Of a stretch of DNA of 64,000 nucleotides, positions 1 through 64,000 are shown piece by piece (the stretch's first letter is position 1; each line of letters opens with the position of its first letter). The stretch is from Chloroflexota bacterium (GTDB lineage Bacteria > Chloroflexota > Dehalococcoidia > Lucifugimonadales > Lucifugimonadaceae): positions 1 to 64,000 of the forward strand of contig JABIFF010000017.1 in NCBI GenBank assembly GCA_018650845.1. Reading direction: 5' to 3'. Made by a program: the position numbers and the translations under genes. The notes under the pieces are model-generated. The model was not told where the DNA came from and made no database searches. It saw nothing but the letters and a program-made list of their open reading frames with translations.

Positions 1-73
1 CATTTGCAACGGCAACCTCGACTTGCCTGAGTTTGGCAAGAACTTGCTCCGGGCTATGTCCTTTTCTTGGCAT
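1..73 (-). CDS. IS3-family transposase OrfA, N-terminal fragment (runs off window)
   Basis: Only the first 24 codons are present. They read MPRKGHSPEQVLAKLRQVEV followed by AVAN. This is the usual start of IS3-family OrfA proteins (consensus-like MPRKR-[HF]-[ST]-PE-[EQ]-[IV]), which carry an N-terminal helix-turn-helix that binds the element's ends. A GGGAGG motif sits just upstream of the ATG. OrfA is normally joined to the DDE catalytic OrfB by programmed -1 frameshifting; OrfB would lie to the left and cannot be seen. The gene is cut by the window edge, so I cannot say whether the element is intact. Confidence 0.75.
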   Translation of the reverse strand, partial: MPRKGHSPEQVLAKLRQVEVAVAN

Positions 74-140
74 TTCTGCCTCCCTTCGATATGTCCAGTA
101 TCTGATCTTTCAACTGGACTCGTTTGAGGGGGGCAGGTCA
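1..140 (-). mobile_element. End of an IS3-family insertion sequence
   Basis: Read on the minus strand, the element begins at base 140 with TGACCTGCCCCCCTCAAACG, a terminal inverted repeat of the TGACCTGCCCCC type found in many IS3-family elements. About 68 bases further in comes a transposase OrfA start with a Shine-Dalgarno-like GGGAGG before it. The rest of the element lies outside the window to the left, so neither the other end nor a target duplication can be seen. The insertion lies 61 bases beyond the 3' end of the VLRF1-like gene and does not interrupt it. The family call rests on the terminal repeat together with the OrfA N-terminus. Confidence 0.75.
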
Positions 141-201
141 TACGGGCGAATCGCAATTCAAGGATTACCGATTGCCGACATTCGAAATCTATAGTGAAAA
201 A

Positions 202-933
202 TTACTCACCAAACTCAAACAACCGATACGACCACGCCTCTCGAACGGCGTCATCGAGCGCTTTTCGTCCCGGCTGATCGACCGCCACACGATTCGGGAG
301 GGCACGATCTCCAAGGTCGTCTGGCAGTTTTATACGCTTTAGAAACTGCCCAAGCACGACTCTATCGCCACCAAGCTTCAAGAACTCCAAATGCCCTGGA
401 TAGTCCCTGAATCTCACGCTCGCTTCTTCTCCGGCTTTATCGAATAATTCCCGAATCCACTTCTCGCGCCCCCGCCTGAATCGGTTCGATGATTGACCGC
501 CTTTGCGGTGTTGATTCTTCACGTATCGACTGCCGGTTTTGGTTACGACCAGCTTGCCATCTTCTGCGATTCCAACCGCCCAGTGACCGAGTCGTAGCAG
601 GATGATCGCAATAGTGTGGTGCTTCGAATCGAACGAACGAAAATAGTCGAACGAATTCGCTTCGCTGGCGTCTGTGATTGGGAACGGTGGCAATAACGCC
701 AATCTGGGGCGGACACCAGCAACCTTGTCGACGGAGCTAACCAAAATGATTCCGTTCTCGAAATCTTGAGCCGAACGCGGTAGCGACACCCATTCTTCGC
801 CCAGCGAATATCCGGGTAATAGCATTTCGACTACAAATTCTGCGCCCGGTTCGATCTCAAAGTCGACCAGTCGTTCCAGCAAAGCAGAACGATGGGTGAG
901 TTTTGGGCCTGTTGCAGTGAGTTCAGTCGGCAC
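202..933 (-). CDS. Vms1/Ankzf1-like (VLRF1) peptidyl-tRNA hydrolase domain protein
   Basis: A 243-residue protein with GTG start. Around residues 130-160 it has K-T-G-S-R-Y-V followed by a G-G-Q-S-S-N-R-F-R-R stretch. This is the signature of the eRF1-like VLRF1 fold of Vms1/ANKZF1 and the bacterial acVLRF1 family, where the loop glutamine and glycines are needed to release peptides from peptidyl-tRNA on split, stalled ribosomes. The N-terminal half has no zinc finger or VIM motif, as in bacterial members. From the family I infer a ribosome-rescue role in the cytoplasm. The 3' end lies 61 bases from an IS3 end but is intact. The GTG has only a weak ribosome-binding site, so the start is uncertain. 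Confidence 0.65.
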   Translation of the reverse strand: MPTELTATGPKLTHRSALLERLVDFEIEPGAEFVVEMLLPGYSLGEEWVSLPRSAQDFENGIILVSSVDKVAGVRPRLALLPPFPITDASEANSFDYFRSFDSKHHTIAIILLRLGHWAVGIAEDGKLVVTKTGSRYVKNQHRKGGQSSNRFRRGREKWIRELFDKAGEEASVRFRDYPGHLEFLKLGGDRVVLGQFLKRIKLPDDLGDRALPNRVAVDQPGRKALDDAVREAWSYRLFEFGE

Positions 934-1007
934 GCCGTAAGCACTTTCTTCGACGATCTAAAGTGATCGAATCACTAAATCTTGCACTATCCGTTCCAAG
1001 CACACTA

Positions 1008-1143
1008 TTGATTTCCCGAGTGCCACCGAGGGATCTGGCGGGGTCGCGCAACTATATCCAAGATGGTAAATCCAATGCGATAGCCGATCTTCCGCAACAC
1101 CGCCCCAGATCCTTCGACTCCGATGACTACGCTCAGGAAATCA
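1008..1143. repeat. Paired hairpin repeat, family B (REPIN-like)
   Basis: Two arms in inverted orientation, about 45 bases apart: TGATTTCCCGAG ... GAGGGATCTGGCGGGGT (about 1009-1050) and GCACCGCCCCAGATCC-type sequence ending in CTCAGGAAATCA (about 1094-1143). Each arm also folds on itself imperfectly. Related copies occur near 2530, 20840, 34268, 38973 and 44140-44290. The unit lies between two convergent genes and has no credible coding potential. I read it as a non-autonomous palindromic element. Confidence 0.55.
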
Positions 1144-1190
1144 TATTTTGCCGTTCGGCGTTAAGTGAACCCAACGTATAACCGCCGAGC

Positions 1191-2480
1191 CTATTCAGTC
1201 CACTGCTTGCCACGCATGGCGATTGCTACAGGGTCGATTCGTGCACCAAGTCCTGGGCCGTCCGGCAATTCAAGATAGCCGTCTTTCACGATCTCAAAAG
1301 GCTCAAGAACTTCATGACGCCATTCGGCTTCGTAAACAGCGTGCTCAAGCGGAATCGAGGCGTCGAACGCTGCAGTTGCGTGGGCAGACGCCAGCAGAGA
1401 AAGCGGACCAGATGGGCAATGCATCGAAACTGAACCCTTCCAGCGAGGTTCCAGCTCTCGACCGATCAAATACGCCTCAACAGGACCGCCGCAGAACTTC
1501 ACATCAGGCATCACGACGTCGAGAACGTCTTCTTCCATTAGCTTCTTGAACAGATCGACACCGTAGCCCATTTCGGCTCCAGCCATGGTCATTTCGGCTT
1601 TGTCGCGAATGATTCGCAGCTCGTCAGCCATTGTGATCGGGTCGACTGGCTCTTCGAACCAGCCAACTCCTGCCTCACGCAGTTCTGGCTCCAACGCCAA
1701 CGCCGATTCAAGATCGAATCGCGAGTGACAATCCACGAGCAAAGTTCGATCTGGACCAATCACCTGCTTGGCAGCACGAATACGGTCGAGTCCCATTTCG
1801 GCTTCACGAGGAAGTTCTGAATTGTTGAACGGAGCACGACATTCGTCGAACGGTGCGCATTTGGCAGTAGTAAATCCGGCTTCCATGGCTCGTTGTGCCA
1901 TTTCGGCGAATCCGTCTGGTGAACGATCCATCGGACCATCAAACGTAGGTTTCAAAGCCCGGTTGATGTTCGAATACAGCTGAACCTTGCGATCAGCCTT
2001 GCCCTCGTGGCCGTACAGCTCTCGCAGATAGTCGACCAAAGGCAATTGAAGAACTTGTGCCAACGCATCGGCTATGGCGCATCTCAGGCCGCTAACTGCG
2101 GTAGCGAGCGGCAGATCGGTTTCGAGTTGCTCAGTAGTTAAATTATTCAGCGTGATGACATCGGTGTCAGCAGTGAGCTTTTGGCCTCGAAGAGTGTTTG
2201 CCAAACGAGCGACTATCGGTGCGATCGACTGATCGACCTGTGTGTCAGTGATTTCACCCTGACCAGTAACTCCGTTGGAATCACTCAGAGAAAAATGTAC
2301 CCAAGTCGTTTCTGGTCGCGCTTCGATCGAGTTGAAGCTCAGCCCCGTAGGCGTGAACCATTCACCTGCTATTGGCAATTGTCTGTTTCTCCGTGATGTC
2401 AACGACGGAATAATCCATCGGTGTCGTTTCGTATTCAACTTTAGTAACCACCCTCTTCTCGACCAAAGCGGAGAGACCAT
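1191..2480 (-). CDS. Enolase-superfamily (mandelate racemase/muconate lactonizing-like) protein
   Basis: Likely an acid-sugar dehydratase or cycloisomerase. The three metal ligands of the superfamily barrel are visible: Asp in LLVDCHSRF, Glu in WFEEPVDP and Glu in AGAEMGYG. A histidine in VSMHCPSGP near the C-terminus is the expected general base/acid. A lysine sits on the second barrel strand (TTAKCAPF), but the full KxK motif is absent. The substrate cannot be named. The N-terminus is odd: the first ~35 residues (basic, W/R-rich) do not look like an enolase capping domain. A TTG at 2378 preceded by ACGGAG gives a shorter protein, while a different frame upstream encodes a more protein-like sequence (see findings). 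It faces the downstream Gfo/Idh/MocA gene in the same direction. Confidence 0.75.
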   Translation of the reverse strand: MVSPLWSRRGWLLKLNTKRHRWIIPSLTSRRNRQLPIAGEWFTPTGLSFNSIEARPETTWVHFSLSDSNGVTGQGEITDTQVDQSIAPIVARLANTLRGQKLTADTDVITLNNLTTEQLETDLPLATAVSGLRCAIADALAQVLQLPLVDYLRELYGHEGKADRKVQLYSNINRALKPTFDGPMDRSPDGFAEMAQRAMEAGFTTAKCAPFDECRAPFNNSELPREAEMGLDRIRAAKQVIGPDRTLLVDCHSRFDLESALALEPELREAGVGWFEEPVDPITMADELRIIRDKAEMTMAGAEMGYGVDLFKKLMEEDVLDVVMPDVKFCGGPVEAYLIGRELEPRWKGSVSMHCPSGPLSLLASAHATAAFDASIPLEHAVYEAEWRHEVLEPFEIVKDGYLELPDGPGLGARIDPVAIAMRGKQWTE

Positions 2481-2529
2481 CGCAGTCTCACGAAACGTTG
2501 ATTACTAGGAATCAACGCCTGCTCCACCA

Positions 2530-2578
2530 ACCGAGATCCCTCCGCTGCGCTATCGCTTCGGTCGGGACGAGGGAATCG
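2530..2578. repeat. Family B hairpin repeat, single arm
   Basis: GAGATCCCTCCGCTGCGC followed by TATCGCTTCGGTCGGGA forms an imperfect hairpin in the gap between the enolase-superfamily gene and the Gfo/Idh/MocA gene. The same core, CTCCGCT..CGCTATCGCT..CGGTCG, recurs at 34268-34312 inside another repeat. It is a dispersed intergenic element with no coding role visible. Confidence 0.5.
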
Positions 2579-2629
2579 GGCTCAGGATGATGGCAAGCCG
2601 ACGCTAATCGGCTTGCCCAAAAAACCTAA

Positions 2630-3805
2630 TTACGCCCGGTTTGGGTTAATTCGGTACTTGGCGTACTTGTCGTCGTTGATGAATTCGTCAATAACGATCT
2701 TCTCGCCATCGAGGTCGTTCGAGATGTTCGCAGCAAGCACTGCAGCAAGCGAGTTGATCGAAGAGTTGAACGAGTTCAAGCGCTTCGAAGCATCACTTTC
2801 CGTGATTGAATTGGCGAACGCTTGGCCAATCGCACGAGTGCTCTCGGCACCCATTGCGTTGTCCTGTGGACCTGCTGAAATCACCTTGCGAACCTGATCG
2901 ATAGTCGGGTTCTGTGCTGGTGGCCAATCGCCATCGAACGTGTAATCGACAATGTCATCTTCGAGCTTGATAGTTCCGTGGGTGTGAATAATCACGTCGA
3001 ACCGACCACCGTAGTACGAACGAGCTGGTTTCGTGAACAGAATGTTCGCAACTCCGCCCTTTTTCATGCCGTAAGTCACGGTGTATGCGATCGGGTTGTC
3101 GCCCTCTGTTTCGTGAAGCTCGGCAGGACGGTCGGTGTAGGTTGCTCGAACCCAGTCAACATCGTCGTCCGACCAGTACCGCATGATGTCGGTCTGGTGA
3201 ATTCCAGCTTCAACAATTGAAGTTCCTGACCACGCCCGGTTTGCAGTCCAGACTCGGTTGGCGGGTCCACCCTGCTCTTCGGTGCGAGTGTGCTTTACGC
3301 CGTGACCTTCGACTGCGCCTTCGGCAATCATCGTCATGGCTGCTACCCATTTGTCGCTCAGGTAGTTGTGTATATCGGTGTAGCCACGGTTGTGCCGCAT
3401 CTGGAAACCGACGGTGCTTGGCACGCCGGCTTTGGTGATTGCGGCGTCTTGCGAAATGATGTCGTCTAAGTACAACGACTGAGGCTTCTCAGCGAGAATG
3501 GCGATCCCGCGCTCTGCTGCTCGTTCGATTTCGCCCTTGTGCTGGTTTGGCGGAATGACGAACCAGATAGCGTCGACAAGTCCCGATTCGATCATGCCAT
3601 CGGCTGAATCGAACATCTTGATTCCGGCTGAAGAATAGCCGTCAACGAACTTGTTGATCTTGCTGTCTTCGAGGTTCTCTGGGTACGGATCGGCAAGAGC
3701 GGTGATCTGCACCATCTCGTCGGCCTGCATGCCTACCAATGCCTGAACGTGCTGAAGTCCACGCTGTCCAACACCAACTAATCCAACGCGCAGAGGTCCT
3801 GCCAT
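2630..3805 (-). CDS. Gfo/Idh/MocA-family NAD(P)-dependent oxidoreductase
   Basis: 391 residues. The N-terminal Rossmann fold has GLVGVGQRG as its dinucleotide-binding glycine motif (residues 7-15). The conserved E-K-P of the family appears as ILAEKPQSLY (~residue 105), the lysine being the usual catalytic residue. H-Q-T-D-I-M-R-Y in VEAGIHQTDIMRY (~200) is the standard active-site histidine region. The family oxidises or reduces sugars, inositols and related polyols; the exact substrate is unknown. I chose the ATG at 3805 because AAGGAAAA precedes it by seven bases; a longer reading to 3904 adds a basic, uncharacteristic tail. Next to an enolase-superfamily gene it fits sugar-acid catabolism. 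Confidence 0.85.
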   Translation of the reverse strand: MAGPLRVGLVGVGQRGLQHVQALVGMQADEMVQITALADPYPENLEDSKINKFVDGYSSAGIKMFDSADGMIESGLVDAIWFVIPPNQHKGEIERAAERGIAILAEKPQSLYLDDIISQDAAITKAGVPSTVGFQMRHNRGYTDIHNYLSDKWVAAMTMIAEGAVEGHGVKHTRTEEQGGPANRVWTANRAWSGTSIVEAGIHQTDIMRYWSDDDVDWVRATYTDRPAELHETEGDNPIAYTVTYGMKKGGVANILFTKPARSYYGGRFDVIIHTHGTIKLEDDIVDYTFDGDWPPAQNPTIDQVRKVISAGPQDNAMGAESTRAIGQAFANSITESDASKRLNSFNSSINSLAAVLAANISNDLDGEKIVIDEFINDDKYAKYRINPNRA

Positions 3806-4033
3806 GAGTTTTTTCCTTTTGACCGATCTTGAATCAGTCACCGAAGAGTGAGTATGCAAACGCAGTCGAATCCTTGAACTCGACTGCTTCTGCGAAAAAT
3901 GCAAGCCGAGTTTATACCCGGGAAGGCGTATTCGGGTCTAGCAACTGGCATATACGTAAACATGTAGTAGAGTGCCGCTTTATGTGCGAAATAGCTGCGT
4001 ATTTGCACTTATTTGTCGAAATGGGCTGGACTG

Positions 4034-5170
4034 ATGAACGAACAAGTCGAAAAGATGATTTCTGAGGTAAGCAACGACACCCTGACGCTGGTCGCCCGTG
4101 AAGTAATCGATGACGATTCAGTGACGCTTACAGGCGATCCCGTCTTTGCAGAGATCACAAGCAGCCACAACGATCAACGCACCATCGGTATTGTGAAGGT
4201 TTCGGGAGCTGCCGTTTCTGTTCGACACGGCAGTCAACACAACTGGTCGTCCGTAGTGAAATTCATCGATCCCAATGTCGATCAGCCGGGATACGGAATC
4301 CTCGACATCGAACGAAAAATCTATGAACAAGGGCTGTTCTCTGATCCTGAAATTCCCTTTAGGGCAGCTCGGTTCTATAAATCTGGCGAAGATGACAACG
4401 GAATTCTGTCCCTCTGGCTCGAAGATCTAACCAACGCGCCACAGCCGCCTTGGGATCTTGGCCAATTTTCGAAAGCTGCTAATCACATCGGGCAATTCAA
4501 CGGACACAACGCACAGAGCATCGTTCGTTTCCCGTTTGAAACACCGAGCGATCAGTCCGCAAAATTCTGGAATGCATATAAGAACCCGGCCCGATCCGAA
4601 GAATTACTCAAAGCGCGGGATACGCCTTTGGTGAGGCAGGGCTACGGCGATACACGAATCGAAGCAACGGTGGAATTCGCCGAACTGTTTAGTCGTGTGC
4701 TTCAAATAAGTATCGAACTTCCACACACACTATCTTTTGGCGATTGCCACTCCAGAAATATGTTCCCTGTTGGGGAAGAAACGGTAGGAATCGATTGGGC
4801 TGCCGCGGCCATGGAACCGAACGGTTCGGATGCGGGTCGATTAATCGGATCGCCACTTTCGTATGGAGTTGAAGAAGCCAACATGGCGGCTCAAAACGAA
4901 AGAGCCATATTCGATTCCTATGTAAATGGCCTAAAAACCGCCGGATGGAACGGTGATGTCGACGAAATCAGGCTCGGCTTCTTCTGCCAGTTCGGTGGTT
5001 ACATTGCAGGGCTCGGGCACCTGCCAATCGACTTCGAGAAGTATCGCCCGCGCCAAGAATGGATCGAGAAGCGATTCGGAGTGCCGTTCGATGAACTGGT
5101 ACCCCATATAGCTCCGATTATTGCTCTGATACCCGGCTATACGGAAGAACTAAGGCAACTACTAGATTGA
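4034..5170 (+). CDS. Aminoglycoside phosphotransferase (APH)-fold small-molecule kinase
   Basis: About 378 residues. The C-terminal lobe has the phosphotransferase catalytic loop as SFGDCHSRNMF (aspartate base and asparagine ligand of the Brenner motif) followed by the metal-binding aspartate in VGIDWAAAA. An N-terminal kinase-like lobe precedes it. APH-fold enzymes phosphorylate choline, homoserine, sugars or antibiotics; nothing here points to resistance, and the sugar-acid neighbourhood suggests a metabolic kinase. It is transcribed away from the Gfo/Idh/MocA gene, so 3806-4033 probably holds divergent promoters. Start uncertain: ATG at 4034 is preferred over an in-frame TTG at 4013; neither has a clear ribosome-binding site. 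Confidence 0.65.
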   Translation: MNEQVEKMISEVSNDTLTLVAREVIDDDSVTLTGDPVFAEITSSHNDQRTIGIVKVSGAAVSVRHGSQHNWSSVVKFIDPNVDQPGYGILDIERKIYEQGLFSDPEIPFRAARFYKSGEDDNGILSLWLEDLTNAPQPPWDLGQFSKAANHIGQFNGHNAQSIVRFPFETPSDQSAKFWNAYKNPARSEELLKARDTPLVRQGYGDTRIEATVEFAELFSRVLQISIELPHTLSFGDCHSRNMFPVGEETVGIDWAAAAMEPNGSDAGRLIGSPLSYGVEEANMAAQNERAIFDSYVNGLKTAGWNGDVDEIRLGFFCQFGGYIAGLGHLPIDFEKYRPRQEWIEKRFGVPFDELVPHIAPIIALIPGYTEELRQLLD

Positions 5171-5255
5171 GCTCGTGCGCAATCGCATCAGCTATTGCAG
5201 ATATATAGACATAGGTGTTCAATGCGCCACATAACTAATAGCGGAACAATCCCAA

Positions 5256-5338
5256 ATGTCATCCTGAGGCCTTCGAAGGACGACAAATAGCGCTGTGATG
5301 CCCTGTTCTGTCCCCCTTCCTTTGGGAAGGTAGGGGAT
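5256..5338. repeat. Two dispersed hairpin repeats side by side
   Basis: TGTCATCCTGAGGCCTTCGA followed by AGGACGA (5257-5285) is a family A relative with a GGCCTTCGAAGG-type stem. It is followed by CCCCCTTCC..TTTG..GGAAGG..TAGGGG (5311-5338), a family C-like hairpin. Both lie in the 223-base gap before the next gene. The second hairpin ends about 56 bases before that gene's start codon and could affect its transcript end or leader. Confidence 0.5.
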
Positions 5339-5393
5339 GGGTAGATTGCAGCGGCGACCAAATCGTTCGACGACGCCCGGAGCTAATCACGCC

Positions 5394-6563
5394 ATGAAAG
5401 TCACAGCAGTAACCACTCTTTCCGTTTCACGATTCAACTACGTGAAAGTTGAAACCGACGAAGGCATCACCGGCGTCGGTGAGCTTCATCCGGCATCAGG
5501 AACTGGTGGAACGCCGTTCGTTCCACGTGCAGCGGTCGAATACTGTGCTGAGTATCTGGTGGGCAAAGACCCGGGCCACATCGAACGACATTGGCAGCAC
5601 ATGTTCCGTAGGCAGCTGTTCAGGGGTGGATCGGACATGATGGCGGCTATCGGCGCTATCGATATCGCTCTTTGGGACATCAAGGGCAAAGCGCTCAACA
5701 AGCCGGTTTACGAACTGCTGGGAGGCCCCACACGAGAAAAAGTGCGCCTGTACACGCATCTAGGCGGCAACACGCCTGAGGCTTTGGCTGAAGAGGCAAC
5801 TGCCCGCGTTGAAGAAGGCTTTACGGCATTACGGGTCTATCCGTTCGGCGATTTCGGTAATTCCGATTTCGAAGAAGGACTCGGACTCGAAACGATGAGT
5901 TTTACGGGGATGCAAAACAACGCAGTTGAACGTATTGCAGCCGTTCGGGAAGCTGCGGGGCCTGATTGCGACATCATGATCGACGTTGTGAACCGACTTA
6001 CGCCAGCCGAGGCGATTGGACTTGGGCGGGCACTAGAACCGTTCAACTTATATTTCTACGAAGACCCTATCGAGCCAGAAAACATGGATCAGTGGGGATG
6101 GGTTGCTCAGCAGCAGCCAATTCCGCTGGCGATGGGCGAACGGCTGTACACCGTCTACCAGTTCCGTGATCTGATGAATCATCAGGGCGCAGCGTTCGTT
6201 CGACCCGATTTATCGCTTGCTGGCGGCATAACCAACGTGAAGAAGATCGCTGCACTGGCTGAAGCTGCCTACGTTGGGGTAGTTCCGCACAACCCGTTGA
6301 GTTGCGTGCTGACTGCTGCTTGTGTGCAGATCGATGCTGCAACCCACAATATTTCGGTTCAGGAATATCCGTACGATGACGATAAAGGCATCAAAGCCGA
6401 ACTCGTAAAAGAACCTTTGAAACGTGTCGGTGGCTATTTGGAAGTACCAACCAAACCCGGCATCGGCGTTGAACTAAACGAAGAAGCCTTCAAACACTAC
6501 CCACCAGTACCCTACGAACGCCCACCACTGATCAACGCCGATGGATCGCTGCGGGAGTATTAG
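5394..6563 (+). CDS. Enolase-superfamily dehydratase, galactonate/mannonate dehydratase-like
   Basis: 389 residues in the usual enolase-superfamily layout: capping domain (MKVTAVTTLS..., residues 1-120) followed by a TIM-like barrel. Metal ligands are visible in MIDVVNRLT (Asp), YEDPIEPENM (Glu) and AMGERLYT (Glu). VVPHNPLSCV carries the histidine typical of the DgoD/ManD-type acid-sugar dehydratases. The expected reaction is loss of water from an aldonic or similar acid sugar to give a 2-keto-3-deoxy acid. This would feed the KDG kinase and KDPG aldolase at 28.8-30.6 kb. The ATG at 5394 follows GGAG by ten bases; an upstream in-frame extension lies in repeat DNA. Its end overlaps the convergent nuclease gene by four bases. 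Confidence 0.85.
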   Translation: MKVTAVTTLSVSRFNYVKVETDEGITGVGELHPASGTGGTPFVPRAAVEYCAEYLVGKDPGHIERHWQHMFRRQLFRGGSDMMAAIGAIDIALWDIKGKALNKPVYELLGGPTREKVRLYTHLGGNTPEALAEEATARVEEGFTALRVYPFGDFGNSDFEEGLGLETMSFTGMQNNAVERIAAVREAAGPDCDIMIDVVNRLTPAEAIGLGRALEPFNLYFYEDPIEPENMDQWGWVAQQQPIPLAMGERLYTVYQFRDLMNHQGAAFVRPDLSLAGGITNVKKIAALAEAAYVGVVPHNPLSCVLTAACVQIDAATHNISVQEYPYDDDKGIKAELVKEPLKRVGGYLEVPTKPGIGVELNEEAFKHYPPVPYERPPLINADGSLREY

Positions 6564-7243
6564 GAAGTTACGGGCGGAATTTCGACCAGTAAGTACCTAA
6601 ACATATGGATTCGATTTTTCGTGTCTTTAACACAGGAATAATCCTTCCAGTGCAAATCGTACGAATGCGAAATTTCTCTTGGTGTCTTTCCACTATTTTT
6701 TGCAATCACGTCATGCAAAGTGCCTTCGAATGAGTTCTTTCTGCCCGCCTCCCAGTAAAGATGATCGTTAGTAATAAGAATTACATAACCGTTCACATCT
6801 GGCCGTTTCTTATTGATTTGTTCAATTTTTCTAACGTCGCTCACGAATTCGGGAACAAATTCGGTATGCTTCTTGTCTCTCGTCATTGAAAAATTCTCGC
6901 AGCGAACATTGGCTACAAGATCATGTTTTTTGTACTTGAGCTCAAGCGCGGTGCGTGTCGATCCATTCTCGACCCACATATCTAAGTGAGTACTACCCGG
7001 TTCTGATCGCCCTGATTTGTCCTGAGCCAAGTGCACCGGATACTCCAGTCGAACGTGACTATCCGGATACTCATCCACTATCTTCCTTGCCAAAGCAAAC
7101 TGGAAATCGGCTTCTGAATGGAATATTGGGCGTTTGTCGGACAACAATTTCAGAACTGAGTGAATGTCCAAACTAGAAACTCCCTGCAAGAGCACATTTC
7201 GTAACCGATTCAGTCTTAGCATCGCACAGATACAGATGCTCAA
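6560..7243 (-). CDS. Putative PD-(D/E)XK-fold nuclease, stand-alone
   Basis: Up to 227 residues; a shorter start at 7222 (MLRLNRLRN) is equally possible. The segment F-Q-F-A-L-A-R-K-I, then L-E-Y-P-V, then T-H-L-D-M-W-V and A-L-E-L-K-Y-K matches the alpha-beta-beta-beta core of PD-(D/E)XK enzymes. The aspartate of LDMWV and the E-x-K of ELKYK would be catalytic. No methyltransferase or other restriction partner lies next to it. Its sequence is rich in Lys, Asn and His and appears more A+T-rich than the neighbours, which hints at transfer. I do not recognise a named family. A defence or repair role is a guess. Confidence 0.5.
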   Translation of the reverse strand: MSICICAMLRLNRLRNVLLQGVSSLDIHSVLKLLSDKRPIFHSEADFQFALARKIVDEYPDSHVRLEYPVHLAQDKSGRSEPGSTHLDMWVENGSTRTALELKYKKHDLVANVRCENFSMTRDKKHTEFVPEFVSDVRKIEQINKKRPDVNGYVILITNDHLYWEAGRKNSFEGTLHDVIAKNSGKTPREISHSYDLHWKDYSCVKDTKNRIHMFRYLLVEIPPVTS

Positions 7244-7382
7244 TTTGAGTCATGGCACCTGTACCGGGTGAATTCGAGATGACAATAACCTAATCGTCCC
7301 CCACAATCGCTGGCTGATTTGTCGAGTCGTCACGACCCGATCGATTGACCCCGAATTTCGTCGGGGAGACACTTGATCGATA

Positions 7383-7409
7383 GATCCTGAAAATGAATTC
7401 AGGATGACA
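7383..7409. repeat. Family A 27-base hairpin unit, single copy
   Basis: GATCCTGAA..AATGAA..TTCAGGATGACA. This is an exact copy of the 27-base unit found at 16305-16331, 16662-16688, 34187-34213 and 34352-34378. The inner ATCCTGAA/TTCAGGAT arms form an 8-bp stem. It lies 37 bases before the amidohydrolase start. An upstream in-frame ATG for that gene begins inside the repeat, so the later ATG is preferred. Confidence 0.8.
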
Positions 7410-7445
7410 ACTAGCAACGATCTACTCCGCTTCCGAAAAGTAAAA

Positions 7446-8666
7446 ATGCCCAACCAACCCATTTCCTACGATCTCGTTATCTCTGGTGGTCGAGTTCTCG
7501 ACCCTGCCAACAACGTCGACTCCAAACTCGATATCGCCGTAAGCAAAGGCAAAATCGCCGCTGTTGAGGCGAATATCGATGCTTCAGCTAGCAAGCGAAC
7601 TATCGACGCCACGGGCCTCGTTGTAACTCCCGGGTTGATCGATCTTCACGTTCATGCAGCGGGTGGTATTCGAAAACCAGCCAACGATGAGTTCATGGTC
7701 GATGCCGACACTGCCGGTGTGAGTGCTGGAGTCACCACTGTTCTAGATGCAGGTTCTATCGGAGCGCTGAACTCCGGCGGACTCGTAAATTACCTCGTTC
7801 CAAACGCCAAAACTCGGCTCATGGCTCTGCTCAACATAGGCAAGATGGGTGTCGCTAACCTGCCAGAAGTGAAATCGGCAGATGATATAAATCACGATGC
7901 TTCAGTTGAAGTCATTCAGGAGAACCCAAGCATCATCAAGGGCATTAAAGCCCGGATGGTCACACCGGGAATTCAGGCTCTCGGCAACGACATGCCAAAG
8001 GCTGCAAAGGCGATTACCGATGAAGCTGGCGGTTTCGTGATGATTCACGTTGGTGATATCGCTGCTCAGGACCCGATCGCAGTCGATCTCACACCAAGCC
8101 TTCTCACTGACATTCTCACGAAGGGCGACGTCGTAACCCACACGCTTAGCGGAGCGGTCGGGGCGCTGCTTGCTGACGGATCACTGGTTTCGCAGGCGCA
8201 GGAAGCCCGAAACAACGGTGTTTACTTCGATGTTGGAGTGGGTGGCGGAAACTTCACGTTCGAGGCTGCTCAAACAGTGATCGATTCGGGGTTCATGCCC
8301 GACACGATCAGTTCCGACATCACTGCGATGGGCATTTACGCAGGACCGGTGTTCTCGCTTGCCGAGTGCATGGGCAAGGTGATGACTCTAGGCATTTCGT
8401 TCGAAGATGCGATTCGGATGACTACTTCCAAGCCTGCCGAAATTCTTGGAATTTCTGAAGATCTTGGCTCGCTGTCAGTTGGCACAACTGCCGATATTTC
8501 GATTGTCGATCTTGTTGAAGGCGATTTCTCATTCCGTGAGGCTTCAGGTGCTACCAAAGCAGGATCGCAAGCCATCAAGCCGGTCATGGCTGTGAAAGAC
8601 GGCGTTCCGCAAGCTCTCGATTTCGGTCCTCACCCATGGGGTTGGCTTCCAGCCAAAAACAGCTAA
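7446..8666 (+). CDS. Amidohydrolase/deacetylase-family metallohydrolase (dihydroorotase-like)
   Basis: 406 residues, an amidohydrolase TIM barrel with the small N- and C-terminal beta domain. Visible metal-site elements: LIDLHVHA (HxH, ~residues 67-73), a lysine in IIKGIKARM that is probably the carboxylated bridging residue, histidines in MIHVGD and THTLSG, and the aspartate in ISSDITAMG. The nearest relatives I know are dihydroorotase-like hydrolases and enzymes acting on amides, cyclic imides or N-acyl compounds; the substrate is unknown. The ATG at 7446 starts the standard LVISGGRVLDP beta strand, and an earlier in-frame ATG lies in repeat DNA. The next gene starts 44 bases after the stop, so an operon with the PLP enzyme is likely. 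Confidence 0.8.
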   Translation: MPNQPISYDLVISGGRVLDPANNVDSKLDIAVSKGKIAAVEANIDASASKRTIDATGLVVTPGLIDLHVHAAGGIRKPANDEFMVDADTAGVSAGVTTVLDAGSIGALNSGGLVNYLVPNAKTRLMALLNIGKMGVANLPEVKSADDINHDASVEVIQENPSIIKGIKARMVTPGIQALGNDMPKAAKAITDEAGGFVMIHVGDIAAQDPIAVDLTPSLLTDILTKGDVVTHTLSGAVGALLADGSLVSQAQEARNNGVYFDVGVGGGNFTFEAAQTVIDSGFMPDTISSDITAMGIYAGPVFSLAECMGKVMTLGISFEDAIRMTTSKPAEILGISEDLGSLSVGTTADISIVDLVEGDFSFREASGATKAGSQAIKPVMAVKDGVPQALDFGPHPWGWLPAKNS

Positions 8667-8710
8667 ATCAAGAATTTTCAAAGGTTTTCATCAGCACAGG
8701 AACTGCCGAA

Positions 8711-9739
8711 TTGACCGTTTCACAAGAAAAAATACGTACAAAACTCGAAGAACTCCCTCGTTTCAAGCTTTCACACTTGAACACCCCGCTTGAGCCGCTC
8801 GACAGGCTTCAGCAAGCGTTAAAAGACGAAGGCGTAGACGTTCCGAATCGAATGCTGGTGAAACGTGATGATGTGACCGGATTGGCGTTCGGCGGTAACA
8901 AAGGTCGGCACTTCGAATTTGAGATCGCTCACATACTCGAAGGCGGATTCGACACCGTCATCAACATCAACCACTACCACTCGAATCAGGCTCGATTCAT
9001 CGCTGCTGGATGTGCGAAAGCAGGGCTGAAATACCACATCGTTTCACACGACAATCTCGATGCACCGCTAACCGGTAATTTACTGCTGTGCAAGCTGATG
9101 GGTGCCGAAATACACCGGACTCCCAACGAGTACGCTCGACAGGTTGCCGAAAAGATTTTCAAGGAAGAAACAGAGGCGGGTAATAAGCCTTACATTCTTC
9201 CTGACGATCCGTTCTCCGACATCATGGGCATGATCGGCTTTCTCGAAACGGGCATCGAGCTGGAACAACAGCTTGAAGACGCTGGCGTGGAAGGACCGGT
9301 TCGATTCTGGGGGCTTACAGGTCGGTCCATTGCAGGCTTGAGGCTTTACGCCAAGAATCGTGGACTCGATTGGCGAGCTACGGCATGCCAGTACTCGCCA
9401 GGCAAAGTAGAAGATTTTCAGAACGTAACTGCCAATCGTTCGAAGCAGGTCGCCGAAATGTTCGATCTTGAAGTTTCGCTTGATACTGACGATCTGCAGG
9501 TTTTGGAAGATTACAGAGGACCCGCCTACGGTGAGCCTGACGACCGTGTGATCGAGGCTATCCAGATGGTCGGTAAAGCAGAAGGGCTCATTCTCGACCC
9601 CAACTACACCGGCAAGGCGATGTCGGGATTAATAGGTGAGCTTCGTGCGGGTCGCGTAGCCGCAGATGAAACAATCTGCTTTATCCACTCAGGCGGCCTC
9701 CCACAACTCTTCGCCCACGCCGACAAGTTCGTGGATTAG
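8711..9739 (+). CDS. PLP-dependent D-cysteine desulfhydrase/ACC deaminase-family enzyme, copy 1
   Basis: 342 residues, fold type II PLP enzyme. The PLP lysine lies in FGGNKGRH (the family pattern is GGNKxRK). N-H-Y-H-S-N-Q-A-R (~residue 75) and the glycine-rich region with FIHSGGLP at the end match the desulfhydrase/deaminase family. Members break down D-cysteine, ACC or other D- or beta-substituted amino acids to a 2-oxo acid and ammonia. Start: the TTG at 8711 follows AGGAAC by seven bases and lines the N-terminus up with the paralogue at 10460; an ATG at 8636 would overlap the upstream gene. The substrate cannot be told. The amidohydrolase upstream could supply the amino acid. Confidence 0.75.
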   Translation: MTVSQEKIRTKLEELPRFKLSHLNTPLEPLDRLQQALKDEGVDVPNRMLVKRDDVTGLAFGGNKGRHFEFEIAHILEGGFDTVININHYHSNQARFIAAGCAKAGLKYHIVSHDNLDAPLTGNLLLCKLMGAEIHRTPNEYARQVAEKIFKEETEAGNKPYILPDDPFSDIMGMIGFLETGIELEQQLEDAGVEGPVRFWGLTGRSIAGLRLYAKNRGLDWRATACQYSPGKVEDFQNVTANRSKQVAEMFDLEVSLDTDDLQVLEDYRGPAYGEPDDRVIEAIQMVGKAEGLILDPNYTGKAMSGLIGELRAGRVAADETICFIHSGGLPQLFAHADKFVD

Positions 9740-9789
9740 CGCAGGTAACCAGCCACCCATCGAGCGATGCCCATGTTCGTTCCAGCCAA

Positions 9790-9928
9790 CAATGTCATCC
9801 CGATGAAGATCGGGATCTACCTCCCCACTGCAGCGAATGCCACCTGCATGATCCGATCTTGCCCAATCAGCGCAATGTCGCTGCAAAAAGGGGTAGAAAT
9901 ATCCTGAAATAAATTCAGGATGACATTG
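9790..9928. repeat. Family A paired hairpin repeat without gene (REPIN-like, 139 bases)
   Basis: The left arm ACAATGTCATCCCGAT..GAAG..ATCGGGATCTACC...GCAGCGA (9790-9836) and the right arm TCGCTGCAA...GGTAGAAATATCCTGA..TTCAGGATGACATTG (9878-9928) are inverted with respect to each other. Each arm contains its own hairpin. The same architecture occurs at 12826-12980. It lies between the PLP enzyme and a GIY-YIG gene. Confidence 0.75.
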
Positions 9929-9979
9929 AGTATCGATTGAACGTTGTGCTCACCGCTTCATGGCACTGCGAGACCACCG

Positions 9980-10273
9980 TCACTTCTCGTACCAATCCCG
10001 GGCGAGATCATCCCAGTAGAGATTGCCTTTCTCGACCAAATTCACCTTCCACTGACGTCTCCAATTCTTTATCTGCTTCTCTTTGATCAAGGCTGATTCA
10101 ATTTCGTTCGTTTCATCGAACCAAACGAGATCGGATATTCCGTGTTTCGAGGTGTACTTCGAACCCGTTCCATTCCGGTGCTCGAAAACTCGTCGGGGCA
10201 GATCGGACGTCACGCCGGTGTAGATCATTTTTCCTCGGTTGGCGAGAATGTAGACGTAGTAGCTATGAGACAT
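9980..10273 (-). CDS. Small GIY-YIG endonuclease, repeat-associated, copy 1
   Basis: 97 residues forming a single GIY-YIG domain: YYVYILAN then MIYTGVTSDL supply the VYI/YTG strands, RRVFEHR carries the conserved arginine, and EKQIKNWRRQWK contains the C-terminal glutamate region. This is the YhbQ/UPF0213-like single-domain type, with no DNA-binding extension. I chose the ATG at 10273 because MSHSYYVYIL begins the fold directly; an upstream reading to 10318 runs through a hairpin repeat. A repeat pair lies just downstream and one more arm just upstream. A paralogue at 16338-16637 shares most positions and also sits among these repeats. The gene lies between the two desulfhydrase-like paralogues. 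Confidence 0.85.
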   Translation of the reverse strand: MSHSYYVYILANRGKMIYTGVTSDLPRRVFEHRNGTGSKYTSKHGISDLVWFDETNEIESALIKEKQIKNWRRQWKVNLVEKGNLYWDDLARDWYEK

Positions 10274-10284
10274 TGTCGGAATGA

Positions 10285-10332
10285 TCGCTGCAAGGGGGAG
10301 AAATATCCTGATCTTCATCAGGATGACATTGT
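10285..10332. repeat. Family A hairpin arm upstream of GIY-YIG gene
   Basis: TCGCTGCAA..GGGGGAGAAATATCCTGA..TCAGGATGACATTG repeats the right arm seen at 9878-9928 and 12931-12980. The 11-base word GACATTGTCGG occurs on both sides of it, at 10269-10279 and 10325-10335, the first overlapping the GIY-YIG start codon. It is therefore flanked by a short direct repeat that could be a target duplication. Confidence 0.7.
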
Positions 10333-10459
10333 CGGTAATTTATGTAGATTACTGACTCGTCACCCCACCTCAAACCGCACGAGTCACTCATCACCTTTAC
10401 AATTCCCGATTCAGCCCACATACGCACACACATAGAAAAAGTGCCACTGGCACCGCACC

Positions 10460-11491
10460 ATGACACAACACCTCACGCCCGACGAACTGCAATCTCATAT
10501 CGACAAGCTGCCGCGGATGAATATTGCCCATTTGCCCACTCCACTTGAAGAAATGCCACGACTCACCGAACGACTCGGTGGTCCCGACATCTGGATCAAG
10601 CGCGAAGATATGACGGGCTTGGCGTACGGCGGAAACAAGGCTCGTCACTACGAGTTCGAGATGCCTCACGTTGCCGAAGAGGGTTATGACGTGATGATCA
10701 ACATCATGGATTACCACTCGAACAACGCCCGAATGACGGCCGCAGCCGCCAACAAGATCGGCATGCGCTACATTCTCGTTCTCAGGAACGCAGCAAATCG
10801 AAACGTTCAGGGCAACCTTCTAGTCGACAAAATTTTGGGCGCAGAACTGCACCTGCTCGACGAATATCAGTCGGGCGATGCCGAAGGCTACGCAACCAAG
10901 CTCAAAGAAGAGCTCGAAGCTGAAGGTCACAAGCCTTATCTGATTCAGGACCATCTCTTCCCGAGAATCGTAGGCATGGTCGGATTCGTTCAAGCTGGAA
11001 TCGAAATTCTTGAACAAATCAACGAAAACAATCTCAAGAACGTCCATATCATTGGCGTTGCGGGCCGTTCACTTTGCGGCCTGATCGTAGCTGCAAAGGC
11101 AATGGGACTCGATTGGAAGTTCACCGGTGTAACTGTGAACTACGACGTGCCGTTAGACGGCTATATCTTCCAACACAACGAAGACCTCAAGAAGGCGCTT
11201 GATCTCCCTGTTACGTTCGAAAAGAGCGATATGCGAGTGCTCGACCAGTATGTTGGCGAAGGCTATGGCGTGATGACGGCTCAGGTGAATGAGGCGATTC
11301 ACATTGCTGCTCAAACCGATGCGATTATCTGCGACCCCAACTACACGGGTACTGCGATGGCTGCTTTGATCGACCAGATCGAAGAGGGCGGTTTCAGTGA
11401 TGACGAAACTGTTATCTTCTTGCACACTGGCGGACTTCCAGCGGTATTCACATTTGCTGATCAACTCGCTGGTTTCAAGGGTAAAATCTAG
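10460..11491 (+). CDS. PLP-dependent D-cysteine desulfhydrase/ACC deaminase-family enzyme, copy 2
   Basis: 343 residues, clearly paralogous to the enzyme at 8711-9739. The shared core includes PLPRM/LPRF near residue 20, KREDMTGLAYGGNKARH with the PLP lysine, MDYHSNNAR, GRSLCGL, DPNYTGTAMAALI and FLHTGGLPAVF. ATG start at 10460. The reaction would be elimination of a group from a D- or beta-substituted amino acid to give a 2-oxo acid and ammonia; the substrate is unknown. The two copies differ over most of their surface, so the duplication is old or both copies have diverged in substrate. The interval between them holds hairpin repeats and a GIY-YIG gene. The small-protein array begins 36 bases after its stop. 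Confidence 0.8.
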   Translation: MTQHLTPDELQSHIDKLPRMNIAHLPTPLEEMPRLTERLGGPDIWIKREDMTGLAYGGNKARHYEFEMPHVAEEGYDVMINIMDYHSNNARMTAAAANKIGMRYILVLRNAANRNVQGNLLVDKILGAELHLLDEYQSGDAEGYATKLKEELEAEGHKPYLIQDHLFPRIVGMVGFVQAGIEILEQINENNLKNVHIIGVAGRSLCGLIVAAKAMGLDWKFTGVTVNYDVPLDGYIFQHNEDLKKALDLPVTFEKSDMRVLDQYVGEGYGVMTAQVNEAIHIAAQTDAIICDPNYTGTAMAALIDQIEEGGFSDDETVIFLHTGGLPAVFTFADQLAGFKGKI

Positions 11492-11527
11492 GCTCGCGAG
11501 CATGCTTAATTCGGCTGAGGTGGCAAG

Positions 11528-11665
11528 ATGAATCTCTGGAACAACAGAGGTGGTGGCGATCGTGACCCCGACGGTCGACGCAGCGTTACCGTTCGCCAGT
11601 TGGTTATCCGAACGATTTTCTATATAGCGATCTTCGCTTTGATCATCTGGTGGGCAAAGGGCTAG
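11528..11665 (+). CDS. Small single-pass membrane protein, array member 1 (45 aa)
   Basis: ATG at 11528 with a GAGGTGG motif before it. The product is MNLWNNRGGGDRDPDGRRSV, then a short basic stretch and one hydrophobic helix (FYIAIFALIIWW) close to the C-terminus, ending in AKG. The basic residues before the helix predict N-in, C-out topology. It is the first of six tiny genes in one direction, each with a basic linker and a C-terminal helix, most with tryptophans after it. It shares this layout rather than clear sequence with members 3-5. Too short for a family call; function unknown. Confidence 0.55.
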   Translation: MNLWNNRGGGDRDPDGRRSVTVRQLVIRTIFYIAIFALIIWWAKG

Positions 11666-11684
11666 AGAACGGCAGGAGGCGAAT

Positions 11685-11861
11685 GTGTACAACAGGAAAC
11701 TCGACGATGCTGCGACCTCAAACCCTGAACGAAATGCAGATGCAACCCGTTCGGTGCACCGCTCGAAAGTTAAATCAGCAAGCTGGTTGAAAGTAATAGT
11801 GCTTGCGGTGCCTGTAATCGTGCTGGTAGCCGCCGTCATTTGGGCTTCGTCGCTGGAATAG
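11685..11861 (+). CDS. Small single-pass membrane protein, array member 2 (58 aa)
   Basis: GTG at 11685 preceded by GGCAGGAGGCG. The product has a polar N-terminal half (VYNRKLDDAATSNPERNADA), a basic patch (HRSKVKS) and one hydrophobic helix (WLKVIVLAVPVIVLVAAVIW) ending in ASSLE. An overlapping ATG at 11683 opens a 36-codon reading frame without a helix and is less likely. The layout matches its neighbours: polar head, basic linker, C-terminal membrane helix. Function unknown. The opposite strand also has a long open frame here, which I judge to be fortuitous. Confidence 0.5.
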   Translation: MYNRKLDDAATSNPERNADATRSVHRSKVKSASWLKVIVLAVPVIVLVAAVIWASSLE

Positions 11862-12000
11862 TTTTCCACAGCGATTGGTGCATGCTCGAATCCCGCTCTG
11901 CACTCGTGACGCATCAGAAATACGCACAAGCGTATGATGTGGCTAGGTCATTCGATATTTAACTTCACGAATGTCCCTTCCCCGAGCAAGGAGTCCAACC

Positions 12001-12174
12001 ATGCAGAATCCCGATCAGGGATCTCGCATTCAAGCCGACGGAATGCGAATCAATGCACAGGGTCAGCGAAATCGCCACCACATTCGCAAGCGCGCTTCAG
12101 TGAAGGCGAAACTGCTTGGTATTTTGATTTTGCTCTCACCGATCATCGCAATCATATGGTGGGCGAATAGCTAA
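12001..12174 (+). CDS. Small single-pass membrane protein, array member 3 (57 aa)
   Basis: ATG at 12001 with AAGGAG nine bases upstream, a strong ribosome-binding site. The sequence runs MQNPDQGSRIQADGMRINAQ, a very basic stretch (GQRNRHHIRKRASVKAK) and a helix (LLGILILLSPIIAII) ending in WWANS. The QADGM-R-I-NAQ segment aligns with AKGMEIDAK and AKGMEIQAQ of members 4 and 5. The protein therefore belongs to the same small family, predicted N-in with the tryptophans at the outer membrane face. An upstream in-frame ATG at 11971 lacks a ribosome-binding site. Function unknown. Confidence 0.65.
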   Translation: MQNPDQGSRIQADGMRINAQGQRNRHHIRKRASVKAKLLGILILLSPIIAIIWWANS

Positions 12175-12216
12175 GCCAGCTATCGCGGCTATCCCGGCGA
12201 TCAAGGAGATTCGAAC

Positions 12217-12393
12217 GTGCAGCATCACAATGACCCCAACATTGGCGGAAAAATCCTGGCCAAAGGCATGGAAATCGATGCCAAGTCAAAACACCAGCAG
12301 CACTACCGCGGTCGCAGCCGGGTTCCTTACAAAATCAGGTTGTTGGCTTTCCTCGCCATCATAGTCGTCTTCTTCTGGTGGGTTTACAGCTAG
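12217..12393 (+). CDS. Small single-pass membrane protein, array member 4 (58 aa)
   Basis: GTG at 12217 with CAAGGAG 9-10 bases upstream. The product begins MQHHNDPNIGGKILAKGMEI, continues DAKSKHQQHYRGRSRVPYK, and ends in a helix (LLAFLAIIVVFFWW) followed by VYS. The GGKILAKGMEIDAKSK stretch is almost the same as SGKILAKGMEIQAQSK in member 5, and the underlying DNA is similar too, so these two are recent duplicates. The spacer before it resembles the one before member 3. A GTG start hides this gene from ATG-only searches. Function unknown. Confidence 0.65.
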   Translation: MQHHNDPNIGGKILAKGMEIDAKSKHQQHYRGRSRVPYKIRLLAFLAIIVVFFWWVYS

Positions 12394-12404
12394 GAATTTT
12401 CCGA

Positions 12405-12593
12405 ATGCAGGATCAAAACAACTCCAGTGTCAGTGGAAAAATTCTAGCTAAGGGCATGGAAATCCAAGCCCAGTCAAAACAGCAGCACTACCCTGGTCGG
12501 CGACGATCTTCGAAGATGGTGGGGTGGGTAACCCTTATCGCTATCTTGGCAGCCATTGCGTGGGTAGTTTGGGGATGGAGAGAACCGGTATGA
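12405..12593 (+). CDS. Small single-pass membrane protein, array member 5 (62 aa)
   Basis: ATG at 12405; TAGGAA lies about eight bases upstream, next to the stop of member 4. The product is MQDQNNSSVSGKILAKGMEI, QAQSKQQHYPGRRRSSK and a helix (MVGWVTLIAILAAIAWVVWGW) ending REPV. It is a close paralogue of member 4. The stop codon TGA overlaps the next ATG as ATGA, so members 5 and 6 are probably translationally coupled. An in-frame ATG at 12378 would start inside member 4 and is not needed. Function unknown. Confidence 0.65.
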   Translation: MQDQNNSSVSGKILAKGMEIQAQSKQQHYPGRRRSSKMVGWVTLIAILAAIAWVVWGWREPV

Positions 12594-12787
12594 GCATGGG
12601 TGACCCGAGAACGGGAATGAGAGTGGAAAGCGCTCAGCTTGAGCAGCAGATTCTCAATCAGAGCAAGCTAGCCCAACATCAGGGCAAACCGCGCTCCTCA
12701 AAAGCAGCGAAAATCTTCGTTGTTGTGTTCCTAACGGTACTGTTTTTGCTCGCAGGTTCGGTTGTACTTATTCTGCTGTTTGCATAA
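12590..12787 (+). CDS. Small single-pass membrane protein, array member 6 (65 aa)
   Basis: ATG at 12590 overlaps the preceding stop by ATGA. The product is MSMGDPRTGMRVESAQLEQQ, ILNQSKLAQHQGKPRSSKAAK and a long hydrophobic helix (IFVVVFLTVLFLLAGSVVLILLF) ending in A. The glutamine-rich linker and PRSSK patch resemble RRRSSK in member 5, but the tryptophan-rich end is missing. It closes the array; 39 bases later a hairpin-repeat pair begins. Function unknown. Confidence 0.6.
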   Translation: MSMGDPRTGMRVESAQLEQQILNQSKLAQHQGKPRSSKAAKIFVVVFLTVLFLLAGSVVLILLFA

Positions 12788-12825
12788 TCAACGCCAATCG
12801 AGGCAAGCAATAACGCAAGTACGAC

Positions 12826-12980
12826 AACAATGTCACCCTGATGCAGATCAGGGTCTTTCTACCCACAGCAGCGGCACTCTAGCCACTACCAACAATCTCC
12901 GACGTTGCTCATGTAGCCACACACATACCATCGCTGCAAACGTGAGAAATATTCTGAACTAAATTCAGAATGACATTGTT
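12826..12980. repeat. Family A paired hairpin repeat without gene (REPIN-like, 155 bases)
   Basis: The left arm AACAATGTCACCCTGAT..ATCAGGGTCT...CTACCCACAGCAGCG (12826-12872) and the right arm TCGCTGCAAACGTGAGAAAT ATTCTGAA..TTCAGAATGACATTGTT (12931-12980) are inverted. The outer AACAATGTCA/TGACATTGTT ends match, and the arms carry compensating changes within each stem (CCCTGAT/ATCAGGG; ATTCTGA/TCAGAAT). This implies the hairpins are kept by selection or by copying. Same plan as 9790-9928. Confidence 0.75.
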
Positions 12981-13012
12981 GGCGGTTAGCAATTTCGTCT
13001 CTGGCTTGAGCA

Positions 13013-13050
13013 CAAAAAAAGACCGCTCCCGAAACCGGAAGCGGTCTTTT
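13013..13050 (-). terminator. Rho-independent terminator after the 13072-13845 gene
   Basis: On the minus strand, AAAAGACCGCTTCCGG..TTTC..GGGAGCGGTC is followed by seven T residues, directly downstream of the gene's stop at 13072. The A-run on the other side could also let it act in the opposite direction. Confidence 0.85.
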
Positions 13051-13071
13051 GCTTTAGCTAACTTAGGAAAC

Positions 13072-13845
13072 TTACGAAGTTACGTTGCTGATCTTGTCGG
13101 CAACTCGAGCCATTCCCTTTGAGAACCGTGGAGTGAGGTAACCCTCGAAGATTCCAGCGCCGAATGCGAATGCAAACAGTGCCAACTGACCAGCCATGAT
13201 TCCAGATCCGCCCTGACCTGCCAAGAACGCTACTCGAGTAGTCGATTCTTGATCGGAAACAAGCGGTAGCGAGATAATTCCGGCACCGAACAGCGAGAAC
13301 ACTGCCAGAGCCAAAACCCCACCAACAAGCGGTCGAGCCAAACCAACCATGAACAGAGCCACTTTTTCTGTGTACTCAAGCTGCATGGTGACTGTTCGTA
13401 GAAGAACCGTGAATGCACTACCTGCGATACCAAAGATCACAGCTGCAAACACGATTTCGAGCGGGGTCGATAGAAATAGTGCTTCAACTCCAGAAACCGT
13501 AACGGTAACTGCAGCAAGCGCACCAGCCAATATCGTGAGACCAACCATCGGCGAAACAATGCGTCGAAGCATCGTTCGAGAATGGATCATCTCGGAAACG
13601 TTGGCGTTTAACGTGCCCAAAATCTGCTCGCCGTCCCTAAGAACGTCGATACCGCCCGACATAGCTCGATCGATCCAAGCCTGAAGGTTGTCGAGCATCT
13701 GGGTTTGATCGGCAAGTTTCGCACTGCGAACTCGGATCATAAGTCGTTCAACTGAAGCCACAAATGGTGCCGATTCGGCAATCATTCCGCGACCGCTCTC
13801 GTTAGGAGCGATATCTTCGGCCTCAAAGCGTACTGGTTCTGTCAT
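13072..13845 (-). CDS. Four-helix integral membrane protein of unknown function
   Basis: 257 residues. The first ~90 are soluble and mostly helical (acidic start, then RLMIRVRSAKLADQTQMLDN). Four hydrophobic segments follow at about residues 97-118, 124-148, 165-190 and 216-240. I do not recognise a family; the layout of a cytoplasmic helical domain followed by paired helices vaguely resembles MotA/ExbB/TolQ-like proteins, but key motifs were not found. The ATG at 13845 has GAGGAG nine bases upstream and is preferred to one at 13866. A strong terminator follows, so it is probably a single-gene transcript. Confidence 0.65.
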   Translation of the reverse strand: MTEPVRFEAEDIAPNESGRGMIAESAPFVASVERLMIRVRSAKLADQTQMLDNLQAWIDRAMSGGIDVLRDGEQILGTLNANVSEMIHSRTMLRRIVSPMVGLTILAGALAAVTVTVSGVEALFLSTPLEIVFAAVIFGIAGSAFTVLLRTVTMQLEYTEKVALFMVGLARPLVGGVLALAVFSLFGAGIISLPLVSDQESTTRVAFLAGQGGSGIMAGQLALFAFAFGAGIFEGYLTPRFSKGMARVADKISNVTS

Positions 13846-14066
13846 AGCGTGCTCCTCGTGGGTCAAATTCGAAACCTGAATACGAATTTGCCTTATTGGG
13901 TGTGCAGACGACGCACCGGGAAGGCCGGTTCCTCATTGGTTGTCGCGCACCGCTGAAAGATGCCACAAACCTAGCAGGGAGAGTGCGCAGGGTCAAGAAA
14001 ATCGACTCTTCTTGAACTCAAAATCAATCGAAACCGCCGCGCGCCGATTTTCACTGATTTCAGCGA

Positions 14067-14714
14067 TTAGCTCTGTTGGTCGCGCCGCTTCAGCGCCTTC
14101 TTCGACGAGTACCAGACCCAAGTGATGCCCACAACGAACGAAAGAGCGACTAAGCCAAACAGGGCCTGACCCCAAAGATTGCTTGAACCGCTTCTACCTC
14201 GTTCCGACACCAGTGCCGACATTATTGTCGTGCCATCACCGAGATCGGATTCGACTCGAACGTCGATCGCCCACACTCCGGCTGTTTCCATTTTCAGTTG
14301 TGAAAGATAGAACGTCGGATCGACTGGTGAATTCAACACAAGTGTGTACTGCGCTTCACCGTGCTCAGCTGGCGATCCCAAAATGGTCACTTTGGCATCT
14401 GGAACGTCTTCACCCGTTGCTGTGTCACGAACCCGCACTGCGAATCGTGAAATACCGACGATTGGCGCAACAGGACTGATTTGCAGTTGAACAGTGAAGG
14501 GCCCGGCTTCCGATTCATCGAGAATTCGGTATCCGACAATCGGTTGCTCATCCTGATCCTGAGCCGATGCAAGGGTGCCAGTGGTAATAGTTCCAGCAAT
14601 CGCCGCACCGATTGCTGCCGTAACAATGAGCAGACGAATTAACGATGAGTTTGAGAGAGATTTCGTGATCAAATCTAATCTATAGTCCAGCGAATCAACG
14701 AATCCGTCGTGCAA
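14067..14714 (-). CDS. Exported protein with Ig-like (FixH/YtkA-like) domain and C-terminal membrane anchor
   Basis: About 215 residues (201 if the TTG at 14672 is used). An N-terminal hydrophobic segment (LIRLLIVTAAIGAAIAGTIT) ends in LASAQ, a plausible signal-peptidase site. The middle ~120 residues look like a beta-sandwich: FTVQLQISPVAPIVGISRFA and VRVRDTATGEDVPDAKVTIL resemble FixH/YtkA-like domains, which occur in copper- and cytochrome-related proteins. A C-terminal helix (ALFGLVALSFVVGITWVWY) is followed by a basic tail, predicting a large outer domain anchored by its end. Function unknown; the domain call is by pattern only. Confidence 0.55.
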   Translation of the reverse strand: MHDGFVDSLDYRLDLITKSLSNSSLIRLLIVTAAIGAAIAGTITTGTLASAQDQDEQPIVGYRILDESEAGPFTVQLQISPVAPIVGISRFAVRVRDTATGEDVPDAKVTILGSPAEHGEAQYTLVLNSPVDPTFYLSQLKMETAGVWAIDVRVESDLGDGTTIMSALVSERGRSGSSNLWGQALFGLVALSFVVGITWVWYSSKKALKRRDQQS

Positions 14715-14817
14715 GCGGAGCGTCCCGATTCAGCAAATAGTGAATAAACTGCACCAATTCTGCCGCATGAATCGCAAAATAGCTTGAAAAGAATTTCGAA
14801 AGAACAAGGAAATTTAG

Positions 14818-16251
14818 TTGAGTCACTACGATCTGCTTATTACGAACGGACGACTCCTCGACGCTGACACGGGGCGAGACGAAATATCTGATATTGCGAT
14901 ATCTGGTGACAAGATCGAACGAATCGACCAAAATATCGATCCATCGAACTCAAACGACACGATCGACGCAAGCGGGCATTGGATCATTCCTGGAATGATC
15001 GACACTCACGTTCACGTGGCTAATGCAGCTGATCTGGGCAGAATTCGTGGACTAGGACTCCAGATGGTCGCTGCAGCAGGAGCGACCACGGTGATCGACC
15101 TCGGCGGAAGCATGGACGCACTAACCGCTGGCATCGACGCACGAGGCTCAGGAGTGAATGTGGGCAGTCTCGGGTATCTAAAGCCCGGAGAGACCGTCCC
15201 TGAAGGTCGACTCAGCCCCGACATGATTCTTGAAATCGTTGGCACAGCGCTAGAAGCGGGGTCACTGGGCATCAAGCTGTGGGGCGGTTACTACCCATTC
15301 ACTCCCGACGAGACTTCGCGTTTTATCTCGACTGCTAACAATTTAGGTGCGTATGTCGCCTATCACGTTGGTACTACGGAAACTGGCTCGCGACTCGATG
15401 GGCTGAGAGAGGTTCCATCGTTGCTAGGAAGTAGCGGGCGTGTTCATGTTGCGCACATCAATGCGTACACACGTGGCTCTATTCTCCCTGTTGAAGAGGA
15501 AATTCAGGAAGCACTGCAAATTATCGATGATCTACGAGATCAAATCGTTTCTGAAGTTCACCTAGCTCGCCCCAATTTCACACTCGGCAAGTGCGATGAA
15601 GACGGAAATGTTCTCGCGGACGTGGTTGGCAATTGCCTAAAACTTCGAGGTTACGCACCCACCGACGAAGGAATAAGGGCTGCCTTACGAGACGGGTACG
15701 CTTCGACAGTTGAAGAAACTCGAACTGGTCTTGTTCTTGTGTCTGGTGAACGTGGAGTTGAGCTGTTCGATGCCGGCAATACCGATGTCCCGATGAGTTT
15801 TCCGGTGAACGGTGCGGAATCGGCCTTTCAACTGACTGCAGCGCACAATTCTGAGAACGAATTCATTATCGATGCGATTGGTAGCGATGCCGGAGCGTTG
15901 CCTCGCAATGTGAATATCGAGCAGGCGATGCGACTGGTGAAGTTTGGTGCGCTGGAGCCGCTTGAGATGGTTCTAAAGCTCAGCTTGAATCCGGCAAAGA
16001 TGATTGGGCTTACTTCGAAAGGCAGACTTTCGGAGGGATTCGACGCTGACATCACGATCATCGATCCTGATGCCGGCAAGGCGAGTCACGGCATCGTTGC
16101 TGGCGAGTTGATCATGCTTTCGGGCAGGGTAATCGGCCGTGGCGGAACGATTCTCACGACCGACCGTGGTGTGAGTGCGGTCGAAGCGACCGACATCGCT
16201 CACGAAGTAGTCGATATCACACAGGCAATGATGTATTCAGGGCGCGGGTAG
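14818..16251 (+). CDS. Amidohydrolase, D-aminoacylase/dihydroorotase-like, copy 1
   Basis: 477 residues with TTG start (AACAAGGA upstream). The N-terminus MSHYDLLITNGRLLDADTGR is the usual beta-sandwich strand of amidohydrolases. Metal-site elements are MIDTHVHVA (HxH), LGIKLWGGYYPF (lysine, probably carboxylated), AYHVGT and VHVAHINAYTRG (histidines), and AIGSDAGALPRN (aspartate). The ending with NPAKMIGL..KGRLSEGFDADITI is shared with N-acyl-D-amino-acid deacylases. It is strongly similar along its whole length to the protein at 21298-22737, including an unusual insertion around K-C-D-E-D/N-G-(D/N)-V. The natural substrate is unknown; an amide or cyclic amide is likely. Confidence 0.8.
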   Translation: MSHYDLLITNGRLLDADTGRDEISDIAISGDKIERIDQNIDPSNSNDTIDASGHWIIPGMIDTHVHVANAADLGRIRGLGLQMVAAAGATTVIDLGGSMDALTAGIDARGSGVNVGSLGYLKPGETVPEGRLSPDMILEIVGTALEAGSLGIKLWGGYYPFTPDETSRFISTANNLGAYVAYHVGTTETGSRLDGLREVPSLLGSSGRVHVAHINAYTRGSILPVEEEIQEALQIIDDLRDQIVSEVHLARPNFTLGKCDEDGNVLADVVGNCLKLRGYAPTDEGIRAALRDGYASTVEETRTGLVLVSGERGVELFDAGNTDVPMSFPVNGAESAFQLTAAHNSENEFIIDAIGSDAGALPRNVNIEQAMRLVKFGALEPLEMVLKLSLNPAKMIGLTSKGRLSEGFDADITIIDPDAGKASHGIVAGELIMLSGRVIGRGGTILTTDRGVSAVEATDIAHEVVDITQAMMYSGRG

Positions 16252-16302
16252 CGGTTGATTGGCGGACTACGTCCGCATTTACCTATCTGATTCCAATCTC
16301 AC

Positions 16303-16690
16303 ACTGTCATCCTGAATTCATTTTCAGGATCAAATGTTCACCCGTACCAATCTCCAGCCAAGTCCAACCAATGTGGATTCTCAAATTCCACCAAATGCAA
16401 CTTCCATTGACGTCGCCATGTCTTGAGCTGCTTCTCTTTAGCAATTGCGGCGGTTACGTCATCGGTCTCCTCGAACCAAACCAGCTGATGAATACCGTAC
16501 TTCAGGGTGTGCGCAGAATTACTTTCAAATCGATGTTGCCAGACACGCCTATGAAGATCAGAAGTGACTCCTGTGTAAATCATCTTGCCGGGATTCGAAA
16601 GAATGTAGACGAAGTAGCGATTAGGTTGCCGGTGCATAGGATCTTGGCGTTCGAGCGATAGATCCTGAAAATGAATTCAGGATGACAGTT
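16303..16690. mobile_element. Putative 388-base mobile element: GIY-YIG gene between perfect 29-bp inverted repeats
   Basis: Bases 16303-16331 and 16662-16690 are exact reverse complements over 29 bases: outer ACTGTCATCCTGAA, inner TTCAGGATC. Each arm also folds into its own ATCCTGAA/TTCAGGAT hairpin. The only gene inside is a 99-codon GIY-YIG endonuclease on the minus strand. The same 27-base core flanks a gene-free 192-base unit at 34187-34378. I infer an element in which the nuclease acts on the repeats; no transposase is present. That the unit moves is not shown by this sequence alone. Confidence 0.6.
16338..16637 (-). CDS. Small GIY-YIG endonuclease, repeat-associated, copy 2
   Basis: 99 residues, a single GIY-YIG domain: RYFVYILSN with MIYTGVTSDL (VYI/YTG strands), RRVWQHR (conserved arginine), EKQLKTWRRQWK (glutamate region), and a C-terminal W-x-D-L-A-G-D-W-Y. 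It is paralogous to the copy at 9980-10273. ATG at 16637. The stop lies six bases from one 29-bp inverted repeat, and the start lies 25 bases from the other, so the gene almost fills the space between them. Single-domain members are described as nucleases of uncertain role; the tight link to hairpin repeats suggests the repeat DNA is the substrate. That is inference. Confidence 0.85.
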   Translation of the reverse strand: MHRQPNRYFVYILSNPGKMIYTGVTSDLHRRVWQHRFESNSAHTLKYGIHQLVWFEETDDVTAAIAKEKQLKTWRRQWKLHLVEFENPHWLDLAGDWYG

Positions 16691-16795
16691 GTGCGTGGTT
16701 GTCTGATATGCCGATTGTGAACTCAGCGGCAGTTCACTTGCAACATCGGATGTCACAGTCGAAAAAGCACAAACAGCTTGGGCTGGGACCCAAAC

Positions 16796-18055
16796 CTAAT
16801 CCACGTCTTCAGGTAGCTCTACGTTGCGGAACGAGAAGTAGATGGCGAAGTCGTACGCCAGCTTGAGTCCGCCGCCGATTAGCCACGGTGCGACGGTGTA
16901 AGCACCTGCCCATAGGAAGCCCGTTACGGTCGAACTCGGCATTCGACCCAGTCCACGACCCAGATTCGCTGACCCCGCCATCACAGTGCGTTCTTCTGGC
17001 GGTACTAAAGCCATCATGTACGACTGGCGTGTCGGAACGTCCATTTCATCGAAAACCCCTCGCAGCATCCAGATTCCAGCGGCGATCGCAGCACCAGGAG
17101 CAAACGCGAACGCAATTAGGCAAATATTCGAAGCCACCTGCGTCCAAACGAACGTGTTCAAAAGACCGATCCGTTTCGCAACTGAAGGCGCCAGCCAAAT
17201 CGACACGAGATTCAACCCCTGCGTTGCGATCATGATGGCAGCGATAGTGCCTTCGTTCATGCCATATTTATCGACCATCCATAGTGCGAAGAATGCGTCG
17301 AAAATCATGCCACCTGAGAACGAATCGACTGCGAAAAGGCTCGATATTTTTAAAATCGGCTTTCGTGACGGCGTTTTGAACGGATTTACGAGTAAATCGC
17401 CAGCGCTCGCCTTCGATTCAACTGCCGATGAAAGTGCCAGATATATAGCGGCGTTGAGGATGTTGATTCCGAGGTAGATCGCCAGCAAAACTTTGTAGGC
17501 GTCGATCAGCTCCCAATCACGAACACCGATTAGGTAAGTAGCGATTCCAACTAGCGCACTACCCAGCGCACGCCCACCCGCTGAAGAAACCGATAGATTC
17601 GAAAACGCTCGAGTACGGTTTTGCGAGTTGGTGACTTCGGTTAGCGACGATTGCTCAAGTTGAAGACTTGGCCCCCAGTGCATGCCGCTTCCAGCGTACG
17701 AGCCGAAGAACGATGCGAGTCCGATTAGCCATACGTTCTCGGTGAAGAACAGCATTCCGATCGCTAAGCCGGTAACCAGCGAAATAATTACAAACCAGGC
17801 TTTTCGTGAGATGGCGTTCGCACTGAACATCACGACTAGCGAAAGAACGAATCCGCCGACAAGACTTACGCCCAGAACGAGTCCTATCTGAGGAATCGAA
17901 AGGCCAATTTCTGCCAGATATATCGCCAGAATCACGGCGATCAAACCACGACCCATATCGCGAAGCCCACGACCGGCGTAGACGATGAGGGCATCTAGCC
18001 CGGGTCGTCCGTGCGGTTCAGAAGTTGTTGTTGGTGTGCTGGTTTGTGAGGTCAT
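16796..18055 (-). CDS. Major facilitator superfamily transporter (12-helix)
   Basis: 419 residues. After a short Thr/Ser-rich cytoplasmic start (MTSQTSTPTTTSEPHGRPGL), about 12 hydrophobic helices are seen in two six-helix halves separated by a polar loop near residues 200-225 (SSAVESKASAGDLLVNPFKT). L-R-D-M-G-R-G-L-I-A-V-I-L-A-I-Y-L in helix 1 and G-L-V-L-G-V near helix 2 fit MFS drug or sugar carriers, as does the late segment DVPTRQSYMMALVPPEERT. The substrate cannot be predicted. An in-frame upstream reading to 18145 adds a sequence that overlaps a probable terminator, so the ATG at 18055 is used. A hairpin at 18143 separates it from the next gene upstream. Confidence 0.75.
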   Translation of the reverse strand: MTSQTSTPTTTSEPHGRPGLDALIVYAGRGLRDMGRGLIAVILAIYLAEIGLSIPQIGLVLGVSLVGGFVLSLVVMFSANAISRKAWFVIISLVTGLAIGMLFFTENVWLIGLASFFGSYAGSGMHWGPSLQLEQSSLTEVTNSQNRTRAFSNLSVSSAGGRALGSALVGIATYLIGVRDWELIDAYKVLLAIYLGINILNAAIYLALSSAVESKASAGDLLVNPFKTPSRKPILKISSLFAVDSFSGGMIFDAFFALWMVDKYGMNEGTIAAIMIATQGLNLVSIWLAPSVAKRIGLLNTFVWTQVASNICLIAFAFAPGAAIAAGIWMLRGVFDEMDVPTRQSYMMALVPPEERTVMAGSANLGRGLGRMPSSTVTGFLWAGAYTVAPWLIGGGLKLAYDFAIYFSFRNVELPEDVD

Positions 18056-18142
18056 TTGGTCTAATCGAATGCGAAGTGCGGAGTGTAGACCTGTCCCCGC
18101 GGCTGGTGTTGAGGATCTGAGTACATCAGCTACGTTAAACAA

Positions 18143-18172
18143 CACACCCGTGGTATTGCTACCACGGGTGTG
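18143..18172 (-). terminator. Perfect 13-bp hairpin between two minus-strand genes
   Basis: CACACCCGTGGTA..TTGC..TACCACGGGTGTG, a perfect 13-bp stem with a four-base loop. It is positioned 28 bases beyond the stop of the 18200-19606 gene. On the minus strand a loose T-rich stretch (TTGTTTAA) follows, so termination of that gene is likely but not textbook. Confidence 0.65.
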
Positions 18173-18199
18173 AAAATTATTCGTTAGAAGCGGCCGAGA

Positions 18200-19606
18200 C
18201 TACTTTGGCTTCTTACCCTTGTCGTCTGGCTTGCCTTTGTCCGCTGGCGGTCCACCGCCAGTGCTTCCACCACCACCACCGCTGGAGCCGTTACTGCCAT
18301 TTCCGCCGCCGGAACTACCGCCGCCGGATTTATCGCCGCCCGAGTTACCGTTGCCAGAACTGCCAGAGCTTCCCGAACCGCTCGATCCGCCAGAACCTGA
18401 ACTACCCGAACCTCGGCTCGTGTTCTTGTTCTTGGCACCTTGGGCTTTGCCCTTCTTGTCTTCTGGGGCGTTGCCTACTGTCTTCTCAAGTCGTTCGTCA
18501 CGTTTTGCCTGAACTGAAGCCTTCTTTTCTGCCAGTTTCTCCGACAAAGAAGCGTTCTTCTCGGCAAGTCGCTCTAATCGAGCATCTACCGTGTTGGAAC
18601 TAGTTGAACCGGTGATCTTCTTGCCACCGCCTCGACCCTGCTTCGTGATGAGACATACGTCTTCACCCTCGGTACCTTCTTCGCCTTCAAGCTCAGTCTC
18701 GTTGCCTTCTTCATCAAGAACGGTGGTCGTGCCATCGCCTGATTCAGTCACAACTACACACTCGTGCTTACGAGTTGCCTTCGAAGGAACAATCGTAATT
18801 CGGAGAGCTGTTACATCCTGTCGGAACGATGGCGCAGGTGTTGGAACTGGAGTTACCGTTGGTTCTGGGTCCGGTTCGCTACCTGTGTCATTGAGACTCG
18901 ACGGGACTGTGAGATCTGGATCTGGATCTGTTCCGGTGTCGTCGCTGCCAGATGGTGGAGTGAGATCAGGATCGGTTCCTGTGTCATTCGAAGTATCTGG
19001 TGGCTCGATAGTTGGAACCGGTGTTTCGGTTGGTTCCGGTGTGGCCGTTTCGGTTGGCTCCGGAGTTGCTGTAGGAGTTACTTCTGGGTCGGTGCCAGTG
19101 TCGTCGCTACCAGACGGAGGAGTTAGATCAGGATCGGTTCCTGTGTCATCGCCACTCGTTGGTGGAGTTAGATCAGGATCGGTTCCTGTGTCATCGCCAC
19201 TCGTTGGTGGAGTTAGATCAGGATCACCGTCACCATCTCCATCGCCGTCGCCGTCTTCTTCGCCGTCCTTTTCTTCAGATTTCACAACGTCTGGAGCCTT
19301 GTCGAGAAGAACACCAGCGCGATCGCCAACAACGATGTCGTCAAGAGTGATCGATTCACCCTTCGACTTAATTATCGTTCCAGCGCCCACATCGATAGTC
19401 ACATTTCCGTGCTTGGTCTCAACAACGATATTGCTGCTACCAACTCCGACAACGATTCCTGAAACACCGCGGCGGGTGAGTTGACCTTGCGGTTCACCCG
19501 CGTTGCTCGAATCGGCCGAAACCGAAGTTGCAGTGATAGTCGTCGCCAAAACCATCGAAATGATCGATAGCAGAGCGAGCGGCCTGTACAAAGTTTGAAT
19601 GTTCAT
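18200..19606 (-). CDS. Exported low-complexity protein with DUF5666-like N-terminal domain
   Basis: 468 residues. A signal peptide (LALLSIISMVLATTITATSVSA) is followed by a small beta domain (VSGIVVGVGSSNIVVETKHG) like DUF5666-type domains. Next come Asp/Pro/Thr-rich tandem units (D-T-G-T-D-P-D-L-T-P-P repeated at least five times), a Pro/Thr/Glu linker (TPEPTETATPEPTETPVPT), a helical Lys/Glu-rich stretch (RLERLAEKNASLSEKLAEKK) and a Gly/Ser-rich tail ending in KGKPDDKGKKPK. It looks like a surface or wall-associated extended protein. The adjacent lipoprotein upstream has a similar Pro/Thr linker, and both may be secreted together. Function unknown. Confidence 0.7.
   Translation of the reverse strand: MNIQTLYRPLALLSIISMVLATTITATSVSADSSNAGEPQGQLTRRGVSGIVVGVGSSNIVVETKHGNVTIDVGAGTIIKSKGESITLDDIVVGDRAGVLLDKAPDVVKSEEKDGEEDGDGDGDGDGDPDLTPPTSGDDTGTDPDLTPPTSGDDTGTDPDLTPPSGSDDTGTDPEVTPTATPEPTETATPEPTETPVPTIEPPDTSNDTGTDPDLTPPSGSDDTGTDPDPDLTVPSSLNDTGSEPDPEPTVTPVPTPAPSFRQDVTALRITIVPSKATRKHECVVVTESGDGTTTVLDEEGNETELEGEEGTEGEDVCLITKQGRGGGKKITGSTSSNTVDARLERLAEKNASLSEKLAEKKASVQAKRDERLEKTVGNAPEDKKGKAQGAKNKNTSRGSGSSGSGGSSGSGSSGSSGNGNSGGDKSGGGSSGGGNGSNGSSGGGGGSTGGGPPADKGKPDDKGKKPK
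19136..19225. repeat. Two perfect 45-base tandem repeats inside the low-complexity gene
   Basis: The 45-base unit GGTTCCTGTGTCATCGCCAC..., encoding the 15-residue S-G-D-D-T-G-T-D-P-D-L-T-P-P-T on the minus strand, occurs twice exactly in tandem (19136-19180 and 19181-19225). Less exact copies lie at 18940-18990 and 19090-19135. In-frame, so copy number changes would alter linker length without a frameshift. Confidence 0.75.
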
Positions 19607-19626
19607 TTTGTTGTTGCTCTTATTTC

Positions 19627-20697
19627 CTAAGCGGCCGGCTCATAAATAATCAGAATTACTATGCTGGATTCATCGCCAGCAGCGGTACTAGCCACGACTT
19701 CAACCACGTTAGGACCTTCGTCCAGTGTCACAGTCGCTGTGAACGTCCCGTCGATAGCAACCTCTGGGAATTCATCGTTCACGCTCACTAGCGCATCAAC
19801 AGAAGTTCGCCCCACAACGTCAAACGTGTTTGTTGTGACAATGGCCTCACCGCTTTCCGGTTCGGCGATGTGCAGGAAGAACGCACCAATAGCATCCGGC
19901 ACAGCTGTCGGCGTTGCGGTAGGTGCAGGTGTGGCTGTAGGTGGCACAGCGGTTGCTGTTGCAGGAACCTGAGTTGGCTTCGGCGGAGTCACCTTAGTTG
20001 GAACAGGCTCTGGAACCGGTCGTTCAGAAGGCTTGCCAGTAAGTGCAACGGCAGCTGAGCCTTCTTCGCCCGGTTCACCCACAGCGAGTTTGATTACTGG
20101 CTTGAAGAGGAAGCCTTGTCGGCCTCGTTCAACCAGCGACTTATCAACTTCAAAATCGAGGCTGATGAACGTTTTCTCGTCTTCAGCTAGTTCGAATGTT
20201 CCAACGAGTTTGATCGTATCGCTGGGAACTTCAGCAACTACGATTTCGCCATCTTTCTCGACTTCCACTTCTGGAACCGAGAGTCGAACTTGCGTGTACT
20301 TGCCGGTTGGCAGTTCAGCAGAGCCCAAAACGGCTTCAACGCCTTCGAGTGCGAGGAGTTCAAATGTGATCTCTTCGTCGATTACCGAAACCCAGCCTTC
20401 GCCAGCTATCGATACTTCGATATTGTCTGTCGTTACGTAAACGGCAGTGATCGATGGGTCTGGTGCGTCGGTTACTCGAACTTCGAGAGTTCCAGTGCCT
20501 GAATCGCTGACCCCACCGCCGCCTGATGGCTTCGATGTTGCAGATGCAGTTGGCTGAGGCGCCGAAGTTGAGCCAGGTGATGCAGTTGGGTCAGATGGCT
20601 CTTCATCGCCGCCACTACACCCGGCGATCACTAATGCGACCAGTCCAAGCATCATCAATAACAAATACGGTTTGTTCGAACTCACGTGATTCTCCAA
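19627..20697 (-). CDS. Lipoprotein with DUF4382-like domain and C-terminal Ig-like domain
   Basis: 356 residues. A lipobox (LVIAGC, cysteine about residue 27) follows a hydrophobic signal, so the protein is probably lipid-anchored outside the membrane. After a Ser/Thr/Pro linker, G-T-L-E-V-R-V-T-D-A-P-D with YVTTDNIEVSI, LLALEGVEAVLGSAELPTGKY and QVRLSV closely fits the DUF4382 pattern. A Thr/Pro linker (VPPTATPAPTATPTAVP) leads to an Ig-like beta domain of about 85 residues (HIAEPESGEAIVTTNTFDVV ... EGPNVVEVVASTAAG), as in bacterial Big/Glucodextranase-B-like domains. Its role is unknown; a matrix or surface function is plausible. A direct-repeat motif lies 56 bases upstream. Confidence 0.75.
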   Translation of the reverse strand: MENHVSSNKPYLLLMMLGLVALVIAGCSGGDEEPSDPTASPGSTSAPQPTASATSKPSGGGGVSDSGTGTLEVRVTDAPDPSITAVYVTTDNIEVSIAGEGWVSVIDEEITFELLALEGVEAVLGSAELPTGKYTQVRLSVPEVEVEKDGEIVVAEVPSDTIKLVGTFELAEDEKTFISLDFEVDKSLVERGRQGFLFKPVIKLAVGEPGEEGSAAVALTGKPSERPVPEPVPTKVTPPKPTQVPATATAVPPTATPAPTATPTAVPDAIGAFFLHIAEPESGEAIVTTNTFDVVGRTSVDALVSVNDEFPEVAIDGTFTATVTLDEGPNVVEVVASTAAGDESSIVILIIYEPAA

Positions 20698-20752
20698 TAG
20701 CCCTCATGCCACTTTGGCAACCAATCTTAGTACCTTCAACTAGATATGGATA

Positions 20753-20782
20753 ACGTATACGTCAGGAATCGGTCAGGAATCT
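20753..20782. promoter_or_regulatory. Palindrome plus 11-base-spaced direct repeats upstream of the lipoprotein gene
   Basis: ACGTATACGT (20753-20762) is a 10-base palindrome. It overlaps GTCAGGAATC repeated twice with an 11-base period (20761-20770 and 20772-20781). Direct repeats about one helical turn apart are typical of OmpR/PhoB-type response-regulator sites. The lipoprotein starts at 20697 on the minus strand. The regulator is unknown. Confidence 0.4.
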
Positions 20783-21297
20783 GTGAGTAATTCAGAACGC
20801 GCCCTGAACATGTTCACGATGTGGGCGTTTCTCGCGTCCCGAGCGGAGTCTGCGGAGCCGAGGGATCTGGTGCGGGGTCGCGATGATCGGTGATGTGGGC
20901 AACTCGCACGATCGTTCCTGTGCCGGCGATTTCACCCTCACCCCAGCCGTCTCCCCGTGAACTTTGGGAGAGGGAGGTACAAGCTCGCGTCGCTCGACAA
21001 AAATATCGCCGAACGCGAAAACGTGCCGGGAGATTCATTCGCAACATGCGGCAGGCAACCATTTAGTTAGTTATGAATCTCGTCGGCACGCCGTCGATAA
21101 AACTATGTTCTGGCCACCCGAATTACGCCGGGGTTACCCTCGGATTACCGTTCAGTTACCGCCTTCATTACGGTTCGATTACGAAGGCTGCAGCAACTCC
21201 AAACGCCCGCGCCTCTGTAGAATCGCCGCAAACACCACATCAGCGTTCAACATGCTTCCACACGCTGGGGCATCACCCACAGGAACAAATCCCCAAA
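20783..21297. other. Long intergenic region with degenerate hairpin repeats
   Basis: No convincing gene. It holds a family B arm (GAGCGGAGTCTGCGGAGCCG then AGGGATCTGGTGCGGGGTCG, about 20838-20881). A family C hairpin follows (TCACCCTCACCCCAGCCGTC ... GGGAGAGGGAGG, about 20931-20978). Open frames crossing 21073-21297 extend the next gene upstream but look non-coding. Confidence 0.5.
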
Positions 21298-22737
21298 TTG
21301 GCAACTTCACAGCAGTTCGACACGGTTCTGAAAAACGGACGTGTGGTCGATCCCACCAACAACATCGATGGCCAGTTCGATGTTGGCATACGACACGGAA
21401 AAATCGCTTCAGTTGCCGAAACGATTGCACCTGAACACGCTGACGACATCATCGATGTTTCTGGCCAGATCGTGATGCCAGGGCACATCGACACGCACGC
21501 TCACCTATCTAGCCCGTTCAACAGCAATGTCGATCGTGCTTACGGTCATGCAATGCTGGTCGAATCTGGAACGACAACCGCTCTCGATCTCGCTGGCGAT
21601 CCAACTTCAATGGTCACAGGCATGATCCAGCGTGGCGCCGGACTAAACGTAGCCTCACTTATGGGCTTGGTTCCTCACGAAACAGTCTCCGAAGACGATC
21701 CGCGACCTTCGATTTTGCGCGACGCGATTGCAGATGTGAAAAAACGTGGTGGCTTCGGCGTAAAAATGCTCGGCGGCTACCACCCGTTCACTCCTGAAGC
21801 TTCTGCCGATGTGGTTTCCGCAGCCAACGAGCAGATGGCGTGGGTCGCTTTCCACGTCGGAACGAAAGATTCTGGCAGCGACATGACGGGCTTGAGAGAA
21901 GTCCCTGAAATTACTGGCAATGGTCGACTTCATGTCGCACATATCAACTCGTACACCCGCGGAATGATCGATCAGCCCCACGAGGAAGTTCAAGAAGCGC
22001 TTGGGATGATCGAACGAATGCGTTCGCAGTGGGTCACCGAGGCGTATTTGGCGCAGGCGAACGGCACGAACGGAAAGTGCGATGAAAATGGCGATGTGAT
22101 CTACAACGTCGCCCAAAACTGCCTCAAGGCACGCGGCTACCCGACTACAGACGAAGGTATAAAAGCTTCGCTCATGGACGGATATGGCTCGGCTCTGATC
22201 GAACGTGGCGGTCGCGTGATCACGGTTACCGGCAAGGAAGCCGTAGATATTTGGGAAGCTGCTTCTACAGATGCTTCTCTCAGCTACCCAGTGAACCCGC
22301 CAACAAGTGCGTTTAGCCTTGCGACCGCCAAATATGACGATGGAACCTTCCGAGTCGATGCGATTTCTACCGATGGCGGTTCGCTACCAAGAAACGTCGC
22401 TATCGAACGCACAATGGCTCTCGTGGCGTTTGGTGCTTTGAGCATGGATGAAGCAGTTATCAAGCTCAGCTACATGCCTTCACGAGTACTCGGACTACTA
22501 AACAAGGGGCATTTCTCTGAAGGCGCCGATGGCGATGTGACCATCGTGGACCCCGGCACCGGCAAAGCATCGATGTCGCTCGTAAACGGCGAAATGATCA
22601 TGTTGAACGGTCGAGCTATCGGCAAGGGCGGCACGTGGCTCGTATTGGACGAGGGTAAGGAAGCCGCAGCAGCCACAGGATTGCCATACGAAGTGGTAAA
22701 TCTCGAAAACAGCCGGCTTTACGAAAACTGGAACTAA
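21298..22737 (+). CDS. Amidohydrolase, D-aminoacylase/dihydroorotase-like, copy 2
   Basis: 479 residues from the TTG at 21298, which gives the same N-terminal strand (FDTVLKNGRVVDPTNNIDG) and length as copy 1 at 14818. An ATG at 21073 adds 75 residues without similarity. The metal site is visible: HIDTHAHLS (HxH), FGVKMLGGYHPF (lysine), AFHVGT and LHVAHINSYTRG (histidines), AISTDGGSLPRN (aspartate). The insertion with K-C-D-E-N-G-D-V is shared with copy 1. These two form their own subgroup with an unknown amide-type substrate. The genes downstream (isomerase and gamma-glutamyltransferase) run in the same direction with short gaps of 42 and 53 bases, suggesting one transcript. Confidence 0.8.
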   Translation: MATSQQFDTVLKNGRVVDPTNNIDGQFDVGIRHGKIASVAETIAPEHADDIIDVSGQIVMPGHIDTHAHLSSPFNSNVDRAYGHAMLVESGTTTALDLAGDPTSMVTGMIQRGAGLNVASLMGLVPHETVSEDDPRPSILRDAIADVKKRGGFGVKMLGGYHPFTPEASADVVSAANEQMAWVAFHVGTKDSGSDMTGLREVPEITGNGRLHVAHINSYTRGMIDQPHEEVQEALGMIERMRSQWVTEAYLAQANGTNGKCDENGDVIYNVAQNCLKARGYPTTDEGIKASLMDGYGSALIERGGRVITVTGKEAVDIWEAASTDASLSYPVNPPTSAFSLATAKYDDGTFRVDAISTDGGSLPRNVAIERTMALVAFGALSMDEAVIKLSYMPSRVLGLLNKGHFSEGADGDVTIVDPGTGKASMSLVNGEMIMLNGRAIGKGGTWLVLDEGKEAAAATGLPYEVVNLENSRLYENWN

Positions 22738-22779
22738 TTTTTATCAAGCGTCTCGCAAAGCAAGGTTCAGAGGAAAAAA

Positions 22780-23583
22780 ATGTCACTGAAAGATCGAATT
22801 GGTGTCGACGCCGGAAAAACCCGATTGGAAGACGCTATTCAATGGGCGATAGAGAACGAGTTTTTCTTCCTAGATTTCAACGCTGACGCAGGTCCAAACC
22901 ACATGGACACGTGGACTCCCGAGCGATCACGCGAAGTTCGCAGTATGTGCGAAGCAAACGGCATTTCGATAGGACTTCATACTCTCTCAGCAGTGAACGT
23001 CGCCGAGTACTCGCCGTACGTTTCACGAGCAGTTGAAGAGTACATGCGAGCCAGTGTAGATCTATCCAATCAGCTCGATTGCGCTTGGACCGTCGTTCAC
23101 GCCGGTTATCACTTCACAGGCGATGTTCCTGAACGCAAAAAAGCATCACTTGAGCGCCTGAGGAGGATCAGTAAGTACGGTGCCGATACTGGACAAAAAA
23201 TTCTGCTAGAAAATCTCAATTTTGAGCCTGAGCACGCCGAAGTTCACTACATGGCTCACACGGTCGCCGAAACCAAAGAATATTTCGACGAAATACCTGC
23301 CGAGCACTTGGGATGGGCGTTCACCGCGAACCATTCGCACTTGGTTCCAGACGGAATCGATGGATTCCTAGACGCATTCGGTATCGACCGAATTGGCGAG
23401 GTTCGACTTGCCGATAATCATGGCGAGTACGAGGTTCATCTGATCCCCGGTGAAGGCAATCTAGATTTCGCCAATATGTTCAACCGACTAGAAAATGCCG
23501 GTTACAAGGGTCACTACTCGATGGCGTACGGATCGGACCAAGAACGAATCGACTCTCGCGAAAAATTATCTTCTTTGGCATAA
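22780..23583 (+). CDS. Sugar phosphate isomerase/epimerase-like TIM-barrel protein
   Basis: 267 residues; ATG after AGGAAAAAA. The pattern of a xylose-isomerase-like/AP-endonuclease-2 barrel is seen. SIGLHTLSAVN and WTVVHAGYHF supply histidines on successive strands, ILLENLNFEPE has the metal-binding glutamate, WAFTANHSH continues the strands, and VRLADNHGEYEVHLIPGEGN carries the D-x-H and the H-x-x-x-G-x-G ending typical of the family. Members isomerise or epimerise keto sugars, inosose or hydroxypyruvate. The substrate is unknown. It lies between an amidohydrolase and a gamma-glutamyltransferase and probably belongs to their operon. Confidence 0.8.
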   Translation: MSLKDRIGVDAGKTRLEDAIQWAIENEFFFLDFNADAGPNHMDTWTPERSREVRSMCEANGISIGLHTLSAVNVAEYSPYVSRAVEEYMRASVDLSNQLDCAWTVVHAGYHFTGDVPERKKASLERLRRISKYGADTGQKILLENLNFEPEHAEVHYMAHTVAETKEYFDEIPAEHLGWAFTANHSHLVPDGIDGFLDAFGIDRIGEVRLADNHGEYEVHLIPGEGNLDFANMFNRLENAGYKGHYSMAYGSDQERIDSREKLSSLA

Positions 23584-23636
23584 ACGCCACTTATGGCCAA
23601 ACCTGAGCCAACTTAAAACATTCGAAAGGCGAGCAC

Positions 23637-25334
23637 GTGTATAACGTCGACGAAATCGATCCGAATTCGCTGTTTCCAGATGGCGTATCGCCTCATGGAC
23701 GTTCCACGAGAGCGCCAGCAATTGGCAAACACGGAATGGTCGCCTCGGCTCACCCGTACGCATCTCAGGCAGGACTAGACGTACTTCGAGACGGCGGAAA
23801 CGCCATCGACGCTGCTGTGGCAGTAGCAGCCATGCTCAACGTAGCCGAGCCGTACATGTCGGGCGTCGGCGGGATCGGCATTGCGATGGTCTACATCGCC
23901 AAAGAGAAGCGAACTCGCATATTAAATTTCTCAGGGCACGCTCCAAACGCTGCCCACCCTGAAATGTACGACAACCTGAACGCCGAATCGGGCCCTATTT
24001 CGCCGCTAGTGCCCGGAAACGTCTCAGGCTGGACGACGTTGCACGACACGTACGGATCTTTGTCTTTGTCACGAGTGATGCGAGACGGCATTAGATACGC
24101 CGATGAAGGCATCGTGCTTTCGCCATTTAACGCCGACATGATCGAAGAAAATCTCGTTCGTATCGATCAATTCGACACATCTCAAAAGGCTCTGGTTATC
24201 GAACGAAACGGTATGGGTGCAGGTTCTGTGTTGCGACAACCCGATTTGGCGAAGTCGCTAGCAGCAATCTCAGAAGGCGGACAGAAAGAGTTCTACGAAG
24301 GCGCGCTTGGAGATCGTATTCAGGCGGGCTTAAAAGCTTCCGGTGGAATTATTAGTCGAGAAGAGCTGGCTGCGTATCGTGCCTACTGGCAGGAGCCGTT
24401 GAGTACGAACTATCGAGGATTAGAAGTTCGAGTTGCGCCGCCAAATTCGTCAGCGTTCCAGATTCTAGAAACGCTAAATATCTTGAGCAATTTCGACGAA
24501 CTGCCCTATGGCTCCAGCGACACGCTTCACAGGTTGGTCGAGGCGGTCTACATCGCTGCCGACGACCGAGCCAAGTACGCTGGCGATCCTCGTCACGTCG
24601 AAATCCCACTTGATCGACTTCTTTCTGCCGAATACGCAGCCGATCGTGCTGCCGATATAAGCATGATCGAAACCAACGGACCTCCCGCTGAACGATGGAA
24701 TCGTTCTCGAATCGATCACCCTCCTGTCGGGGTGAAAGCTCAGTACGCAACGGGTCTGACGACCCACTTCGTAACCGCCGACGCCGAAGGAAACGTGGTC
24801 ACGATCACGCAATCTCTCGGTAGTGCGTTCGGATCAGCAGTTGTAGCCGGCGATACCGGTGTGTTCATGAACAACATGTGCAAATGGTTCGATATCGATC
24901 CGAATAGCGAGAGTCCGAACTTGATCGGACCCGGCAAACAGGAAGATTTCTGCATTGCTCCCGCTCAGATTTACGCCGACACTGGCGACGGATCCGGTGA
25001 TAAAAAAATTCGCCTGTCTATTGCAACTCCCGGTAGTTGGGGCATTTTGCATACGACCGCTCAGATGATGCACAACCACATCGATGGCGGAATGAACGTG
25101 CAGGAAGCCATCGAGGCTCCTCGGTTCAGGCATTACGACACTGGAATGCTGCTTCTTGAGAATAGATTCCCTGAGCACATGCGAGAAGACCTCGCTCGAC
25201 GTGGGCACCGTGTGCACGTAGCTCCCGATTGGCACAACGCCGTTGGTGGCGGTCAGGGCATCCAGTTCACAGAGCACGGAACGATGCTAGGCGGGGCTGA
25301 CCCTAGGCGTGATGGCGTGGCGATGGGTTATTAG
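23637..25334 (+). CDS. Gamma-glutamyltransferase-family Ntn hydrolase
   Basis: 565 residues with GTG start after AAAGGCGAGC. The large-subunit part shows the family pattern ASAHPYASQAGLDVLRDGGN then AIDAAVAVAAMLNV, with VGGIGIAMVY. Autocleavage would leave Thr as the nucleophile in GLTTHFVTADAEGN, followed by the small-subunit pattern TQSLGSAFGSAVV and MNNMCKWFD. The canonical GGSRI-like oxyanion region is TPGSWGI here, so activity on glutathione is not certain. No signal peptide is seen, so it is probably cytoplasmic, unlike classical GGTs. It may hydrolyse gamma-glutamyl or other amide intermediates of the pathway. Last gene of the likely operon from 21298. Confidence 0.85.
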   Translation: MYNVDEIDPNSLFPDGVSPHGRSTRAPAIGKHGMVASAHPYASQAGLDVLRDGGNAIDAAVAVAAMLNVAEPYMSGVGGIGIAMVYIAKEKRTRILNFSGHAPNAAHPEMYDNLNAESGPISPLVPGNVSGWTTLHDTYGSLSLSRVMRDGIRYADEGIVLSPFNADMIEENLVRIDQFDTSQKALVIERNGMGAGSVLRQPDLAKSLAAISEGGQKEFYEGALGDRIQAGLKASGGIISREELAAYRAYWQEPLSTNYRGLEVRVAPPNSSAFQILETLNILSNFDELPYGSSDTLHRLVEAVYIAADDRAKYAGDPRHVEIPLDRLLSAEYAADRAADISMIETNGPPAERWNRSRIDHPPVGVKAQYATGLTTHFVTADAEGNVVTITQSLGSAFGSAVVAGDTGVFMNNMCKWFDIDPNSESPNLIGPGKQEDFCIAPAQIYADTGDGSGDKKIRLSIATPGSWGILHTTAQMMHNHIDGGMNVQEAIEAPRFRHYDTGMLLLENRFPEHMREDLARRGHRVHVAPDWHNAVGGGQGIQFTEHGTMLGGADPRRDGVAMGY

Positions 25335-25345
25335 GGGAGCAATTC

Positions 25346-25460
25346 AAGTCCTCTCCTAGCGGGAGAGGATTTAGGTGAGGGAGAATCGGTAACTGCTGGC
25401 TATCCAGACGTATCTCCCTCATCCCAACCTTCTCGGAAAGCGAGACGGAGGAGGGGAGAT
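25346..25460. repeat. Family C paired hairpin repeat
   Basis: CCTCTCCTAGCGGGAGAGG with ATTTAGGTGAGGGAGA (25350-25385) is followed by an inverted partner, TCTCCCTCATCCCAACCTTC ... GAG (25412-25460). This lies just after the gamma-glutamyltransferase stop. The same pair, in the opposite order, is found at 40401-40512. The hairpin may also act as a terminator, but no T-run follows. Confidence 0.65.
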
Positions 25461-25603
25461 TGACGGTCCGCGACTGGGTGCAATAAACGGGCGGAACACC
25501 ACCAGTCGCCAATCCACGCAGTTTGTACTCGCATTCCGTTGACACTACTAACTCAGGAGATGGGCTGCGCTACGATGCCTAGCAACGCCATAGGAGATAA
25601 CTA

Positions 25604-26368
25604 ATGAAGATCGATTTATCGGGCAAAGTAGCCCTTGTTACGGGTGCAGCAGCAGGCATTGGACGCGCTACAGCGATCGAGTTTGCGAAGAGCGGCGCCT
25701 CAGTCGTTGTGTCCGACATCGACTCGGCGGGCGGTTCGGAGACCGCGAGCCTGATAAACAGCGAATCTGGAAACGCGACTTTTGTGGAATGTGATGTATC
25801 GCAAAGCGGCAGTGTCGAGGAGCTCGTCAGTCAAGCTGTCAAAACCTACGGTCGTCTCGATATTGCACACAACAACGCTGGGATAGAGGGCGCCCGCGTG
25901 CCACTCATCGATTTGACCGAGGATCAGTGGGACAGTGTCATGGCGGTGAATCTCAAGGGCGTCTGGATGTGTATGAAATACGAAATCAGGCACATGATCG
26001 AGCAGGGGAGCGGCGCGATTGTTAACACGTCGTCCGTTGCCGGGCTAATGGGTATGGAAGGTTCTACAGCCTATGGATCGGCGAAGCATGGCGTTGTCGG
26101 GATGACGAAAATCGCAGCCCTGGAGTATGCGGATAGGGGCGTGCGAGTTAACGCCGTCTGCCCCGGCGCAGTGCGATCGGAGATGACGGACCGGCTTATG
26201 GACAACGACCCTGAACGTGAAGCAATGTACATGTCGATTCAACCGATAGGTCGTTTCGGCGCAGCAGACGAAGTAGCAACGGCGGTCGTCTGGCTCTGCT
26301 CTGACGCTGCCTCTCTCGTGACCGGAGTTGCCTTTCCTGTCGATGGCGGGATCATGGCTGGTCACTGA
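25604..26368 (+). CDS. Short-chain dehydrogenase/reductase (SDR)
   Basis: 254 residues, classical SDR. The cofactor-binding motif is TGAAAGIGRA (residues 12-21), NNAG is at ~89-92, and the catalytic set is Ser in NTSSVAGLMG and Y-G-S-A-K (Y~153, K~157). An aspartate after the second strand (VVSDIDSAG) predicts NAD preference. The end V-T-G-V-A-F-P-V-D-G-G is standard. ATG after AGGAGATAACTA. It probably oxidises a sugar or hydroxyacid intermediate; the substrate is unknown. It lies between hairpin-repeat blocks and is likely transcribed alone. Confidence 0.85.
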   Translation: MKIDLSGKVALVTGAAAGIGRATAIEFAKSGASVVVSDIDSAGGSETASLINSESGNATFVECDVSQSGSVEELVSQAVKTYGRLDIAHNNAGIEGARVPLIDLTEDQWDSVMAVNLKGVWMCMKYEIRHMIEQGSGAIVNTSSVAGLMGMEGSTAYGSAKHGVVGMTKIAALEYADRGVRVNAVCPGAVRSEMTDRLMDNDPEREAMYMSIQPIGRFGAADEVATAVVWLCSDAASLVTGVAFPVDGGIMAGH

Positions 26369-26395
26369 AGGCGACCTGAAGCAATATCGGAACTC

Positions 26396-26440
26396 CCTTC
26401 ACGCGTCTCACTTCCCTCCCGCTGGGAGAAGGGGTGAGAT
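26396..26440. repeat. Family C hairpin, single arm
   Basis: CCCTTCACGCGTCTCACTTC followed by CCTCCCGCTGGGAGAAGGGGTGAGA. The CTCCCGCTGGGAG core is an almost perfect hairpin matching the arms at 25350 and 40401. It lies in the gap between the SDR and LOG-family genes. Confidence 0.55.
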
Positions 26441-26506
26441 CGCCGATCAACCGATCACAGCGACTGATTCCCGCGTCGTTCCTCCTCGCAATGGCAAAAT
26501 AGATTC

Positions 26507-27157
26507 ATGACCAACCAAAACAACGAAAAAATAACCGCCAACTATGGCGATCTGACCGAATTTCCAAAAATGGTGTTTGGGGTGATGGGTTCAGCCGGTG
26601 GTGAAGTACCTGAATCGGCACGAGAAAAGATTTATAAGCTGGGTGCAGAAGTCGGCAAACGCGGCTACACGCTAGTAACCGGAATCGCTCCCGGGTTGCC
26701 GCATGACTCCGTTCTTGGCGCAAAATCTGAAGGTGGATTGGTGATCGGAATATCACCTGGGCAGAGCTTCAAAGAGCACATCGAACGCTACAACTCACCA
26801 ACCCGCGGCTACGACATCATCGTCTACACCGGCAGCGGCCTAATGGGACGCGAAGTCGAAAATATTCAAACTTGCGATGCAGTTGTGATTGTTGGTGGTC
26901 GTTCAGGCACTTTAGGCGAATTCTCTATCGCCTACGATCAGGCGAAAATCATCGGCGTTCTCGAAGGAACTGGCGGCATAGCCGACCATATCGACGAACT
27001 GCTGAAGGTAATAAACAAAGACACCGGTGCTCGTGTAATCGGGCATACCGACCCTATAGAACTCGTGAAACTTCTCGAGCAGGCGTACATCGACGATGTT
27101 CTGCCCGGCTACCTCGAACTCGTTGAAGGTCATGAAACCGACGGAGAGCTGGAATGA
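26507..27157 (+). CDS. LOG-family (SLOG/Rossmann-like) nucleotide-binding protein
   Basis: 216 residues. FGVMGSAGGE (~residues 24-33) and V-I-V-G-G-R-S-G-T-L-G-E-F (~residues 121-133) are the glycine-rich motifs of the LOG superfamily (PGGxGTxxE in plant LOG), with a Rossmann-like layout. Members cleave ribose phosphate from nucleotides or carry molybdenum cofactor; the GGRSGTLGE variant with a GSAGG start is closest to the TIGR00725-type group. The next gene starts at its stop with an ATGA overlap and is a 2-hydroxyacid dehydrogenase, so the two are translationally coupled. This suggests a shared task that I cannot name. Start ATG lacks a clear ribosome-binding site. Confidence 0.7.
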   Translation: MTNQNNEKITANYGDLTEFPKMVFGVMGSAGGEVPESAREKIYKLGAEVGKRGYTLVTGIAPGLPHDSVLGAKSEGGLVIGISPGQSFKEHIERYNSPTRGYDIIVYTGSGLMGREVENIQTCDAVVIVGGRSGTLGEFSIAYDQAKIIGVLEGTGGIADHIDELLKVINKDTGARVIGHTDPIELVKLLEQAYIDDVLPGYLELVEGHETDGELE

Positions 27158-28164
27158 GTGGCGACGGGCGCACCAAGGCGGCGCTGTTCTACGAATACCC
27201 GCCTGAAGACGGTGCAGTTTTCGGACTTGGTCGTCGAGAACGAATCGAAGGTCTTGTCGATCTCTACCCAACCATAATCACTGGTGCTAATTTCGATCAG
27301 CATGCCAGCGCTTTAGCCGACGTAGAAGTGATTTTTGCTACATGGGGCATTCCTAGATTCGACGATCACCATTTCGCCGTGATGCCGAACTTGAAAGCGG
27401 TGTTTTACGCCGCAGGGAACGTGAAGTCGTTTGCTGCACCGTTGATTGAGCGAAATGTCTTGTTGGTAGGCGCTTGGGACATCAACGCCATTCCAGTAGC
27501 CGAGATGTGTTTATCGCAAGTGCTTTTGTCGTTGCGTGGCTATTTTAGAGCAACTCGCAACTACGCCGAAATAAAAACACACGAAGCGAAGAACTTTCCT
27601 CGAAGCGGAGTTTTTGGCGAAACAGTCGGGTTGATCGGCTTAGGCAAAATCGGAACTAGGCTCAGGAACCTTCTTGAGGCGTTTCCAGTGAAAGTCATCG
27701 CTCACGACCCATTTCTTACTGATCAACGCGCAGCAGAACTCAATGTTGAACGGGTTTCACTCGACGAAATATTCGAACGTTCGCTTGTCGTGAGCAACCA
27801 CATTCCTGATCTCGAATCCACAGTCGGTGTTCTGAATCGATCTCATTTCGACAAGATGCGAGAAGGTGCCACATTTATCAACAGTGGCCGGGGTGCGCAG
27901 GTCGTCGAATCAGATCTGATTAGCGTTCTCGAAGCAAGATCCGATCTCACCGCATTGCTCGATGTAACCCTGCCAGAACCGCCATCGTCCGATTCACCGC
28001 TGTGGTCGCTACTGAACGTCGTCATAAGCCCCCACATTGGCGGCACAGTCGGCGATGAAGTCGTGCGAATGGCCGATTGCATGATCGAAGAATTTGAACT
28101 GTGGCGAAGTGGAAAACCTCTCAACTACGAGATCACCGCTGAAGTTCTAGCGACCATGGGCTAA
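27154..28164 (+). CDS. D-2-hydroxyacid dehydrogenase family protein (phosphoglycerate dehydrogenase-like)
   Basis: 336 residues, NAD-dependent D-isomer type. The Rossmann motif GLIGLGKIGTRLRN is at ~residues 157-170, followed by an aspartate in VIAHDPFL for NAD. The catalytic set is arginine in INSGRGAQVV, glutamate in LDVTLPEP and histidine in ISPHIGGT. The N-terminal substrate domain differs from SerA and no ACT domain follows. It would oxidise or reduce a 2-hydroxy/2-oxo acid, for example hydroxypyruvate or a sugar-acid intermediate. ATG overlaps the LOG-family stop. Good family confidence, substrate unknown. Confidence 0.85.
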   Translation: MSGDGRTKAALFYEYPPEDGAVFGLGRRERIEGLVDLYPTIITGANFDQHASALADVEVIFATWGIPRFDDHHFAVMPNLKAVFYAAGNVKSFAAPLIERNVLLVGAWDINAIPVAEMCLSQVLLSLRGYFRATRNYAEIKTHEAKNFPRSGVFGETVGLIGLGKIGTRLRNLLEAFPVKVIAHDPFLTDQRAAELNVERVSLDEIFERSLVVSNHIPDLESTVGVLNRSHFDKMREGATFINSGRGAQVVESDLISVLEARSDLTALLDVTLPEPPSSDSPLWSLLNVVISPHIGGTVGDEVVRMADCMIEEFELWRSGKPLNYEITAEVLATMG

Positions 28165-28289
28165 GTGCCAGTGGCACGTTTTCTTTAGGACGTTTGCTCT
28201 GGTTGCAGTAGCTGTGTGTCGTTTACGATTTATCCATGTAGAAAAAATTCGTCATCCCGTGTCGGGCTGGCTTTAGGAGACGAAAACTT

Positions 28290-28616
28290 ATGAGCATCGT
28301 AAAAATCAACGCCATCGCAGTTGGCGAAGGCAAGGGTGAGGAGCTTGAGAAGCGATTTCAGGCGCGAGCTGGCGAGGTAGAAAACCAACCCGGATTCGAA
28401 GGTTTTGAACTGCTTCGACCAGTTGAAGGCGAAGATCGCTACTTCGTTTACACCCGCTGGGATTCCGAAGAATCGTTTCAGGCGTGGGTGAGCTCACAGG
28501 CGTTCGAACGCGGGCACCGTCAGGCAGCTTCCAACAAGAACGACGGAACAGTCGCACACGGCTCGGCGATTCTCGGCTTTGAAGTAGTGATCAAGACCGA
28601 AGGTAATAACGGGTAG
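28290..28616 (+). CDS. MhuD-like heme-degrading monooxygenase (IsdG/ABM fold)
   Basis: 108 residues, one ABM-type ferredoxin-like domain that would form a dimer. It resembles mycobacterial MhuD nearly end to end: VKINAI near the start, LEKRFQ, VENQPGFEGF, LLRPVEGEDRYFVYTRW, FQAW. The heme-cleavage residues are at the expected places: Asn7, Trp66 and the axial histidine at 76 (His75 in MhuD). It would open heme and release iron in the cytoplasm. A hairpin-like GTCATCCCGTGTCGGG lies upstream and a decayed family A arm (28631-28660) downstream. A perfect terminator follows. Iron recovery from heme is a sensible trait for an iron-poor habitat. Confidence 0.8.
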   Translation: MSIVKINAIAVGEGKGEELEKRFQARAGEVENQPGFEGFELLRPVEGEDRYFVYTRWDSEESFQAWVSSQAFERGHRQAASNKNDGTVAHGSAILGFEVVIKTEGNNG

Positions 28617-28691
28617 TTCAACTTGGCCGACAGATGCTGCAAGTGAATTCAGCATGACAGAGTCGGACGAAGCGTGTTGATATCGAATATA

Positions 28692-28728
28692 AAAACGCCC
28701 TCTTGAGATGTTCTCAAGAGGGCGTTTT
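28692..28728. terminator. Bidirectional Rho-independent terminator
   Basis: AAAACGCCCTCTTGAGA..TGT..TCTCAAGAGGGCGTTTT is a perfect 17-bp inverted repeat with a three-base loop. Its ends give a T-run in either direction. It separates the MhuD-like gene (+) from the converging KDG kinase gene (-). Confidence 0.9.
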
Positions 28729-28810
28729 CGATTATCTAACTAACGTTCTGCGGAGCCATCGATTCGATTCAGTCAGCGTGTGACCGATCTCGCAGAAAAC
28801 GTAGCCACTG

Positions 28811-29836
28811 CTACCGCTGGACTCGGCCTGAGGTGTCGCCGCCTGCAACCGCCATAACTTCCCTCACGCTGACGAGGTTGAAGTCGCCATGGAAGGTGTG
28901 TGACATTGCCGAAGCAGCAACTGCGAAATCGAGAACCTGTCGGGAATCCCAACCGTCCTGATTCAGACCGTAGATCATCGCTGCGCAGAACGAGTCACCA
29001 CCACCAACGCGGTCGACGATTCGTACTGGGTACCTGTTTCCTACGTGAATTTCGTCGCCATCGAAGTAGATAGCGCTCCAGCCATTGTCGTCTGCCGAGA
29101 AGCTCTCACGAAGCGTGATCGCAACCTTCTTGAATCCAAACGTATCTACAAGCTTCTGTACAACAGGCCTGTAAGCCTCAGGATCGATCTCACCAACAGT
29201 GACATCCACGCCTTCAGCAGCAATACCGAGACACTTCTCAGCGTCTTCTTCGTTTCCGATAGAAACATCAACGTATTTCATCATCGGAATCATCGTTGCC
29301 TGAGCCTCTTCAGGAGTCCACAGATTCTTTCGGTAGTTCATATCGGCCGAAACGGTCAGACCAAGCTCTTTGGCTGCCTTTGCGGCTTCGATACAGACTT
29401 CACCAGCGCTCTTTGAGATTGCAGGTGTAATTCCAGTGAAGTGGAACCAGTCAGCTCCATCGAACACTTTCGCCCAATCGACGTCGCCGGTCTGAATTTC
29501 AGAGATAGAAGAAGCGGCTCGGTCGTAAACGACCTTCGAAGCACGCATTGCTGCACCAGATTCGAGGTAGTAAGTGCCGAGTCGTTGACCCTGTCGCAAG
29601 ATTTCAGATGTATCTACACCGAACTGCCGGATGTAATTGATGCAGGACTGCCCGATGTCGTTGTCGGGAATCGCCGTAACGAACGTTGCGTCGACACCGA
29701 ACTGTGCGAGCGAAACTGCAACGTTACATTCACCACCACCGTAAGTGACTTCAAATTCTCGTGCCTGAGTGAAACGCTCTCGTCGCATCGTTGCGAGTCG
29801 GAGCATTACCTCACCAAAAGTTACTACCTTGACCAT
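28811..29836 (-). CDS. kdgK: PfkB-family carbohydrate kinase, probable 2-keto-3-deoxygluconate kinase
   Basis: 341 residues. G-G-G-E-C-N-V-A in VTYGGGECNVAVSLAQFG is the sugar-binding PfkB motif 1. D-R-V-G-G-G-D-S-F in RIVDRVGGGDSFCAAMIYGL is the ATP/catalytic motif 2 with the base aspartate. The MVKVVTFGEVMLRL start and the GTYYLESGAAMRASKVVYDR stretch are typical of KDG kinases. It would phosphorylate 2-keto-3-deoxygluconate to KDPG with ATP. It follows the KDPG aldolase gene by 115 bases in the same direction, so the two steps are probably co-transcribed. Distant enolase-superfamily genes could supply the substrate. Confidence 0.8.
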   Translation of the reverse strand: MVKVVTFGEVMLRLATMRRERFTQAREFEVTYGGGECNVAVSLAQFGVDATFVTAIPDNDIGQSCINYIRQFGVDTSEILRQGQRLGTYYLESGAAMRASKVVYDRAASSISEIQTGDVDWAKVFDGADWFHFTGITPAISKSAGEVCIEAAKAAKELGLTVSADMNYRKNLWTPEEAQATMIPMMKYVDVSIGNEEDAEKCLGIAAEGVDVTVGEIDPEAYRPVVQKLVDTFGFKKVAITLRESFSADDNGWSAIYFDGDEIHVGNRYPVRIVDRVGGGDSFCAAMIYGLNQDGWDSRQVLDFAVAASAMSHTFHGDFNLVSVREVMAVAGGDTSGRVQR

Positions 29837-29951
29837 GAATCTCGATTCTTTTTCTACCGCGAACTGGTTGTTATCTAGATTGAAAATAGTCAGCGTGTGG
29901 ACAATTTAGAGAAAATCATCCCACGCTGAGAAAAAGTGGCTAAGCCACCAC

Positions 29952-30629
29952 TTAGAGTGATGCTTTGATCGACTTGATCAGTGCAACAGTGTCCTTGCTG
30001 CGCTGTTCGAGCTTGTCCCACGCACCATCCTTGATGATGTCGGAGGAAATCAGCTTCGAACCCATTCCAACGGAAACTACGCCAGCCTCGAACCACGGTC
30101 GAAGTGATTCTTCGGTGATGTCGACTCCGCCTGTAGGCATGATCGATGACCACGGCATAGGGGCTAGAACGTCTTTGACGAATCCTGGGCCACCAACGGC
30201 ACTACCCGGGAAGACTTTCACAATATCGGCACCAAGTTCTTCAGCAGCCGAAATCTCAGATGCAGTTCCGCATCCTGGCACGTATCCAACTTTTCGACGG
30301 TTGCAGACCTTTGCAACGTCGGGGTTGGTTACTGGTCCAACGATGAAGCTGGCACCGGCACCGATGTACATCGAAGCGGTTCCTGCATCGAGAACTGAAC
30401 CTGCGCCCAAAATGGCTTCAGGAAGCTCTGCTGCACAGAATTTGTCGAGTGCTGAGAACACTTCCCAAGCGTGATCGCCACGGTTTGTGAACTCAAGAAC
30501 CTTGATTCCGCCGTTCACACACGCCTTAGCAATGTTCTGTACGGTCGCAATATCACTGTTGTAAAAAACTGGCACAACGCTTATTTCGTTCACTGCGTTT
30601 AGTGCTTGTAGCCGTGTGTGTCTGGCCAA
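29952..30629 (-). CDS. eda: 2-keto-3-deoxy-6-phosphogluconate aldolase (class I)
   Basis: 225 residues. The KDPG aldolase pattern is clear: VVPVFYNSDI near the start, glutamate in KVLEFTNRG, GAGSVLDAGTA, then V-G-P-V-T-N-P-D, GYVPGCGTASEI and the Schiff-base lysine in DIVKVFPGSAVGGPGFVK, ending with MPTGGVDI. It splits KDPG into pyruvate and glyceraldehyde 3-phosphate. I use the TTG at 30629 because AAGGAG stands eight bases upstream and LARHTRLQALN fits the normal N-terminus; the longer in-frame reading to 30926 runs into the divergent gene. It forms a likely operon with kdgK. 30630-30783 would hold two divergent promoters. Confidence 0.85.
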   Translation of the reverse strand: MARHTRLQALNAVNEISVVPVFYNSDIATVQNIAKACVNGGIKVLEFTNRGDHAWEVFSALDKFCAAELPEAILGAGSVLDAGTASMYIGAGASFIVGPVTNPDVAKVCNRRKVGYVPGCGTASEISAAEELGADIVKVFPGSAVGGPGFVKDVLAPMPWSSIMPTGGVDITEESLRPWFEAGVVSVGMGSKLISSDIIKDGAWDKLEQRSKDTVALIKSIKASL

Positions 30630-30783
30630 CTCGGGTCTCCTTAACGAGATAGTTTTGATTTGATACGCAGGACAGTTTATCGCTCTCTCGTGAAGTAGTA
30701 ACCTGTTTCGCCGTGAAACATTCGTCGAGAGCGCAAACTCGATGTGCCAGATCGTTATTGAAAATACAAAGAAAGACTCCCAA

Positions 30784-31596
30784 ATGGACTCCAATCCAGT
30801 CATAGACAAGATGAAACGTGGCGAAGCCACCGTTGGCACATGGTCAACAACCGGCGACCCTTCGGTTATCGAAGTTCTGACGTACATGACTGATCTCGAC
30901 TGGATCGTTGTCGACTTCGAACACAATGCAATCGACGTTTCGACGGCTGTGAACTGTCTCCGGGCGTCTCAGGGCAGTGGCGTACCGATGTTTGCTCGGG
31001 TGCCATACGGCGAAAAGGTGTGGATCAAGCGAATTCTCGATATTGGGTTCATGGGAATCGTTGCACCTGACGTCAAAAACGCTGAGCAGGCTCGTGAAAT
31101 CGTTCAGGCTGCCAAATATGCTCCAGACGGTATTCGCGGAATCGGTAGCGCACGGGGTCAGATCGCATACGGACCCGGTTTCTACCAGAAGGCCAACGAC
31201 ATGACTCTCGTTGTGATCATGATCGAAGATCCTGCCGCAGTCGATCAGATCGACGAGATCATGGCTGTGCCGGGCGTGGACGTGTGTTTCGTAGGACCTA
31301 ACGATCTAGCACAGAACATGGGTGTTCCGATCGGCTTGGACAACAAGCACCCTGACCACATCGCAGCCGTTCAGAAGGTTGTTGATGCTGGAAAGCGACA
31401 CGGGGTGTTCACCGGAGCGCACACAACTGGTGGTGAGGAAGCAGCTCGACGAATCAAGCAGGGAATGCAGTGGTTCCCTATGAGTTCAGACGCCGGAATG
31501 CTCAAGATGGGTGTTGAAGGCCAGCTTGCCGACCTGAAGGCTGGACTCGCGGGTGAACTAAACGACGACGGCGAAACCGGCGGTACGTTCTACTAG
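30784..31596 (+). CDS. HpcH/HpaI-family aldolase (2-keto-3-deoxy acid class II aldolase)
   Basis: 270 residues, TIM barrel. Family marks: GTWSTTGDPSV, W-I-V-V-D-F-E-H-N (aspartate, glutamate and histidine of the active site), ARVPYGEKVWIKRILDIGFM (substrate arginine), GIGSARGQIA, then the metal ligand in VIMIEDP and VCFVGPNDLAQNMG. It would split 2-keto-3-deoxy acids, such as rhamnonate or heptanedioate types, to pyruvate and an aldehyde using a divalent metal. ATG at 30784 (AAAGAAAGA upstream) is preferred to 30742. It is divergent from eda-kdgK, so both KDPG-dependent and direct cleavage routes seem available. A terminator follows. Confidence 0.85.
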   Translation: MDSNPVIDKMKRGEATVGTWSTTGDPSVIEVLTYMTDLDWIVVDFEHNAIDVSTAVNCLRASQGSGVPMFARVPYGEKVWIKRILDIGFMGIVAPDVKNAEQAREIVQAAKYAPDGIRGIGSARGQIAYGPGFYQKANDMTLVVIMIEDPAAVDQIDEIMAVPGVDVCFVGPNDLAQNMGVPIGLDNKHPDHIAAVQKVVDAGKRHGVFTGAHTTGGEEAARRIKQGMQWFPMSSDAGMLKMGVEGQLADLKAGLAGELNDDGETGGTFY

Positions 31597-31638
31597 GTCG
31601 CTAGCCGACTTTTTCTGCCTTGATGGGGATGTGAGCAA

Positions 31639-31673
31639 CAAAGGTCGGTGGGTTCGCCCGTCGACCTTTTTTA
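31639..31673 (+). terminator. Rho-independent terminator after the HpcH/HpaI aldolase
   Basis: AAAGGTCGGTGGG..TTCG..CCCGTCGACCTTT followed by more T residues, a 13-bp stem with two G-U pairs and a TTCG loop. It overlaps the 3' end of the convergent membrane-protein gene. Confidence 0.8.
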
Positions 31674-32087
31674 TTCTGATATCGAACGAGTGAATGGGCG
31701 AGAAAACAGCGAGTTCATGTACTGCAACAGTAGTGCGAAGATAGCGAAAATAAGCGCATAGGGCAGCAATATCGCAATCAAGATCGGATAGATCACCATG
31801 AATCCCATGAAGAACCGCAGCTTCACAGGATTGTCGTGAATACCTAAACTTCGACGCCACACAGAACGAGCATAGGCAACTGTCACCGCCGCCAAAGCTG
31901 CCATCAAACTCGAATTCAACAGACCTATAGGTGAAACGTTCGCTTCATTCGGTTCTAGAACGTAGATCGCGTAAAGAAACCACGAAACAAAGACGACAGC
32001 CAAGATGGCGATCGTCGCTGCGATCATTCTTATCGCTCGCGTTGCCTTCGTTTGTTGAATTGGCGCCATAACAAACTCATTCTCCAC
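31671..32087 (-). CDS. Small integral membrane protein of unknown function (3-4 helices)
   Basis: 138 residues (132 from the second Met). Hydrophobic segments at about residues 20-43 (IRMIAATIAILAVVFVSWFL), 53-74 (IGLLNSSLMAALAAVTVAYA) and 92-123 (FFMGFMVIYPILIAILLPYA, then further hydrophobics, perhaps two helices). Short basic loops (WRRSLGIHDNPVKLR) lie between. No family recognised. It follows the selenocysteine peroxiredoxin gene by 27 bases in the same direction and could be co-transcribed with it. The 3' end runs into the terminator of the aldolase on the opposite strand. Confidence 0.6.
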   Translation of the reverse strand: MENEFVMAPIQQTKATRAIRMIAATIAILAVVFVSWFLYAIYVLEPNEANVSPIGLLNSSLMAALAAVTVAYARSVWRRSLGIHDNPVKLRFFMGFMVIYPILIAILLPYALIFAIFALLLQYMNSLFSRPFTRSISE

Positions 32088-32114
32088 AGATTGGAATGTC
32101 GTTCGCCGTTAGTA

Positions 32115-32591
32115 CTACAGCTTTTCTATTTCGTGCAGGAGTTCGCCTGAGGCTGGGATCGAATCGGTGTAGACGTTCGACCAGCGGATCACGCCTTCGC
32201 CATCGATGATGAACACTGAGCGTTTTGCCTTGCCGGTTTCTTCATTGAAAACGTCGAACGCCTTGATCACTTCGCCGTGCGGCCAAAAATCACTGGCAAC
32301 CGGGAACGGAACATGCCCGTCTTCGTCGGAATCGTCTTCTCGCATGCTTGCGACCCAGGCTTTTTGCACAGGAGTCGGATCGGCACTGATCTCGATGATC
32401 TCTGTGTTCAGAGCAACGAATTTTTCGTAGTTTGCGCGGAACCCGCGCACCTGGTTTAGTCAGCCACCGGTGAAGCTGGCCGGATGAAATCCAACCACTA
32501 CCGTTTTGCCGCGCAGGTCGGAAAGTTTTACCTGACCTGAATGCGCATCCAAAGTGAAATCTGGTGCCTGAGTACCGGGTTGCAGTGCCAT
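32115..32591 (-). CDS. prxU: Selenocysteine-containing peroxiredoxin (in-frame TGA at catalytic position)
   Basis: 158 residues if TGA is read as selenocysteine. From the ATG at 32591 the frame runs MALQPGTQAPDFTLDAHSGQ, then LSDLRGKTVVVGFHPASFTGG, then TGA (32462-32460), then LNQVRGFRANYEKFVAL onward without interruption. P37-x3-T41-x2-U44 is the universal peroxiredoxin motif PxxxTxxC, with TGA exactly at the peroxidatic cysteine. The second part carries the expected EIIEISADP, FPVASDFW and RSVFIIDGEGVIRW. It would reduce hydrogen peroxide or organic peroxides through a selenol. A SECIS-like hairpin starts 10 bases after the TGA. The usual annotation would cut it to the 111-residue GTG-started piece. 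The selA/B/C/D genes are not in the window. It lies 61 bases after an amidohydrolase in the same direction. Confidence 0.85.
32433..32462 (-). promoter_or_regulatory. Bacterial SECIS-like hairpin downstream of the TGA codon
   Basis: After TGA (32462-32460) come 10 bases, then TGCGCGG, loop GTT, CCGCGCA (32449-32433): a perfect 7-bp GC-rich stem with a three-base loop whose first base is G. The loop begins 18 bases after the TGA. Known bacterial SECIS elements have a small apical loop with a G in the first two positions, about 16-37 bases from the TGA. This one fits all three. Confidence 0.8.
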
Positions 32592-32652
32592 TTGTTATTC
32601 GTGCTCCATGTTCGTTCCGAGCGGCGACTATGCCATTTGGAAACGATTCTAC

Positions 32653-33516
32653 CTACGACCAGTCCCAAACGCGCATGGCGTTTCCACCAAGATATTTATC
32701 ACGTTCATCAGCTGTAAGCCAATCGAAGCCTTCCCGCACCAGCTTCAGCTCGTCGGCGAGCGAAAGCCAGCCGTGATCTACACGGTGATAGCCGGGATAG
32801 CCAGTGCCCCACATTACGTTGTCCATCCCGAAAGCATCCATCGCCATCTTGATCACATCGTGCATGTCGCTGAACGGGTGATCATCGCTTTCGGAACGAT
32901 TGTGAATATCTGAAATCTTCATCAGCACGTTTTCGTGCTTGGCGAGGGCGAGAACCGGCTTGTAGACGTCCCAATCGGGAGCCATGTTCGGCTCTGGGTA
33001 CATCATGTGATCGATTAACCAGGTTATTCCCGGGTACTTTGCCGCAACGTGATCAAACTGGTGGGCGTGTTCGGGTCGGTTGTGAATCTGAACGATGCCT
33101 TCACGTTGTTCAATTGCTTTGAACATCGCTTGGTTCTCGGGTCGAAGCAAAATATCGACTTCAGCGTAGTACTGCGGATGAAATCTAAAACCCTGCATCT
33201 GGCGTTCGTCCATCCAGTACACGGCCTGCTCAGCGTTCTTATCGTCCATCGGATCAACAAGCCCCATCGAAACGAATCGCTCTGGGTATTTGATCGCTGA
33301 AGCAGCTACGTACTCGTTGTCCCAAGTCGAAAACGATGTTTGCACTAGAACGGTCTTATCGACCCCGTTGGCGTCCATATCGGCAAGCTGCAGTTCGGCA
33401 TTGCCGTGTGCTTTTGGTTTCGAGGTGAAATTTGGTGCGCTCGGACCGATAGGCGCTATCGGTGGCATCTCCCAAATATGAACGTGTGTATCGACGATTT
33501 CTGGACGTTGTGACAT
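32653..33516 (-). CDS. Amidohydrolase-2-family (PDC lactonase-like) metal hydrolase
   Basis: 287 residues. The start MSQRPEIVDTHVHIWEMPPI carries the HxH of the amidohydrolase-2 group (like 2-pyrone-4,6-dicarboxylate lactonase and ACMS decarboxylase). Further elements: GFRFHPQYY, VQIHNRPEHAHQFDHVAAKY (histidine), ITWLIDHMMYPEP (histidine on a strand) and VMWGTGYPGYHRV (the usual aspartate in W-G-T/S-D is replaced by glycine here). The last change could affect catalysis. The reaction is probably lactone or amide hydrolysis or decarboxylation, substrate unknown. ATG at 33516. The peroxiredoxin gene follows after 61 bases. Confidence 0.75.
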   Translation of the reverse strand: MSQRPEIVDTHVHIWEMPPIAPIGPSAPNFTSKPKAHGNAELQLADMDANGVDKTVLVQTSFSTWDNEYVAASAIKYPERFVSMGLVDPMDDKNAEQAVYWMDERQMQGFRFHPQYYAEVDILLRPENQAMFKAIEQREGIVQIHNRPEHAHQFDHVAAKYPGITWLIDHMMYPEPNMAPDWDVYKPVLALAKHENVLMKISDIHNRSESDDHPFSDMHDVIKMAMDAFGMDNVMWGTGYPGYHRVDHGWLSLADELKLVREGFDWLTADERDKYLGGNAMRVWDWS

Positions 33517-33619
33517 TCGGCGCTAAAAACTCCCGCAATTCGAACTAAATCAAAATTCCGGGCTAGCTTACCGCCACATGGTCGCGAATGTGCGAGTTTT
33601 CAGGATTGAAAAAACTCGA

Positions 33620-33796
33620 TCAATCGAGTCGTGATCCCCAACCGCGCTTGCGGGCGATCATTAACAGCAGAATGACGCCAAACACGCCGAGAACTACTGC
33701 ATGTTCGGGAGTGAACCCTGTGGAACTGCCCGCGACTGATTCCTGCCAACCAGATGAGGTCGACTTTATGATTCCGATTCCTGCTTCACCGATCAT
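33620..33796 (-). CDS. Small single-pass membrane protein (58 aa)
   Basis: ATG at 33796 gives MIGEAGIGIIKSTSSGWQES, a polar middle and one hydrophobic helix (HAVVLGVFGVILLLMIARKR) with a basic end (GWGSRLD), so C-in topology is predicted. It follows another small membrane protein by 48 bases in the same direction. No family recognised. An in-frame start at 33817 adds seven residues. It could be a non-coding stretch, but the clean helix with positive tail supports a gene. Confidence 0.45.
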   Translation of the reverse strand: MIGEAGIGIIKSTSSGWQESVAGSSTGFTPEHAVVLGVFGVILLLMIARKRGWGSRLD

Positions 33797-33844
33797 CACT
33801 ACCCCCCGTCCCCACAATCGCCACCATCAGAACGTACGAACGAT

Positions 33845-34069
33845 CTAACGGCGTGTCTTAGTGAGAATCGCTCGTGACAGGAACGTGAACAGTGCAATTC
33901 CGCCTAGTGCGAGAAGTCCGTACCCGAAGCCGACTTTCACGCCTGAATCAGTAGTGGTGTAGGCGTGAATAGGGTCTTCAGTCGAAGCGTGCACCGTTAT
34001 CGATGCACTAGCCAACAGGACTACAACTAGAATTGGAAAGACGACATATTTTAGTGTTTGCTTTGACAT
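33845..34069 (-). CDS. Small exported or two-helix membrane protein (74 aa)
   Basis: ATG at 34069: MSKQTLKYVVFPILVVVLLA then SASITVHAS, a probable signal peptide or first helix with an A-x-A-like site (VHAS). A short outer stretch (TEDPIHAYTTTDSGVKVGFG) follows, then a second helix (YGLLALGGIALFTFLSRAIL) with a basic end (TKTRR). I do not recognise it. Its layout of outer segment plus C-terminal helix with basic tail is similar to the next gene, and the two may form a small operon. A gene-free family A repeat unit lies 117 bases upstream. Confidence 0.5.
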   Translation of the reverse strand: MSKQTLKYVVFPILVVVLLASASITVHASTEDPIHAYTTTDSGVKVGFGYGLLALGGIALFTFLSRAILTKTRR

Positions 34070-34186
34070 GTCGGCATTATGCAACACCCTGTCAACAATG
34101 TGATTCGTCTCACAAAGTATTCGCTGTTACGAATTACGTAATGGACATCACACACATATTTATCGAATCAGATAATCGCTCAACAT

Positions 34187-34378
34187 TGTCATCCTGAATT
34201 CATTTTCAGGATCTATCGTTCAATGGCGTGATCAGTACGACTCAGCCTACGGTCGCACACCTGCCCCTCTGGAGATCTCTCCACTCCGCTATCGCTGCGG
34301 TCGAGAAATAAGTCGTGCGGCAGCAAGCATGTTGGTTCAGCTACAGCGTTCGATCCTGAAAATGAATTCAGGATGACA
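34187..34378. mobile_element. Gene-free family A unit with perfect 27-bp inverted repeats (192 bases)
   Basis: 34187-34213 and 34352-34378 are exact reverse complements (TGTCATCCTGAA...TTCAGGATC and its partner). They match the ends of the GIY-YIG-bearing unit at 16303-16690 base for base over 27 bases. The interior carries no nuclease gene but holds a family B hairpin (GGAGATCTCTCCACTCCGCT, 34268 onward). It looks like a non-autonomous relative, with a second repeat family nested in it. Confidence 0.7.
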
Positions 34379-34431
34379 GTAGGCAGTTCTGGGCTAATCA
34401 GCCGAATGGCTGGTGCCCGGAAAAAAAACTA

Positions 34432-35895
34432 CTACTCAGCACTCCAGCGCAAAACCGGCTTTCGAGCCGCCGTTGCTTCGTCGAGTCGAGTCACCGGCAA
34501 GTCGTGAGGTGCTTCGAGAATTAACTCTGGCGAAGCATCGATTTCATCGTCGATCTGTCGCATTACTGCGATGAAGTGATCGAGAGTTTCTTTCGATTCC
34601 GATTCCGTAGGCTCAACCATCAATGCTTCGTCGACGATCAACGGGAAGTACATCGTTGGGGCGTGAATGCCGAAATCGAGCAATCGCTTGGCAATATCTA
34701 AGCCAGCAACGCCACGCTTCTTCTGCTTCGTGGCAGAAAGAACCGTCTCGTGCATGCAGTAGCGATCGGCGGCAAGGTTGTACTTGTCGCGCAACTTAGC
34801 CTGAATGTAGTTCGCACTGATAATCGCGTTCTCAGATACCGACTGCAGCCCTTCGAGTCCGAGCGCCTTGATGTAGGCGTAGGCACGAGCAGCGATCGAG
34901 AACGATCCGTGGAAGCCGTTGATTGCTCCAACCGACATCTCGGGAGTGCCCATTGCGTAGCCATCGTCAGTCTTGATGGCGACCGGCTTTGGAAGGAATT
35001 TCGCTAATTCGTCGGTGACCATCACAGGACCAGATCCCGGACCACCACCGCCGTGTGGTGTTGAGAACGTTTTGTGCAAGTTCGAGTGACAAATATCGAC
35101 ACCCAAATCGCCCAACTTCACTAACCCAAGCAAGGCGTTCAAGTTCGCGCCGTCGGCGTAGACCAAACCACCAGAATCGTGAACAATCTTGGTGATTTCG
35201 AGAATATTTGGCTCGAACAACCCGAGCGTGCTCGGAATCGTAAGCATGAACACCGCCGTGTTCTCGTTGGCAAGCTCGCGAAGATTGTCGACATCGACAT
35301 TGCCCTGGTCGTCGGAACGAACAGTCACGACTTCGAGACCCGCCATTGCTGCCGATGCGGGGTTCGTGCCGTGAGCAGAGTCGGGAACAATCGCAACCGT
35401 ACGTTTCGAGTCGTTCTTGGCTTCGTGGTACGCCCGTGCAATCAGCAGGCCAGCGTATTCACCCTGTGCACCTGCAAGAGGAGCCAGAGAAACTCCCGGC
35501 AAACCAGTTATTTCGCCAAGGTCGTCTTGAAGGTCTTTTAACAACCGAATAGCACCCTGAACGGTGTCGTCGGGTTGAAGCGGGTGAATGTCGGCTAGAC
35601 CCGGCAGATTCGACAGTTCGTCGTTGATCTTCGGGTTGTACTTCATCGTGCATGACCCAAGCGGGTAGAAATTCGTGTCGATAGAGAAATTTAGCTGGCT
35701 CAGCACCGAGAAATAACGAATTACTTCAAGCTGTGAGACTTCCGGAAGCTCGACATCGTCACGCAAGAACGATGAGTCAGGCAAATCTTGCGAAGGAACA
35801 TCGGATTCGGGAAGCGTGAATGCTTTTCGACCTGATACAGAACGATCCATCAGCAATCGACGATCGATGTCGCCTACGTTAGTGGAAATAGTCAT
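34432..35895 (-). CDS. gcvPB: Glycine dehydrogenase (decarboxylating) subunit 2
   Basis: 487 residues, the C-terminal half of P-protein as a separate subunit. The PLP lysine lies in ICHSNLHKTFSTPHGGGGPG, the hallmark S-x-L-H-K-T-F-x-x-P-H-G-G-G-G-P. N-F-Y-P-L-G-S-C-T-M-K-Y-N-P-K and DSAHGTNPASAAMAG are also typical. With GcvPA it decarboxylates glycine and passes the aminomethyl group to GcvH lipoate. ATG overlaps the gcvPA stop by four bases (translational coupling). Last gene of gcvT-gcvH-gcvPA-gcvPB. The length is normal for a split PB subunit. Confidence 0.95.
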   Translation of the reverse strand: MTISTNVGDIDRRLLMDRSVSGRKAFTLPESDVPSQDLPDSSFLRDDVELPEVSQLEVIRYFSVLSQLNFSIDTNFYPLGSCTMKYNPKINDELSNLPGLADIHPLQPDDTVQGAIRLLKDLQDDLGEITGLPGVSLAPLAGAQGEYAGLLIARAYHEAKNDSKRTVAIVPDSAHGTNPASAAMAGLEVVTVRSDDQGNVDVDNLRELANENTAVFMLTIPSTLGLFEPNILEITKIVHDSGGLVYADGANLNALLGLVKLGDLGVDICHSNLHKTFSTPHGGGGPGSGPVMVTDELAKFLPKPVAIKTDDGYAMGTPEMSVGAINGFHGSFSIAARAYAYIKALGLEGLQSVSENAIISANYIQAKLRDKYNLAADRYCMHETVLSATKQKKRGVAGLDIAKRLLDFGIHAPTMYFPLIVDEALMVEPTESESKETLDHFIAVMRQIDDEIDASPELILEAPHDLPVTRLDEATAARKPVLRWSAE

Positions 35896-37256
35896 GACGA
35901 AGCTCCGATCTCGCTCAAAGCTTTCACAAATTTATCTATATCAGCCTTTGAACTAGTCTCCGTCACGCAAACAAGCATGCCATTCTCAGATCGATCGGAA
36001 ATATCCAGACCACCTATGATTTTCTTATCGAGCAAGTCAGCATTGATGCTTGAAGCCGAACTTGGGCACGAAACAACGAATTCGTGGAAGAACGTTCCGC
36101 CAGTTGCGAGTGCATCGACAGTGAAGCCGTTGAGCTTGTTGATTTCAGATGCTGCGTAGTGCGCCTTCTGGTAACAGAGATTCGCAAGGTCTTTGATGCC
36201 CTGCTTGCCGAGAGTTGCGGCGTACACAGTGACCATCAGGCCAATTAGCTGCGTGCTAGTGCAGATATTCGAGGTCGCACGTTCTCGTCTGATGTGCTGC
36301 TCACGAGTTTGCAGAGTAAGTGCGTATCCAGTCCGGTCCTTCGTATCAGTCGTTCGACCGATAATTCGACCCGGCATTTGGCGAATGTGTGCTTTCTTAC
36401 AGGCGAACAGCCCAACGTACGGGCCGCCGAACGCCATTGGCACACCGAGAGGCTGACCTTCGGCAGTGACGATGTCTACATCGAACTCGCCGGGGGCTTT
36501 GAACATGCCCAGCGCAGTTGGATTCACGTGAACGACTGATAGAGCGCCGTTATCGTGAGCAAGTTTCGTGAGTCGTTCAACATCTTCGATCTCGCCGAAG
36601 AAATTCGGGCTTTGAATGCCAATACAGGCAAGATCGTCAGGAATATCTGTGGCGTCGGGCTCGATCTCGACAATATCTATGCCCTGATGCTTCGAGTAAG
36701 CCACGAGAGTCTCGGGCAATCGGCCATCGGCAGTCGAAAGAATGCCTACTTTGGTTCGTTTGGTCACACGTGCTGCCATAAGGCATGCTTCAGCAAACGC
36801 TGTAGGACCGTCGTACATGCCCGCATTGGCAACTTCCATGCCTGTGAGCTGACAAATAACCGTCTGAAACTCGAATCCAACCTGCAAAGTGCCTTGAGCA
36901 GCTTCTGGCTGGTAGGGCGTGTAGGCGGTTACGAACTCACCACGCTGCAAAATCGAACGAACGGTCGACGGAATGTAGTGGCTGTAGGCTCCAGCTCCCA
37001 AAAACGAGATATACCCACTTGAAGCCGAAGCGTTTTCAGCCGCGATAGACCCAAATACTGTCGAAAGTTCCTGCTCAGAAAGTCCGGGAGCCAATTTCAG
37101 CGCCGGATGCCTGTGCTCAACAGGAATATCGCCAAGAAGGCCATCGAGAGAGTCGACGCCGATCACGCCGAGCATTTCTTCTCGTTCGGAATCGGTTGAT
37201 GGAATGTACGGGTGGTTTACTGAGGTGTTGGTGCCAGACGAGGTTGGTGAAGCCAT
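35892..37256 (-). CDS. gcvPA: Glycine dehydrogenase (decarboxylating) subunit 1
   Basis: 454 residues, the N-terminal half of P-protein. Family marks: YIPSTDSEREEMLGVIGVDS at the start, F-L-G-A-G-A-Y-S-H-Y-I-P, FVTAYTPYQPEAAQGTLQVG with FQT, GMEVANAGMYDGPTAFAEAC, QPLGVPMAFGGPYVGLFACK and MPGRIIGRTTD. It forms the alpha2-beta2 P-protein with GcvPB. ATG at 37256, 12 bases after gcvH. Split P-protein is common in Gram-positives, Thermus, Chloroflexota and archaea, whereas Proteobacteria usually have a fused one. Confidence 0.95.
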   Translation of the reverse strand: MASPTSSGTNTSVNHPYIPSTDSEREEMLGVIGVDSLDGLLGDIPVEHRHPALKLAPGLSEQELSTVFGSIAAENASASSGYISFLGAGAYSHYIPSTVRSILQRGEFVTAYTPYQPEAAQGTLQVGFEFQTVICQLTGMEVANAGMYDGPTAFAEACLMAARVTKRTKVGILSTADGRLPETLVAYSKHQGIDIVEIEPDATDIPDDLACIGIQSPNFFGEIEDVERLTKLAHDNGALSVVHVNPTALGMFKAPGEFDVDIVTAEGQPLGVPMAFGGPYVGLFACKKAHIRQMPGRIIGRTTDTKDRTGYALTLQTREQHIRRERATSNICTSTQLIGLMVTVYAATLGKQGIKDLANLCYQKAHYAASEINKLNGFTVDALATGGTFFHEFVVSCPSSASSINADLLDKKIIGGLDISDRSENGMLVCVTETSSKADIDKFVKALSEIGASS

Positions 37257-37268
37257 TGAAGTTTTTTC

Positions 37269-37643
37269 TTACTCCAACGTTGCCTGGTAGGTGGCGGCGT
37301 CCATCAAGTCATCGAGCTGAGCAGTATCCGAAAGTTCAACTTTGATCAGCCAGCCGGAACCGTATGGCTCTTCGTTCACTACTTCGGGGGCGTCGGTAGC
37401 AGCCGAGTTGACCTCGACGATCTTGCCGCCGACCGGTGAGAATAGATCGCTCACAGCCTTCACTGATTCGATTTCGCCGAATTTGGCGAACTGTTCAACA
37501 TCGGAACCTTCTGCAGGAAGATCAACGAACACGACATCGCCAAGCGATTCCTGAGCAAACACGGTCACGCCTACTTCAGCAATATTGCCGTTCATTCGCA
37601 CCCATTCGTGTTCTTTCGAGTATTTTAATTCTTCCGGATACAT
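37269..37643 (-). CDS. gcvH: Glycine cleavage system H protein
   Basis: 124 residues, lipoyl-bearing carrier. ELKYSKEHEWVRMNGNIAEV at the start, ITDxAQ-like GVTVFAQESLGDVVFVDLP, and the lipoyl lysine in GEIESVKAVSDLFSPVGGKI at about position 62. The end PYGSGWLIKVELSDTAQLDD is standard. It carries the aminomethyl group from P-protein to GcvT and the electrons to dihydrolipoyl dehydrogenase. No lipoate-attachment gene is seen nearby. ATG at 37643, 82 bases downstream of gcvT. Confidence 0.95.
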   Translation of the reverse strand: MYPEELKYSKEHEWVRMNGNIAEVGVTVFAQESLGDVVFVDLPAEGSDVEQFAKFGEIESVKAVSDLFSPVGGKIVEVNSAATDAPEVVNEEPYGSGWLIKVELSDTAQLDDLMDAATYQATLE

Positions 37644-37725
37644 CGTCTATCACGTTCCTAATTTTGCTCTAGTGGCTAATTTGCTAGCCAGTTTCATGAT
37701 CGGCAAACCAGTTGGCTAGAAAAGC

Positions 37726-38859
37726 CTAACTGCGTTTGTAAAAGGGCATATCTACTATCTCAGCTTCAACTGGTCTCCCACGCACATCGATCACCAACTT
37801 AGTACCAGTTGCAGCGTACTTTCGCTCAACGTAGCCCATGCCAATACCAGCGTCAACAGTCGGCGAATGGGTACCTGAAGTAACTGTTCCGATTCGGTTC
37901 GAATCGCTCACTGAATCATCACCACTGGAATGGATGTTCAAGCCCGCTCTTGGGATGCCGCGACCGACCATTTTGAAGCCAACTAATAATCGTTCCGATT
38001 CTTTGTCGGCAAGCTGCTTTAGCGCATATCCAGCAATACAGTTTGGCGCTTCGTAGTACGCAAACCGACCGAATCCGGCTTCGAACGGATTAGTGTCAGA
38101 AGTCAGATCGTTTCCGTGAAGCGGAAGTCCTGCTTCGAGACGAAGCACATCGCGTGCGCCAAGACCACACTCAATTGCGCCAGCATCACGCAACGCTTTC
38201 CACAGTTTTACGCCCTGATCAGATGGCACGACGATTTCGAAGCCATCTTCACCGGTGTATCCGGTTCGAGCGAGAGTTGCGGGAATTCCAGCAACCTCGG
38301 CACTCCCAATGCGGAATCGTCGGATTTTCGAGGCTTCATTGTTCGTAAGCGAATCGACGATTTCTAGAGCGTTCGGACCTTGAATTGCGACCATCGCTGT
38401 GTCGTTCGTGATCACGTTCATAGTGAAATCATCACGAGCTGCGAGGTGCGGTGTTATCCACTCCATATCGACATCGGCGTTTCCAGCGTTTATCACCAGC
38501 AGAAATTTGTCTTCATCGGTGCGGTAGACCATCGCATCATCGATGATCCCGCCCGTTGCGTTGCAGATGAAGTTGTATTTTCCTCTGCCGTTTTTGAGCG
38601 CAGGTACGTTCGCAGACGTAATTGAACTGAGGATCGATTCAGCGCCGGGTCCTTCGAAAACGAGTCGCCCCATATGCGAAACGTCGAAAATTCCAGCCGA
38701 GCTACGAACCGCTTTTACTTCGGCAATTATTCCGTCTGAGTACTGAACTGGCATGTCCCATCCGCCAAACGGCACCATTTTTGCGTTTGATTCGACGTGA
38801 GTGGAGTGAAGGACGGTTTTCTTGAGCTGTTCTGTTGTGGACTGCGCTTCGTCGCTCAA
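37726..38859 (-). CDS. gcvT: Glycine cleavage system T protein (aminomethyltransferase)
   Basis: 377 residues, TTG start at 38859 (GGGAAAA upstream). FGGWDMPVQYSDGIIAEVKA, GIFDVSHMGRLVFEGPGAES, GGIIDDAMVYRTDEDKFLLV, then ARTGYTGEDGFEIVVPSD and LRLEAGLPLHGNDL match GcvT. The aspartate in the VSHMG/RLEAGLPLHGNDL-lined site is the tetrahydrofolate-activating residue. It releases ammonia and makes 5,10-methylene-THF. First gene of the cluster, so the promoter should lie in 38860-38970; I saw no glycine riboswitch there, though I could not fold it. Confidence 0.95.
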   Translation of the reverse strand: MSDEAQSTTEQLKKTVLHSTHVESNAKMVPFGGWDMPVQYSDGIIAEVKAVRSSAGIFDVSHMGRLVFEGPGAESILSSITSANVPALKNGRGKYNFICNATGGIIDDAMVYRTDEDKFLLVINAGNADVDMEWITPHLAARDDFTMNVITNDTAMVAIQGPNALEIVDSLTNNEASKIRRFRIGSAEVAGIPATLARTGYTGEDGFEIVVPSDQGVKLWKALRDAGAIECGLGARDVLRLEAGLPLHGNDLTSDTNPFEAGFGRFAYYEAPNCIAGYALKQLADKESERLLVGFKMVGRGIPRAGLNIHSSGDDSVSDSNRIGTVTSGTHSPTVDAGIGMGYVERKYAATGTKLVIDVRGRPVEAEIVDMPFYKRS

Positions 38860-38972
38860 TATATTTTCCCGTGAGACGTGTTGATCAGGCTGACTAATCT
38901 AGGTAACGAATATTAACCTGAATCGAGTCAAAATACCGGATATTTTCCAAGCACATGCCAAACACGATTATC

Positions 38973-39046
38973 GATTTCCTGAGCAGAGTCGGCGGAGTCG
39001 AAGGATCTCGCCTCCTCACGTGATCCCTCGGAGTCCTCGGGAAAGA
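38973..39046. repeat. Family B complete inverted pair (REPIN-like)
   Basis: TTTCCTGAGCAGAGTCGGCG..GAGTCGAAGGATCTCG is followed, after a short CCTCCTCAC spacer, by GTGATCCCTCGGAGTCC..TCGGGAAA, its inverted partner. The GGATC/GATCC and TTTCC/GGAAA ends line up, so the whole unit is one long imperfect hairpin of about 74 bases. It lies between gcvT and the methyltransferase gene. Confidence 0.65.
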
Positions 39047-39099
39047 CGATTTGTTCAGTTGCCAGATCCAGTCAAAAGCCTAAATCAATTAGCAGCAGC

Positions 39100-40401
39100 C
39101 TAAGGCTCGTCGCTAAAGAGCTCTTCCCACGTTGGAAGCCCACTGAGATCGGGTTGTCGCTGCGTGAACGGAGCACTCGCTCGAAGCAGTCGAGCATGCT
39201 CTGCCGAGGAATTACCGAGAATTGGTGCAGGATGCCCACTCGACAGTGCCGCACCGCCAAGGATGCCTGTGACCCACTCCAAAGGCTCTCCGCGGGCCTG
39301 AACACCCTTCAAATGCACTGCAACTCTAAAGCTGCCAAGTCCTTCAGTGCTAATCAGTGAACCTATCCCCGCTTGATCTTCCTGCGCCTCGGTTCTCGTT
39401 AGTTCTCCAGCGATCTGTCGCTCACCGATATCGTTCAGAAACCCGTCGATTCCAACGTTCAGCAAGAAATCTTGCTGCGACGGTTTTCCGATCCGTTCAA
39501 ATCCCATCACAGACAAACCGTGATCGACTGCTGTGAAATCGACGTGCGCTGTGATGTCCTGTTTACCGATACGAGCCAGCGGATCTTGCCCAAGCGTGTG
39601 CTGGTAGTAGCAGCGCAACGATCCTTCGGCGCGGGCGGGTTTGTACAACTCAGGCCGGTCATAACCGTAGTCGATCGTAATCACATAGCCACGCTCCAGC
39701 GTCGCAGACACGCTGTCGGCCCAGTAACCAAGTCGAAGATTCACCTCGCCTCGATAACCATTTGGGAGCGAATCGAGGAAAGGTTCAACCCGTGCAGCAA
39801 TTTCAGGATTGCTTACGTCGCCAATTGATTCGACGAATTTTTCATCTTTGTAGTCGACGTATATTTCTTTTACTTCACCGTCTTGAACGATGAATCGGTT
39901 CACAGGCATAGCGTCGAGCAGTTCGTTAGAAATTACGCATCCCGTGATTCCAACCGGGAGCACCGATGTGTTCGCAACGATTTCAGATTCAGCAGGCGGA
40001 ACGAGATCGGTAGCGACGTAGGTAAGCGAATCGTCAAAGTCGGACAGCTCTCGCTTGATGTAATCGCGAATGTCCGCGCCTAGTACGCCATCGCCCGCTC
40101 CCATCTCGACCACGGTGAACTCGTCAGGAAAACCTAGAGACTGCCACATTTCTTCGAGCTGAAGAGCGATGAGTGCGCCGAAGGCAGGGTGGCTGGATGG
40201 ACTTGTGAAGTAATCGCCGTCGGTTCCGACGGGAGTCGAACCCGGTTGATTCCGTCTACTCGGGTAGTAGCCATGATTCTCGTCATAGAGTGCCGCTTCC
40301 ATGAACGCCTCGAACGTGATCGGTCCGTACTGAGCGATGTGTTCGATCAGCCGCTGTTCGAGCGGGTTGTTGGGATTGGAAGAAGTCACGCAGAAACGCA
40401 C
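39100..40401 (-). CDS. MidA/NDUFAF7-family SAM-dependent methyltransferase
   Basis: Up to 433 residues. The N-terminal ITFEAFMEAALYDENHGYYP is the hallmark of the DUF185/MidA/NDUFAF7 family, followed by DYFTSPSSHPAFGALIALQL and the SAM-binding VVEMGAGDGVLGADI. VISNELLDAMPVNRFIVQ and ITIDYGYDRPELY are also shared. In mitochondria NDUFAF7 dimethylates an arginine of a Complex I subunit; the bacterial role is not known. Two GTG codons (40401 and 40389) are possible starts; the ribosome-binding GGGAGAAGGGG is part of a family C repeat. It is encoded downstream of citrate synthase in the same direction, with the repeat between. Confidence 0.8.
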   Translation of the reverse strand: MRFCVTSSNPNNPLEQRLIEHIAQYGPITFEAFMEAALYDENHGYYPSRRNQPGSTPVGTDGDYFTSPSSHPAFGALIALQLEEMWQSLGFPDEFTVVEMGAGDGVLGADIRDYIKRELSDFDDSLTYVATDLVPPAESEIVANTSVLPVGITGCVISNELLDAMPVNRFIVQDGEVKEIYVDYKDEKFVESIGDVSNPEIAARVEPFLDSLPNGYRGEVNLRLGYWADSVSATLERGYVITIDYGYDRPELYKPARAEGSLRCYYQHTLGQDPLARIGKQDITAHVDFTAVDHGLSVMGFERIGKPSQQDFLLNVGIDGFLNDIGERQIAGELTRTEAQEDQAGIGSLISTEGLGSFRVAVHLKGVQARGEPLEWVTGILGGAALSSGHPAPILGNSSAEHARLLRASAPFTQRQPDLSGLPTWEELFSDEP

Positions 40402-40512
40402 CCCTTCTCCCAGCGGGAGAAGGCTGGGTTGAGGGAGATATGGACATTTAAGCCCAACGCTTTCGTAATCCCCTCACCTAAATCCTCTCCCCAAGGAGAG
40501 GACTTTCGCTCT
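40401..40512. repeat. Family C paired hairpin repeat between gltA and the methyltransferase gene
   Basis: CCCTTCTCCCAGCGGGAGAA with GGCTGGGTTGAGGGAGA (40401-40439) and the inverted CCCCTCACCTAAATCCTCTC then CCCAAGGAGAGGA (about 40470-40505). It is the same unit as at 25346-25460 in inverted order. One arm contributes the Shine-Dalgarno-like GGGAGAAGG and touches the start of the methyltransferase gene. Confidence 0.65.
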
Positions 40513-41649
40513 CTAACGATCGCCGATGGCGACGTATTCAAGCTCGCGTCCGCCTGTGTACTGCAACAGAGGTCGAATCAGAATGTTGTGCTGGAACTGC
40601 TCGACAACCTGAATCGTCCAGCCAGGAATTCGTCCAACCGCGAAGATCGGTACGAACAGGTCCTGTGGGACACCGTTCAAGTAGTAGATAACTCCGGCGA
40701 AGAAGTCGACGTTCACGTGGATTCCACGTCGTGCGTACGGCTGCATTGCCTCTACGACTGCTTCTAGGATCTGGTACCACTCTGGCTGGCCCATCTCTTC
40801 ACTGAGCTTCTTTACACCGGCACGAAGGTGGCCCGCTCGTGGGTCTTCAGCCTTGTAAACACGGTGACCGAATCCCATGACTCGTTCACGGTTTGAAAGA
40901 AGGTTCTGAACATAGTCGGCTGCCTTATCGGCCGTGCCAATTTCTTTCGCCATCTGCATTACGTTCTCAGCTGCTCCACCGTGTGAAGGACCCGAGAGTG
41001 CTGCGATTCCGGCAGTTACTGCACCGTGAATGTCGGCTGCTGTTCCAGCGACTACTCGTGCAGTGAATGCTGAAGCGTTTGAACCGTGGTCGGCGTGAAG
41101 AACAAAGTCTTTGTCCATCAGTTCCGCTGCATCTGCGCTCGGCTCGTCGCCGTTCAGCATGTAGAGGAAGTTACCGGCGTGGTTCAGCGTTGTGCTTGGC
41201 TTGATCGGATCCTTGCCCTGGCGAATGTTGTGGTGCGCCATGACGATTGCAGGAACCTGAGAAGTGAGGCGGTTACCCTTGCGGATAGTTGCTTCAGCCG
41301 AGTTGTCGTTTCGATCTTCATCGAACGATGCGAGTGCTGATACAGCAGTTCGCAATGCGTCCATCGGGTGAGAATCTTTGACCAGATCGATTACGTCGAA
41401 AATCTGCTCTGGTAGCTCTCGTGCTGCCTTTAGCTCGGCGTCGAACTCGTTGAGTTCAGCCTGAGTAGGTAGCTTGCCGTGGATCAGCAGATAGCCTGTC
41501 TCTTCGAACGTTGAGTGCTCAGCGAGATCATTGATGTTGTAGCCCCTGTATTCAAGGACGCCTTCTTTACCATCGATGAAAGTCGTTTCACTCCTGTCGA
41601 AGTAAACGCCTGTAAGTCCTCGATGAATTGTGATCTCGTCAGATGTCAT
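40513..41649 (-). CDS. gltA: Citrate synthase
   Basis: 378 residues, the short (type II-like/archaeal-length) form. Active-site elements: DFVLHADHGSNASAFTARVV (first histidine region), SGPSHGGAAENVMQM, VMGFGHRVYKAEDPRAGHLR (second catalytic histidine and arginine), and the aspartate in IHVNVDFFAGVIYYLNGVPQ. C-terminal FAVGRIPGWTIQVVEQ is standard. It condenses acetyl-CoA with oxaloacetate to citrate in the TCA cycle; 2-methylcitrate synthase activity cannot be excluded from sequence. ATG at 41649. A hairpin repeat block and then the methyltransferase gene follow. Confidence 0.9.
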   Translation of the reverse strand: MTSDEITIHRGLTGVYFDRSETTFIDGKEGVLEYRGYNINDLAEHSTFEETGYLLIHGKLPTQAELNEFDAELKAARELPEQIFDVIDLVKDSHPMDALRTAVSALASFDEDRNDNSAEATIRKGNRLTSQVPAIVMAHHNIRQGKDPIKPSTTLNHAGNFLYMLNGDEPSADAAELMDKDFVLHADHGSNASAFTARVVAGTAADIHGAVTAGIAALSGPSHGGAAENVMQMAKEIGTADKAADYVQNLLSNRERVMGFGHRVYKAEDPRAGHLRAGVKKLSEEMGQPEWYQILEAVVEAMQPYARRGIHVNVDFFAGVIYYLNGVPQDLFVPIFAVGRIPGWTIQVVEQFQHNILIRPLLQYTGGRELEYVAIGDR

Positions 41650-41793
41650 TTGGGGTTACTGATCCATCGCCACGCCCGCGAAGACGCCGCGCTCTGAAGT
41701 TTTTACTAGATGAACATATCCGGATGTACGGTTCCGACGGCATCGTTTCAGATGGCGCGCCGAACGCATATCAAGCGATTCGAGGCTACACCG

Positions 41794-41832
41794 CAAGCAA
41801 TAGACCGTCAAATTGACGGCCTATTGCTTTTT
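41794..41832. terminator. Rho-independent terminator-like hairpin downstream of thrS
   Basis: AAGCAATAGACCGTCAA and TTGACGGCCTATTGCTTTTT form a 17-bp stem with one A-C mismatch and almost no loop. The T-run is on the plus strand, with only TTGC on the minus strand, where thrS ends at 41875. It lies between thrS and gltA and separates these two minus-strand genes. Confidence 0.65.
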
Positions 41833-41874
41833 GTGAGTTTTTTATGGCCAGATTCGCATGCTTAAAACACCGAT

Positions 41875-43635
41875 TTACGAACGTTCGGCGATTTGAGTGA
41901 GGAATTTCTCGACTACTTCGTCGACCGTCATGGGGTCGAGGTTTTCGCCTGAGCGGGTACGAACGGCAACCGTTCCGGCTTCGATTTCCTGATCGCCAGC
42001 AACAAGCATGTAAGGCACTTTCTGTAGTTGTGCCTGCCTGATTTTGGCGTTCATTCGATCGTTCGAGTTATCGACATGAGCCCTAATTCCTGCTGCCTTC
42101 AGCTTGTCGCCAACTTCGTTGCAGAAGTCGATGTGACGGTCGGCAATTGGAACCACGACGGCCTGCACTGGAGTCATCCACATTGGGAATGCGCCCGAGA
42201 GGTGCTCGATAAGCACGCCCAAGAATCGCTCAAGCGATCCGTACATGGCTCGGTGAATAACTACTGGTCGCTGACGAGTTCCGTCTTCAGCCGCGTATTC
42301 AAGGTCAAATCGCTCAGGGAGTGAGAAGTCGAGTTGAACGGTACCGAGTTGCCAGTCACGACCGATAGCGTCGGGAACGAAGATATCGATCTTAGGACCG
42401 TAGAAAGCGCCTTCACCAGATTCAGCCGTGTACTCCACGCCTGAAGCATCGAGAATTTCAGTGAGAGAAGCCTCTGCTTTGTCCCACATTTCGTCGGTAC
42501 CAACGCGCTTTTCAGGTCGAAGCGACAGTTCAAGTCGGTAGCTTTCGAATCCGAGCGTGCTGTACGCCTCGTTGAGCATTTCTAAGAACGAATTGATCTC
42601 AGAACCGATCTGATCGAGCGTGCAGAAAATGTGCGCATCGTCCTGCACAAACGAACGTACCCGAGTAAGTCCATGAGTAACGCCGGAACGCTCGTTGCGG
42701 TGCAGTCGACCAAAGTCGGCCAATCGCCACGGAAGTTCACGGTAGCTATGAGAATCGGCCTGATACAGCATGGCTGCAGCAGGACAGTTCATTGGCTTTA
42801 CGCCGAACTCTCGTTCGTCGACGTCGACGAAATACATATTGTCGGCGTAAGCGTCGAGGTGACCCGATTTTTTCCAGAGATCAGTGTTGAAGATCTGCGG
42901 AGTCATTACTTCCTGATAGCCGTACTTTATGTACAACTCTTTGACGTAGTCGATCAGGCTGTTCATCACCTGAGCGCCCTTTGGCAGGAAGAACGGGCTT
43001 GCAGGGGCGATTGGGTCGAAGAAGAACAGTCCAAGCGCACGACCCAGCTTGCGGTGGTCACGCTTCTCAGCTTCTTCTACTCGCTTGAGGTACGCCTTCT
43101 GAGCATCGCGTGATTCCCATGCTGTTCCGTAAATACGTTGCAACATCGCGTTGTTTTCATCGCCGCGCCAGTAGGCGCCTGCAGCTGAAAGCAATTTGTA
43201 AGCCTTGATATCGCCAGTGCGGTGCATGTGGCCACCACGGCATAGGTCTTCGAACGCTCCATCGGAGTGACTACAGAACGTGACTCGTTCGTCGGCAGGA
43301 ATACCTTCGAGAATTTCGACCTTGTACGGGTTGTCTTTGACTATCTCTAGAGCTTCGTCACGTGAAGTTTCTCGTTCGACGAATTCAGTGTTTGCGCGAA
43401 TGGAATCGCGCATTTCGAGTTCAATTTTCTTGAGATCTTCGGGAGTGAACGGCTCAGTGCCGGCGAAGTCGTAGTAGAAGCCGTCTTCGATCGGAGGTCC
43501 GATAGTCAGCTGTGCGCCTGGGAACAGTTTGGTTACTGCCTCAGCAAGCACGTGCGCCGTTGAGTGGCGCATACGATCGCGGTGATCGCCCTGCTCTTCA
43601 GGTGATAGGTCTTTGAATTTAATACGGTCTGCCAT
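41875..43635 (-). CDS. thrS: Threonyl-tRNA synthetase lacking the N-terminal TGS domain
   Basis: 586 residues (normal bacterial length ~640). The start is almost at the editing domain: RMRHSTAHVLAEAVTKLFPG and IEDGFYYDF, CRGGHMHRTGDIKAYKLLSA. The class II core follows: F-F-L-P-K-G, KPMNCPAAAMLYQ (zinc cysteine), RLHRNERSGVTHGLTRVRSF (motif 2), and motif 3 near YGSLERFLGVLIEHLSGAFP. The C-terminal anticodon domain begins at MWMTPVQAVVVPIADRHIDF. It charges tRNA-Thr. Missing TGS is not rare in some phyla. ATG at 43635 has GGAG about ten bases upstream; 43665 is an alternative. No T-box motif was seen upstream. Confidence 0.95.
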   Translation of the reverse strand: MADRIKFKDLSPEEQGDHRDRMRHSTAHVLAEAVTKLFPGAQLTIGPPIEDGFYYDFAGTEPFTPEDLKKIELEMRDSIRANTEFVERETSRDEALEIVKDNPYKVEILEGIPADERVTFCSHSDGAFEDLCRGGHMHRTGDIKAYKLLSAAGAYWRGDENNAMLQRIYGTAWESRDAQKAYLKRVEEAEKRDHRKLGRALGLFFFDPIAPASPFFLPKGAQVMNSLIDYVKELYIKYGYQEVMTPQIFNTDLWKKSGHLDAYADNMYFVDVDEREFGVKPMNCPAAAMLYQADSHSYRELPWRLADFGRLHRNERSGVTHGLTRVRSFVQDDAHIFCTLDQIGSEINSFLEMLNEAYSTLGFESYRLELSLRPEKRVGTDEMWDKAEASLTEILDASGVEYTAESGEGAFYGPKIDIFVPDAIGRDWQLGTVQLDFSLPERFDLEYAAEDGTRQRPVVIHRAMYGSLERFLGVLIEHLSGAFPMWMTPVQAVVVPIADRHIDFCNEVGDKLKAAGIRAHVDNSNDRMNAKIRQAQLQKVPYMLVAGDQEIEAGTVAVRTRSGENLDPMTVDEVVEKFLTQIAERS

Positions 43636-43906
43636 AGCGACTGGCTCCAAATTGGCGAATTCCAAAATTCAGTAGGAATTTCGCTGTGCAAATCCTGAAA
43701 CGCGAATAAACGAATACGAATCAGGATGAAGTGAATGAATTACGTAGAAGGGGCACGTCGCTGAGCCATGATTGGCGTTGGGGCGGCGTGCCTACGTAGT
43801 GGCGGTACTGCGCCCGTTAGACGGGCTGCACTCCACTGAGCCGCGAGGAACCGAGGCGGTTCTAAACTCTATTTGCGACTGGTTGCACATAATTTCGTTT
43901 CAGATG

Positions 43907-43983
43907 TGGTGGGCGGTACAGGATTTGAACCTGTGACCTCGTCGATGTCAACGACGCGCTCTAGCCAACTGAGCTAACCGCCC
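43907..43983 (-). tRNA. tRNA-Val (anticodon GAC), CCA encoded
   Basis: On the minus strand: acceptor GGGCGGT/ACCGCCC, D-loop TAGCTCAGTTGGCTAGAGC, anticodon loop TTGACAT on a 5-bp stem, T-loop GGTTCAAATCC, discriminator A and an encoded CCA (tRNA body 43910-43983). Anticodon GAC, valine. Confidence 0.95.
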
Positions 43984-44320
43984 CCGGTTATTGGTGCCAA
44001 GTATTTTTAGGTACCTAGCAGAAGATCAATTATAAGAGAAAAGCAGTGCTTTTACGCTATAGCTAGAAACACGCATTTTTGAGAGAAGGGTTGATGGCGG
44101 TACAGCGGATTGGCGACGTACATCACTTCCCGATCGCAGCGTTAGCGGAGTAGAGGGACCTCGATGGATCGGATCTTCAGCCGCAGCCTGATGTGTTTCG
44201 ACCAGAAATGAAACTTTTACCCGCTGGAAGTCCTTCGATTCCGCTATCGCTCCACTCAGGAAATTACACCGCTGGCGATTCCGCTGGCGCTTCACTCAAG
44301 AAATTACGCTCTTAAAACAC
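43984..44320. other. Intergenic region between tRNA-Val and the rpoC terminator with family B repeats
   Basis: No gene is seen. It contains a family B arm (GATCGCAGCGTTAGCGGAGT then AGAGGGACC, 44133-44161) and inverted partners (GTCCTTCGATTCCGCTATCG then CTCCACTCAGGAAATTAC, about 44231-44268). Part of the second arm is repeated (GGCGATTCCGCTGGCGCTTC, then ACTCAAGAAATTACG, about 44273-44308). Confidence 0.5.
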
Positions 44321-44350
44321 GTAGCCCCCGGCTATAAAGCCGGGGGCTAC
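44321..44350 (-). terminator. Rho-independent terminator after rpoC
   Basis: GTAGCCCCCGGCT..ATAA..AGCCGGGGGCTAC, a perfect 13-bp GC-rich stem, 36 bases beyond the rpoC stop. On the minus strand GTGTTTTAAG follows, which contains a short T-run. Confidence 0.85.
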
Positions 44351-44386
44351 GAAATTATCGTTCTAAAACGAAGCTAGCTAAACGAA

Positions 44387-47300
44387 CTACTCTTTCGAGC
44401 TATCGCCTTCGCTATTTTCGCCCTCATCCACAAACTGTGGAGCAGGTTCAACGTTCTCTTCTGCTGTCGATGTCGAAGCCCTAAGAGCTTCTGCAGCCCT
44501 TGCAGCATCATCATCACCGGCATCCGACGAATCGCCGCCTGTGTTAGCAGCGTCGGTCAAAGCCGTCACAGCTGCCAAGAGGCCACCATCGTTGCTCGGG
44601 GCATCAGTCGATGCAACTGCTGCCGCTGCGGCTGCTGCTGCGTCACCACCGGTAGGAGCAGTAGGTTCGGCGCCAACGCCAACCAATTCGCCACCACCAA
44701 TAGCTGCCAAAGCTTCTTCGAACGTTGGAGGAGCTTCAGGAGCCTGCGTGAAGCCGGTAAGTCGACCTGCTTCTCGCTCGCCCTCTTTGACTCCGAGTCG
44801 TTCTCGACCTTCGGCCGTCTGATCCAGTCGAGCTGGAATCAATCGTCCAATGATCACGTTTTCCTTCAAACCGTTCAGGCGGTCGACAGAACCGTTTACA
44901 GCGGCCTCTGTCAGCACTCGAGCGGTTTCCTGGAACGATGCTGCAGCCAAGAAGCTCTGGGTGTTGAGGGAAGCCCTCGTTACACCAAGAAGGACTGGGC
45001 TTGCTGTTGCGGGTTCGCCGCCTTCAGCCAGCATGTTGTTGTTCGTGAATTCGTAATCGTGTCGGTCGACCAATTCACCCGGCAGCAAATCACTGTCACC
45101 AGGGTTATCGACTCGAACCTTACGCATCATCTGTCGAACAATCACTTCGATGTGCTTGTCATGCAACTGCACACCCTGTGATCGGTAAACAGCCTGTACT
45201 TCGTCAACCAAGTAACGCTGAACAGCGCCCTGACCTTCGATTCGCAGAATGTCCTGCGGGTTCTTAGGTCCGTCTGTCAAAGGAGTACCCGGCTCGATAG
45301 ATTCACCATCGGCAACCGAAATCTCAGAAGCAGCTGGAATGACGTACTCACGTTCGTCAGTCTCCTGCCAAGTGATTCGAACTGCGGTCTTGGTGACCTG
45401 AACCGTACCTGCAACGGGAGCAAAAATCTCCTCAGCAAGATCGGCATCTTCGCCAGCCTTCACAGCGGCTGCCATAGCAGTCTTCTTCACAGAAAGAACT
45501 GCTTCACCCGCGTCAACCCAATCGCCAGTCTTAACTGTCTGGCGGTGAGTGTCTGGAATGTCCATTTCTTCCGAGAATTCCTCAGTAGAAATCACTCGAA
45601 CTACACGACCTTCAGGAAGCTGAGCAAGTTCAACCTTGCCTCCGATTTCTGAAAGTACGGCCATACCCTTAGGCTGGCGTGCTTCGAAGAGTTCAACTAC
45701 ACGTGGAAGACCGGACGTGATGTCCTTACCAGCGATACCACCAGTGTGGAAAGTTCTCATTGTGAGCTGCGTACCAGGCTCACCAATCGACTGAGCAGCG
45801 ATAATTCCAACCGCTTCACCCATCAATGCAGGTGTTCCGGTAGCAAGCGATGCTCCGTAGCACTTCTGAGAGATACCACGCTGAGTTGTGCTCGAAAGCG
45901 GTGAGAATACCCACGCCGACTGAACATTAGCTTCGGTAATCGCTTCGGCAATTGGGCGGGTGATCATGTCGTCACGGTCGGCAATAATTTCGCCCGTTTC
46001 AGGGTGAATAACCGGTTCCGCCAAGTATCGAGTCACGATTCGCTCTGCAAGCGGAGCCTGCAAACCTGATGGATCGTGAGTAATCATGATTCCCTGTGCG
46101 CCAAGATCGTCGTCAGTCGTGATAATCACGTCCTGCGCAACGTCAGCAAGTCGTCGAGTTAGGTAACCCGAGTCAGCTGTTCTCAGAGCGGTGTCAGCAA
46201 GACCCTTTCGAGCTCCGTGAGTAGAAATGAAGTACTCAAGAACCGACAGGCCTTCAGCAAATGACGACCGAATAGGCATTTCGATAATCCTACCCTTAGG
46301 GTCGGACATCAATCCACGCATTCCAGCCATCTGCTTGATCTGAGCGATGTTACCTTTCGCTCCCGAATTGGCCATTGTGAAGATACCGCCGTAGTTAGGC
46401 AGGGTGTCTTCAACAGCCTTAGTCATCTTGTCTGAAACATCAGTCCAGATTTCGACAGAAGCTTTGTATCGTTCAGGGTCGGTGATCAGACCTTCAAGGT
46501 ACTGATCTTCGAGCTTGGAAATCTTAGTGTCTGCAGCAGATAGCAGCGACTGCTTCTGCGGCGGAACAACAATGTCCTTCATCGCAATGGTCGTACCAGA
46601 TTGCGTGGCGTACTTGAAACCAAGCGCCTTCATCTGGTCGAGCATCTTCGCGGTTTCTTGGTTTCCGTACTCGTTCACAACCTCACTCACCATAGCTTCA
46701 ATTGCACTACGGTCGAAGAGGATGTTTCGGTAGCCCATTGCATCGGGAAGTGCACGGTTGAAGATGATTCGACCTACAGTCGTCTCGATCCATTTGCCGT
46801 CATCATCACGAACGCTGATGGTTTCACGAAGTTTTACGCGCTCGATCTCGAACGAGAATCGTGCGTCTTCGAAGTTTGCGTATGTCTTGTACTTAGCGTT
46901 GCCTTCTTCATCACGTTCGACAGGAGTAAGTTCCTCACCGTCGAGACCTGTGAGGTAGTACATGCCAAGAACCATGTCTAGCGTCGGTGAAACGATCGGG
47001 AAGCCCGAGCTCGGCGCAAGCATGTTGTTAGTTGAAAGCATCAACCGGTTAGCTTCAAGAACCGCTTCACGAGAAAGCGGAACGTGAACAGCCATCTGGT
47101 CACCGTCGAAGTCAGCGTTGAAAGCTGTACATACGAGCGGGTGAATCTGAATAGCTGAACCCTCGACAAGTACCGGCTGGAAGGCCTGAATACCAAGTCG
47201 GTGAAGCGTAGGAGCACGGTTGAGCATTACCGGGTGGTTCTGGATAACTTCTTCAAGAAGGTCCCAAATCTCCGGACGTGCTCGTTCTGTCATTCGCTTT

Positions 47301-48838
47301 GCGCTCTTGATGTTGTGGGCATAACCCTTCACAACAAGTGCGTTCATTACGAATGGCTTGAATAGCTCGAGAGCCATTTTCTTAGGTAGTCCACACTCGT
47401 ACATTTTGAGCTGAGGACCAGAAATAATGACTGATCGTCCACTGTAGTCAACTCGCTTACCGAGAAGGTTCTGGCGGAATCGACCCTGCTTACCACGTAG
47501 GAGGTCAGTTAGTGACTTCAGCTTGTGGTTGTGGCTGCCCTGAATGGCTCGACCACGTCGACCGTTGTCGATTAGTGCGTCAACGGCTTCCTGCAGCATT
47601 CGCTTTTCGTTACGAATGATGATGTCTGGCGCCTGAAGCTCGATGAGGTGCTTCAAACGGTTGTTTCGGTTGATAACCCGTCGGTACAGGTCGTTCAAGT
47701 CACTAGTAGCGAATCGGCCACCATCGAGCTGAACCATTGGGTGTAGCTCTGGTGGGAGAACCGGAAGAACGGTAAGAACCATCCATTCGGCCTTGTTTCC
47801 GCTCTTTCGGAAGGCTTCAACAACACGGAGTCGTTTGATTGCCTTCTTGCGGCGCTGACCAGATGTGTTGCGAACCTGATCCTGAAGATCAACTCGAACT
47901 GCGTCGAGGTCTGTGTTCTTAAGAATTTCTAGAACAGACTCAGCACCCATTGATGCCTTGAATACCTGGCCGAACTTGTCACGAAGCTCTCGGAATCGAG
48001 CCTCTGTGAGAAGGTCCATTACTCGGATCGACTCCAAATCGTCGATCTTTTCCTGAACGTCAGCTTCAACGTTAGCCTTTTGCTCGTCAGTGATCTCTGA
48101 AAGCTTGGTAGCAGCGTCATCGCCCTTGAAGCTTGCAACTTCAGCGTTGTGTGCTGCAATTAGCTCAGCAGATTCTTTTTCAGCCTTAGCAAGTTGAGCC
48201 TTAGTAGGCTTCTTCTTAGGCTTATCGATCTCTGCAAACTCAAGTGCAATTCGGTCAGCTTCAACTCGCTGTTCGAACAGAACCTGCATAGTGGCTGCGA
48301 GAGTGCCTTCAACGGCTTCCCCAGCGAGGTTCTCTTTTAGATCTTCACCGAGTCGGTTGACCTCGGCGTCACGGTAGGCTTCCAGCTGCTCGATGGCGTT
48401 CTGGCGAGCCATGTTGTCGACATGTGTAACCACGTACTGGGCGAAGTAAAGAACTCGCTCAAGGTTTCGTGGTGAAAGGTCGAGAAGGAGACCAAGTCGT
48501 GAAGGTGTGCCCTTCGAGAACCAGATGTGAGCTACTGGCGCGGCGAGCTTGACGTGACCCATTCGTTCACGTCGAACCTTTGAACGCGCAACCTCAACAC
48601 CACAACGGTCGCAAATTACGCCCTTGTAGCGGATTTTCTTGTACTTACCGCAGTAGCACTCCCAGTCCTTGGTAGGACCGAAAATACGTTCGCAAAACAG
48701 TCCGTCCTTCTCAGGGCGGAGCGTGCGGTAGTTAATCGTCTCTGGTTTGGTCACTTCTCCGTATGACCATGCTCGAATCTGCTCTGGTGAAGCCAGAGAA
48801 ATTCTTATTGCGTTGAAATCGGCGCCCGACTGCGTCAT
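44387..48838 (-). CDS. rpoC: DNA-directed RNA polymerase subunit beta'
   Basis: 1483 residues. The zinc-binding cysteines ([20 protein letters not shown]) are near residue 60-80, the clamp region follows, and the catalytic [10 protein letters not shown] in [20 protein letters not shown] is at ~residue 570-590. The trigger-loop region [28 protein letters not shown] is at ~1000. The C-terminal ~120 residues are low complexity, Ala- then Asp/Glu-rich ([20 protein letters not shown] ... [13 protein letters not shown]), and do not belong to the conserved core. ATG at 48838 with AAGGTAAGGAAA upstream. It follows rpoB by 138 bases. Confidence 0.97.
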
Positions 48839-48929
48839 ATGTGGCCGTTTCCTTACCTTTCGAGGTTTTACCCTCGTGGGTAGCTATCCCGTTAGTGAAG
48901 CTAGCTAGCGAAGCCAGCAAAGTTGAAGT

Positions 48930-48964
48930 GTTCGGGTGAACCTCAATCGAGGCTCACCCGAACG
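48930..48964. other. Strong intercistronic hairpin between rpoB and rpoC
   Basis: GTTCGGGTGAACCTC..AATC..GAGGCTCACCCGAAC pairs over 15 bases with a single mismatch and a four-base loop. On the minus strand it is 13 bases after the rpoB stop (48977), followed by CACTTCAACTTTG without a T-run. It therefore looks like an mRNA-processing or stability element rather than a terminator. Confidence 0.7.
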
Positions 48965-48976
48965 TAATTTGTTTTG

Positions 48977-52900
<3,924 letters not shown>

Positions 52901-53087
52901 GCACACACACTCCCATACGCTTTAAGCGTGATGAAGGATGGATTACACGCGTGCGAGACGAAACCTCGAACGCGAAGAGACCGAAGTACGCGCAGAGCTA
53001 CCGCACGTGCTTTCGGTGTTGTTGGGAATTAAAAAATATGAACCAGGACGAGACGAAAAGAGATGGACATTTCTCTAGCAGCCTCAA

Positions 53088-53117
53088 AGTCTAGCCCTAC
53101 ACCATCCCAACTGTCAA
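53088..53117 (-). promoter_or_regulatory. Probable sigma70-type promoter for rpoBC
   Basis: On the minus strand TTGACA (53117-53112), an 18-base spacer and TAGACT (53093-53088), then about 180 untranslated bases to the rpoB ATG. The -35 box is perfect and the -10 box matches TATAAT at four of six bases. No L7/L12-type leader or ribosomal-protein genes lie upstream in the window, so this operon starts at rpoB. Confidence 0.6.
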
Positions 53118-53325
53118 CGCAAGTTTTGTGAAATTCGTTAATATGGCGCGCTGTTGAGATCAAATCAGGCGATTTTCGATCAAATTGACTATCTCCAGAT
53201 TGCCCTGCAGTTTGGATAATAATGCTGGGGTTGAGTCGATTTCGCTCTCAAAACTTGACTAAAACACCCGGATTGCAAAAAATGTGTGGAATTGTGGATA
53301 ATAGTTACTCTCTCTATGAGAGAGA

Positions 53326-54306
53326 TTGTTCGAACGAGTATTACTGGGTTATGTGGTGCTAAGAACTATCACCAAAGAGATCGCGCTTATCGGGGCTTGT
53401 TACCTCGCATTCGCGCTTGTCAAAAACCTGACCGATCCTTCCCCCGTGCTAAAAGCTGTCACAAACGGCTGGGGCGTTCTGAAGCTCGAATCTGCACTTG
53501 CATTGAACTTCGAAGCCGCAATCCAACAGATAATCGGCCGTATTTCGCTTGGCGCAATGATCGCCACTACCTACTTCTATGTTGCGGGCATGTGGCTAGG
53601 TCTCATTGCCGTTGCGATCTACACGTTCGCCAAGCATAGAGCGGTCTATTTGAATCTTCGCCGAACATTCATTTTCTCGATGATCTTCGGTGCAATCGTG
53701 TTCGCCCTATTTCCGCTGGCGCCTCCACGGTTCATGCCAGGGCTTGGAATGACCGACACGGTGACCCTGCTCGGACTTGATCCAGCGCCGCATTCTGATT
53801 CGGCGATTAGCTACAACCGATTCGCTGCAATGCCCAGCCTTCACTACGCATGGGCGCTGCTGGTGATGATCGCAGCGTTCAGAGTGGGTGGAGTTTGGAT
53901 GAAAATCGCCGGGTTCCTGTACCAAGCGTTTATGTTCATTGCCATCATCGCAACTGCCAACCACTATGTACTCGATGCCGTGGCCGCTGCGATTCTTCTC
54001 TTGGTCGCCATCTACGCAAACCGCTGGTGGAACCACTACGACGACCAGATCAACGAATGGACTGGCGATTTACTCTCTCAGCTACGTGAACTCGATCAGA
54101 ATTGGCGAAAACGAGTGGGAGCGGTGCAAGTGCCCGACCTTCGACAGCAATTCCTCGCCGATTTCATCCTGAGGGGTGGGCACGCTATTCAGCCGATGCG
54201 ATCTCGAGTCTCAACTTCGTATTTGACTCTGCGAATGTCGAGAACACCTGATATTCAGCGTTCATTCAGACCCGAACTCAACAACTTGAGCCTCGTACTG
54301 AACTGA
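53326..54306 (+). CDS. PAP2-superfamily membrane phosphatase/inositolphosphotransferase-like protein
   Basis: About 326 residues with five to six helices. MPSLHYAWALLVM and TANHYVLDAVAAAILLLVA are the two halves of the PAP2 catalytic motif (SxxH and HxxxD), in the spacing seen in the Aur1/Ipt1-type group of membrane inositolphosphotransferases and lipid phosphatases. A-P-P-R-F-M-P (~residue 126) is also typical of that group. The C-terminal ~80 residues are soluble. The true start is uncertain: TTG at 53326 or GTG at 53353. It would act on a lipid phosphate or make a phosphoinositol-type lipid; substrate unknown. Its 3' end overlaps the convergent cytochrome gene by 45 bases. Confidence 0.7.
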   Translation: MFERVLLGYVVLRTITKEIALIGACYLAFALVKNLTDPSPVLKAVTNGWGVLKLESALALNFEAAIQQIIGRISLGAMIATTYFYVAGMWLGLIAVAIYTFAKHRAVYLNLRRTFIFSMIFGAIVFALFPLAPPRFMPGLGMTDTVTLLGLDPAPHSDSAISYNRFAAMPSLHYAWALLVMIAAFRVGGVWMKIAGFLYQAFMFIAIIATANHYVLDAVAAAILLLVAIYANRWWNHYDDQINEWTGDLLSQLRELDQNWRKRVGAVQVPDLRQQFLADFILRGGHAIQPMRSRVSTSYLTLRMSRTPDIQRSFRPELNNLSLVLN

Positions 54307-54735
54307 TCCTTCGTTCTGTCGATCTTGAATTTCTGGTAGCCAGCTGCTCTTTATATAAGCCAGCACTTGAGCCACTTCTTCCTCTGACAGAGTTCCACGG
54401 AACGCCGGCATAGTCGTTGCCAGCGGCGGGCGATCAAGTATCCACTGAAACAGCAATCGATCTGGATGATGCCAAGTGTGACCGGCGTCTCCATGCGCCG
54501 GTGCACCCGGAAGAGTCGGTCTTCCATTCACAGGTCCATGACACGAAGAACAGTTTCGTGCGTAAATGTTCTCACCAGCCGATACGCGCTCGTTCGTTAC
54601 ATCAACAGGGAACGACATCGCTGGCTCTTCAAGCGGAGTCACCCGCGTATCGATGCTATTGTCGCTGCACGCAACCGTTGCAGCCAAAGCAACAATCAGT
54701 ATCAGTCCTAGTGATAGAAATTTATTAATTCGCAA
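54262..54735 (-). CDS. Cytochrome c lipoprotein (class I, single heme)
   Basis: 157 residues, TTG start. The lipobox in LIVALAATVAC places the cysteine at about residue 23, so the protein is anchored by lipid on the outside. The heme site C-S-S-C-H lies in GENIYARNCSSCHGPVNGRP, and the likely axial Met is M in ATTMPAFRGTLSEEEVAQVL AYI. Electron-carrying role in respiration; the partner is unknown. It is on the strand opposite to the copper genes that start 119 bases further on, and its function may be linked to cuproenzymes. It overlaps the PAP2 gene tail-to-tail. Confidence 0.85.
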   Translation of the reverse strand: MRINKFLSLGLILIVALAATVACSDNSIDTRVTPLEEPAMSFPVDVTNERVSAGENIYARNCSSCHGPVNGRPTLPGAPAHGDAGHTWHHPDRLLFQWILDRPPLATTMPAFRGTLSEEEVAQVLAYIKSSWLPEIQDRQNEGSVQYEAQVVEFGSE

Positions 54736-54783
54736 CTTTTAGCCTTGTCTCGTAATAATCCAATTAACCGCACCGTCAACCCA

Positions 54784-54805
54784 GACCCCCCCGGTGGGGG
54801 TATAT
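54784..54805. promoter_or_regulatory. CsoR-type operator upstream of csoR
   Basis: GACCCCCCCGGTGGGGGTATA is a G/C-tract inverted repeat of the known CsoR/RcnR operator type (TACCCCCC..GGGGTA). It overlaps TATACT (54803-54808), a plausible -10 box. When copper-free CsoR binds here it would block the csoR-copA transcript; copper would release it. Confidence 0.75.
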
Positions 54806-54853
54806 ACTACACGTATTACGACCGGAAACACGAATTAGATTCTTGAGAACGCC

Positions 54854-55168
54854 ATGATTCACGACCACGCCGAGCATGCTCACAGTAGCCATCACGACGA
54901 AGCTAAATCGGAAACAAAGAACGACGCTGTAAAACGCCTCAGTTATATCGAGGGTCATCTCGCTGGCGTGAAAAAGATGGTTGAAGAAGACCGCTACTGT
55001 GTCGATATCCTTCGCCAAACCTTCGCTGTACGGCGCGCTCTACAAAAACTCGAATCGCAATTGATCGACGGCCATTTGCGCACTTGTGTTGTCGATGGAG
55101 TCAAAGAGGGTCGCGAAGAGCAGGTACTAAGCGAACTAGTGGAGTTGTACGAAATTGCAGATCGCTAA
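54854..55168 (+). CDS. csoR: CsoR-family copper-sensing transcriptional repressor
   Basis: 104 residues. The copper ligands are at the family spacing: Cys49 in DRYCVDIL, His74 and Cys78 in DGHLRTCV (C-x24-H-x3-C). The N-terminus is His-rich ([17 protein letters not shown]), an extra metal-binding tail not found in all CsoR proteins. ATG at 54854. It represses the copA operon in absence of copper, which releases DNA. The gene overlaps copA's start by 14 bases, so the two are co-translated. An operator-like repeat lies 50-70 bases upstream. Confidence 0.9.
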
Positions 55169-57605
55169 CCCGAACCCGGCCAAGCTTCCTACCGATGAAG
55201 AGGTTGCAGAAAACCTCTCGACCTTAACGTTCAGTGTTGGCGGCATGACCTGCGCCGCATGTGTTCATCACGTCGGCAACGCACTACGAGATCTTCCCGG
55301 GATAGTCGATGCGCAAGTAAGCCTCGGCACAGAAACCGCCACTGTTGAGTTCGCATCACAAGCAGTAACCAAGCCCGATGTTCGTGACGCGCTATCTGGT
55401 GCAGGGTACTCAGTAAGAAGCTTTGCCGACGAAGATACTTCAATATTCGCCGATGGCGATCGAAAAATACGTGAAGCTGAGCTCAAATCCACCCGCGACA
55501 TGATGATTGTCAGCTTGATAGTGGCAGCGGTTGTGATGATCGCAATGAACTACACAAAGGTAGACGCCCTCGCCGATCTATCGCCCACTACGGTCAACAT
55601 ATTTTTCCTCGTACTAGCGACTCCGGTTCAGTTCTGGGCCGGTAGGCGTTTCTATAAATCAGCCTGGGCAGCGGCACGCCTTGGCACTTCGAATATGAAC
55701 ACGCTGGTGGCCATTGGCACTTCGACGGCGTATTTCTACAGCGTTGCCGTAACGATACTTCGGCCAGTGTTCGAAGATTCCCTTACGTTCTCTGGTGCAG
55801 CCGTGGGCGGAAGTCACTCGACTGGAACCTATTTCGACGTTTCGGCTTCGATCATAGGTTTGATTCTTCTTGGTAGATGGCTTGAGTCTCGTGCACGCGG
55901 GCGCACATCAGACGCAATAAAGAAGCTGATGGGTCTTCAACCATCTACAGCTGTAGTTCTGCGTGACGGTGAACCAACCGAAATCGACATTGCCGAAGTT
56001 CTCGCTGGCGACACGATTGTTCTCCGACCCGGTGAACGAGTTCCAGTTGATGGCGAAATCACCGAAGGCCAGACGTCAATCGATGAATCGATGCTCACAG
56101 GCGAGCCGCTTCCAGCAGATAAGCAAACTGGCGACAATCTGTTCACTGGAACCGTAAACGGCACCGGGGCCATTAGGTTCGTTGCTACGAACGTCGGTCG
56201 AAACACCGTTCTTGCAGGCATCGTTCGAATGGTTCAACAGGCGCAATCGTCACGTGCGCCCATCGAGCATCTCGTCGATAAAGTCACAGCTCGCTTCGTA
56301 CCCGACGTACTTGTCATAGCTGTTCTCACCTTCGCCGTATGGTCGTTCGTGGCACCTGAGCCTGCGATCATCAACGCACTACTAATGACAGTCGCCGTGC
56401 TCGTTATCGCTTGCCCCTGTGCTCTAGGACTCGCCACACCAACCGCAATCATGGTTGGAATGGGTCGTGGAGCCTCTAGCGGCGCTCTTATCCGCAATGC
56501 AGACGCTCTCGAACGTGCTCACCGGCTAGATACCGTCGTGTTCGACAAAACAGGCACACTCACCGAAGGCAGACCTGCGATATCGACGATTGAAGGTCAC
56601 GGCGTAACCAAGCGAGATCTGATTCAACTTGCCGCAGCCGCCGAAAGCAGCTCTGAACATCCTTTGGCGGGCGCAGTGCTTACCGAAGCGAAGGCTCTGA
56701 GCATCGATCTGCCAGAAGCTACTAATGTAGAAGCCATACCCGGACGTGGAATATCGGCAACCGTCGATGGTTCAACCATTCTCGTCGGAAGTCCTGCCTT
56801 CATCGTCGAAAAAACATCGGCTACCTACGAATTTTCCGAGCTGGCGTTTGCGATTGCCGATCGTGGAGAAACCGTTATTGCAGTTGCTAAGGATGACAAG
56901 CCTATTGGCCTGATTGGTGTTTCAGACATCGTGAAATCAGAAGCAGCTCAGGCTATTGCTGATCTGAAATCACGAAGCATCAAGACAGTGATGCTGACGG
57001 GCGATAATCAGCGCACGGCAGATAAAGTCGCAGCTTCACTCGGAATCGAACACGTAATCGCCGATGTGCTGCCCGATGGCAAAACGGCTGCTATCGCCGA
57101 ACTGCAGCAAGCCGGAAGTGTTGTTGCGATGGTTGGTGATGGCATCAACGACGCCCCTGCGCTCGCTACGGCCGATGTGGGCGTGGCGATTGGCTCTGGC
57201 ACCGATATCGCTATCGAAGCCGCCGACGTCACGATAACGTCTGGCGATCCGGCGCTTGTGGCTGAACTAATCGATCTCAGCCGCAGTACGATGCGAACTA
57301 TCAAGCAAAATCTGTTCTGGGCATTTTTCTACAACGTGCTGCTCATACCGATTGCTGCCGGCGTTCTTTACCCGGTGTTCAGCTCTGATTCAGCAACGGT
57401 ACCCGGCTACTTGCAACCAATAATCGGTGAAGTCGGATTCCTGAACCCAATCGTGGCGGCGGGAGCGATGGCGTTCAGTTCAGTCACAGTCGTGACGAAT
57501 TCGTTGCGACTTGGACGAGGCGTGAGAAGCAGAGGTGGTTCTACTCCGCCCAGCACAGCATCTGGCGATACTGGCCCGGGCAACAATATTGAAGCAACTG
57601 CCTAG
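55155..57605 (+). CDS. copA: Copper-exporting P1B-type ATPase
   Basis: 816 residues. One heavy-metal domain ([13 protein letters not shown]) lies near residue 28-40. The membrane metal site CPC is in [27 protein letters not shown] has the phosphorylated aspartate; T-G-E-P, S-E-H-P-L (nucleotide binding) and [20 protein letters not shown] are all present. MTGEP-type actuator is [14 protein letters not shown]. It pumps Cu(I) out of the cytosol. TTG start at 55155 overlaps csoR; other internal starts are possible. A YHS-domain gene follows after 30 bases, so csoR-copA-YHS is likely one operon. Confidence 0.95.
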
Positions 57606-57635
57606 TAAAAAATTCACGAAAATCAGGAGACTAAG

Positions 57636-57839
57636 TTGAAAATCCCATTCTTGAGCAGCAACAAATCTGAACCGGCAATCGATCCGGTTTGCGGCATGAG
57701 CGTCGATACATCGAACCCACCGGGTGGTGCGGCGACTCACGAAGGAACCGTGTACTACTTCTGCGGTCCGGGCTGCCGAGTTGCGTTTGAAAAAGATCCA
57801 GAAGGATATCTGTCTGGCGAAAAATCTATAGAGATGTAA
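57636..57839 (+). CDS. YHS-domain small metal-binding protein
   Basis: 67 residues, TTG start after AGGAGA. IDPVCGMSVDTSNPP and YYFCGPGCRVAFEKDPEGYL show the YHS-domain pattern with three cysteines, C-G-M and C-x3-C, likely to bind copper or another heavy metal. Such small proteins are often paired with or fused to P1B ATPases as a metal chaperone. It follows copA by 30 bases. Good confidence in the domain; the role is by association. Confidence 0.85.
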   Translation: MKIPFLSSNKSEPAIDPVCGMSVDTSNPPGGAATHEGTVYYFCGPGCRVAFEKDPEGYLSGEKSIEM

Positions 57840-57979
57840 TATCGTCGTTGCGATTTTTCACGAAGAATTGCATCGAAAGCGTTTTGACTTGCATCTCATC
57901 GATTCATCGATGCGATTCAGATACTTCTCAAAGTTAGTTCGTGTGCCGCCGAGTTTGCGGCAACTGATCAGGAACAGGA

Positions 57980-58237
57980 ATGCCTAAGACCGAACAGGCG
58001 CCAGCAGATGGCGTGGCTATCGTTTACACCCACCCAACATGTGGATATTGCGATCTTTTGAAGGAAGATCTGGTGAAAGACGGCGTTTCGTACCGCGAAA
58101 TCGACGTTTCTAAGGAGCCAGAGAAGTGGGTTGATGTTGAACGACTCTCTGGTGGCGACAAAATCACTCCGGTGATGGTCACGGCTACTGGCGAAGTAGA
58201 AATTGGCTACAAGGGCATCGGCTGCAACTACGGTTAA
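57980..58237 (+). CDS. Glutaredoxin-family protein
   Basis: 85 residues, ATG after AGGAACAGG. The thioredoxin-fold active site is THPTCGYCDLL, a C-G-Y-C variant of the usual C-P-Y-C; the cis-proline region is KITPVMV and the end carries GYKGIGCNYG with a further cysteine. It would reduce disulphides or mixed disulphides, or act in a thiol peroxidase cycle. A link to the selenocysteine peroxiredoxin elsewhere in the window is possible but not shown. Monocistronic as far as can be told; a tRNA gene follows 143 bases on. Confidence 0.8.
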   Translation: MPKTEQAPADGVAIVYTHPTCGYCDLLKEDLVKDGVSYREIDVSKEPEKWVDVERLSGGDKITPVMVTATGEVEIGYKGIGCNYG

Positions 58238-58380
58238 CGCGCCATTCTTGGCGTAATTCGGCAGCCTTTCGAGTAAAAGGGCGGTAATAAATTGCCAGTC
58301 GACCCGAACGAAGTGTTGACTGAGGATAGTTACCAGCCTTACTCTCAATAGAAGCGGTTGATTTCGATTGCCGCTGACGC

Positions 58381-58457
58381 GGTCCCGTGGTGTAGCGGCC
58401 TAACACGCCTCCCTGTCAAGGAGGAGATCGGCAGTTCGAATCTGCTCGGGATCGCCA
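58381..58457 (+). tRNA. tRNA-Asp (anticodon GTC), CCA encoded
   Basis: Acceptor GGTCCCG/CGGGATC (one G-U pair), D-arm TGGTGTAGCGGCCTAACAC, anticodon stem CCTCC with loop CTGTCAA, T-arm GCAGTTCGAATCTGC, discriminator G and encoded CCA. Anticodon GTC, aspartate. A Rho-independent terminator follows directly. Confidence 0.95.
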
Positions 58458-58472
58458 TTCAAGCGAATTAGA

Positions 58473-58504
58473 AAAGCCCTCGGCATTTGCCGGGGGCTTT
58501 TTTT
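58473..58504 (+). terminator. Rho-independent terminator after tRNA-Asp
   Basis: AAAGCCCTCGGCA..TT..TGCCGGGGGCTTT followed by four more T residues, a 13-bp stem with one G-U pair, starting 16 bases after the tRNA. Confidence 0.9.
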
Positions 58505-58629
58505 GTGTGTGGCGAACAGCGATCCTTAGCTGTGTTTAGTTCGAACGATCGTAAAAGCATCTGAAATGTATGCTGTCGACGTAGCTACCTAATAGGTTCA
58601 GCGAGCAAACCGTTACCGACTCGCCAAAT

Positions 58630-59664
58630 ATGAATATTTCGATCATCACAACTAAATCGACCGTACTCAGAACAATGATCATGGGATTGACCATTGCTCT
58701 GGTTGCTACCGCATGTTCGAACACCGAGCCTGCCTCACCAGCGCCAGATTCCACTCTTATCGAGCCCAAAACGGGTGAAGCAGCCACCGCAGCCCCTGCT
58801 GCGACATCAATTCCTCCTGAGCCGATACACATGGTGGAAATCGTCGATTGGATGAACGAGAACAACCCTGGAATTCTTTGGGCGAACCCAAATGGCATCG
58901 CAATCGATGCGAGCGGCAATATATTCACTACCGAATTTCGTGGCAACCGAGTTAGAAAATTCAGCTCTCAGGGCGAACTTCTTCTCGACTGGGGCGGATC
59001 AGGTTTCGAGAACGGCCAGTTCGACTCGCCAACTGGTATAGCGATCAGCGCCGAAGGCGACGTTTTTGTATCCGAAAGCGGCAATCACCGAATTCAGAAA
59101 TTCACATCCGAAGGCGAATGGCTCGATACGTTCGGGAGTCTAGGACGAAAAGACGGCCAGTTTGAATCGGCGATGGTTCTGGCCATCAGCGATGAAGGAC
59201 TTATATACGTCACTGACTGGGGCGGAGGTCGAATAAACGTATTTACCACCAATGGCGACGTGGTCGGCTCTCTGCTGGAATGGGGACAAGAACCCGGCAA
59301 GCTATCGAATCCAACCGGAATCAAGATTGGACCCGACGGCAACCTGTGGGTGGTCGATCGTGGAAACCACCGAATACAGCGATTCACAGTCGATGGTGAA
59401 TTTATAAGCAGCTGGGGTGAATTTGGTGATGCACAGGGTCAGTTCAAGACGCCGACGAGCATTAATTTCGACATTGACGGAAATTTTGTAGTTTCCGAAT
59501 TCCAAGGCAATCGCCTCCAGCTATTCGCTAGTGACGGCCGACTCATTACTGAAATAGCCCCGGGCACGTTCGTAGGCCCGCACGGTCTGGCTTTCGACGA
59601 TTCAGGCGCGTTATACGTCACCGATACCGGAAATCACACGATCCGAAAGTTCGTCCAAGAGTAA
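58630..59664 (+). CDS. NHL-repeat beta-propeller lipoprotein
   Basis: 344 residues. The lipobox in IALVATACSNTEP puts the lipid cysteine at about 29. After a Pro/Ala/Thr linker, six NHL-type repeats form a propeller; each has the pattern ...GI-A-x-D-x-x-G-x-x-x-x-x-x-x-N-x-R-x-x-x-F-x-x-G-E (for example GIKIGPDGNLWVVDRGNHRI and GLAFDDSGALYVTDTGNHTI). Such propellers bind proteins or ligands outside the cell. No enzyme signature was seen. ATG at 58630 has no clear ribosome-binding site. It stands alone between a tRNA and a MarR gene. Function unknown. Confidence 0.85.
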   Translation: MNISIITTKSTVLRTMIMGLTIALVATACSNTEPASPAPDSTLIEPKTGEAATAAPAATSIPPEPIHMVEIVDWMNENNPGILWANPNGIAIDASGNIFTTEFRGNRVRKFSSQGELLLDWGGSGFENGQFDSPTGIAISAEGDVFVSESGNHRIQKFTSEGEWLDTFGSLGRKDGQFESAMVLAISDEGLIYVTDWGGGRINVFTTNGDVVGSLLEWGQEPGKLSNPTGIKIGPDGNLWVVDRGNHRIQRFTVDGEFISSWGEFGDAQGQFKTPTSINFDIDGNFVVSEFQGNRLQLFASDGRLITEIAPGTFVGPHGLAFDDSGALYVTDTGNHTIRKFVQE

Positions 59665-59705
59665 TTTTCATCAGCGAACGCTCAAAATTGACAATTCTTG
59701 CGTCT

Positions 59706-59739
59706 AACTCCTATATTTAGGCGGCTAAATATAGGAGTT
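59706..59739. promoter_or_regulatory. Perfect 15-bp inverted repeat overlapping the MarR gene's ribosome-binding site
   Basis: AACTCCTATATTTAG..GCGG..CTAAATATAGGAGTT, two exact 15-base arms around a 4-base spacer. The right arm contains AGGAG and ends four bases before the GTG start of the MarR gene. As a long palindrome it fits a MarR operator and suggests autoregulation; as RNA it would form a hairpin hiding the ribosome-binding site. Confidence 0.7.
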
Positions 59740-59743
59740 ATTT

Positions 59744-60196
59744 GTGACAACAGAGCCGTCAATAGAATCAAGAGGTGAGGTTAGCTGGGCGCTAGCGAGA
59801 GTTGCCAAACTTCACCGCCAAAGAGCCGACGAATTGCTAAGCAAACTTGGTCTTCACGTCGGTCAGGAAATGCTGCTCAACGTACTGTGGACTCAGGGAG
59901 AAATGTCGCAGACTGAACTCGCAGACAGACTCGATATTCAACCTGCTACGTTGACAGTGGCTCTAAAACGACTAGAAAAATCGGGGCTGATCGTTAGAGC
60001 AAGAGACCCTGAAGATAAAAGGGTTAGCAAGGTTCAACCGTCTTATAAATCAGGCGAACTTCGCAATGGAGTAATGCTTGCTTGGTCGAGACTTGAACAC
60101 GATTCGGTCGCCGGTCTCACCGATGCAGAGCAAGGGATGCTCAAGATACTTCTCAACAAAGTTGCCGCGAGCCTGTCGGAAGATCAAATAGAGTAA
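59744..60196 (+). CDS. MarR-family transcriptional regulator
   Basis: 150 residues, GTG start. The winged helix shows the usual sequence: LGLHVGQEMLLNVLWTQGEM, the recognition helix with TELADRLDIQPATLTVALKR, and the wing VRARDPEDKRVSKVQ. Helices at both ends would dimerise. It has an operator-like inverted repeat just upstream and a convergent multidrug exporter (DHA2 type, 60370-61983) downstream; that exporter has its own TetR regulator, so its link with MarR is uncertain. Ligand unknown. Confidence 0.9.
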   Translation: MTTEPSIESRGEVSWALARVAKLHRQRADELLSKLGLHVGQEMLLNVLWTQGEMSQTELADRLDIQPATLTVALKRLEKSGLIVRARDPEDKRVSKVQPSYKSGELRNGVMLAWSRLEHDSVAGLTDAEQGMLKILLNKVAASLSEDQIE

Positions 60197-60264
60197 AACC
60201 TCTAACTAATAAGCCGACTAATCGTGGGTAAATACCGCTAATTTCGGCCCTTTTAGACCAAATA

Positions 60265-60303
60265 AAAAGCCCCGGATCCTTATTTTGGATCCGGGGCTTT
60301 TTG
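60265..60303. terminator. Bidirectional Rho-independent terminator between MarR gene and exporter
   Basis: AAAAAGCCCCGGATCC..TTATTTT..GGATCCGGGGCTTTTT, a perfect 16-bp inverted repeat including the A/T ends. It terminates the MarR gene on the plus strand and the exporter gene on the minus strand. Confidence 0.9.
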
Positions 60304-60369
60304 TGCCTGTGTCGAAACGCTAATTTTGAGACAGTGACACTTACCTGGGGGAGAGGAAGTCAGGTTGTA

Positions 60370-61983
60370 TTAGTCGATACGCACAGTTTCCGTTGCCAGT
60401 TCTCCCGAAAGTCCGCGATCTGTCGATGTTTCCTCATCAGTTCCAGCTACGAGGTCATAACTAGGCATGAACCTGACCACGAACGCCATACCGACAAGTG
60501 CAACGATTCCCGAGATGATGTACACCGTCGAAGCGCCATCAATAAACGCGCTCTTCGAAGCCGCCACCAACGCACCGCTAGCTGCACCTTCGAGCTGACC
60601 CGCAATCTGCAACGCAGCACCAATCTGGTTGCTTGCGCCATCGGCAAGTTCAGCCGGCAGCCCTTTGACAGCATCAGACATGCTTGAAGCGTAGATCGAA
60701 CTCATGATCGATCCAAAGATTCCAACACCAAGCGCTCCACCGATCTGACGAACAGTGTCGTTCAAAGCAGAACCAACGCCGGCCTGAGCTTCAGGAACAG
60801 CTGCCATCACAGAATCTGTAGCAGGAGCCATAGTGTTAGCCATGCCGAGACCCATTAGGAAGATCAGCGATCCGGTGATCCAGTAAGTAGTTTCAACATC
60901 GAGGAACGACATTGCACCAACCGACACCGCAACCAGAAGCATTCCAACGCTCATGACGACCTTGGAATTGGTCTTCGCAACGAACGCAGCGCTAGTTGGA
61001 GCACCAACTAAGAACCCGAGCGCCATCGGAACCAAGCGGTAGCCTGTGTCGAGCGGAGAGTAGCCCTGAACGAACTGTAGGTACTGAGTGAGTAGGAACA
61101 TCATTCCAAGCATCGCCATGAATGCGATACCGATCGCTCCTGCCGCAGCCGAGAGTCGAGCGTTCTTGAACAAGTTCAAGTCGACCATCGGGTTCTCTTG
61201 TCGCTTTTCGTACCAGACGAACAGTGCGCCAAATACGATCGTGACAGCAAACCCAGCGAGAGTTACGCCCGAGAGCCAACCCTTTTCAGGAGCCTCAATG
61301 ATTGCGTAGATCAAAGCTGAGAGTGAAATCATCGAAATCACAGCACCAACTAGGTCGGTAGATTTTGCGTTGGGGTCCTTGCTTTCAGGAATTACGAACA
61401 CTGAACCAACCAGGGCAACTAGCACTACTGGAATGTTCAACAGGAACACTGAACCCCAAAAATAGTTCTCGAGCAGCCAGCCACCAGCGATCATTCCACC
61501 AGGAATACCAATCGCTGCCATTCCCGACCAAATACCAATCGCTTTCGCTCGCTCTTCACGAGGGAAGATATCGACGATCACCGAAAGGGTCGAAGGCATG
61601 ATCAACGCTCCACCTACGCCTTGGAAGGCACGAGAGACGATCAACTGGGATGTCGTTTCCGACAAGCCAGCCGTGACGCTGGAGATACCAAATATCACCA
61701 AACCAGCTTGGAACGCTATACGCCTTCCAAATCTGTCACCAAGCGCTCCCATCGTCAGGAGAACACCCGCGAATACCAATATGTATGCATTGATGATCCA
61801 CTGAAGACCAGCCGCAGTTGCCTGCAGTTCAGCCTGAAGCGTTGGGATGGCGACGTTTAGAACAGTTACGTCCAGCCCAATGATGATCAATGCGACTGAA
61901 AGGATCCCGAGGGACCATTTTCGCTTTGCGTACCCAGCGTTGCTGTATGTCGCAACGTCTGCTGACGCATTTGAATTACTCAT
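60370..61983 (-). CDS. DHA2-family (EmrB/QacA-type) multidrug efflux MFS transporter
   Basis: 537 residues with about 14 hydrophobic helices, as usual for DHA2. Motif D1 (L-D-x-T-V-x-N-V-A-[LI]-P in LDVTVLNVAIPTLQ) and motif A (LGDRFGRRIAFQAG) are present, together with motif C-like SGMAAIGIPGGMIAGGWLLE. It exports drugs, dyes or lipophilic compounds by proton antiport. ATG at 61983 with AAGGAAC upstream. A TetR operator-like palindrome lies 140 bases upstream, and the TetR gene itself is encoded just beyond it on the same strand, so the pair is a typical regulator-pump module. Confidence 0.9.
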   Translation of the reverse strand: MSNSNASADVATYSNAGYAKRKWSLGILSVALIIIGLDVTVLNVAIPTLQAELQATAAGLQWIINAYILVFAGVLLTMGALGDRFGRRIAFQAGLVIFGISSVTAGLSETTSQLIVSRAFQGVGGALIMPSTLSVIVDIFPREERAKAIGIWSGMAAIGIPGGMIAGGWLLENYFWGSVFLLNIPVVLVALVGSVFVIPESKDPNAKSTDLVGAVISMISLSALIYAIIEAPEKGWLSGVTLAGFAVTIVFGALFVWYEKRQENPMVDLNLFKNARLSAAAGAIGIAFMAMLGMMFLLTQYLQFVQGYSPLDTGYRLVPMALGFLVGAPTSAAFVAKTNSKVVMSVGMLLVAVSVGAMSFLDVETTYWITGSLIFLMGLGMANTMAPATDSVMAAVPEAQAGVGSALNDTVRQIGGALGVGIFGSIMSSIYASSMSDAVKGLPAELADGASNQIGAALQIAGQLEGAASGALVAASKSAFIDGASTVYIISGIVALVGMAFVVRFMPSYDLVAGTDEETSTDRGLSGELATETVRID

Positions 61984-62121
61984 TACAAAAGTTCCTTAGA
62001 TATACCGCGCTTTCGTCTGGCTGCTAGTCAGACAAAGGCAAATGAAAAAATTACTCGCTAAGTACGCACATACAAACAACTACACATTCCCGTCCCCTCC
62101 GCTTTCCATCAATTGGTTAGT

Positions 62122-62138
62122 TGACTGACTGTCAGTCA
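62122..62138. promoter_or_regulatory. TetR operator candidate upstream of the exporter gene
   Basis: TGACTGACTGTCAGTCA, a perfect palindrome with 8-base arms around one base, between the TetR stop (62161) and the exporter start (61983). It closely matches the TGACTGA..TCAGTCA palindrome at 62789-62805 and is probably bound by the same repressor. Confidence 0.75.
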
Positions 62139-62160
62139 TCGTAAATCAAACAAATAAAAA

Positions 62161-62787
62161 CTACGCCGGCCGTGACACAAATGCTCCCAGAACCACTTTC
62201 AGAGTCGATGCTTCGATCTCTTCAAGTGGTGCAGGCTGAGGATCTGTCGCAAATGCCATTTGCATTGCTCCGGTCATGATGATCCTGAACATATCGGCCG
62301 CAACCGCTGGATTCATCGGAACCATCTCGCCAGAACCCATAAAGCGCTGGAACATCTGAACAATCAGTGCGCTTACTTCGCTGTGGGCTTCCATATCTCG
62401 AATGACGCCGGTGTTTTCCGAGCTCATGTGCATCAATCTGCACAGATCAGGATTTTCCTTACCGACGACAAATCCGAGCGGTACAAATTTTCTGAGGATA
62501 TCCTCAAGTGATTCCGTGCCGTCGAGGATCGCCTGAACCCGAACAGCCATATCGGCCATCGGCTTCTGTGCCAGTTCAACAACTACGTCTTTCTTCGATT
62601 CGAAGTAGAGGTAGAAAGTCCCTTGAGCAATTCCAGCTTTTCGAACAATGTCGGAAATGGTGGCACTTTCGTAGCCTTTATCTTCGAACACAGTTCGAGC
62701 CGCGTCGAGAATTTGCTTCCGACGTTGCGCCTCTGATTGTGTTCGTTCTGCTACTGCCATGTCGTTATTTCCAGTTGAAACAGCCAT
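62161..62787 (-). CDS. TetR/AcrR-family transcriptional repressor
   Basis: 208 residues. The N-terminal HTH is classical: RRKQILDAARTVFEDKGYES, ATISDIVRKAGIAQGTFYLYFESKKDV (~residues 22-68). The C-terminal ligand domain is helical. Neighbour: the DHA2 exporter, whose gene starts 178 bases downstream. Two near-identical palindromes, one before each gene, suggest it controls its own gene and the pump, with release by a compound the pump exports. The ATG at 62787 is adjacent to the palindrome and has no ribosome-binding site; ATG at 62760 is an alternative. Confidence 0.9.
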   Translation of the reverse strand: MAVSTGNNDMAVAERTQSEAQRRKQILDAARTVFEDKGYESATISDIVRKAGIAQGTFYLYFESKKDVVVELAQKPMADMAVRVQAILDGTESLEDILRKFVPLGFVVGKENPDLCRLMHMSSENTGVIRDMEAHSEVSALIVQMFQRFMGSGEMVPMNPAVAADMFRIIMTGAMQMAFATDPQPAPLEEIEASTLKVVLGAFVSRPA

Positions 62788-62788
62788 G

Positions 62789-62805
62789 TGACTGACGATC
62801 AGTCA
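62789..62805. promoter_or_regulatory. TetR operator candidate upstream of the tetR-like gene
   Basis: TGACTGACGATCAGTCA, 7-base arms TGACTGA/TCAGTCA. It is adjacent to the upstream ATG of the TetR gene and almost the same as the site at 62122-62138, so autoregulation is likely. Confidence 0.7.
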
Positions 62806-62982
62806 TTTACTGTACCACAACGAATCAGATGCAGTGTTTTCGAAAAGGATGCAGGATTTTGAAAATCAATTTGCCAGCTCTTTCAAATCGATATTTGATC
62901 TCTAGATTGGCGTATATTGCGACTGCTCCAGCGACGAACGTGCAATGTCGTCTAATTATTAGTGACTCACGAGAAGCAATAA

Positions 62983-63846
62983 ATGCCTGACAACTTAAAA
63001 AACACTCTGCAGATCGGCGATGTCCACATCACCGGACTCTCCGATGGAAGTGTTTCGTTCGATCCGCGTGTGTTGTTCCCTGAAGAATCGCTCGATATAT
63101 GGGAGCCGTACTACGATCGATTCCCTGAATATTTTTCAGGCCAGTTTTTCCAGAATAATTTAGGCTCATTTGTATTCACATCAGGTGGAAAACGAGTTCT
63201 TGCCGATTCAGGATTCGGGCCTCACGGCGACATGCTTGGGCATCCGGCTCCGGGTGAGTTGATCACGGATTTCGAACGAAATGGCATTGAGCTAGATTCA
63301 ATCGATACGGTGTTCCTGACTCACCTGCATGGCGATCATGTTGGCTGGAACCTCAGAGAAGACCTTCCAGAACGCCCCCTAAGCTTCCCGAACGCCCGTT
63401 ACAGGGTTCACGAGGCCGATTGGAAGCACTTCACAACCGCTGAAATGCTGGCAGACACCAATCGAGGTGAAGCAACCAATCGAAGTGTGATGCCTCTCGA
63501 AAAACAGGGTGTACTCGACCTTATGGACGGCGAAACTGAACTCGCACCGGGCGTTACTGCGTTTCCGACACCGGGTCACACTCCGGGTCACATGAGTTTG
63601 CTTGTCGCCTCGAAAAACGAGCGTGCCTTGCTCGTTGGCGACATACTAGGCTCGCCAATGCAGGCAACCGAGACAGATCTGCATTATTCACCCGACTGGG
63701 ATGGCCCTATGGGCATTGCGGCAAGAAAAAACATTCTCGATCAGGCAGAACTTACCCATGCCGTAGTGATGGGTAGCCACTTGAGCTATCCGGGCTGGGG
63801 CACGATGATCCGCTGGGAAGGCAAGCGCTACTGGAAAGCGCTCTAA
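62983..63846 (+). CDS. Metallo-beta-lactamase-fold hydrolase
   Basis: 287 residues. The metal motif H-x-H-x-D-H is in VFLTHLHGDHVGWNL (~residues 106-120), a further histidine in PTPGHTPGHMSLL, and an aspartate in LLVGDILGSP; a late histidine is in VVMGSHLSYPGWG. This arrangement fits the MBL-fold hydrolases that include lactonases and beta-lactamase-like proteins. LHGDHVGWN is close to that of N-acyl homoserine lactonase-like and organophosphate hydrolase-like groups. ATG at 62983. The substrate is unknown. A new gene starts 73 bases after the stop in the same direction. Confidence 0.85.
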   Translation: MPDNLKNTLQIGDVHITGLSDGSVSFDPRVLFPEESLDIWEPYYDRFPEYFSGQFFQNNLGSFVFTSGGKRVLADSGFGPHGDMLGHPAPGELITDFERNGIELDSIDTVFLTHLHGDHVGWNLREDLPERPLSFPNARYRVHEADWKHFTTAEMLADTNRGEATNRSVMPLEKQGVLDLMDGETELAPGVTAFPTPGHTPGHMSLLVASKNERALLVGDILGSPMQATETDLHYSPDWDGPMGIAARKNILDQAELTHAVVMGSHLSYPGWGTMIRWEGKRYWKAL

Positions 63847-63918
63847 TTTTATCGCATTCGAATCTAGTATCCGAACAACTTCAAATCTCACGAATTACAA
63901 AAAACAGGAACAAAACAA

Positions 63919-64000
63919 ATGGCTGATCTAGATAACAACGCAGGTGAGAGCGTCTACAACACGATCGATACCAAATCGGTCGAGTGGGACCTTAGCCACA
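63919..64000 (+). CDS. Start of an unidentified gene (cut by the window end)
   Basis: ATG at 63919 with AGGAA eleven bases before. The 27 visible codons give MADLDNNAGESVYNTIDTKS then VEWDLSH. This is an acidic, polar N-terminus with no recognised motif. It continues beyond the window, so nothing more can be said. It may be co-transcribed with the preceding metallo-hydrolase. Confidence 0.55.
   Translation, partial: MADLDNNAGESVYNTIDTKSVEWDLSH

Follow-up and report, generated by a model that had tools for sequence, protein, structure and literature searches.

A predicted selenocysteine peroxiredoxin of SAR202 Chloroflexota, with an in-frame TGA conserved at the peroxidatic position

The locus and its neighbourhood

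The window (the whole 64-kb stretch of DNA analysed here) carries on its minus strand a frame running from ATG 32591 to a TAG at 32117-32115 (translation of 32591-32112), in which a single internal stop, the TGA at 32462-32460, forms codon 44 (Table 1). The first-pass annotation had described this frame as unbroken save for that codon, and the translation agrees. The peptide context of the TGA is HPASFTGG-TGA, i.e., PxxxTxx-TGA, and the read-through protein contains no cysteine; several of the 16 other distinct homologues of the genus have a Cys at position 70, and L038 has one at 70 and another at 90. An in-frame TGA within a TxxU motif is in itself a common sight: the window has 22 such sites when at least 20 codons are required before and 30 after, the present one included. 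The weight of the case lies on homology, conservation and the sel genes. Screening of the window by codon score and by UxxC, CxxU, TxxU and similar patterns gave no further convincing TGA-interrupted gene; the codon score separates poorly, with four other sites of the window ranking above the TGA described here.

The amidohydrolase gene upstream scores 47 bits against the NCBIfam fuconolactonase model, far under the cut-off of 400. It directly adjoins the peroxiredoxin gene, in the same orientation, at all 16 other distinct loci of the genus. Among 13 loci from other genera or families, two (L059 and L062) show this arrangement, and at L061 the amidohydrolase gene is co-oriented at a distance of about 870 nt. 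We infer that the amidohydrolase and the peroxiredoxin are co-transcribed. Nearby genes include a KHG/KDPG-type aldolase (PRK07114, 312.7 bits for a cut-off of 275), as well as a GarL/HpaI-like aldolase and a sugar-acid kinase-like gene that are both under their cut-offs, so that the neighbourhood looks like one of sugar-acid catabolism. A downstream ORF of 138 aa had no match in Pfam or NCBIfam and has a counterpart at 5/16 other distinct genus loci. Elsewhere in the window, four minus-strand genes (34432-38859) presumably encode the P2, P1, H and T components of the glycine cleavage system, by their look.

Table 1. Features of the locus and further in-frame-TGA candidates; G, C and L handles denote genomes, contigs and loci, and U stands for the residue at the TGA.
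Feature	Position	Strand	Remarks
Sec-peroxiredoxin gene (predicted)	32115..32591	-	158 codons; TGA at codon 44; ends with TAG; Pfam AhpC-TSA match
In-frame TGA, predicted Sec44, peroxidatic position	32460..32462	-	aligned with the Cys of AhpE FTGIC and with the Cys of homologues
bSECIS-like hairpin	32433..32449	-	7-bp stem; loop GUU from +18 after the TGA
Amidohydrolase (PF04909)	32653..33516	-	61 nt upstream of the Sec-peroxiredoxin gene, same strand
selD candidate	window's genome		CAGUAGK with TGA
SelW-like candidate	C4		CVPU beside a CVPC copy
UGSC-family candidate	C8		129.1 bits for a cut-off of 125
Longer UGSC relative, UGTC	C6		98.1 bits, under the cut-off of 125
Prx-like candidate, UTFC	L110, G000:C5:96289-96726		after a lipoprotein-like start

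Protein family and active site

The read-through protein matches Pfam AhpC-TSA (PF00578) with 112.9 bits for a cut-off of 26, and Pfam Redoxin with 70.1 bits for a cut-off of 26.6. P37, T41, position 44 and R124, which we take to be the catalytic Arg of peroxiredoxins, do not vary among 13 aligned proteins, and the protein thus has both the family profile and the active-site residues (Pro, Thr, Cys/Sec and Arg) of an AhpC/TSA peroxiredoxin. The in-frame UGA stands where homologues have their redox Cys: the Cys of the FTGIC stretch of Mycobacterium tuberculosis AhpE and that of the Cys homologues align opposite the TGA. The annotation had further placed the TGA at the Cys of a "universal" PxxxTxxC motif; the place is right, whereas the universality is not, the Pro being replaced in 14 of the 48 Sec rows (9 Val, 3 Ile, 1 Thr and 1 Ala) of the 70 proteins used below for a tree, the 22 others being Cys rows. 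Val or Ile takes the place of this Pro in L064, L066, L067, L070, L079, L080, L081, L083, L086, L087, L089 and L090. An AlphaFold2 model built from 13 sequences of the genus reached a pLDDT of 49.3, too poor for use.

Among solved structures, to which this comparison applies, the best match is AhpE (Rv2238c) of M. tuberculosis, with 85.6 bits for entry 5c04 and about 81 for other AhpE entries, the next kind of peroxiredoxin following at 65 bits. Both proteins are of similar length and share a SDFWPHG stretch, but AhpE has a Cys where the window protein would have Sec. AhpE is described as a one-Cys enzyme reduced by mycothiol or mycoredoxin (PMC4360819, excerpt), and an active-site His is given as specific to Prx6, with Tyr or Phe instead in AhpE types (PMC12697902, excerpt). 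The window protein has neither Tyr nor Phe at this position, since it carries His36, where chain 4x0x of AhpE has Phe and 5c04 has His. As in Prx6-type enzymes, this His lies just before the active-site Pro, eight residues before the peroxidatic residue, and from the HP motif both His may correspond. The window protein is shorter than Prx6 enzymes, which have an extra C-terminal part. A separate Cys peroxiredoxin of 210 aa in the same genome (L109, SHPADFTPVC) appears Prx6-like on reading.

A selenocysteine peroxiredoxin, PrxU of Eubacterium acidaminophilum, was reportedly described by Sohling et al. in 2001. PrxU is a peroxiredoxin whose peroxidatic residue is Sec (PMC13188914, excerpt), as is predicted for the window protein, and the NCBIfam PrxU model (NF040737) is the best NCBIfam match of the latter by E-value. 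The score of 79 bits remains however far from the cut-off of 270, and the model has 233 positions for a protein of 158 residues; the earlier assignment to Sec peroxiredoxins as a kind is kept, with the refinement that the PrxU model is not reached. The AhpC-TSA family with a TxxU motif (Prx, PF00578) is an experimentally verified selenoprotein family (PMC13188914, excerpt), and the window protein shares both family and motif. The same likeness, by family and motif only, holds for the Prx family of the Global Ocean Sampling (GOS) metagenomes, with 253 Sec sequences and 7,348 Cys homologues (PMC2398784, excerpt); the gene described here can be assigned to SAR202 Chloroflexota.

The residue eight positions before Sec is His in 38/48 Sec rows (6 Tyr, 4 Phe), and His in two of the 22 Cys rows (L068 and L109; 16 Phe, 3 Tyr), one Cys row being misread as the wrong Cys was picked in L103. 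When only one member of the genus is kept, His is found in 22 of 32 Sec rows. Four UxxC rows (L094, L110, L112 and L112b) are left out of the tree and of this count, and belong to the 26 non-TGA rows used for the hairpin below. The Prx6-type His thus seems to go with Sec, mainly along one clade, which may reflect shared ancestry, and the family would combine Sec and a Prx6-like His within an AhpE-like sequence.

Selenocysteine machinery

The genome of the window is a draft of 2.48 Mb in 24 contigs, with a stated completeness of 87.27%. The sel genes, on which the first-pass annotation had made its reading depend, are all encoded there: a tRNA-Sec (66.4 bits for a cut-off of 47, called tRNA-SeC with anticodon TCA by ARAGORN), selA (516.5 bits, cut-off 268), selB (329.8 bits, or 350.2 when joined, cut-off 242) and selD (368.3 bits, cut-off 125), the last with an in-frame TGA of its own in the motif CAGUAGK. 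This is the complete set for a bacterial selenoprotein. The tRNA-Sec is matched twice, at the end of C3 (L001) and at the start of C17 (L002), with about 99 bp in common, and both are taken as one gene at a contig break because the closed genome G013 has a single match of that class (66.4 bits, the next at 52.3).

The tRNA-Sec was searched in 12 chosen genomes, of which 10 had a match above the cut-off; eight were accepted, since ARAGORN calls the best match of G001 and G015 a tRNA-Ser, and ARAGORN confirms a tRNA-Sec in both of those submitted to it among the eight (G013 and G059). Several genomes count against a selenocysteine reading, all of them drafts: G001 has the TGA gene, selA and selD with no tRNA-Sec found, for which we suppose an assembly gap; G015 and G035 have selA and no accepted tRNA-Sec match; and G026 has the TGA gene without selA, but with a selD of the TGA type.

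Conservation of the TGA and alternative readings

With duplicate loci across the two genome searches counted once, the TGA occupies the place of codon 44 in 43/60 genomes, its own included, under 16 family labels. Within the genus, 17 of 19 genomes, own included, have the TGA gene, and G015 and G016 are without it, a point against the selenoprotein reading. A pattern scan of a genome collection returned 14 loci, 12 of which belong to Chloroflexi/Dehalococcoidia/Lucifugimonas and all have TGA; the two others are from Opitutae/Opitutales, have 34-36% identity and carry Cys. Of 148 sampled genomes belonging to the class, 38 have a match at E<=1e-15, with one TGA in some cases and none in others; these figures count matches irrespective of the codon at this place. 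The TGA is also kept in the complete chromosome CP046147.1 of JH1073 (L030, 91%). We take genome G013, of the same genus as that of the window, to be this chromosome of Candidatus Lucifugimonas marina JH1073, a strain from the SAR202 cultivation work (PMC10444878, excerpt). Of the 43 genomes that carry the TGA gene, 42 have selA, as do 11 of the 17 others, which gives 53 of the 60 in total (Fisher p 0.0014, uncorrected for relatedness).

Three other readings of the TGA may be weighed against these observations. The first takes it as a genuine stop, the locus then encoding a peptide of 43 residues and a separate protein of 111 residues from GTG 32450. Such an ORF is indeed present, and its GTG is found in 16/17 genes of the genus; however, the codon is GTA in L052, the 111-residue protein would be devoid of the peroxidatic residue, and the Sec machinery is at hand, which makes a true stop very improbable. 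Secondly, the TGA could be a mutation or a miscall of TGC or TGT in a Cys peroxiredoxin, be it a pseudogene or a sequencing or assembly error, as might be feared from a draft of 24 contigs and 87.27% completeness. The same codon recurs in 43 genomes, spread over 16 family labels, and stands in a closed chromosome as well, which refutes the sequencing error that the annotation had left open. Moreover, both sides of the TGA are equally conserved, with 20 invariant columns out of 43 before it and 53 out of 114 after it in 13 aligned proteins, so that we regard an error or a decayed gene as extremely improbable. Finally, a changed code in which TGA is decoded as Trp or Cys has a vanishingly small probability, given the tRNA-Sec with anticodon TCA, selA, selB and selD, and given that TGA is the terminal stop of several homologous genes (L028, L031, L033, L034 and L037), which argues for recoding and not for a changed code.

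A hairpin downstream of the TGA

Bacterial SECIS elements are known to place a loop with an early G 16-37 nt after the UGA. The hairpin following codon 44 pairs TGCGCGG (32449-32443) with CCGCGCA (32439-32433) around the loop GTT (32442-32440); its stem begins 10 nt after the TGA, and its loop at +18 with a G as first base, in agreement with this rule (applied directly to the sequence). Stem, loop, gap and loop position, all given in the first-pass annotation, are borne out by the alignment, and a hairpin of 6 or 7 bp formed here in each of three folded stretches. The Rfam search of the window at gathering thresholds returned two tRNAs and no SECIS family.

Against dinucleotide shuffles, the hairpin is unexceptional (z -1.03, -1.35 and -1.16 for the three stretches). 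Since the peptide around the hairpin is conserved, a fairer null consists of synonymous re-encodings that keep the peptide and use the codon usage of each locus; of 500 such re-encodings, 0.8% fold at least as well (z -2.55). This test is passed at p<0.05 by 27 of 48 TGA rows versus two of the 26 in which a Cys codon stands instead, and these counts are not independent because rows of the genus are related. The two passing Cys rows, L094 and L112b, are read as UxxC genes with a TGA three codons earlier, from a stop directly 5' of TYC and from the one TGA scored in the genome search. Counting against the hairpin, 21/48 TGA rows fail, all outside the genus except L032, and the shape of the hairpin varies beyond the genus.

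In the 17 genes of the genus, the invariant residues of codons 45-54, an interval comprising spacer and hairpin, have a codon entropy of 0.42 bits (6 columns, of which two belong to the spacer that precedes the stem), versus 1.12 bits elsewhere (53 columns; permutation p 0.00015). The hairpin is thus constrained at synonymous sites. Base-pair covariation is thin: 99.0% of cells are paired, one of the seven pairs has changed on both sides (G-C to A-U), and 32/500 shuffles do equally well, which also counts against it.

Probable exchange of selenocysteine and cysteine

In the tree of 70 proteins, one group (support 90/89, not starred) unites 44 Sec rows with a single Cys row. This row, L068 of genome G059, lies nested among Sec forms and adjoins one of them (97/75, not starred), which speaks for the selenoprotein reading. 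Outside this main group, some on long branches, are the remaining Sec rows, L092, L093, L095 and L096. At least six changes between Sec and Cys are required on the tree, four of which are forced by starred branches. L068 looks like a single-gene change from Sec to Cys and likely not a loss of the trait, because G059 still has both tRNA-Sec and selA. At L070 (G045:C194), the Sec peroxiredoxin has a Cys peroxiredoxin as its immediate neighbour on the same strand.

Further selenoprotein candidates

Besides the peroxiredoxin gene, at least five in-frame-TGA candidates are predicted in the window's genome (Table 1), which together with that gene makes six. Most of the set recurs in G013/JH1073, which has the peroxiredoxin, selA, tRNA-Sec, a TGA-type selD, a SelW-like CVPU gene and the UGSC type; the latter is represented by two genes with one TGA each, at 124.6 bits (just under the cut-off; this one reads UGSC) and 98.4 bits (well under it). 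A tandem of SelW-like genes, CVPC then CVPU with TGA, is seen in the window's genome on C4 (L120/L125) and in JH1073/G013 (L121/L124). The TGA genes of the UGSC family are those at L127, L131 and L128, of which L131 reads as a long protein with UGTC under the cut-off. Neither the window's genome nor G013 gave a match to CMD/AhpD (PF02627).

Discussion

Starting from the observed gene, the position and conservation of its TGA, the synonymous constraint at the hairpin and the sel machinery, we hold it nearly certain that the gene is a functional selenoprotein, in which UGA would be read as Sec through SelB and the hairpin, giving a peroxiredoxin with one selenol that depends on an outside thiol. 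SelB carrying Sec-tRNA-Sec would meet the ribosome at the UGA of codon 44, recruited by the hairpin 10 nt downstream, and selenocysteine would be inserted in place of termination, yielding a product of 158 residues. Sec44, set by Pro37, Thr41 and Arg124, would then reduce H2O2 or organic peroxides and turn into a selenenic acid. As the protein contains no cysteine, no internal selenenyl-sulfide could form and an outside thiol would be required, probably a low-molecular-weight thiol or a thioredoxin- or glutaredoxin-like protein.

The kind of protein is known. Sec peroxiredoxins are among the commoner selenoproteins of ocean metagenomes (PMC2398784, excerpt), and Prx accounts for 7.1% of GOS selenoprotein genes (PMC9402790, excerpt). 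What the present sequences would add is the clade, the AhpE-like type and the pairing of His with Sec; less expected are AhpE as nearest solved relative, a score below the cut-off of the PrxU model, a Prx6-type His together with Sec, and the lack of any cysteine. No word beginning with "Chloroflex" occurs in PMC13188914 or PMC2398784, and the excerpt of the latter ties ocean Sec peroxiredoxins to no host clade of this kind. Selenoproteins of Chloroflexi are not new, as three were listed in 2006 (PMC1794560, excerpt), and Sec formate dehydrogenases have been described in Anaerolineales, as have, by annotation, dehydrogenases with Sec in Dehalococcoidales (PMC4959059, excerpt). SelA and SelB were reported in most bins of sponge symbionts from various phyla, SAR202 bins being among the bins, in a text whose excerpt names no SAR202 selenoprotein (PMC5649159). 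The literature searched, mostly to the exclusion of subscription papers and preprints, named no SAR202 selenoprotein, which is weak evidence, and no word in the SAR202 cultivation paper starts with "selen" (PMC10444878).

A gene-caller stopping at the TGA would miss the active site of the Sec peroxiredoxin. Beyond annotation, the gene, the four sel components and other selenoprotein families typical of the ocean come together in one SAR202 genome. Prx, SelD, SelW-like, UGSC-type and Prx-like TGA genes are all found in this single genome. SAR202 could conceivably contribute a substantial part of the surface-ocean selenoproteome, as a source not named to date, with its Sec peroxiredoxin as a distinct His-Sec variant (AhpE-like with a Prx6-type His), a proposal that we put forward tentatively and consider rather doubtful, the more so in view of the SelA and SelB already known from the sponge-symbiont bins (PMC5649159). 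If true, a need for selenium could bear on the difficult cultivation of SAR202 and on its light sensitivity, which is called unexplained (PMC10444878, excerpt). As most of the set is present in the cultured JH1073, selenium use in this slow-growing, light-inhibited ocean clade would be testable in culture.
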